32,020 bases of DNA from contig JAUSHW010000116.1 in NCBI GenBank assembly GCA_030648395.1, forward strand, positions 1-32,020. Direction: 5' to 3'. This stretch comes from Nitrospirales bacterium. Its GTDB lineage: Bacteria > Nitrospirota > Nitrospiria > Nitrospirales > NS-4. The notes under the pieces were generated by a model that was given only the letters and a program-made list of their open reading frames with translations, was not told the DNA's origin and did not search any database. Below, piece by piece: positions 1 to 32,020 of this stretch (position 1 is its first letter; each line of letters begins with the position of its first letter). The position numbers were made by a program, and so were the translations under genes.

Positions 1-681
1 GGCCACGTTGCCGGCCTCCCACGCATCCACCATGGCCGCCATCTCAGCGGGCGCCACGTTGGCCGTCACCGTGATGACACCCGTTGCCCCCACAGCCATC
101 ATCGGTAGCGTCAGCGCGTCGTCGCCCGAGAGTACCGTGAACCGGTCACCACACGCCTGCACGATTTCGCTCACCTGCTGGAGCGACCCCGCGCCCTCCT
201 TGATCCCGACGATGTTCTTCACTGTCGCCAGCCTCGCCACGGTCGCAGGCGCCATGTTCACCGCCGTCCGCCCCGGAATGTTGTAGAGGATCTGCGGGAT
301 GTCCACCGCCTCGGCGATCGCCTTGTGGTGCCGGTAGAGGCCCTCCTGAGTCGGCTTGTTGTAGTAGGGCGAAATGAGCAGCGCGGCGTCGGCCCCGGCT
401 GAGCGGGCATGGCGGGTGAACTCGATCGCCTCATCCGTCGCGTTGGAGCCTGTCCCAGCGATCACCGGCACACGGCGCTTCACGGCCTCGATGGTGAACT
501 CGACGACCCGCTTGTGCTCCTCGTGGGTCAGCGTGGCGGACTCGCCCGTCGTCCCGCACGGCACGATCCCGTCGGTCCCGTTCGCGATCTGCCACTCGAT
601 CAGATCGCCAAGCGCCTTCTCATCGACTGTGCCGTTTCGGAACGGCGTAATGATGGCAACCAGCGAGCCGCGGAACGTCAT
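1..681 (-). CDS. dapA: 4-hydroxy-tetrahydrodipicolinate synthase, 3' end beyond left edge
   Basis: Reverse-strand translation from ATG at 681 reads MTFRGSLVAIITPFRNGTVDEKALGDLIEWQIANGTDGIVPCGTTGESATLTHEEH...YNIPGRTAVNMAP; GTTGE and YNIPGRT are typical of DapA. ATGA overlap with dapF stop at 678-681. Confidence 0.95.
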   Translation of the reverse strand, partial: MTFRGSLVAIITPFRNGTVDEKALGDLIEWQIANGTDGIVPCGTTGESATLTHEEHKRVVEFTIEAVKRRVPVIAGTGSNATDEAIEFTRHARSAGADAALLISPYYNKPTQEGLYRHHKAIAEAVDIPQILYNIPGRTAVNMAPATVARLATVKNIVGIKEGAGSLQQVSEIVQACGDRFTVLSGDDALTLPMMAVGATGVITVTANVAPAEMAAMVDAWEAGNVA

Positions 682-1568
682 GTCTTGGGATGCTCCCAGG
701 CCTCGGGGCGCAGCTGCCCCTCGAAGACCGCCCGCGCCTCGCCGGTCAGCGTGAGGTTGGAGAACTGTTCGCCGCTCTGCGTGAACGACACGCGCAGGGG
801 CATCCTGCTGAGGGGAATCACCGTGATCGGCGACTCCGCCTTGTGAACCAGGGCAGCCAGCAGGGCCGACGCGAGCGCGCCGCTCCCGCAGGCCAGCGTC
901 TCTTCCTCGACGCCGCGCTCGTACGTCCTGATCTTGATGGTGTGGCGGTCCACCATCTGGGCGAAGTTGACGTTCGTCCCGGCCGGTTTGAACACCTCAT
1001 GCCGGCGGATCGGACGTCCGATCCCGATGACTTCCGCCGTGGACGTGTCGTGAACGAAATACACGAAATGCGGCACACCCGTATGGATGGCATGGCCCTC
1101 CAGCATCGTTCCCTCATGCGACACGATCGCCTGCCCGGGGATGTCATTCCTCCGCCGGCGATGCGACGGGATGGCCAGGCGGATGTTCAGCCGGACGCCG
1201 CTCGGCTCCGGTACGCGGACCGTGACCTGCTCCCCGTCCACTTCGGCTTCGACGACTCCGGCACTGCCTTCAAACCGCATGGCCTTGGGCGCGATCTTCT
1301 TCAGATACGCGAACCGTGCCACGCAACGGGCGCCGTTTCCGCAGAAATCGGCCTCGCCGCCGTCGTTGTTGTAAAACCGCCAGCGGAAATCGTACTTGCG
1401 GGACTTCTCCAGGAAAATGAGTCCGTCCGCGCCGACCGAGAGGTGGCGGCGGCAGACACTGGCCACGAAGGCCGGCATCTTCCTGGGGTCAATCACGCGG
1501 TCCCGGTTGTCCACGACGATGAAGTCGTTGCCGGCGCCGGAAAGTTTCATGAAGGGGATTTTCTTCAT
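678..1568 (-). CDS. dapF: diaminopimelate epimerase
   Basis: 296 aa; MKLSGAGNDFIVVDNRD, FCGNGARC, ERGVEEETLACGSGA are DapF active-site motifs. Confidence 0.96.
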   Translation of the reverse strand: MKKIPFMKLSGAGNDFIVVDNRDRVIDPRKMPAFVASVCRRHLSVGADGLIFLEKSRKYDFRWRFYNNDGGEADFCGNGARCVARFAYLKKIAPKAMRFEGSAGVVEAEVDGEQVTVRVPEPSGVRLNIRLAIPSHRRRRNDIPGQAIVSHEGTMLEGHAIHTGVPHFVYFVHDTSTAEVIGIGRPIRRHEVFKPAGTNVNFAQMVDRHTIKIRTYERGVEEETLACGSGALASALLAALVHKAESPITVIPLSRMPLRVSFTQSGEQFSNLTLTGEARAVFEGQLRPEAWEHPKT

Positions 1569-2842
1569 TGTGCCCCCTGGTTGAGGAACGCCGGAATGGT
1601 CTCGCCGCGCACGAGATCGGCGTACTCCTCCCGCGCCCGAATGACGTGGAACGTCCCGTCCCGCACAAGCACCTCGGCCACGCGGGGCCGCGAATTGTAG
1701 TTGGAGGCCATGCTGAATCCGTAGGCGCCGGCGCTCATCACGGCGAGCAGCTCGCCAGGGTCCGCCAGCGGCATCATCCGGTCCTTGGCGAGAAAGTCTC
1801 CCGACTCGCAGACCGGCCCGACGACATCCACCAGAACCTGCTTCTTCAGCTTGTCGCGGTGCTCGCGCACGGGCTTGATCTCGTGGTACGCGCCGTAGAG
1901 CGACGGACGGATGAGGTCGTTCATGGCCGCGTCCACGATCAGGAACGTCTTGTCCGGATTGGCCTTGTGATAAAGCACCTTCGTCACCAGCACGCCGGCA
2001 TTTCCCACAATGGAGCGCCCCGGCTCAAAGATCAGCATGCACTTCAAGTCCTTGATGAGCGGCGAAATGGCCTGCGCCAGGTCCTGGGGCTGCGGCGGCG
2101 TCTCGTCCTGATAGATGATCCCGAGCCCGCCTCCGACGTTCAGATAGCGGATCTGCACGCCGATCCCCTTCAGCTGCTCGACCAGCAGAAGAATCTTCTT
2201 AAGCGCGTCCACAAAGGGACTGACCTGGGTGAGCTGCGAGCCGATGTGCTTGTGCACGCCGACGATCTCGATGTGCTTCAAGGTCGTCGCCAGCTTGAAC
2301 TCCTCCAGCGCCCGCTCGGCGCTGATCCCGAACTTGCTCTTCTTCAGGCCGGTGGAAATGTACGGATGCGTCTGCGGATCGATGTCGGGATTGATGCGCA
2401 GGGCCACCCGCGCCCTGGTCTTCATCCCGCCCGCCACCCGGTCGATGGCGCGGAGCTCGGCCGAGGACTCGACATTGAACATCAGAATGTTCGACTCGAG
2501 TGCGTAGCGGATTTCGCTGTCGGACTTGCCGACCCCCGCAAAGACGATCCGCTGGGGCGCGATCCCCGCCTGCAGAACCCGGTAGAGCTCGCCCCCCGAC
2601 ACAATATCCGCGCCCGCACCTTCCCGAGCCAGCAGCCGTAACATGGCGAGGGTGGAATTGGCCTTGATCGCATAGGCTACGAGGTGCGGGATCTCGTTGA
2701 ACGCGGAGTCGAAGGCCCGGAACTGGCGCAACACCGTGGCGTGGCTGTAGACATAGCACGGCGTGCCGACCTTCTCGGCGATCGTGCGAAGCGGCACCGC
2801 CTCGCAATGGAGCTCGCCGTTCTGGTAGTGGAAATCAGGCAT
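1565..2842 (-). CDS. lysA: diaminopimelate decarboxylase
   Basis: 425 aa; PLP alanine-racemase-like fold decarboxylase: YAIKANST, HKHIGSQLT, VGGGLGI, FEPGRSIVGNAG, GPVCESGDF. Confidence 0.96.
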   Translation of the reverse strand: MPDFHYQNGELHCEAVPLRTIAEKVGTPCYVYSHATVLRQFRAFDSAFNEIPHLVAYAIKANSTLAMLRLLAREGAGADIVSGGELYRVLQAGIAPQRIVFAGVGKSDSEIRYALESNILMFNVESSAELRAIDRVAGGMKTRARVALRINPDIDPQTHPYISTGLKKSKFGISAERALEEFKLATTLKHIEIVGVHKHIGSQLTQVSPFVDALKKILLLVEQLKGIGVQIRYLNVGGGLGIIYQDETPPQPQDLAQAISPLIKDLKCMLIFEPGRSIVGNAGVLVTKVLYHKANPDKTFLIVDAAMNDLIRPSLYGAYHEIKPVREHRDKLKKQVLVDVVGPVCESGDFLAKDRMMPLADPGELLAVMSAGAYGFSMASNYNSRPRVAEVLVRDGTFHVIRAREEYADLVRGETIPAFLNQGAQ

Positions 2843-4712
2843 CCTGAAGATCCTCGGCCAGGAGGTCCAGCCCGCTCAAACTCATGCCCTCAAGGGATGA
2901 GGCGAACGCGCCCTGGATCTTCCGGTAGCGCACGCGCACGGAAGGCGCGGCCTTCGTGAAGAACTCCCCGTCCATGAGCGTCGCGAGCGCCTGTGGGGTC
3001 GCGTGGCGCACGTGCTCGAAGTTGACGATGATGTCCAGCTTGGCCTTCGACGCCGCGTCGGCAATGCGCGTTTTCAACTCGGCGGCGTTGAGCCGATCCA
3101 GCGCCCCTTCCAGGTCCACAAGGAGCGCCGTCAACTTCTCATGCTTGCGCGCCTTGATGCTGAGGAACTGGTCCACCTGGCCGGACACCTTCTTGAGGGC
3201 CAGCAGCGCGTTGGGGATCGGATTTTCCATCTCCACCGACGGCAGCTTGGCCTGCAGGGTCTTGATGACGGCGGCGACCGGCGACAGTCCCCCCTTCGGG
3301 CAGGCCCGGTTGATGACCCGGCGGAACTCCCAGTTCATCTGGAAGCGCGGGATGATGCGCTGGCTGGTGTTGGAGATCCGCTTCAAAATGTTCGGCAGCG
3401 AGTAGAACTGATGCTGCGCCCAGTGGAAGCCCTCCTGGAGCTGCTCGGGCGTCATGCGGGTCGGGCGGAACGTCACGTGCTTCCCGTCGTAGTGCGCCCA
3501 GTTCCGGTCGAAGATCCGGCCTGCCGCCTCGTACCGGGCCTGCAGCGGCGTGCCCGGCAGCGGCGTCAAGACGTTGAAATACGCCAGCTCGCAATGGTTC
3601 TTGACCAGGAAGTCGACCGTGCGCTCGAAGACCGACTCGTCGTCGTTGTCGAAGCCGAAGACGATCCCGGGGTTCACCATGATCCCGTGGTCGTGGAACA
3701 TCTTGATCTCTTCCTCGAACTTCTTGACCTTGTTGAAGGGCTTGTGCGTCTCGCCCAGGCTTTCCTCGAAGATGGACTCCAGGCCCACAAAGACCGACAC
3801 GCAGCCGCTCTCCGCCGCCAGCTTGACCATCTCCGCATCATCGCCCAGGAACAGCGTGGACTGGCAGCCCCACTTGATGTTCAGCGGCTTCAGGGCCGCC
3901 CACAGTTCCCGGCAATAGGCCCGGTTGCTGTTGTGCAGATCGTCGACGAACGCGAAGATGGAGCCGTCCTCGATCCCGAACCGGATTTTCGCGGCGATCT
4001 TGAGGGCCTCCAGCACCGAGCTGCGCCCCATCCGTCCGACCAGCTCCTCGCACACCCAGCCCTTGACCCGCTGGATCTCGGCCACGACCTCGGCGACCGG
4101 CCGCCGCCGCGTGCTCTTGCCGTTGAACGGCGACACGCTGCAGAACTCGCAGTCGAAATGGCAGCCCCGTGTAGTGAACGTGCACTGCCGTGTCATGTAG
4201 GCGTCTTCGCTGAGCAGATCCACCCGCGGCGGCTTGTAATGGTCCAGCGGCGGGAACTGCTCCATCTTGTAGTGCCGCTGCATGCGTCCCGCCTCAAAGT
4301 CCTCCACCAGCCGGGGCCAGGACTCCTCGGCCTCGCCCGTCACGATGGCGTCGCAGTGCTGCAAAGCCTCGTCGGGACAGTAGGTGGGATGCACGCCGCC
4401 CAGCACGACCGGCACGCCCCGCTTCCGAAACTCGTCGGCAAGCTGGTAGGCGCGTGGCGCGTAGCAGGTCATCACCGAAATCCCGACCATGTCCGCCGGG
4501 TAGTCGAGATCGATCTCGCGAACGGCCTCGTCCTGGACCTCGATCTCCCAATGCTCCGGCGTGTAGGCGGCGATCGCAGGCAGGCTAAGCTTGGGAAACC
4601 AGATCGCCTTCCGCTCGCTGGGCCCGAGATGATAGGGGCTCTCCCGCGGATAGGGATCCACCAACAGCAGCTTGCGCTGCTTGCGCGCCCGTGACAATTT
4701 CATCAGCTGCAT
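2835..4712 (-). CDS. B12-binding-domain radical SAM protein with an extra C-terminal STAS-like segment
   Basis: 625 aa; N-terminal cobalamin-binding-like domain (GVHPTYCPDEAL...AIVTGEAEESW), radical SAM cluster motif CHFDCEFC; C-terminal ~95 aa LTALLVDLEGALDRLNAAELKTRIADAASKAKLDIIVNFEHVRHATPQALATLMD resembles a STAS domain. Confidence 0.88.
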   Translation of the reverse strand: MQLMKLSRARKQRKLLLVDPYPRESPYHLGPSERKAIWFPKLSLPAIAAYTPEHWEIEVQDEAVREIDLDYPADMVGISVMTCYAPRAYQLADEFRKRGVPVVLGGVHPTYCPDEALQHCDAIVTGEAEESWPRLVEDFEAGRMQRHYKMEQFPPLDHYKPPRVDLLSEDAYMTRQCTFTTRGCHFDCEFCSVSPFNGKSTRRRPVAEVVAEIQRVKGWVCEELVGRMGRSSVLEALKIAAKIRFGIEDGSIFAFVDDLHNSNRAYCRELWAALKPLNIKWGCQSTLFLGDDAEMVKLAAESGCVSVFVGLESIFEESLGETHKPFNKVKKFEEEIKMFHDHGIMVNPGIVFGFDNDDESVFERTVDFLVKNHCELAYFNVLTPLPGTPLQARYEAAGRIFDRNWAHYDGKHVTFRPTRMTPEQLQEGFHWAQHQFYSLPNILKRISNTSQRIIPRFQMNWEFRRVINRACPKGGLSPVAAVIKTLQAKLPSVEMENPIPNALLALKKVSGQVDQFLSIKARKHEKLTALLVDLEGALDRLNAAELKTRIADAASKAKLDIIVNFEHVRHATPQALATLMDGEFFTKAAPSVRVRYRKIQGAFASSLEGMSLSGLDLLAEDLQDA

Positions 4713-4888
4713 CGCGTCACCTCATCTATCAAAAAAGAATGCCTGACATATTCGTGTGCACTCAAACTCGATCGTTCCTGTTTCCCCGGCGGCACGTCCT
4801 CCGGCGGTATCGGCGCGGTCTTCTTGCCGCACGCGACCAGCATCAGCCCGGTGAGCACCACCATGCCCGCGAGCGTCGCGACTCTCAT
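4703..4888 (-). CDS. small lipoprotein, LptM/YifL-like
   Basis: 61 aa; signal peptide with lipobox LMLVAC followed by GKKTAPIPPEDVPPG, as in LptM/YifL-type lipoproteins, which often neighbour lysA/dapF/argH. Overlaps argH start. Confidence 0.6.
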   Translation of the reverse strand: MRVATLAGMVVLTGLMLVACGKKTAPIPPEDVPPGKQERSSLSAHEYVRHSFLIDEVTRCS

Positions 4889-6291
4889 TTCTCGGCGCGC
4901 AGCGCTTTCTGGAGAACCTTGAGCCTGGCCTCCACACGCTTGCGCGCGGTCCCGCCGATCTGCGCCTTTCGCTCCAACGCCCCTTCCACGGAGAGCACGT
5001 CCAGCGCGTCCTTCTCAAACGCCGGCGAGAACTTCCGCAGATCGTCCAGGGTGAGCCCCGTGAGGTCCTTGCCGCGATCCAGCCGGTCCCGCACGATCCG
5101 GCCGACGACGGCATGGGCCTGGCGGAACGGCACGCCTTTCAGCGCCAGGTAATCGGCCAGCTCCGTGGCCAGCAGAAATCCCTCTGTCGCCGCACGGGCC
5201 ATCGTCGCGCGCCGGACCGACAGTCCCGGAACCAGCGACGCGAGCATCCCCAGCACATCCCGGACCGTGTCCACGGCATCGAAAATCGGGCTCTTATCCT
5301 CCTGCAAGTCACGGTTGTAACTCAAGGGCAGGCCCTTGAGAACGGTCAGCAGGGCCACGAGGTGCCCATAGACACGTCCCGTCTTGGCCCGGATCAGCTC
5401 CGGCACGTCCGGATTCTTCTTCTGCGGCATCATGCTGCTGCCGGTGCAAAAGGCGTCCGAAAGCTCCACAAACCCGAACTCCTGGGACGACCACAGCACC
5501 AGTTCCTCCGCGAACCGGGACGCGTGCGTCATCACCAGCGCAAGCGCCGCCAGCGTCTCCACCACGAAATCCCGGTCGGAGACCGCGTCCAGACTGTTCT
5601 GGCTGACCGCCGGAAAGCCGAGCAGACGCGCCGTGAACTCCCGGTCCAGCGGGTAGTTCGTCCCCGCCAGCGCCCCCGAACCCAGCGGCATGACGTTGAT
5701 CCGCCGGAGCGCGTCGCGCAGCCGCCCCCTGTCGCGCTCCGCCATCTCCACGTACGCCAGAAGATGGTGCGCGAGCAGAACCGGCTGGGCCCGCTGCAAA
5801 TGCGTGTAGCCCGGCATCACCACGCTGCTCTCCCGGCGCGCCAGCTCGACAAGGCTTTCCTGAAACCGCCGCAGTCCGGCGAGCAGGCTCGTCACCTCCT
5901 CGCGCAGGTAGAGACGGAGGTCCAGGGCGACCTGGTCGTTCCGGCTGCGCCCGGTGTGCAGCTTGCCGCCCACCGCGCCGACGAGCTCGGTCAGCCGCGC
6001 CTCGATCGCCATGTGAATGTCTTCGTGCGCCGGCGTGAACCGGAGCCGCCCTTCACTGATCTCCCGCTCGACGCGATGGAGCCCGGCGATGAGCTTCTCC
6101 GCCTCCCGGCGGGTCAGCACACCGGCCTGCTGGAGCGTCCGGCAATGCGCAATGCTCCCGGCGATGTCCTGCCGGTAGAGCCGGCAATCGACCGCCAGCG
6201 AGGACGTGAAGGCCTCGACCTTCGGATCCGTGTTCTGACGGAACCGGCCGGCCCACGGCTTCTTCTGTTCGGGTTTTCTCTTCACTGTCAC
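4885..6291 (-). CDS. argH: argininosuccinate lyase
   Basis: 468 aa; KPWAGRF, HTGRSRNDQVA, GSSMMPQKKNPD signature. Confidence 0.97.
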   Translation of the reverse strand: MTVKRKPEQKKPWAGRFRQNTDPKVEAFTSSLAVDCRLYRQDIAGSIAHCRTLQQAGVLTRREAEKLIAGLHRVEREISEGRLRFTPAHEDIHMAIEARLTELVGAVGGKLHTGRSRNDQVALDLRLYLREEVTSLLAGLRRFQESLVELARRESSVVMPGYTHLQRAQPVLLAHHLLAYVEMAERDRGRLRDALRRINVMPLGSGALAGTNYPLDREFTARLLGFPAVSQNSLDAVSDRDFVVETLAALALVMTHASRFAEELVLWSSQEFGFVELSDAFCTGSSMMPQKKNPDVPELIRAKTGRVYGHLVALLTVLKGLPLSYNRDLQEDKSPIFDAVDTVRDVLGMLASLVPGLSVRRATMARAATEGFLLATELADYLALKGVPFRQAHAVVGRIVRDRLDRGKDLTGLTLDDLRKFSPAFEKDALDVLSVEGALERKAQIGGTARKRVEARLKVLQKALRAEK

Positions 6292-6304
6292 TCCCGCCGC
6301 CCCT

Positions 6305-7534
6305 TCATCTCTTGCGTGTCGTCATTTTCTTGCGCGAAGCGCGGATCGCGAGCCGCAGCGCATTGAGACGGATAAAGCCCTCGGCATCCTTCTGGCGATA
6401 GACTTCATCTTCCTCGAACGTGGCCATGTCCAGCCGGTAGAGCGACCGGGTAGACCGCCGCCCGGCGACGGAACAGGTTCCTTTGTAGAGCTTGACCCGG
6501 GCGGTGCCCGTGACATCCCGCTGCGCCTCGTCCATCGAGGCCTGGAGCATCTCGCGCTCCGGCGCATGCCAGTAGCCGTTGTACACCATGTCCGCGTACC
6601 GCGGGATCAGCGAATCGCGCAGATGCAGCACCTCGCGATCGAGCGTCAGCGACTCCACGGCCCGATGCGCCACGTGCAGGATCGTCCCGCCGGGGGTTTC
6701 GTACACGCCCCGCGACTTCATGCCGACGTACCGGTTCTCCACCAGATCGACGCGGCCGACTCCGTGCGCCCCGCCCAGCCGGTTGAGATGCGCCAGCAGT
6801 GTGGCCGGCGACAGCCGTTTGCCGTTGACCGCGACAGGATTGCCCTCTTCGTACTCGATTTCGACATAGGCCGGCTTCGCCGGCGCCTTCTCCGGCGAGA
6901 CGCTCATCTCAAAGATGTCCTCCGGCGCTTCTTCCCAGGGGTCCTCGAGAATCCCGCCTTCGTAGCTGATGTGAAAGAGATTCTGATCGGTGCTGTAGGG
7001 CTTGGCCTTCGTCGCCGTCACAGGAATCCCGTGCCGCTGGGCGTATTCGATCAACTCCCGCCTGGACCGGAACTCCCACTCGCGCCATGGCGCGATGATC
7101 CGGACCGACGGGTTCAAGGCCAGATAGGTCACCTCGAACCGCACCTGATCGTTGCCCTTCCCGGTCGCCCCATGCGCCACCGCGCCGGTGCCCTCACGCT
7201 CGGCGATCTCGATCTGCCGTTTGGCGATGAGCGGGCGGGCGATAGACGTGCCGAGCAGGTAGCTGCCCTCATAGACGGCGCTGGCACGCAGCATGGGAAA
7301 GATGTAGTCCCGGACGAAGGTCTCGCGGAGATCCTCGACGTAGACCTTGCTCGCGCCCACCCGCAGGGCCTTGGCCTTGACGGCCTTCATATCCTCACCC
7401 TGTCCGAGATCGGCGCAGAACGCGATGACCTCGCAGCCGAACGTCTCCTTCAGCCACTTGAGGATCACCGACGTGTCGAGCCCGCCCGAGTAAGCCAGGA
7501 CGACTTTTTTGATCGAGGTCTGCCGGTTGCGCAT
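6305..7534 (-). CDS. argG: argininosuccinate synthase
   Basis: Start taken at [27 protein letters not shown] (ATG 7532-7534) rather than the longer ORF start, which lies inside arg[11 protein letters not shown] and [10 protein letters not shown] motifs. Confidence 0.96.
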
Positions 7535-7539
7535 TCTCG

Positions 7540-8475
7540 TCACCGATCCCGAAGCAGCCGGGTGAGAATGGCCTTCTGGACGTGGAGCCGGTTCTCCGCC
7601 TGATCCAGCACAACCGACTGCGGGCCGTCCAGCACGTCCGCGGTGATCTCCTGGCCCCGGTGGGCCGGCAGGCAATGCATCACGAGAGCGTCCGGATGGG
7701 CGGCCGCCAGCAAACGCCCGTTGAGCTGGTAGGGCCCCAGCACTTTGATCCGCCGGGCCTGCTCTTTTTCCTGGCCCATGCTCGTCCACACGTCGGTGTA
7801 GAGCACATCGGCGCCCTTCACCGCGACGAACGGATCCTTGACGAGCTCGATCGAGGCCCCCGTGCGCTCCGCGCGCTCGCGGGACCATTCCACGATCGAG
7901 GCGTCCGGCTCGTACCCGTGCGGGCAGGCCACGCTGATCGTCATGCCCATGATGGCCGCCCCTTCAATTAAAGAATTCGCCACGTTATTCCCATCTCCCA
8001 CATAGGCAATCTTGATGCCCTTCCAACGCCGCTTCTTCTCTCGAATCGTAAAGAGGTCCGACAGGACCTGGCAGGGATGGTGCAGATCCGTCAGGCCGTT
8101 GATCACGGGAATGGTGGCGTTGCGCGCCCACTCTTCAACGGCGTGGTGCTCGTAGCACCGGATCACCAGCCCGTCCAAATAGCGTGAGAGTACCCTGGCC
8201 GTGTCGGCCACGGTCTCCCCGCGCCGCATCTGGATATCCATGACCGACAGGAAGATGGACTGTCCGCCGAGCTGATTCATGCCGGCCTCGAAGGAGACGC
8301 GGGTGCGCGTGGACGGCTTCTCAAAAAACAGTCCCAGCGTTTTGCCGCTCAACCGTTGGGCGGACAGCACCCGGCGACGCATGGCCTTCAGCTCGGCCGC
8401 CTCCTTGAAGAGGGCCAGAATCGCCTCCTTGGACAGGTCATGGACCGCCAGCAAGTGTGTCGCCTGGGACGTCAT
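7540..8475 (-). CDS. argF: ornithine carbamoyltransferase
   Basis: Start [19 protein letters not shown] at 8475; [33 protein letters not shown] motifs. Overlaps argD end. Confidence 0.96.
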
Positions 8476-9668
8476 CGGCGGGCCTCGATCACGTCGCCCA
8501 GCGTGACGACCACCCGATCGATCTCGGCCGTCGTCACGATCAGCGGCGGCACGAACCGCAGGACATGCTCGCTCGTCGCATTGACCAGGATGCCGCGTTT
8601 GCGCAGATCGTGGACCAGTTCGCGCGCGTCGAGCGTCACTTCCACGCCGATCAACAGGCCGAGGCCCCTGACGTCGGTGACGGCGGGGCACCGCCCTTTG
8701 AGGTCCAGCAAGCCTTTCATGAAGTACTCGCCCAGGTGGGTGCACTGGCCGAGGATGTCCCGGTCCTCCAGAATCACCTCCAGCACGGCCAACGCCGCCG
8801 CGCACACCAGCGGATTCCCCCCGAACGTCGAGGCATGGCTGCCGGGCGTAAACGCCTTGGCCGCATCGTCCGTGGCGAGACAGGCTCCGATCGGCACGCC
8901 GCCGCCCAGGCCTTTGGCCAGCGTCATCACATCCGGTGTGATGCCGAAATGTTCATAGGCGAACAAGCGCCCCGTGCGGCCAATGCCGGTTTGCACCTCG
9001 TCCAGCATCAGCAAGGCGCCACGTTCACGGCTGATATCCCGGCAGGCCTTGAGAAAAGCCGGCGTGGCGACCCTCACGCCTCCCTCGCCCTGGACGACCT
9101 CCACCAGAATCCCCGCGGTCCTGGCCGTCACCGCTTTTGACAAGGCCTCTACATCATTGAACGGGACGTAGCGGAACCCTTCAGGCAGCGGCTCGAAGCC
9201 CTTCTGCACTTTTTCCTGGCCGGTCGCCGTCAGCGTGGCGAGCGTCCGCCCGTGGAACGAATTCAGCATCGAGACGATCTCGTAGCGGCCCGCGCCATCC
9301 TTCGCATGGGCCCAGCGCCGCGCCAGCTTGATTGCCGCTTCGTTCGCTTCGGCCCCGCTGTTGCAGAAAAACACCTTGTCGGCAAAGGAATGATCGACGA
9401 GGACCTGCGCCAGTTTCACCTGCGGTTCGGTATAAAACAGATTCGACGTGTGGATCAGGTGCTGGGCCTGCTGCTGGAGCGCGAGCGTGACCTTGGGATG
9501 ACAATGGCCCAGGACGTTGACGGCAACCCCGGCAAGAAAATCCAGGTACTCACGCCCCTCGACATCGTACACCTTGGTGCCCTGCCCTCTGGCCAGTGCC
9601 AGGGGGTACCGGGCATAGGTATCCATCAGGTACTGTCGGGCCCCTTGCATCAACTCTTCAGTCAGCAT
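8472..9668 (-). CDS. argD: acetylornithine aminotransferase
   Basis: 398 aa class-III aminotransferase; NSGAEANEAAIKLAR, LMLDEVQTGIGRTG, TLAKGLGGGVPIGA; first gene of the argD-F-G-H series. Confidence 0.94.
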   Translation of the reverse strand: MLTEELMQGARQYLMDTYARYPLALARGQGTKVYDVEGREYLDFLAGVAVNVLGHCHPKVTLALQQQAQHLIHTSNLFYTEPQVKLAQVLVDHSFADKVFFCNSGAEANEAAIKLARRWAHAKDGAGRYEIVSMLNSFHGRTLATLTATGQEKVQKGFEPLPEGFRYVPFNDVEALSKAVTARTAGILVEVVQGEGGVRVATPAFLKACRDISRERGALLMLDEVQTGIGRTGRLFAYEHFGITPDVMTLAKGLGGGVPIGACLATDDAAKAFTPGSHASTFGGNPLVCAAALAVLEVILEDRDILGQCTHLGEYFMKGLLDLKGRCPAVTDVRGLGLLIGVEVTLDARELVHDLRKRGILVNATSEHVLRFVPPLIVTTAEIDRVVVTLGDVIEARR

Positions 9669-9780
9669 ACCTGTCCTTTGTTTTCAAGCAGGTAAACGTA
9701 GCACAGAAGGACCCTTGCGTGCAATCAACTGCAAGCGAAAACAAGGGCTTAGGTGTGGCGGGAAGACCGGCTGAAACTAT

Positions 9781-10107
9781 CTATCCGTTCTTGAACGCTT
9801 CCTTCAGCAAGGGCTCGATCTCGCCCTTCTTCTCCATCGGGTCGAGGATGTCGGTATCGCCGTAGAACTGCCCATTGATGAAGACCTTGGGGAGCGTCGG
9901 CCAGTTCGTCATCTTGGTGAGCGCCTCACGTTTGGCCGGGTTCGGCAGAGCGTCGATGAGTTCGTAGGGATACCCATATTTGTCGAAAAACTGCATGGTC
10001 TCCCGTGTAAAGCCGCACTGAGGCATGGCCTTGGTGCCTTTCCCGTAAATCAGGATCTTATGCTTTTTGATCTCTGCCTGAATCTCGTCATCGATTGGAT
10101 TTGCCAT
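9781..10107 (-). CDS. grxD: monothiol glutaredoxin, Grx4 family
   Basis: 108 aa; KGTKAMPQCGFTRETMQFF, WPTLPKVFINGQFYGDTDIL. Active site is CGFT rather than CGFS. Confidence 0.92.
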   Translation of the reverse strand: MANPIDDEIQAEIKKHKILIYGKGTKAMPQCGFTRETMQFFDKYGYPYELIDALPNPAKREALTKMTNWPTLPKVFINGQFYGDTDILDPMEKKGEIEPLLKEAFKNG

Positions 10108-10123
10108 GTTGTTCCCCTTATAT

Positions 10124-10363
10124 TTATGAGCCGTCCGTGGCTTCAGCCTTGATTTCCAAGGCGTGGATGCGGCCGTCTTTCATCGGTTCACTCAACGCAC
10201 CATAGATCAGCCGGTGCCGATCCATGAGGTTTTTGCCTTTAAACAGATCCGAGACGACCCGGATGCTGAAGTGATCCATCGTGCCGGTGCGATCCGTGAC
10301 GGAGACAGCGGCGTCCGGGAGGGCCTTGCGGACGTAGGAGGTGAGGGTGTCGGAGGTGATCAT
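10124..10363 (-). CDS. BolA family protein
   Basis: 79 aa; DHFSIRVVSDLFKGKNLMDRHRLIYGAL...GRIHALEIKAEA is BolA-like; adjacent to Grx4-type gene. Confidence 0.92.
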   Translation of the reverse strand: MITSDTLTSYVRKALPDAAVSVTDRTGTMDHFSIRVVSDLFKGKNLMDRHRLIYGALSEPMKDGRIHALEIKAEATDGS

Positions 10364-10417
10364 AAATTGTCGAGTAAGCGATTTATATTCCCAAAAACTA
10401 CTATCGGTATTGCATAT

Positions 10418-10442
10418 CCGGCCCCTTTGATCGAAGGGCCGG
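10418..10442 (-). terminator. hairpin downstream of tRNA-Ala, possible terminator
   Basis: CCGGCCC..TTCGATCAAA..GGGGCCGG on the minus strand; no strong T-run, so low confidence. Confidence 0.35.
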
Positions 10443-10458
10443 TCCCGCTAGCGAGGGG

Positions 10459-10534
10459 TGGTGGAGGGTAGGGGAATTGAACCCCCGACCCCGACGTTGC
10501 GAACGTCGTGCTCTCCCAACTGAGCTAACCCCCC
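10459..10534 (-). tRNA. tRNA-Ala, anticodon CGC
   Basis: Reverse complement GGGGGGTTAGCTCAGTTGGGAGAGCACGACGTTCGCAACGTCGGGGTCGGGGGTTCAATTCCCCTACCCTCCACCA folds as a cloverleaf: 7-bp acceptor, anticodon loop TTCGCAA, T-loop TTCAATT, encoded CCA. Confidence 0.95.
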
Positions 10535-10621
10535 TCCCGGTCACGCACACTAAATTTGATTATACACAAAACCATCGCAGGCATGCCAGGCTTGATTCGT
10601 CAGGCGTACGGCCGTACGCCC

Positions 10622-11236
10622 CTACCGGATATGAACGCGCCGTCCCTCAATCGTCAGGCACCCTTCCGCAAATAGCTGGATGGCCTCAGGGTAGATGCGA
10701 TGCTCCTGGGCCAGAATACGGGCTTCGAGCGATGCCGCCGTATCCCCTTCCAGGACAGGCACCGCGGCCTGCTGAATGATCGGACCCGTATCCACGCCCT
10801 CTTCCACAAAATGCACCGTACAGCCCGACATCTTCGCTCCCCAGTCGAGGGCCTGCTGCTGGGCCGCCAGACCCGGGAATGCGGGAAGCAGCGACGGATG
10901 AATATTCATGATCCGGTTGGCGTAGGCATCAATGAGAACCCGCGAGACGATCTTCATATAGCCCGCAAGCGCCACCAGCCCCACGTCGTGCTTCCGCAGG
11001 TGTTCCAGGATCACGGCATCGTAGGCGTCCCGTCCCGGGGTCGCCTTCGGATCGAGAAAAACGGCCGGCGCGCCGTGTGTGCGCGCCCGTTCGAGAGCCG
11101 GGGCCTCGGCCTTGTTGCTGATGACCACGGCAAGAACCGCCCGCAGCCGTCCTTCTGTGATCGCGTCAATGATCGCCTGGAGATTGGAGCCCCGGCCCGA
11201 GGCAAGCACCGCGAGACGCAGGGGCGCGTCAGGCAT
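10622..11236 (-). CDS. purN: phosphoribosylglycinamide formyltransferase
   Basis: 204 aa; LAVLASGRGSNLQAIIDA, LAGYMKIVS, NIHPSLLPAFPG, GCTVHFVEEGVDTGPII. Confidence 0.96.
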   Translation of the reverse strand: MPDAPLRLAVLASGRGSNLQAIIDAITEGRLRAVLAVVISNKAEAPALERARTHGAPAVFLDPKATPGRDAYDAVILEHLRKHDVGLVALAGYMKIVSRVLIDAYANRIMNIHPSLLPAFPGLAAQQQALDWGAKMSGCTVHFVEEGVDTGPIIQQAAVPVLEGDTAASLEARILAQEHRIYPEAIQLFAEGCLTIEGRRVHIR

Positions 11237-12251
11237 AGGACACTCCGGACTCGCCTTGTTCGATCACGCCGATCCGGAACGCCTGGTCTCCCTGCGCTTC
11301 AGCCAACCGCATGATCGTGTCGGCTCGATCCGGAGGCGCGACAAGCACCAGCCCAATGCCCAGATTGAATACCCGCGCCATTTCGTCGCCGTTCACACTA
11401 CCGCGTGACTGGATCAAGCCGAACAGGGGCGGCTGCGTCCAGGACGCGCGCGTGATCACGGCGCGGCATCCTTCCGGCAACACCCGTGGAATGTTCTCGG
11501 TCAGCCCGCCGCCCGTGATATGGGCGATCGCACGGATGTCGCCGGACTCGACCAGGGCACGGATCGTTTTGACGTAAATGCGCGTGGGGCGCAGCAAGGC
11601 CTCGCCCAGGGTTTCGCCCAAATCCGGGACCCGCTCGTTGAGCGGCATCTTCGCCTCGTCCAGCAGCACCCGCCGGGCCAGCGAATAGCCGTTGCTGTGC
11701 AGGCCGGTGGAGGCGAGGCCGATCAGTGCGTCGCCCGGACGCACGCGGCTGCCGTCAATGATCTGATCGCGCTCGACGACCCCGACCGCAAAGCCGCCCA
11801 GATCGTATTCCTCCTCGGCGTAAAAGCCCGGCATCTCGGCGGTCTCGCCCCCGATCAGCGCGCAGCCGGCCTGGCGGCAGCCCTCGGCGATTCCGGACAC
11901 GATCGTCTCAGCCTTCCCCACCATCAGCTTGCCGACCGCCAGGTAATCAAGAAAAAACAGCGGCTCGGCGCCGCAGACCGCCACGTCGTTGACGCACATC
12001 GCCACAAGATCCACCCCCACGGTGTCATGGCGTCCCATCAAAAAAGCGATCCGGAGCTTCGTCCCGACTCCATCCGTCCCCGACACCAGGACGGGGTCCC
12101 GATACTTCTTCGGATCGAAGCGGAACAGCCCCCCGAACCCGCCGATATCCGTCAGGACCTCCGGCCGAAACGTCGACCGGACGAGGGGGCGGATTCGCCG
12201 GACAAACTCATTGCCGGCATCGATATCCACCCCTGCTTTTTTGTAGTCCAC
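11229..12251 (-). CDS. purM: phosphoribosylformylglycinamidine cyclo-ligase
   Basis: 340 aa; SGTDGVGTKLRIA, GGETAEMPGFY, HITGGGLTENIPR; overlaps purN start. Confidence 0.97.
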   Translation of the reverse strand: MDYKKAGVDIDAGNEFVRRIRPLVRSTFRPEVLTDIGGFGGLFRFDPKKYRDPVLVSGTDGVGTKLRIAFLMGRHDTVGVDLVAMCVNDVAVCGAEPLFFLDYLAVGKLMVGKAETIVSGIAEGCRQAGCALIGGETAEMPGFYAEEEYDLGGFAVGVVERDQIIDGSRVRPGDALIGLASTGLHSNGYSLARRVLLDEAKMPLNERVPDLGETLGEALLRPTRIYVKTIRALVESGDIRAIAHITGGGLTENIPRVLPEGCRAVITRASWTQPPLFGLIQSRGSVNGDEMARVFNLGIGLVLVAPPDRADTIMRLAEAQGDQAFRIGVIEQGESGVSYA

Positions 12252-12344
12252 CTGGCCCCGTTCTCCTGATTTTCAAATGGAGACGGCATCTTACCGGAAC
12301 GGTCGGAGACGGTCAACGCGAGCAACAGATCGGCAACGAGGACG

Positions 12345-12423
12345 ACAATTTGTCATGGAATTCCAAGAAGGATAGGCAATGCATTTCATATTTTCAAACA
12401 AGTTGTCCGTTATGGAATTCCAT
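12345..12423. promoter_or_regulatory. two composite inverted-repeat sites, candidate enhancer/operator sites
   Basis: ACAATTTGTC-ATGGAATTCCA at 12345-12365 and ACAAGTTGTC-CGTT-ATGGAATTCCAT at 12398-12423; both halves are (near-)palindromic. Confidence 0.55.
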
Positions 12424-12474
12424 TCCTGCGGCTAAGTCATTGAGAATGCACGGTTCCCTCTTTCAATCCCTGTC

Positions 12475-12490
12475 TGGCACTGTCATTGCT
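12475..12490 (+). promoter_or_regulatory. sigma-54 (-24/-12) promoter
   Basis: TGGCACTGTCATTGCT: GG-N10-GC spacing and TGGCAC/TTGC match the sigma-54 consensus, 26-44 bp upstream of the candidate start codons of the HTH gene. Confidence 0.65.
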
Positions 12491-12515
12491 CACTCTTTAG
12501 GTAACAGAACGGTCA

Positions 12516-12839
12516 TTGATCGGGGTATTTGCCATGAAAGACAAAGAAGACAAGGAACACAAGCCAAGAAAGAAGGAGGCGAACATGTTTATGGCGAAGC
12601 CACAGAAATCTCAACCAAGCATCCTCATGACCGTCAAAGACGTGGCGACATACCTGTCGGTCACGGAACGGACGGTGTACCGGCTGGTGAAGGACCATCA
12701 TCTGCCGGCCTATAAAGTGGGCGGGCAGTGGCGGTTCAAGGCCGACATGATCGAGTCGTGGATGCAGAAGGACGGCGCGATGGACGACCTGGCGCAGGCG
12801 GCCGAGCACGCGCACCCGGCAACGCCCCAGTACGCGTAG
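12516..12839 (+). CDS. excisionase-family helix-turn-helix DNA-binding protein
   Basis: LMTVKDVATYLSVTERTVYRLVKDHHLPAYKVGGQWRFKADMIESWM is the MerR-like/excisionase HTH_17 pattern. Start could also be ATG 12534 or 12585. Confidence 0.85.
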   Translation: MIGVFAMKDKEDKEHKPRKKEANMFMAKPQKSQPSILMTVKDVATYLSVTERTVYRLVKDHHLPAYKVGGQWRFKADMIESWMQKDGAMDDLAQAAEHAHPATPQYA

Positions 12840-12847
12840 GGCGCGAG

Positions 12848-14185
12848 TTAATCCGCTACGGCAAGTTCGACCAGGGTCTCGATATGCATGGTCTGCGGAA
12901 ACATGTCATACCCCTGCAGCCGCGTCACGCGGTACCCCGCCTCCTGCATTGCGCGCAGGTCGCGCGCCAGTGTCGGCGGATCGCAGGACAAATAGAGGAT
13001 GCGGCCGGCTTTGAGATGGACCAACCCTGCGAGGGCCTCTTTGCTGAGACCCGTCCGGGGGGGGTCCATCAGGACGAGGTCGTATTCTCCCGGAGCCGCG
13101 CCCGGAAGAAACGCCTCGGCGGACTCTGATCGGAACCGGCACCGCCCGATATGGTTGACCCGCGCATTGTAGCGGGCATCCGCCAGGGCCGACGAATTCC
13201 CCTCCACGAACGTCACCAACGCCCCTTCCCGCGCAATCGCTAAACCGAAGTTCCCGATCCCCGCGTAGAGTTCGAGCACGCGAAGCGGTGTGCCCGTTTG
13301 GGCCTCCAAAGACCAGGCTGTCACAGTTTGGGCCAGGGTTTCGTTCAGCTTCCAATTGGCCTGCACGAACGACCGGTCGCTGCATCGCAGGCGCAGGGGA
13401 CCGACTTGTTCGGTGAGCGTGGTCTCCCCCTCCGTCCAGCGACGCTGCTGGGCGCCGCGCCCGGCGATCATCACCTGTCCCTTCACGCCGGCGAATCCCG
13501 CCCGGACCCGCGCAAACCAGGCGTCGGCTTGCGGGCGCTGGCACTGTTCCGCCACGTACTGGAACACGACCTCCCCGGTCGTCACCGACAGGCCGAGGCG
13601 GATCTCCTGCAACTGGGAGGCCGCCGCCCGCGAGCCGGCCAGCATCTGATTGAAATACGCGACGGCCTCGTTGAGACGCGGCGCGAGTAGTGGGCACTGC
13701 GCGATCGGCACCGGCCGGTGGCTGCCTTCTTCGAAGTACGCGAGGCTCGGCGCGCCGCGCGAGGGCACCGCCACCGCGAGCCGCGCGCGGCTGCGGTAGC
13801 CATAGACTTCGGGCGACGCCGTCACCGGCGGCACGTGGATCTCGGCCAGCCCGCCCATTCGCGCGAGGGTCTCCGCCAGAATATCCCGCTTGATCGCAAG
13901 CTGGGCCGTTGCACTCGCGTGCTGGAGCTGGCACCCGCCGCACCGGCCGTAGACCGGACAGGGCGCCGCCACGCGGTCCGGGGACGGCTGGACGACTTCA
14001 AGGAGCCGTGCCTCCCCATATCCCTTTTTGACGCGCCCCGGTTGCACGCGCACCTGCTCGCCCGGCAGCACGCCCTCGACAAACAGCGCCAGCGCCTCCT
14101 GGTGGGCCAGTCCGCGCCCGCCGTGCACGAGCTTCTCGATCTGAATGAGAAGGGTTGGGTCTGTTTGTATGTCTGGGGAGGTCAT
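12848..14185 (-). CDS. rlmD: 23S rRNA (uracil-5-)-methyltransferase, RlmD/RumA family
   Basis: TRAM-like N-terminus (LIQIEKLVHGGRGLAHQE), CPVYGRCGGCQLQH Fe-S motif, ELYAGIGNFGL, DPPRTGLSKEA, YLSCDPPTLARDL. Start taken at MTSPDIQ (14185). Confidence 0.92.
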   Translation of the reverse strand: MTSPDIQTDPTLLIQIEKLVHGGRGLAHQEALALFVEGVLPGEQVRVQPGRVKKGYGEARLLEVVQPSPDRVAAPCPVYGRCGGCQLQHASATAQLAIKRDILAETLARMGGLAEIHVPPVTASPEVYGYRSRARLAVAVPSRGAPSLAYFEEGSHRPVPIAQCPLLAPRLNEAVAYFNQMLAGSRAAASQLQEIRLGLSVTTGEVVFQYVAEQCQRPQADAWFARVRAGFAGVKGQVMIAGRGAQQRRWTEGETTLTEQVGPLRLRCSDRSFVQANWKLNETLAQTVTAWSLEAQTGTPLRVLELYAGIGNFGLAIAREGALVTFVEGNSSALADARYNARVNHIGRCRFRSESAEAFLPGAAPGEYDLVLMDPPRTGLSKEALAGLVHLKAGRILYLSCDPPTLARDLRAMQEAGYRVTRLQGYDMFPQTMHIETLVELAVAD

Positions 14186-14264
14186 GGCCGATGAGTGTAC
14201 CACGAGAACGCAGCCGATGTCGGCTCCCGCATCCGCCAGGCGTCCCATGGTAAAATATGCTCCT

Positions 14265-14807
14265 ATGAAAGAGGGAAAAGAAATCGCCACGCTGGCGGGC
14301 GGATGCTTCTGGTGTCTCGAAGCGGTGTACGACCAGATGCGCGGGGTCGAGTCGGTCGAGTCCGGCTACATGGGCGGGCCGGCGCCCAATCCGTCCTACG
14401 AAGCGGTCTGCACGGGCCGGACCGGCCACGCCGAAGTCGTGCAGATCACGTTCGATCACGCGGCCGTGTCCTTCCGCGAGCTGCTCGAGGTTTTCTTCGT
14501 GATCCACGATCCGACCCAGCTCAACCGCCAGGGCAACGACACGGGCACGCAGTACCGCTCGGCGATCTTCTGCCACTCGCCGGAGCAGAAGGCGGTCGCC
14601 GAGGCCGTGATCGCCGGCTTCACCAATGAAAAAGTCTTCGACCGGCCGATCGTCACCCAGGTCGTCGCCGCCGAGCCCTTCTACATCGCCGAGGACTATC
14701 ACCAGGAATACTTCGCCCGCAACCCGACGCAGGGCTACTGCCAGGCCGTGGTCAATCCCAAAGTCGCCAAGTTCCGCACGCACTTCGCGGAGAAGATGAA
14801 GACGTAA
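14265..14807 (+). CDS. msrA: peptide-methionine (S)-S-oxide reductase
   Basis: MKEGKEIATLAGGCFWCLEAVYDQM (GCFWC), GGPAPNPSYEAVCTGRTGHAE, QYRSAIF, AEDYHQEY. A TAAAAT -10-like box lies just upstream. Confidence 0.96.
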   Translation: MKEGKEIATLAGGCFWCLEAVYDQMRGVESVESGYMGGPAPNPSYEAVCTGRTGHAEVVQITFDHAAVSFRELLEVFFVIHDPTQLNRQGNDTGTQYRSAIFCHSPEQKAVAEAVIAGFTNEKVFDRPIVTQVVAAEPFYIAEDYHQEYFARNPTQGYCQAVVNPKVAKFRTHFAEKMKT

Positions 14808-14827
14808 TCGGCGGCGGAAGAGATCAG

Positions 14828-15223
14828 CTATTTCCCGGCCAGATAATGCCGCAACGATATGAGGGGGATCCCCTGGTACTGCCTCAGTAGGAGCATCTCT
14901 TTATCGCCTGTGACGATGACATCCGCTTGACCGGATTCGGCGCACTCCAGGATGCGGTTGTCGGGGTCGTCCTTGAAGACCATCACCGTGTTCTTGGGTC
15001 TCACCAACTCGGCCATGTCCGTCACCATGACCGCCACATGGCTCAACGCCTCAGGGTCTCGGCTGAATTTCCTGGCCAGGGTGGATAACAGTTCGTCGAG
15101 GATCGGCTTGGAGATCAGCAGGGTGTCGGCGCCGTCGAGAATTCCCAAGACGGCCTTTTCGGCCTGAGAGCCGGGAATGACCAGGGCTGAGATGAAGATG
15201 TTGGTGTCAAAGACGACTCTCAC
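14828..15223 (-). CDS. PIN-domain toxin (COG1569-like, 'PIN family toxin component')
   Basis: 131 aa; MRVVFDTNIFISALV, KPILDELLSTL, DDPDNRILECAESGQADVIVTGDKEML acidic-residue pattern of PIN RNases. Confidence 0.88.
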   Translation of the reverse strand: MRVVFDTNIFISALVIPGSQAEKAVLGILDGADTLLISKPILDELLSTLARKFSRDPEALSHVAVMVTDMAELVRPKNTVMVFKDDPDNRILECAESGQADVIVTGDKEMLLLRQYQGIPLISLRHYLAGK

Positions 15224-15459
15224 CGAGCGGCCAGGTACTTGCGCAGATCACGCTCGGTGATGATGCCTTTCTCCTTGGCTTTGCGCGTCCAGTACCCTTG
15301 CACGGCGCGAAAGCCCTCTTTCAGGCGTTCCCGCTTGGCGAGCCGTAGGGCCTCCTGGATCACCGCGCTGACGGTCTTGCCTTCTTCCCGCGCGATCTCG
15401 TTGAGCTCTTTGGAGAGTGTCGGCGGGAGAGAAATCGTTTTTTTAACCGCTGTGCCCAT
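15220..15459 (-). CDS. RHH/CopG-type antitoxin partner of the PIN toxin
   Basis: MGTAVKKTISLPPTLSKELNEIAREEGKTVSAVIQEALRLAKRERL is an RHH pattern; 4-bp overlap with the PIN gene. Confidence 0.82.
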   Translation of the reverse strand: MGTAVKKTISLPPTLSKELNEIAREEGKTVSAVIQEALRLAKRERLKEGFRAVQGYWTRKAKEKGIITERDLRKYLAAR

Positions 15460-15513
15460 GGCGCTACCTCCGGTGTGAATAAATACTACCACAAGCCTGA
15501 TTGCCAGGCCAGA

Positions 15514-15533
15514 GCCCCCTTCCGACCGGGGCC
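15514..15533. repeat. 20-bp dispersed repeat, copy 1 (GCCCCCTTCCGACCGGGGCC)
   Basis: Exact 20-bp match to 16078-16097. Confidence 0.8.
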
Positions 15534-15552
15534 GTCCCCGCCTTGGCGATCA

Positions 15553-15583
15553 CAAGCACTTCGCGGAGAAGATGAAGAAGTGA
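15553..15583 (+). pseudogene. duplicated msrA 3'-end fragment
   Basis: AGCACTTCGCGGAGAAGATGAAGAAGTGA reads ...K-H-F-A-E-K-M-K-K-stop, matching the msrA tail T-H-F-A-E-K-M-K-T-stop (14779-14807); 23 bp identical core. Confidence 0.75.
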
Positions 15584-15628
15584 TGGGGATGTGAAGGGCG
15601 GTGGTGATCAAACAGTCAATGGCCGGCG
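15580..15628 (-). pseudogene. possible internal fragment of a vapC PIN gene
   Basis: Minus-strand frame reads APAIDCLITTALHIPI, resembling the VapC 'S-x-D-C-L-I-A-A-x-A' segment, directly after the vapB-like stop and directly abutting the msrA tail copy. Confidence 0.35.
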
Positions 15629-15822
15629 CGCATCTCGACGAGATTGCCTTCCCATGCCACTGTGCCACGGAGCCGCCGAAGGCCGGCCTGTCCTTTGACA
15701 TCAATCAACAACTGCAAGCCGGCTTCAACCGCGGCCCGCTTGGTCTTGAGACCTGAAACCCGCATAGCCCGTTCGAGGAGACTATTATCAATGACGATAT
15801 TGGTACGCACGAGCCCCTCCAT
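15616..15822 (-). CDS. VapB-type antitoxin, no intact downstream toxin
   Basis: 68 aa; VRTNIVIDNSLLERAMRVSGLKTKRAAVEAGLQLLIDVKGQAGLRRLRGTVAWEGNLVEMR is typical of VapB (DUF2191-like) antitoxins. Confidence 0.8.
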   Translation of the reverse strand: MEGLVRTNIVIDNSLLERAMRVSGLKTKRAAVEAGLQLLIDVKGQAGLRRLRGTVAWEGNLVEMRAGH

Positions 15823-15834
15823 TCCGCTTACGGC

Positions 15835-16029
15835 TTAAATTCCCGCGCTCTGCCACTTGGCCCTCAGCTCGCGCTTGACATCCTCGTGGCTGAGCTTTTT
15901 CCCGGCCGCAATCTCCCCGCGCCCGCGTTCGACTGCCTGCAAGACGTACAGGTGGTATTGCAGATCGTCCAGCGTGCAGTTATCGGGAAGTTTTTGCAGC
16001 AGGTCCTGGACAGCTTGCTTGGTATTCAT
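15835..16029 (-). CDS. small antitoxin-like protein, orphan
   Basis: MNTKQAVQDLLQKLPDNCTLDDLQYHLYVLQAVERGRGEIAAGKKLSHEDVKRELRAKWQ resembles short proteins paired with ParE/RelE toxins (LPDDCTLEDVQYHLYV...); no toxin gene adjacent. Confidence 0.6.
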   Translation of the reverse strand: MNTKQAVQDLLQKLPDNCTLDDLQYHLYVLQAVERGRGEIAAGKKLSHEDVKRELRAKWQSAGI

Positions 16030-16077
16030 GGGCACAATTCTATGCCAGCCCGGACGGCAAAGCAATCCGAGACACCG

Positions 16078-16097
16078 GCCCCCTTCCGACCGGGGCC
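16078..16097. repeat. 20-bp dispersed repeat, copy 2
   Basis: Exact match to 15514-15533; here GGCCCC-N9-GGGGCC forms a perfect 6-bp hairpin. Confidence 0.8.
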
Positions 16098-16101
16098 TGT
16101 A

Positions 16102-16145
16102 AGGGACTGGCTGGTTTTCTGTCTTCAGAAAAGCTGCCTGTCCCT
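16102..16145. repeat. imperfect palindrome, GGGAC(A/T)GGC type
   Basis: AGGGACTGGCTGGTTTTCT-GTCTTC-AGAAAAGCTGCCTGTCCCT; arms pair at 16 of 19 positions. Confidence 0.7.
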
Positions 16146-16322
16146 GTCTTAGAACCGGCTACGTTTCTGTTCTAGAGTTGGCGGCGGCGGCGGAAGAGAG
16201 AAGAGGGAGGGGTTAGACTATGGAGTCTGATCCTATTTACTCTTCTCAATCAGACAATGGATAGTTGCTGCAACTTCATATTAAACTCGCGGTGCAGACC
16301 GGCCCTTCTAAGGAGGAATCCC

Positions 16323-16616
16323 ATGGACCCACGCTTCAGTCGTATCACGAGAGACCACATCGTGAAGGCCTGCGAGGACATACTCTCAGGCCAATTTAAA
16401 GCCTTTACTAACAGCACGAAATATAGCGTGGCTTATGACAACAGAGACTTGCCACCTAAGGCTGTGATCTCACGGGCATACTCCCATGCAACTGGTCTTG
16501 ATTTGCCAGTACAAGGCGACGAGGGCTTTGCTGGGGGCCGAGAATCTAATGCGTTTTTAACTAGCCTGGGATTTCAAATTGTAGAGAGGCCAAGCGATGA
16601 AACACTAAAATTGTGA
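16323..16616 (+). CDS. stand-alone domain resembling the N-terminal head of McrA/HNH-type restriction proteins
   Basis: ATG 16323 preceded by AAGGAGGAA; MDPRFSRITRDHIVKACEDILSGQFKAFTNSTKYSVAYDNRDLPPKAVISRAYSHATG...FAGGRESNAFLTSLGFQIV matches the ScoMcrA-like N-terminal pattern (S-T-x-Y, Y-x-G/N-R-x-x-P-P-K-x-V-I, F-x-G-G-x-x-x-N-x-F-L). Confidence 0.6.
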   Translation: MDPRFSRITRDHIVKACEDILSGQFKAFTNSTKYSVAYDNRDLPPKAVISRAYSHATGLDLPVQGDEGFAGGRESNAFLTSLGFQIVERPSDETLKL

Positions 16617-16735
16617 ATTGAACAGACAACCAGAGCGGGCGACTTTTCTAAAATTCTCGAAACTACAATACTCGGATGACTCGCCTTGCAATTTGGGACA
16701 ACCGAAAATGGCGCCTGATCACTTTTCCTGGCCTT

Positions 16736-17191
16736 TCATTTTGATCGAAAACGATTGTACAGCTCGAGCATCTGCATTACTCGCTCTCTGGTAAGCTGTA
16801 CTCGTTTGGTGCCTCGCCTAGCGTTTATTGCTTTCTCTTGCCCTACAGCTACATTAAAGAAGATTTTGAATGGCGGGATGTAGCTGAATTCCATGAACTC
16901 CGACGGCGTGTACTCGTGAAATGTCCAGGCTCCATCGCGTTTCGTTGCAACTACGAAGCAATAGCGTTCCTCATGGGCCAACGCTGCCTCCCACTCGGTG
17001 AGCGTGGCTGCACCGAAGTAGCTGCTATCCTGAGCGGTGTACTTGATCTCGAAGTAAAAAACATCGCCGCCCCTGCGCGCTTTAATGTCCGCAGGACTTC
17101 TGGTGACCAAAGCCTCATCGAAACCACGTCCCAACAACTCTTCGATAAATGCCGCCTTCGCGTCAATGTCACTTTTGGAATTGACAACCAT
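16736..17191 (-). CDS. PD-(D/E)XK / DUF3883-like nuclease-fold protein
   Basis: 151 aa; SPADIKARRGGDVFYFEIKYT gives D-x(n)-E-x-K, followed by FGAATLTEWEAALAHEERYCFVVAT as in DUF3883/'NO VEIN C-terminal' nuclease-fold domains. Confidence 0.6.
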   Translation of the reverse strand: MVVNSKSDIDAKAAFIEELLGRGFDEALVTRSPADIKARRGGDVFYFEIKYTAQDSSYFGAATLTEWEAALAHEERYCFVVATKRDGAWTFHEYTPSEFMEFSYIPPFKIFFNVAVGQEKAINARRGTKRVQLTRERVMQMLELYNRFRSK

Positions 17192-17248
17192 TGGCCTCCT
17201 TATTACCCGAGCGCCTATACGGTGACCGACAATTTTATCTCTTCTCTG

Positions 17249-17743
17249 CTATCTGCAAAGCCAACAGTCTGTCTGTGAGTGTGGCATGAGCGTAACCGTA
17301 TGGCGAGGGGCTCGCTTGATTCTGAAGCGAAATGGATAGAAGTCAAACTGGCCTGCGGTCTGGCGATAATGAAGTCTCTGGCCGTCGACAAAACGTGTGA
17401 CAGTTCGATTAAACCACGGCCCCGAACTCGGGGTGGCCTCGAGATAGACGATCGTCACCCCATCGATCAAATGTACGGGAGTAGCACCAGAAGGGAGAGG
17501 GTCAGCGGCAACAACCACATAGGGGCCGAGCACACGATGATCAGACATACCTAGGTGGTGGAACCACGGTGCATCCTCAAGATAAACCTGAGTTCCGACT
17601 TGGTATGGACGGACGCCCGGACCGGCAAGCCGAATGAGGCCGAGATGTTTTTGCATGGCCCCGAATAAACCGGCCTCCTCGCACTCATCGATAAACCAGG
17701 TGCGCCAGTAGTCATGTCCGCTGTGGTGGACTACGGAAGACAT
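17249..17743 (-). CDS. hypothetical protein
   Basis: 164 aa open frame, same strand as and between defence-like genes; no family recognised. Confidence 0.55.
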   Translation of the reverse strand: MSSVVHHSGHDYWRTWFIDECEEAGLFGAMQKHLGLIRLAGPGVRPYQVGTQVYLEDAPWFHHLGMSDHRVLGPYVVVAADPLPSGATPVHLIDGVTIVYLEATPSSGPWFNRTVTRFVDGQRLHYRQTAGQFDFYPFRFRIKRAPRHTVTLMPHSQTDCWLCR

Positions 17744-17888
17744 ACCATTTAAGATAAAGGGGTTAGTTGCCCTTTTGCGGCCTTCGCCCTTCGGCTCCTA
17801 GATAGCCCGTGGAAACGTATCCGCGGGAAGCAGCACAAAGAATAGCAAGCTCCCCCTACCGTGCCTTCTCACCAGATGAACGTTTCAA

Positions 17889-19001
17889 CTACACTGAAAA
17901 AGTGTAGTCCGTCTCGTACAGGCATCCCTTACTTTTCGGTAAAAAGCTCTGCGCTTGTCGGCTAACAATTTCCGACCGCTCGGGCCTCTTAAGTAAACGG
18001 GCTGTTGAGAAGGCGCTACGCATAGAAGCTCTCAACCCAGAAGTCATCTCGTCTTCAGTAATTCCGATTCCGCCCAAACGAATAACGACTTTCGCTGAAT
18101 GCCTCAGCAACGGAGCTATCCCCTGCCACGCTTCTTCAAGGAACTGCCAGTATTTTGGGGCTGTATGGTGGCGGTCATCCCGGGAGACCACCCCGTATGT
18201 CGGCTGTGGGAGCCCGCCTAAAAACCAGAGCCGTAGCCATTGATCTTCTTCGTATCGAGTCACATTCAAATAAGGTGGCGATGTCACTACAAGAGCAACC
18301 TTACCGTGCAGGCCTGTAAAGCGGTTAGCAGCATTGCGAACGTCAGCCAATTTGACGGATCCGCTTCCACATTTAGGTACGTCCTTAAGCCGAGACTCTG
18401 CCTTTTGTCTCAACATTTCAAAAACTTTTCGCTTCTTTGGAAAGAGATCGTTAGACCTCCAGTACCGCAGTGAATAATCCGGCTTGAGGCAGATTGTCCT
18501 CGGCATCTGATTGCTGAAATAAGCATTCGAACGATCCATTTCGCCGTGCAAGGAACCTAAGATGAGGGCAGCTATAAACCGGTCTACTCGTTCATCCTTC
18601 CATTCTAAGGATGTGCGGAGAGACAATAACTCTCTAAGAGTGGTGGGGTAAAATGCCCTTCTAAAAAAACGCGGCAAAGAAGTTCTGAGTCTCTCCCACC
18701 TCGTTTGCTCACTCATGCCATATCGACTTTCTAATGTTTCGATTCGCTCCAGAACTGCCCGCAAAGCAGGGCGTTCCGCCTTAGCACGGGAGACGCAAAA
18801 TGCGACAGGGTTCATATCTGATCCCGCCGCCTTACGGCCAAGTAGCAGCGATTCGAGAATCGTAGTGCCTCGACCACAAAACGGGTCAAAGACCACATCT
18901 CCTTCTTTGGAATATTTTTCAACCTGCTTCCTTACAAATTCCTCAGGGAACATGGCGAAATAAGGACAAATCGCGTGCAAGGATATTCTTGCCCGAGTCA
19001 T
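17889..19001 (-). CDS. site-specific DNA methyltransferase (SPPY-type)
   Basis: 370 aa; SAM motif DPFCGRGTTILESLLLGRKAAGSDMNP near N-terminus, catalytic VVTSPPYLNVTRY near residue ~240, ~180 aa variable region between. Confidence 0.9.
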   Translation of the reverse strand: MTRARISLHAICPYFAMFPEEFVRKQVEKYSKEGDVVFDPFCGRGTTILESLLLGRKAAGSDMNPVAFCVSRAKAERPALRAVLERIETLESRYGMSEQTRWERLRTSLPRFFRRAFYPTTLRELLSLRTSLEWKDERVDRFIAALILGSLHGEMDRSNAYFSNQMPRTICLKPDYSLRYWRSNDLFPKKRKVFEMLRQKAESRLKDVPKCGSGSVKLADVRNAANRFTGLHGKVALVVTSPPYLNVTRYEEDQWLRLWFLGGLPQPTYGVVSRDDRHHTAPKYWQFLEEAWQGIAPLLRHSAKVVIRLGGIGITEDEMTSGLRASMRSAFSTARLLKRPERSEIVSRQAQSFLPKSKGCLYETDYTFSV

Positions 19002-19882
19002 GATGTAATCCTATCGAGTACGCACTCACACCACTTAATACTGTTTTGCTTGGTGACTTCACAGAACTCATCGTTCTTGGCCCAGTAAGCAATCCTGCAA
19101 CGATCAAAGAACAGTTTTGCTGATATCGCCCTATCGTCCCATACTTCTTGAGAAAGCCGATGCGGAATAAAGAACGTCTTAACTATTGGGCTTCTGTCAC
19201 CTCCCAGCCATTTGCTACAGAAATCGTTTGGCTGAAGTTCGTTTATTTTCTCGTCCCAGTCTCCACCTGAAGCACAATGCCCGAAAAGAATTACCTTGCC
19301 AATCCGCCGGTCAGGAAAAGGCTTCCATGCCACTAAATCTAGGCCGTCGTCTTTTTTGCGTAACGTCTTTCCTCTGTGGGAACAACTCCACTCTTGAACT
19401 TTTTCACATAGGACATGTAAGGCGTCCCGAAAACCAGCCGGCAATTCCTTGCGTGGGGCTCCGAACCGAACGGCCTCTCCGCCGATGTAGTTGCGAGCCG
19501 CAATGCAAGAAAGTTGTTCAAACATTACTTCATGCCTGAGACCGCTAGTCTTCTTTTTTTTATTATCGCAATAGGACAGTAGCAGGCAAAAAACATACGG
19601 AGTAAAACCTCGCCAGTCACCCTTCACCGCCAACAATGTCCCCGAGAAAGAGAACGGATAGTTCTCTGCTGTCGCAATAACACGTCTGTTTAGTTCCATC
19701 ATTGAATCTTTGCAAATGCTATCAATGTCATCTGCGCCAAGCCTGTTCAATCCTCGCTCGAGATCGCCATGACTTGAATTGCCATCGTCCGCGTTCAGAG
19801 CCAAGAGCTCTAGCCAATCGGCCAGAACGATCGGATCGGTGGTGTCGGATGGCAAAGGAATGCTGCCGGGCATACTTCTCAC
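18998..19882 (-). CDS. putative restriction-endonuclease-like protein coupled to the methyltransferase
   Basis: 294 aa; KKDDGLDLVAWKPFPDRRIGKVILFGHCASGGDWDEK resembles the active-site region of PD-(D/E)XK-like defence proteins; overlaps both neighbours by 4 bp. Confidence 0.6.
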   Translation of the reverse strand: MRSMPGSIPLPSDTTDPIVLADWLELLALNADDGNSSHGDLERGLNRLGADDIDSICKDSMMELNRRVIATAENYPFSFSGTLLAVKGDWRGFTPYVFCLLLSYCDNKKKKTSGLRHEVMFEQLSCIAARNYIGGEAVRFGAPRKELPAGFRDALHVLCEKVQEWSCSHRGKTLRKKDDGLDLVAWKPFPDRRIGKVILFGHCASGGDWDEKINELQPNDFCSKWLGGDRSPIVKTFFIPHRLSQEVWDDRAISAKLFFDRCRIAYWAKNDEFCEVTKQNSIKWCECVLDRITS

Positions 19883-20994
19883 CCCTTCACCTTTTTATGC
19901 ATTTCGTCGGCTATGCTCTTGGCAAGGTCGAGAAGTCCATCCATAACGTGCAACATATCCTTCTCTCCTTTGTAGCCAGTGGTCACCGTAGCCTTTGCCT
20001 CTTGCAAGGCATCCTTTGCCCTTACCAACGCTTCTTGAAAACGTCGATCGTCTCCTAGGCTGATTTCATAAGCACGTTGCAAACTGATACCCGAACGTAG
20101 TGCATAAAGGGCCTGCCTATTCCCTAGAACGCGCCGCAAATATTTGAGATGGGGGTTCTGCTTTTCAACGACAGGCGATTTGCTATCTGACTTACTACCA
20201 AATAACCAGATCATTAATTCGGCAAGCTGGGGAAGATGTGCCTTGGGAACGGGGCTGTCCTTTAATGAACGCTCTGGATCAATTCCGAGGAATGCCTGGA
20301 ATTCCTTTTGATCAGCAGCCGTATATAAATGTGAAAAGTAAAATCGGTTGGCAATTCGGTCCTCTCGTTTAAATTCAGTCATCTTCTCGGCTTGTTCGAG
20401 CAAGACATAGCCTCGATAGATTCTGGCTACTGTGCTATGTTGGTCTCCTATCTTTCTTGCAATCTCATCAAGCGAAATTTCGTACTCGCGTCGAACATTC
20501 ACTATGTAGGACGCCTTGCTAAAAGAGTCCCACTCTTTTGGACCATTCACATGGCGAAAGCCAAAAAACTCCCACAGTGATTCTTTGTTGGGATATTCTG
20601 ATACTGGCAGTTGCGCAAGATCTTTCCGTTGCTTGGATGATATTTCAGGAAGGTCGGTTGCCTTAATCACACGCCGCAATTCGGAATCACATAAAAGCTT
20701 CACGGCAGCAAGTCTGCGGTTGCCTTCAACAACAATAAACTGCTGCTTTGCTGGGTCCTTTTCTCTAGGAAGTTTCGGAACTACAAAAAGCGGCTCTTCC
20801 TCAAAATAGCCGTTGGCTGCAATGGATAAAGCAACTTCGCTAACGGCCATCTCATCCCAAAGAACCTGAACAAGTCCTTCTTGGGTCTGCTTTTCTCCGA
20901 TAGAGCTAAGCCTTGGATTCTCTGGATCCAGCAGAAGACGATGAACATCCATGAACTCTACTTTTAGTTTCTTTCGCTCGTGTTGCGCTGACAT
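19879..20994 (-). CDS. ParB/Srx-like N-terminal domain protein with HTH
   Basis: Start MSAQHERKKLKVEFMDVHRLLLDPENPRL at 20994 (alternative 21036); QFIVVEGNRRLAAVKLL matches the ParB GxRR box; EISLDEIARKIGDQHSTVARIYRGYVLLEQ is a ParB/KorB-like HTH. Confidence 0.8.
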   Translation of the reverse strand: MSAQHERKKLKVEFMDVHRLLLDPENPRLSSIGEKQTQEGLVQVLWDEMAVSEVALSIAANGYFEEEPLFVVPKLPREKDPAKQQFIVVEGNRRLAAVKLLCDSELRRVIKATDLPEISSKQRKDLAQLPVSEYPNKESLWEFFGFRHVNGPKEWDSFSKASYIVNVRREYEISLDEIARKIGDQHSTVARIYRGYVLLEQAEKMTEFKREDRIANRFYFSHLYTAADQKEFQAFLGIDPERSLKDSPVPKAHLPQLAELMIWLFGSKSDSKSPVVEKQNPHLKYLRRVLGNRQALYALRSGISLQRAYEISLGDDRRFQEALVRAKDALQEAKATVTTGYKGEKDMLHVMDGLLDLAKSIADEMHKKVKG

Positions 20995-21021
20995 AGAGCC
21001 TCCCACAATTATTCGAAGAAG

Positions 21022-21057
21022 GGGGACAGGCACCATTCGGAAATGGAGCTAGTCCCC
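21022..21057. repeat. imperfect palindrome, GGGGACAGGC type
   Basis: GGGGACAGGCACCATT-CGG(A)-AATGGAGCTAGTCCCC; 13 of 16 arm positions pair. Confidence 0.65.
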
Positions 21058-21060
21058 ATC

Positions 21061-21130
21061 GTTAATTCTCCGGTCGGACTTCGATGCCGAGGGTTTTGAT
21101 TTTGCGGTGGAGTTTGGAGCGCTCTAAATC
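21061..21130 (-). pseudogene. duplicated 3' end of an ntrX-like response-regulator gene
   Basis: Minus strand CTGGATTTAGAGCGCTCCAAACTCCACCGCAAAATCAAAACCCTCGGCATCGAAGTCCGACCGGAGAATTAA = LDLERSKLHRKIKTLGIEVRPEN*, nearly identical to the intact gene's ...VERSHLHRKIKTLGIEVRPEN*. Confidence 0.9.
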
Positions 21131-21522
21131 CAGACAACCTTCACTTCCTTCTCCACAGCCTTGAACTCTGGATCCCCTGTATAGATTTCGAGCTTCTTCT
21201 GTTTAGCCAAAGCCGCTGCGAAGCAGTCGGCCAGGGACATCTTGTTTGATGCTTTGATCTCTCCTGCCATTTCAGCCAATCCCTGATCGGCCGGAACAAT
21301 TTCGATGGGAAGACCTAAGAGCTTGTGGCGCACTTCAGCCCACTTGCCCGCCCCTACCTTTCGCTCCACCATATAACGGACCTCAGCCCAGTTCGGAGCA
21401 ACCATGAAGAGAGCCTTGTCTGCTTCCGCTGCCTTCTCAAGAAGCTCCGCTACCTTCTCGGACCCTTTCTCCTGGAAGAGGAAGGCCAGCACCGCATAGC
21501 TATCGAGCACCGAGCTTTTCAA
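21124..21522 (-). CDS. PIN-domain toxin, VapC-like
   Basis: 132 aa; VLDSYAVLAFLFQEKGSEKV, NWAEVRYMVER, KMSLADCFAAALAKQKKLEIYTGDPEFK. Confidence 0.92.
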   Translation of the reverse strand: MKSSVLDSYAVLAFLFQEKGSEKVAELLEKAAEADKALFMVAPNWAEVRYMVERKVGAGKWAEVRHKLLGLPIEIVPADQGLAEMAGEIKASNKMSLADCFAAALAKQKKLEIYTGDPEFKAVEKEVKVVWI

Positions 21523-21763
21523 GCTTGGCCTCCTCTCGTTCCTTGTCCCTGGCCCGTTCTTTCAGCAACTCATGGGTTACCGAAGTCTCGCTCTTGAGCA
21601 TGCCGCACACACTCCGGATGTATTCCTTGGTGACCGGCTGGAAAAGGATTTCATTCTCGCGCTCGACAAAACACACCTTAGTGCCCGGCTTAATCCCGTA
21701 CCGCCTGCGAAGTTTTGCGGGGACAACGAGCTGTCCTTTGCTTGTGACATAGGCTGTCTCCAT
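21500..21763 (-). CDS. AbrB/MazE-family antitoxin
   Basis: METAYVTSKGQLVVPAKLRRRYGIKPGTKVCFVERENEILFQPV is the SpoVT-AbrB pattern; 23-bp overlap with the PIN gene. Confidence 0.93.
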   Translation of the reverse strand: METAYVTSKGQLVVPAKLRRRYGIKPGTKVCFVERENEILFQPVTKEYIRSVCGMLKSETSVTHELLKERARDKEREEAKLEKLGAR

Positions 21764-21782
21764 GACTTACATTTCTCCTAAT

Positions 21783-21811
21783 ATTATAAATGTATCTTAC
21801 GATAAGACAAA
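21783..21811 (-). promoter_or_regulatory. AbrB/PIN module promoter with palindromic operator
   Basis: Minus-strand TATAAT (21783-21788); perfect inverted repeat TCTTA-CGA-TAAGA (21795-21807) in the spacer upstream of it; TTTGTC at 17-bp spacing. Confidence 0.5.
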
Positions 21812-21975
21812 AAGTAAGTCAATAATAAAATATAGGATATTGTAAAATAAACAGCGGGTGGCGCCGAGCGGGACCCTGGCGGAGCGCAGCGCGACTTGCT
21901 TGCCCTTGGCGGAGCGCGAGCACGTCAGGGTGGCTCGGTGACAGGACCCGCCACATTGAAGACCGAAGAAAGAAG

Positions 21976-22010
21976 GGGGTCAGGCTCCACGAGGAAGGGA
22001 GCCAGACCCC
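21976..22010 (-). terminator. hairpin immediately after the ntrX-like stop codon
   Basis: GGGGTCAGGCTCC...GGAGCCAGACCCC, 12 of 13 arm positions pair; directly downstream of the stop at 22011. Confidence 0.6.
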
Positions 22011-23387
22011 TCAGTTCTCCGGGCGGACTTCGATTCCGAGGGTTTTGATTTTGCGGTGGAGGTGGGAGCGCTCGACTTTGAGGTCGTCGGCGGTTTTGGA
22101 GACGTTCCAGTTGTGCTCGCGGAGCTTGCGCCCGATGTACTCGCGCTCGAACGCCGCCCGCGCATCCTTGAGCGACGCGTAGTCGAACGCCGACGGCACC
22201 TGCGGCGGATGGATCTCGCCGGACTGCCGCACAAGCGGCGCCACGTCCACCCCCTGGATATCGGCGCCGCGCGCCATGATCACCACCCGCTCCACCAGAT
22301 TCCTCAGCTCCCGCACATTCCCCGGCCAGTCGTGCCGTGCCAGCACCTCCAGGGCCTCGGGCGTGAACTTCCGCGGACGCAGCCCCTGCTCCTCCATGTT
22401 GATCTGCATGAAATGCTCGACCAGCGCGGGAATGTCCTCCCGCCGCTCGCGCAACGGCGGCGCGTCGATCTGCAGGACCGCCAGCCGGAAATAGAGGTCC
22501 TCGCGGAACGTCCCCTTGCGGATTTCCTCCATCAGGTTCTTGTTGGACGCCGCCAGAACCCGGACGTCCACCTTGATCGGCTTGGTGCCGCCGACCCGCT
22601 GGAACCGCTGCTCCTGCAGCACGCGCAGCACTTTGGCCTGCGTGGCAAGACTCATGTCCCCGACCTCGTCCAGAAACAGCGTCCCGCCGTCCGCCAGCTC
22701 GAACTGGCCGCGCCGCGTCGCCGACGCCCCGGTGAAGGCGCCCTTCTCATGCCCGAACAGCTCGCTCTCGATCAGCGTCTCGGGAATGGCCGCGCAATTG
22801 ACCTCGATGAAGGGCCGGTCGGCGCGCGGGCTGTGCAGATGAATCGCGTGGGCCACCAACTCCTTGCCGGTGCCGTTTTCACCGGAGATCAGCACGCGGC
22901 TCGGCGCCGGCCCGGCCATCTCGATCTGCTGGCGCAGCTCCTTCATCACCGAGCTGTCACCCACCATCTTGATGCGCCGGGTGGCCCGCTCCTTGAGGGA
23001 CCGGTTCTCCTGCTCCAGCCTGCGCTCGTGCAGGGCGTGACGGACCAGGAGCGTGACTTTTTCGAGGGAGAGCGGCTTTTCGATGTAGTCGTAGGCGCCG
23101 AGCTTGATGGCCTTGACCGCCGATTCGATGGAGCCGTGGCCGGACATCATCACGACCAGGGGGCGCGGGCGCATCTCCATCATGCGGCGGAGCGTCTCGA
23201 TGCCGTCGAGGTCGGGCATCCAGATGTCGAGGAGCACCAGATCCGGCGCGGGGTCGGCTTTGACGAGCTTGAGGGCTTCCTGGCCGTCACCGGCCGACGT
23301 GACCTCGTAGCCCTCGTCCTGAAAAATTCCGGAAAGCGTATCGAGAATCGCCGGCTCGTCGTCCACAATGAGAAGATGGCTGGCCAT
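22011..23387 (-). CDS. sigma-54-dependent response regulator, NtrX-like
   Basis: LLIVDDEPAIL receiver; GENGTGKELVAHAIH Walker A, ESELFGHEKGAFTGA GAFTGA loop, DWPGNVRELRN, Fis-type HTH at C-terminus. Start at MASHLL (23387) or 23408. Confidence 0.94.
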   Translation of the reverse strand: MASHLLIVDDEPAILDTLSGIFQDEGYEVTSAGDGQEALKLVKADPAPDLVLLDIWMPDLDGIETLRRMMEMRPRPLVVMMSGHGSIESAVKAIKLGAYDYIEKPLSLEKVTLLVRHALHERRLEQENRSLKERATRRIKMVGDSSVMKELRQQIEMAGPAPSRVLISGENGTGKELVAHAIHLHSPRADRPFIEVNCAAIPETLIESELFGHEKGAFTGASATRRGQFELADGGTLFLDEVGDMSLATQAKVLRVLQEQRFQRVGGTKPIKVDVRVLAASNKNLMEEIRKGTFREDLYFRLAVLQIDAPPLRERREDIPALVEHFMQINMEEQGLRPRKFTPEALEVLARHDWPGNVRELRNLVERVVIMARGADIQGVDVAPLVRQSGEIHPPQVPSAFDYASLKDARAAFEREYIGRKLREHNWNVSKTADDLKVERSHLHRKIKTLGIEVRPEN

Positions 23388-23411
23388 GGCGGTCGCGGTG
23401 ATTGACACAGG

Positions 23412-25655
23412 CTAGACCGGTAGGTCGATCGTGAAGATCGCCCCCTTCGGCGTATTGTTGGCCGCGCGAATCCTTCCGTTGTTGTGGTCGGAAATGATGC
23501 GGTGCACGATGGCCAACCCCAGCCCGGTGCCGGCTTTCTTCTTGGAGAAATAGGGCAGGAACAGGTTCTCCTTGTCCCCCGGCTGAATGCCGCTGCCCTC
23601 GTCGGCCACCTCGATGACGACCCGGCCCTCCCGTGCATCATGGCGGGTGGTCACCCACAGGCATCCCTTGCCGTTCATCGCCTGGACGGCATTGTCGAAC
23701 AGGTTGACGAACACGCGCTTCATCTGCTCCCGGTCCATCATGATCCAGGGCAGGTGCTCATCGAGGTCGGTCACAAACTCGATGTCCCGGTGTGCGCCCT
23801 TATAGAGCGCGACCACGTCGTTGAGTGCGTTGTGCAGCGACTGGCGCTCCATGACCGGCACCGGCATCCGCGCGAACTTCGAGAACTCGTCCACCATCCG
23901 CTTGAGGCCGCTCACTTCCTTGACGATCGTTCCCGTGGCCTGATCGACGATATCCTTGAAGTCCGGCGCCCCTTCGAAAAACTTCTTCCGCAGGCGCTCG
24001 GCGGAGAGCTGGATCGGCGTCAGAGGATTCTTGATCTCGTGCGCGATGCGCTGCGCCACCTCCTGCCAGGCCGCGGCCTTCTGCGCCTTGATGAGGGCCG
24101 ACAGGTCCTCAAAGACCACCACCACGCCCAGGCTCTGCCGCTTGTCGTCCCGCAGCCTCGACCCGTTCAGCCCCAGCACCAGCAGGCTCCCACCCACCTC
24201 CGCCTGCCCCTCCCAGACCAGCGACTCCCGCTCCCCCGCGCGGATCCGCTCGACGAGGTCCGTGAACATGACCAGCCCCAGCGGCTTGAACACGTCGTTC
24301 AGCAGCCGGCCGCGGATCTCGTCGCCCTTCATCCCCAGGATGCGCTCGGCCGCGCGGTTGAAGGTCGTGATCCGTCCGTCGGCGTCCACCGAAACCACGC
24401 CGCTTCCGACGTTGTCCAGAACCGTTTCCGTGTACGCGCGCCGCCGCTCCAGCTCGATGTTGGACCCCTGCAGGGACGTATTGGCCTGCTCCAGGTCCAC
24501 CTTGCTGGCCTGGAGATCCTCGGTCATGCGGTTGAAGGAGTCCACCAGGACGCCGATCTCGTCGTTGGCCTTGGCCGTGATTCTGAAATTAAGATCGCCC
24601 GCAGCCACGGCCTTGGTGCCTTCCGCCAGCCGCTGGATCGGGACGGTGATCCCCTTGGCGATCTGAAAGCCGAACCACGTGCCCGACATGATGATCACCA
24701 GCGCGATCCCCATCACCAGCGCGATGTATTGCGCCTTGATGGGGTCCCTGAACAGCATGGCCTCCTTGAAGTTTCTGTACGACCGGGTGACCCCGTCCAT
24801 CTTGGCCACCAGCGCCTCCGGCAGGTACGTGTCCACCACGACGACCCCAGCCACCTGCGCCGGGTCCGACGCCGAGGGGATGGTCACCGCGGCCCGGATC
24901 AGGTCGCCGGAGTGGATGGACTGAAAGGACTTCACTTCGCCGCCGCCCAGGGCGTTCTCCACCAGCCGGTTGTCCGGCGCATCCAGCACGGCGAGCGGAA
25001 TCTTGGGATCCACCGACCGGGTCACGATCTGCTTCGACGGCGAATAGACCTCGACGCCGCCGACGCCGTATTCCATGCGCTTGCGCTGCATGGCCACCGC
25101 CAGCGTCTCCTTGTGCTCCGGCGCCAGCAATTCATCGGCGTAAATCTCGCGGCTGATCGCGCGTGCTGAATTGAGCGCCACCACCTCGTGGCCACGGCGA
25201 TGCGCCAGCGCCACATCCTGCGAATCCTTCAGCGCGTGCTCCACTTCCTGCCCGAACCAGTTGTCAATGCTCTGGGACAGCAAGCCGCTCGCCAGGCCGA
25301 CGAGCAGGAGCGTCGGAATCAGGGTAAAGCCCACGAACGCGGCGATGAGCTTGGCCCGGAGCCCCGACCCGAGCAGCCGCTGGCGCCGCTCAAAGTAGGC
25401 CTTGACCAGGTTGCGGGACAGCAGCAGGACCAGGACCACCAGGAGAATGACGTCCACGTTCAACAGCGCCAGGACCAGGATGTTGCTGGGCACGAACGGC
25501 GTGGGCTGGCTCTGGTCGTAGTAGTGCAGGGTCAGAAAGACCATCGGGACCAGGAAGGCGAGCACAATCAGGACGGGGCGGAAATGGGAAACCGGACGGT
25601 CGGCCTCCGACTTGGGAGGCGTGACCGGCGTGCGATTTTTGTTCACGGCGGACAC
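23412..25655 (-). CDS. PAS/HAMP sensor histidine kinase, NtrY-like
   Basis: TM segments, HAMP (ITVPIQRLAEGTKAVAAGDL), PAS, QRIAHEIKNPLTPIQLSAERLRKKF, HATPase_c (NLFDNAVQAM, GTGLGLAIVHRI). GTG start at 25655 or 25646 inferred; the annotated ORF start lies inside the upstream gene. Confidence 0.92.
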   Translation of the reverse strand: MSAVNKNRTPVTPPKSEADRPVSHFRPVLIVLAFLVPMVFLTLHYYDQSQPTPFVPSNILVLALLNVDVILLVVLVLLLSRNLVKAYFERRQRLLGSGLRAKLIAAFVGFTLIPTLLLVGLASGLLSQSIDNWFGQEVEHALKDSQDVALAHRRGHEVVALNSARAISREIYADELLAPEHKETLAVAMQRKRMEYGVGGVEVYSPSKQIVTRSVDPKIPLAVLDAPDNRLVENALGGGEVKSFQSIHSGDLIRAAVTIPSASDPAQVAGVVVVDTYLPEALVAKMDGVTRSYRNFKEAMLFRDPIKAQYIALVMGIALVIIMSGTWFGFQIAKGITVPIQRLAEGTKAVAAGDLNFRITAKANDEIGVLVDSFNRMTEDLQASKVDLEQANTSLQGSNIELERRRAYTETVLDNVGSGVVSVDADGRITTFNRAAERILGMKGDEIRGRLLNDVFKPLGLVMFTDLVERIRAGERESLVWEGQAEVGGSLLVLGLNGSRLRDDKRQSLGVVVVFEDLSALIKAQKAAAWQEVAQRIAHEIKNPLTPIQLSAERLRKKFFEGAPDFKDIVDQATGTIVKEVSGLKRMVDEFSKFARMPVPVMERQSLHNALNDVVALYKGAHRDIEFVTDLDEHLPWIMMDREQMKRVFVNLFDNAVQAMNGKGCLWVTTRHDAREGRVVIEVADEGSGIQPGDKENLFLPYFSKKKAGTGLGLAIVHRIISDHNNGRIRAANNTPKGAIFTIDLPV

Positions 25656-25656
25656 C

Positions 25657-26421
25657 TCAGCCGCCAGCCCCTGGGTAATCAATGACGCGACGCATCCAGG
25701 CCGCCCGGAAGTCGGCGTAGGGTACGCCAACCGCTTCCTGAAACGCCGCGTCGAAGTTCTTCGACTCCCCCAATCGCTCCAGCAGCGCACGAACCTTCGG
25801 CGCGCCGTGGCGGCTCAGCAAATAATCGACCGCCGCCGCGCTCTCGGCGTAGGCGAGCGGGACCTGCGTCGAGGGAAGATTCAGAAACGATCCGTGAAGC
25901 TCGTCGAGTGGAATCAGCCGGTCGGCCGCCCGCGCAAGGTTTCGCTCATGGTCCGCGCCGCGGCCTTCGTTCGCAACGGCCAGCCCCTCGCTGAGCCACG
26001 TCGGGACGTTGCCGCGCGTTCGAGCGTGGATGAGCGCGTGCGTATACTCGTGCCGGAGGGTTTTGTCCAGACTCTCTTCGTGCAACGCCGCCCATGAGAC
26101 CGCCAGCCTGATCTGCCCGTCGAACAGCCCCTGGGCCCAGTGCGGGACAGACGCATGCACCGGAAATTTCCCGTCCGTGTACAGCATGACCGGCACTCTG
26201 CTTCCGGGAAACGCCCCAAGCTGCCGTCCGACATCGCGATAGGCGGATTCCAACCGCTCAAGGAGCGCCCACACGAGGGCCGGATCTTCCCGCCCTTCAA
26301 ACCGCACCGTAAAATGCCGACTTTCATATTGCCGAAGCTGCAGAGCCGGATCGGCGCCCGCGACCGTGGCCGTGATGGCCAGAATGACCGCTGGAAGGAT
26401 CAAGAGGCGCCTGATGGCCAT
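25657..26421 (-). CDS. secreted peptidase MA-like (gluzincin) protein
   Basis: Signal peptide MAIRRLLILPAVILAITATVAGA; LRHEYTHALIH (HExxH), WLSEGLAV (E downstream). Confidence 0.8.
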   Translation of the reverse strand: MAIRRLLILPAVILAITATVAGADPALQLRQYESRHFTVRFEGREDPALVWALLERLESAYRDVGRQLGAFPGSRVPVMLYTDGKFPVHASVPHWAQGLFDGQIRLAVSWAALHEESLDKTLRHEYTHALIHARTRGNVPTWLSEGLAVANEGRGADHERNLARAADRLIPLDELHGSFLNLPSTQVPLAYAESAAAVDYLLSRHGAPKVRALLERLGESKNFDAAFQEAVGVPYADFRAAWMRRVIDYPGAGG

Positions 26422-26425
26422 CGCG

Positions 26426-26806
26426 TTAGACTTTCGGAGCTTTGGCTTTCTCGACGAACTTGATACGGAGGGTATAGAGCATCTCTTCAAGCAGGGCCTC
26501 TTCCTCTCCCGTGAGATTGCCTTTGGTTTTGGCCTCCAGCATCGTCAGGACATCGATGATTTCCTTCGCGTGTGAGAGATTGGGGGCCTCCCCGCCCGCG
26601 CCCGGGCCGAGGGGTTCTCCAAAATACATCAGCGCGGACGTGCCCATCGAATAGATGAAGGACAGGAAATTAATCGGCGGGGCAGGCTGCCCCTTGGGAG
26701 GCTCGGCTTGCGGGGGCGACGACTGCGCGGGCGCCGTCTTTTCTTCCGGCTCGGCGCCGGCTCCCCGACGATCCCGAATAATAAAGCCTTTCTCTTCTTC
26801 AGCCAT
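26426..26806 (-). CDS. DUF1844 domain protein
   Basis: NFLSFIYSMGTSALMYFGEPLG...NLSHAKEIIDVLTMLEAKTKGNLTGEEEALLEEMLYTLRIKFVE. Confidence 0.88.
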   Translation of the reverse strand: MAEEEKGFIIRDRRGAGAEPEEKTAPAQSSPPQAEPPKGQPAPPINFLSFIYSMGTSALMYFGEPLGPGAGGEAPNLSHAKEIIDVLTMLEAKTKGNLTGEEEALLEEMLYTLRIKFVEKAKAPKV

Positions 26807-26882
26807 ACACCGCCCCCCAAGTGCATCCAAAATAACACACCAGGGCAGGACAGAGCAATTTCGGCGGGGTTTTCAAGACCGT

Positions 26883-27617
26883 CTAGCGGGCTTTCCTGAA
26901 CACGATGTCGCCGTAAAAGGCCGTGGCGGATTCTCCGGTGTTGTCGGTGTCGGTCATGATGGCAATGCCGGAGATCATCGGGGGTTCTTCGCCGAAGGCC
27001 TTCTTGTAGTCCTCGTAGATGTTGCGTTCTTCGCTCACCCATTGATTGAGCCGTTCGGCACCGCTTTCCACCACGATCATCTTGACCCGCTCGACGTGGG
27101 GATTGGACGCCACCGTGCCCTTGGGCGCTTTGCTTTCCCAGATGTAGTTGATCGCGCCGAGCGGCGGGTACTGACCATACAACAGGCGGGTCGCCTCATA
27201 CTTGGCTTTGTCGAAAAAACCGACTTTGCCGGCGTCGTATTCAAAGGTGACGTACAGGCGGGCCGGGTAGTCGTCGCCTTCCCTCCTGGTGACGTCGCCC
27301 TTCGTGAGCACGTTGGCGACCTTCCACCGCCACTGCACGATGGGATATTCCGTGAGATTGATTTTGATCTCCCGCGTGAGGCCGGAGGCCGCGGCCTCGC
27401 TGACCGCCTTAACGACGGTGGCGCCCCCGTCTTTCACCAGCTGGTAGACCGTATGCTTCTCGATCTTCTTGAAGGTCAGCGGCTTCCACCCGTCCGGCAG
27501 GCTGGCCCCTTCGGCCGCAGTCGAGAACTTGCCCACTTCGAGCAGGAACGGCGAGTCGGCGTGACTGACCGACACGACAGTGAGGAGAAGAAGCGCAAGG
27601 ATGCCCGCCAGCCTCAT
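26883..27617 (-). CDS. DUF3047 domain protein, exported
   Basis: Signal peptide; DGWKPLTFKKIEKHTVYQLV, YPIVQWRWKVANVL, GDDYPARLYVTFEYD, NYIWESKAPKGT. Confidence 0.85.
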   Translation of the reverse strand: MRLAGILALLLLTVVSVSHADSPFLLEVGKFSTAAEGASLPDGWKPLTFKKIEKHTVYQLVKDGGATVVKAVSEAAASGLTREIKINLTEYPIVQWRWKVANVLTKGDVTRREGDDYPARLYVTFEYDAGKVGFFDKAKYEATRLLYGQYPPLGAINYIWESKAPKGTVASNPHVERVKMIVVESGAERLNQWVSEERNIYEDYKKAFGEEPPMISGIAIMTDTDNTGESATAFYGDIVFRKAR

Positions 27618-28318
27618 GGCTGCCTGCCGGCAAACTTCCGGTACAGGAGGGGCACCAACGCCAGCAGGCCGAGCAAAGCGAAGGCGCCCAGGACGCGCGG
27701 CGAAGCGATCTCGCTTAGCGAATTGATCGTGCCGAGCTGGCGGCCGGCGTTGGCATAGACGAAGCTGCCCGGAATGATCCCCACGGCCGTGGCGAGAACG
27801 TAGCTGCCCAGCCGGATGCGGGTCAGTCCCGACAACAGGTTGATAAGGAAAAAAGGGAAAATCGGGATCAGACGCAGGGTGATCAGGTAGCTGAACGCAT
27901 TCCTCGCGAATCCTTCCTGGATGGGGCCCAGCCGGTCGCCAAATTTCCGCTCGACCCAGTCCCTCAAGAGGTAGCGGGCCGCAAGGAACGCCAGCGTGGC
28001 CCCCGCCGTCGCGGCCACGTTCGCGTACAGCGTGCCGACGATACTGCCGAAGAGGAACCCTCCCGCGAGAGTGAAGACCGCCGCACCGGGCAGGGAAAAA
28101 GCAGTTTGCAGGATATAGGCTCCGATGAACAGCGCGACGGCCGTCGTGTAGTGGGCATCGGTATAAAACAACAGCTTGTCCCGGTTGGCCTTCAGGGTCT
28201 CCAGGGACAGATACTGCGCGAGGTCGAAATAAAAGAACGCGCCCATAGCCAGCGCGAACAGCCCAATGACGATGAACTTTCCGGCCGGCGACGAGGCGGG
28301 TTGGGCAGCAGGGCTCAA
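27614..28318 (-). CDS. TVP38/TMEM64 family (VTT domain) membrane protein
   Basis: AFSLPGAAVFTLAGGFLFGSIVGTLYANVAATAGATLAFLAARYLLRDW...LRLIPIFPFFLINLLSGLTRI; start (TTG 28318) inferred. Confidence 0.88.
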   Translation of the reverse strand: MSPAAQPASSPAGKFIVIGLFALAMGAFFYFDLAQYLSLETLKANRDKLLFYTDAHYTTAVALFIGAYILQTAFSLPGAAVFTLAGGFLFGSIVGTLYANVAATAGATLAFLAARYLLRDWVERKFGDRLGPIQEGFARNAFSYLITLRLIPIFPFFLINLLSGLTRIRLGSYVLATAVGIIPGSFVYANAGRQLGTINSLSEIASPRVLGAFALLGLLALVPLLYRKFAGRQP

Positions 28319-28322
28319 GTGG

Positions 28323-28616
28323 TCAGGACTTCTGCGCAGTGCGGGCGGCGTCCACGATGCTCCAGACCGCCACCGCAAAGCTCACCAACAAAAGCAGGAA
28401 AATCAGTCCGAGGTTGTCGGGCGTCTTGCCGGCCTCGACGGCTTGCTCAAGCGCTTGCGGATCAACCGAGCTCGACAGTACGACCGTCAGCGAAAGAACC
28501 CCGGCTAGAAAGCCGACCCCTTTCCCCCACTGGCGATTATAGAATTGCCCCAAGCCCGGCAGCAGACCCGACAAGAGCCCCGCCACCCATGGGTTTCGTG
28601 CGTGCCCGGTCGCCAT
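28323..28616 (-). CDS. small membrane protein
   Basis: MATGHARNPWVAGLLSGLLPGLGQFYNRQWGKGVGFLAGVL..., two predicted TM segments; sits between the VTT and flavoprotein genes. Confidence 0.7.
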   Translation of the reverse strand: MATGHARNPWVAGLLSGLLPGLGQFYNRQWGKGVGFLAGVLSLTVVLSSSVDPQALEQAVEAGKTPDNLGLIFLLLLVSFAVAVWSIVDAARTAQKS

Positions 28617-28627
28617 GGAGTCCGCCC

Positions 28628-30148
28628 CTACCGCCTCCTGCTGGACAGCCACTTCTCCATCACGGTCTTGAGCAGCGGCGTCAGGCGGGTCCGATTGTAG
28701 GCGTCGCCCAGCCGCTTCACCACCTCGGCCTGCGTGGGATAGGGGTGAATCGTCTTGTGCACCGCGCTCAACCCCAGCCCGTTCGTCATGGCCAGGGTGA
28801 TTTCGCTGATGATGTCACCGGCGCGCGCGGCCACAATCGTCGCGCCGAGGATCTTGTCGGTGCCCTTGCGCACGTGGACCCGCCCAAATCCGATTTCCTC
28901 GCCGTCCAGAATTGCGCGATCCACTTCATCGAGCCGCCACGTGAACGTCTCGACCTTCAGCCCCTTGGCCCTGGCCTCCTCCTCGGACAGGCCCACGCGG
29001 GCCAGTTCGGGATCGGTGAACGTGCACCAGGGAATCACCAGGTCGCTGACCTTCTGCTTGACCGGACTCAAGACATTGTTGATCACCAGCCGCGCCATGG
29101 CGTCGGCGGCGTGGGTGAACTTGAACCGCGAGCACACGTCGCCGGCCGCATAGACCAGCGGATTGGCGGTCTGAAGCTCGTCATTCACCAGCACGCCGCT
29201 TCGATCGTACAGCACGCCGGCGGCTTCCAGAGCTAGCCCCTCCACGTTCGGCGCCCGCCCCACCGCCAGTAGAATTTGGTCCACCACCAGGTTTTCGACC
29301 GCGCCGCTGGCCCGGTGGTAGATCACCAGACCATCGCTGTGCTTCAGCACCTGGAGAATGTCCGCCTTGAGCACGAACCGCACGCCGTCGCGGGCCATGG
29401 CCTCCCTGACCTGCTCCGCGGCTTCGACATCTTCAATCGGCAGAATGGTGCCCGCTTGCTCGTACACCGTCACCTGGGTCCCGAACCGGGCGAAGGCTTG
29501 CGCCAGCTCGCAGCCGATGGCCCCGGCCCCGATCACCGCCATGCGTCGCGGCAGCTCAGTCAGCGAAAAGACGGTCTCATTGGTCAGGTACGGGACCCTA
29601 TCGAGCCCGGTGATCGGCGGCGGGGACGCGCGGGCGCCCGTGCAGATCACGGCCTTGGCGAACCGCAGGGTCTTGCCGCCGACCTCGACGGCGTCGGGCC
29701 CCGTGAAGCGCCCTGCGCCGATAAAGACATCCACTCCCAGCTTGGTAAAACGGTGGGCCGAATCGTTGTGGCTGATGCGCGCCCGCAGCTTCCGCACGCG
29801 CTCCATGGCGGCGGTGAAATCGTAGTGGACGCCGTCGGGGACCCGCACGCCGAACTGCGCCGCGTCGCGGACCTGCGCGCAGGCGCGCGCGGCGCGAATC
29901 AGGGCTTTCGAGGGCACGCAACCGACGTTGAGGCAGTCGCCTCCCATCAAATGCTTCTCGACCAGCGCCACACGGGCGCCCAACCCGGCGGCGCCGGCGG
30001 CTGTCACAAGGCCGGCCGTGCCGGCGCCGACCACGACCAGATTATACCGGTCCGCGGGCTCGGGGTTCACCCAGCCGGGCGGATGCACGTTGGCAATCAG
30101 TTCCCGGTTGTAGGCATCGTCCGGAGAGATGGTCAATGGATCGCTCAT
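28628..30148 (-). CDS. MerA-like FAD-dependent pyridine nucleotide-disulfide oxidoreductase
   Basis: VVGAGTAGLVTAAGAAGLGARVALVEKHLMGGDCLNVGCVPSKALIRAAR; CLNVGC redox motif; C-terminal dimerisation domain without the C-terminal CC of true MerA (ends KWLSSRRR). Confidence 0.88.
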   Translation of the reverse strand: MSDPLTISPDDAYNRELIANVHPPGWVNPEPADRYNLVVVGAGTAGLVTAAGAAGLGARVALVEKHLMGGDCLNVGCVPSKALIRAARACAQVRDAAQFGVRVPDGVHYDFTAAMERVRKLRARISHNDSAHRFTKLGVDVFIGAGRFTGPDAVEVGGKTLRFAKAVICTGARASPPPITGLDRVPYLTNETVFSLTELPRRMAVIGAGAIGCELAQAFARFGTQVTVYEQAGTILPIEDVEAAEQVREAMARDGVRFVLKADILQVLKHSDGLVIYHRASGAVENLVVDQILLAVGRAPNVEGLALEAAGVLYDRSGVLVNDELQTANPLVYAAGDVCSRFKFTHAADAMARLVINNVLSPVKQKVSDLVIPWCTFTDPELARVGLSEEEARAKGLKVETFTWRLDEVDRAILDGEEIGFGRVHVRKGTDKILGATIVAARAGDIISEITLAMTNGLGLSAVHKTIHPYPTQAEVVKRLGDAYNRTRLTPLLKTVMEKWLSSRRR

Positions 30149-30218
30149 CGGTGCTGATTGTCGGGGATGTCAGCCCAAATATGCAAGGCCGGTTATTGTT
30201 TATTCGCGCCGACCGCCC

Positions 30219-32020
30219 TCAGCGATCCACAAACAGCCCGCCGGCCTGGTCAAGCAGGGTATTCCCGTTGCCGCGCCGTACCGCCCCTGCCGGAGCGGAT
30301 CGCGGCACAACCACATACTCATCGTCGCCGGCCAGATCGAAAAATCCGCTCATGCTGCTGTCAGATGCCGCGCCCATGCCGCTCGGGACCAGATAGCGGT
30401 CCCGTCCACCCTCTTCGATGAACAGGCTCCAGGCGCGGTGGGCCGCAAGGCCGAGCCCGCTTGAACGTGCAAGGTCATAGACGTCGTTGCCTTGCCCCGC
30501 GTCAATGCCCAGCATGACGCTCACGTCCCAGGCCGTGCCGCCGTTGTAGAATGGACCCGTCGAGGCGTACCGGTCGTCACCGGCGTAATCAATGAACAGT
30601 CCCGCGCCGTAATGCGCGCCGGCGGCCTGGCCATAACGGGCGGCGGCATGCTCATCGTTGCCACCCATGTCCAGCTTCAACCCGACCCCGAAGAAGTAGC
30701 CGCAGCCTTGAGAAAAGTTCGCACTGCGGTACCGGTCGCCGCCGTCGAGGTCAATGAGTATGCCCAGGCCGCCCGCCAGCCCGTATGCCGGTTGCTCCGG
30801 ATCGTTGGTGAAGACACGCTTGCCTGAGCCGGTCCCGAGGCCGAAGCATTCGTACTGAAACTGCAGGTTGTCCGGATTGCCGTCCGGCACGTCGCCGGCG
30901 TTATAGCTGCTGGGATACGTGTCGCCGCACTGGTAGCGGTCGTCGCCGGCCACGTCCACGACCGCGCCGACGCCCGACGGCCCGCCGAAGCCGACGGCGT
31001 AGCCAAAGCTCGTGTACTCGTCATCCCCGGCCATATCCAGCAGCAGGCCCATCCCGCCCACCGCGGCGCCCTGCGTGAACCGGGCGCCGAGATACCGATC
31101 GTTGCCCGCCGCGTCGTAGAGGATGCCCAGTCCGGCGAACCCCGCACCGCCCGACCCCTGGGACAGGCGGTACACATCGTTCCCGGCGCGATCAACGAGC
31201 AGCCCGACGCCCAGCCGGCCGGTCGCCAGCCCGAGCGGCGACGCCTGATAGGTATCGTTGCCGGACAGATCGATGACGACGCTGATACCCTGCTCGACGT
31301 CGGCCGCCGCTGCGATCGTGCCGCGGTAGACGTCATCGCCCCCCACATCGATAACGAGGGCAAACCGCCGGTCCAGGTCGTAGGTGTTCGGACCGGGCCC
31401 GCCGATCACGATCAAGCCGAGAGGCGTCTCCCGGAGCAGCAGCACCGTGCCGGTGACGCCGGGAGGCGGTGCAGAGACCGTCTCGGACTCTCGGAACGCC
31501 TCCCCCAACCGGCGCAGCCACCCATCATCGGCCAGACCCGCCAGCACCTGCGCCGCCGCGATCATCGCGGAATAGTCCACCTGCTCGTTGACGAGCTGAA
31601 CGAACCGCCGATCGGCCACGGCCTGCGGACGCGTGCGTTCATCCAGCCCTTTGACATGCGGGATGAAGTTCTCCACGAGCGCCGCCGCATGATCGAACAG
31701 GAACTGCCGATCGTCCCGGCTGAGCATTCGCAACGCCTTCTCACGTAATTGGCCGGCTTGATCCAGGACCGCCAGGAGAAACGCCACATGCTCCTCCCTG
31801 GCCGTTCCCATCGGAGCGGAAAGCAGCGCGACCGGGTCAGGGGCGCGATCCATCCCGGCTTCGATCGCGGCGATCAGGGACGGGAGACTCTCCGGCCCCG
31901 CCCTGGCGAGCTGCGCCATGCGATGTCCCTGGCGCTCCAGAGCGATCAAGCCGGTCCATGGATCGGTCAGCGCCTGGACAGCCAGCGGCCGCTTGAACCC
32001 GGCGGGCGCGCTCCAGGCCC
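30219..32020 (-). CDS. repeat protein with D-x-x-G-[N/D]-D-x-Y units, 5' end beyond right edge
   Basis: Open frame continues upstream through the window edge; about 12 units such as VGGDDVY, LSGNDTY, RAGNDVY, AAGNDRY, MAGDDEY, VAGDDRY, YAGDDRY, LAGDDEY. Confidence 0.8.
   Translation of the reverse strand, partial: AWSAPAGFKRPLAVQALTDPWTGLIALERQGHRMAQLARAGPESLPSLIAAIEAGMDRAPDPVALLSAPMGTAREEHVAFLLAVLDQAGQLREKALRMLSRDDRQFLFDHAAALVENFIPHVKGLDERTRPQAVADRRFVQLVNEQVDYSAMIAAAQVLAGLADDGWLRRLGEAFRESETVSAPPPGVTGTVLLLRETPLGLIVIGGPGPNTYDLDRRFALVIDVGGDDVYRGTIAAAADVEQGISVVIDLSGNDTYQASPLGLATGRLGVGLLVDRAGNDVYRLSQGSGGAGFAGLGILYDAAGNDRYLGARFTQGAAVGGMGLLLDMAGDDEYTSFGYAVGFGGPSGVGAVVDVAGDDRYQCGDTYPSSYNAGDVPDGNPDNLQFQYECFGLGTGSGKRVFTNDPEQPAYGLAGGLGILIDLDGGDRYRSANFSQGCGYFFGVGLKLDMGGNDEHAAARYGQAAGAHYGAGLFIDYAGDDRYASTGPFYNGGTAWDVSVMLGIDAGQGNDVYDLARSSGLGLAAHRAWSLFIEEGGRDRYLVPSGMGAASDSSMSGFFDLAGDDEYVVVPRSAPAGAVRRGNGNTLLDQAGGLFVDR

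Follow-up and report, generated by a model that had tools for sequence, protein, structure and literature searches.

What do three minus-strand genes, encoding a ParB-like protein, a protein of 294 aa (here called p2), and a DNA methyltransferase, do together in the genome of a Nitrospirales bacterium? The genes lie in the window, by which we mean the whole stretch of 32,020 nucleotides that was analyzed, and all three ORFs are present and intact where the initial annotation had placed them:

19879–20994, minus strand: ParB-like protein gene, 371 aa from ATG 20994 (the longest ORF, to 21036, is 385 aa)
20713–20727, minus strand: ParB nucleotide-binding (P-motif-like) box EGNRR, residues 104–108 of the 385-aa ORF; nucleotide binding predicted
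20380–20472, minus strand: predicted helix–turn–helix (HTH) of the ParB-like protein, helices 189–196 and 202–219 from AlphaFold2 secondary structure
18998–19873, minus strand: p2, predicted Mrr-like PD-(D/E)XK nuclease gene, 291 aa from ATG 19873 (294 aa from GTG 19882)
19247–19351, minus strand: putative p2 catalytic site, D178, D182, H202 (Q in most relatives), and K212 (displaced lysine)
17889–19001, minus strand: N6_N4-type DNA methyltransferase gene (PF01555, 7.6e-18)

These genes had tentatively been read as a restriction–modification (RM)-like system in which a ParB-like protein is the third obligate partner. Our analyses suggest that the operon is quite likely an RM-type defense system, the restriction half of which consists of the ParB-like protein and a predicted Mrr-like nuclease. 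This reading draws on the genes themselves, their conserved linkage, the exchange of the methyltransferase, protein folds of ParB and nuclease type, and an active site that is conserved. It also draws on a patchy, mobile distribution that includes the P2-prophage hotspot.

Both gene junctions had been described as 4-bp overlaps. The ATGA overlap at 18998–19001, between p2 and the methyltransferase, is real, but that at 19879–19882, between ParB and p2, requires a GTG start for p2. The homologs favor ATG 19873, three codons past the GTG, where the methionine is kept in 78 of 83; thus, the ParB and p2 genes are probably ~5 nt apart and the second overlap is probably an artifact of start choice. 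Because homologs of the ParB-like protein begin at residue 15 of the 385-aa ORF, its start is probably ATG 20994 rather than 21036. The operon genes are under purifying selection, with dN values of 0.13–0.28 and saturated dS in comparisons with three related loci (L013, L014, and L017; relatives 65–83% identical).

An alignment-based ParB scan of species-representative genomes returned at least 546 relatives, of which the best 80 were fetched, and further loci were added from viral contigs, phages, and plasmids. In 209 of 220 loci the ParB-like gene and p2 are adjacent and codirectional, with ParB first. The two form a near-obligate pair and diverge together, their divergences being correlated with r values of 0.74–0.89. 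The genome loci, the best 80 of at least 546 ParB relatives, span 22 named phyla, and many other loci lie in prophages; since the phage and viral loci include near-duplicates, the locus counts are not counts of independent events. The exact gene order of the window recurs in its closest clade (L013, L014, L017 and, up to its contig end, L016), with identities to the window of ~66–71% for p2 and 65–70% for the methyltransferase. Several exceptions to the pairing come down to the end of a contig or, at L051, to a broken gene. A genuine exception is L015, which encodes a ParB-like protein 74% identical to that of the window but neither p2 nor its methyltransferase. After ParB in this locus (L015:8004–12684) come a C5 methyltransferase, a HATPase protein that weakly matches PD-(D/E)XK and, by eye, a Vsr-like ORF, and it looks as if one RM-type system had replaced the rest of another. 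On phage contig MT835579, two convergent ParB–p2 modules are present (L006:4779–9618), and a C5 methyltransferase gene is located nearby (1215–2777).

The third gene of the operon, previously called an SPPY-type methyltransferase, indeed harbors motif I (DPFCGRG, 18867–18887) and SPPY (18270–18281). Motif I precedes SPPY; the enzyme is circularly permuted and likely of the N4-cytosine type. Co-occurrence of the three families extends well beyond the window, as a DNA methyltransferase is found near 196 of the 209 ParB–p2 pairs (94%), with one further D12 gene, at L044, beyond this count. These methyltransferases come from unrelated families: 90 are D12 (PF02086), 80 are C5 (PF00145), and 26 are N6_N4 (PF01555). 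Their proximity to the pair is far above chance in the genome loci. Across the 80 genome loci, the density of methyltransferase genes is 0.90 per kb of flank up to 500 bp from the pair and 0–0.016 per kb beyond; in the bacterial genome loci, 65 of them lie within 500 bp, with only 4 at 0.5–7 kb. On a tree built on 128 distinct ParB rows, the methyltransferase class changes 13 times, compared with a mean of 49.6 when shuffled, which indicates that the class was swapped repeatedly and yet is matched to the ParB lineage. Judged from these sequence comparisons, the methyltransferase is the exchangeable part of the system. The earlier proposal of an RM-like system with three partners is largely supported, but the term obligate applies best to the ParB–nuclease pair. 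At least five pairs (L010, L011, L056, L076, and L077) have no methyltransferase despite room on both sides, suggesting that some pairs may do without protection; these loci could be restriction halves on their own, copies in decay, or pairs protected by an unlinked enzyme.

The ParB-like protein matches phrog_3694 over its full length (5e-77). The GxRR-type box and HTH that had been attributed to it are both found: the box, EGNRRLAA, occupies residues 104–111, running from window position 20727 downwards, and the HTH helices are present in a confident AlphaFold2 model (pLDDT of 92.7). EGNRR, which we take to correspond to the ParB GERR box, is invariant in 75 aligned ParB homologs, as are H162, G165, W169, and K174. 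Foldseek comparison of the model retrieved ParB and Noc structures (E from 3e-5, probability 1.00), consistent with a ParB-CTPase N-terminal fold that retains the P-motif arginines. The global TM to these structures is low, so that the domain arrangement of the window protein differs. Binding of CTP, ATP, or GTP is known for other proteins with this fold (PMC12704722), and the ParB-type nucleotide-binding fold serves in the defense proteins DndB, SspE, and GmrS/DUF262 (PMC12704722, PMC12373910). The operon shares with these the use of a ParB-type fold in defense; however, they have other domain partners, the window system is without a phosphorothioate or modified-base context, and the sequences are not close. 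A ParABS partition system was considered and rejected, as none of the recurrent neighbor families, which are partly annotated, was conspicuous as a partition-type partner.

The p2 protein matches phrog_14650 (2e-24), and its AlphaFold model is very confident (pLDDT of 94.6); PADLOC 2.0 provides no model for it, and this is equally true of eight diverse relatives. Foldseek comparison of the p2 model with the PDB gave no match with E < 0.001. The best match, which is weak, is MspJI (E of 0.068, probability 0.84), Can2/Card1 nucleases are also among the matches, and the viral structure matches include Mrr-like and restriction endonucleases. A p2 profile sequence search of the PDB yielded no match up to E = 1. 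Compared with the Mrr profile, p2 gave P = 0.00078 over a short match, with 14 control families at or above 0.06, and the alignment places D178/D182 and Q202-C-x of p2 on the D…QxK motif of Mrr. D178 and D182 are invariant in 90 p2 homologs, and in the clade of the window H202 replaces the glutamine. Exactly one lysine, at 204 or ~212, is present in 122 of 126 distinct p2 sequences, the other four having both or neither. It is located at 204 (QCK type) in 42 of the 126 relatives, in 40 of them at 204 only, and is displaced ~8–10 residues on, after an aromatic residue, in 82 (K212 in the window). A Fisher test of this lysine swap gives p = 3e-11, which we do not treat as proof, given only two changes of the trait on the tree. 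From the Mrr-profile alignment, the putative D…Q-x-K site, and the displaced lysine we infer that p2 is an Mrr-like PD-(D/E)XK nuclease with a migrated lysine, an assignment indicated by weak structural matches and a short profile match. Both structure and profile comparison thus favor a nuclease over a nonnuclease fold for the 294-aa protein, in agreement with what had been proposed for it.

Canonical Mrr and MspJI are modification-dependent enzymes, so a protective mark fits them less directly, which counts against the RM reading. The p2 catalytic domain is most like these cutters of modified DNA, and ParB/Srx-DUF262 proteins act in the GmrSD type IV enzymes (PMC12373910). The ParB–p2 pair could accordingly be type IV-like and cut modified phage DNA, with the methyltransferase loosely associated or otherwise employed, and the few pairs that have no methyltransferase would fit this arrangement. 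That 94% of the pairs do have one, from three different families, makes such a function quite improbable, and a modification-dependent nuclease encoded beside a methyltransferase that makes its target would be self-destructive. There are also differences from the canonical enzymes themselves. Although p2 resembles Mrr and MspJI in its putative D…Q-x-K site and catalytic-domain alignment, with MspJI as its top PDB match, those enzymes have neither a ParB partner nor an adjacent methyltransferase, the N-terminal half of p2 is distinct, and the window clade has the displaced lysine and H for Q. In plan, the operon resembles classical type II RM systems, in which a methyltransferase stands beside a rapidly diverging nuclease and the distribution is patchy and mobile. 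As in those systems, it encodes a methyltransferase with catalytic motifs (the PF01555 match, DPFCGRG, and SPPY) and a linked endonuclease of predicted nuclease fold, for which the profile match is significant and the structural matches are weak. In contrast to them, the restriction half comprises two proteins, one with a ParB fold, and the methyltransferase has been exchanged between three unrelated families.

No named system had been matched to the operon in the initial annotation. This holds insofar as PADLOC 2.0 contains no exact match, and we found no named three-gene ParB/nuclease/methyltransferase system in the open-access literature searched; a name may exist in REBASE, DefenseFinder, or subscription papers. 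However, a relative, PD-λ-5, had been missed, with which the system shares the ParB domain and the D12 family. The PADLOC model PD-Lambda-5_A matches residues 25–183 of the window ParB (4.1e-17); PADLOC matches to this protein fall mostly in its N-terminal ~180 residues, and the longest reaches residue 255. The ParB-like N-terminal domains of the two systems are homologous (hhalign 97.8–99.4%), and the D12 methyltransferase that most bacterial loci in our set encode is PD-Lambda-5_B (e.g., 3.6e-114 in a representative locus). In contrast, PD-λ-5_A has its own C-terminal domain without similarity to p2, PD-λ-5 has no separate nuclease gene, and the window methyltransferase belongs to N6_N4 (PF01555) and not D12; PD-Lambda-5_B is not among the 25 PADLOC matches listed. 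Identity of the operon with PD-λ-5 was rejected on the basis of this C-terminal domain and the methyltransferase class, and, going by sequence, we file the present system as a variant related to PD-λ-5 and RM systems, not as PD-λ-5 itself.

PD-λ-5 has been described as a compacted RM and abortive infection (Abi) system (Vassallo et al. 2022; PMC9519451). As the closest named system, with the ParB domain and the D12 family in common, it lends weight to an explanation that combines RM with abortive infection, whereby ParB–p2 would be a guarded toxin, restrained by methyltransferase activity or host methylation, that degrades DNA and kills the infected cell once a phage disturbs methylation. We regard this as unlikely, given that the operon lacks the C-terminal part of PD-λ-5_A, that p2 has no similarity to that part, and that an Mrr-like nuclease suits direct DNA restriction.

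Other candidates were also compared. The PADLOC candidate PDC-M38A has a similar ParB-like first part (1.5e-16), but its second part continues into or pairs with, by eye, an ATPase-like protein and not p2; the identification was rejected for this reason. Nor does p2 show similarity to a domain fused in PD-λ-5_A or AS1_27, or to gp41 of Vibrio phage ValB1MD-2. A scan of viral contigs with the single sequence AS1_27, which is PD-λ-5_A-like, found nothing. Three consecutive genes of phage ValB1MD-2 (L234:3132–5571) encode a ParB-like protein, an unrelated protein of 265 aa, and a DNA adenine methylase, possibly another ParB–effector–methyltransferase variant.

How might an RM-type system of this composition work? 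The methyltransferase would methylate a specific sequence in the host genome and thereby protect self DNA. With its HTH and its nucleotide pocket of ParB type, the ParB-like protein would serve as a sensor or switch that recognizes or patrols DNA without the methyl mark, and in its nucleotide-bound form would recruit or activate the adjacently encoded Mrr-like nuclease, which would then cut foreign DNA. The ParB nucleotide switch is known from chromosome segregation, and the idea that a ParB-type NTP switch might license cutting is attractive. In a more detailed version, which we put forward tentatively and consider rather doubtful, the ParB-like protein would be an NTP-gated clamp that loads at unmethylated sites, closes, slides, and licenses cutting by the Mrr-like nuclease. 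If true, this would represent switch-gated restriction with a methyltransferase exchangeable for unrelated chemistries.

Versions of the system are also found in phages and prophages. Coliphage Wphi, phage 12474III, and Pseudomonas phage D14A each harbor the ParB–p2 pair followed by a convergent C5 methyltransferase, and the 12474III version is flanked by the P2 portal and A genes, a known anti-phage defense hotspot (PMC9519451, PMC9122126). In complete Escherichia coli genomes, the full set is present in 139 of 5,426 (~2.6%), the Wphi version in 103 and the 12474III version in 36. The C5 methyltransferase was not found without its partners in these 5,426 genomes, the same 139 being assumed from exactly complementary counts. 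The ParB–nuclease pair with its methyltransferase is thus widespread, considering the at least 546 ParB relatives, the ~2.6% of complete E. coli genomes, and the typed examples at the P2-prophage hotspot. Even so, PADLOC 2.0, Pfam, and NCBIfam all lack a model of its nuclease. Comparison of the Wphi and 12474III versions reveals 97.8% identity for the methyltransferase, 34% for ParB, and 26% for p2, which suggests that the restriction and modification halves evolve as separable modules; such a pairing of almost the same methyltransferase with two strongly divergent restriction halves also provides a natural test of specificity determinants. The E. coli versions could in addition show whether the ParB nucleotide switch was recruited to control DNA restriction.

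RM systems can serve as addiction modules, and the trio is frequent on prophages and plasmids. Combined with the ParB homology, this could mean that the trio is mainly an addiction or plasmid/prophage-stability module, acting in mobile-element maintenance or competition and not in phage defense. Such a role appears very improbable: anti-phage cargo is typical of the P2 slot, and the large recurrent neighbor families, as far as annotated, comprise methyltransferases together with structural or replication genes of phages, none of them an obvious partition partner.

The genomic setting of the operon is that of an accessory region. The AT-richer stretch between GC-rich core genes that had been noted is evident, with a GC content of 0.48 in the operon stretch compared with 0.65 in both flanks. 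Two further features of this region are needed here:

12848–14290: tRNA (uracil-5-)-methyltransferase family member, flank of the island
14828–15223 and 15220–15492: PIN_3 and RHH genes, second toxin–antitoxin cassette

The island is missing from G004, which belongs to the same family and in which the counterpart of the 12848–14290 gene lies ~64 bp from the ortholog of the sigma-54 response regulator encoded at 22011–23408, indicating that the whole 14.3–22.0 kb stretch is accessory. In G001, from the same genus, the slot holds ~3.8 kb of mostly different genes, including a toxin–antitoxin-like pair (by eye). The 14.3–22.0 kb stretch is thus a variable slot, and p2 occurs in 5 of 296 genomes of the phylum, as expected of a mobile accessory system. 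A 59-nt direct repeat (93%), at 21066–21124 and 22015–22073, copies the 3′ end of the sigma-54 response-regulator gene and brackets an AbrB/PIN toxin–antitoxin cassette (21124–21763); G001 matches the outer copy and its adjacent flank, which suggests that insertion of the cassette at the end of the gene was accompanied by duplication. The second toxin–antitoxin cassette shows the same pattern, being flanked by a 35-nt direct repeat (89%) at 14777–14811 and 15553–15587. Just downstream of the operon, 16736–17191 encodes a small protein, possibly a nuclease, that has a NOV_C (DUF3883-like) domain and matches Hjc weakly.
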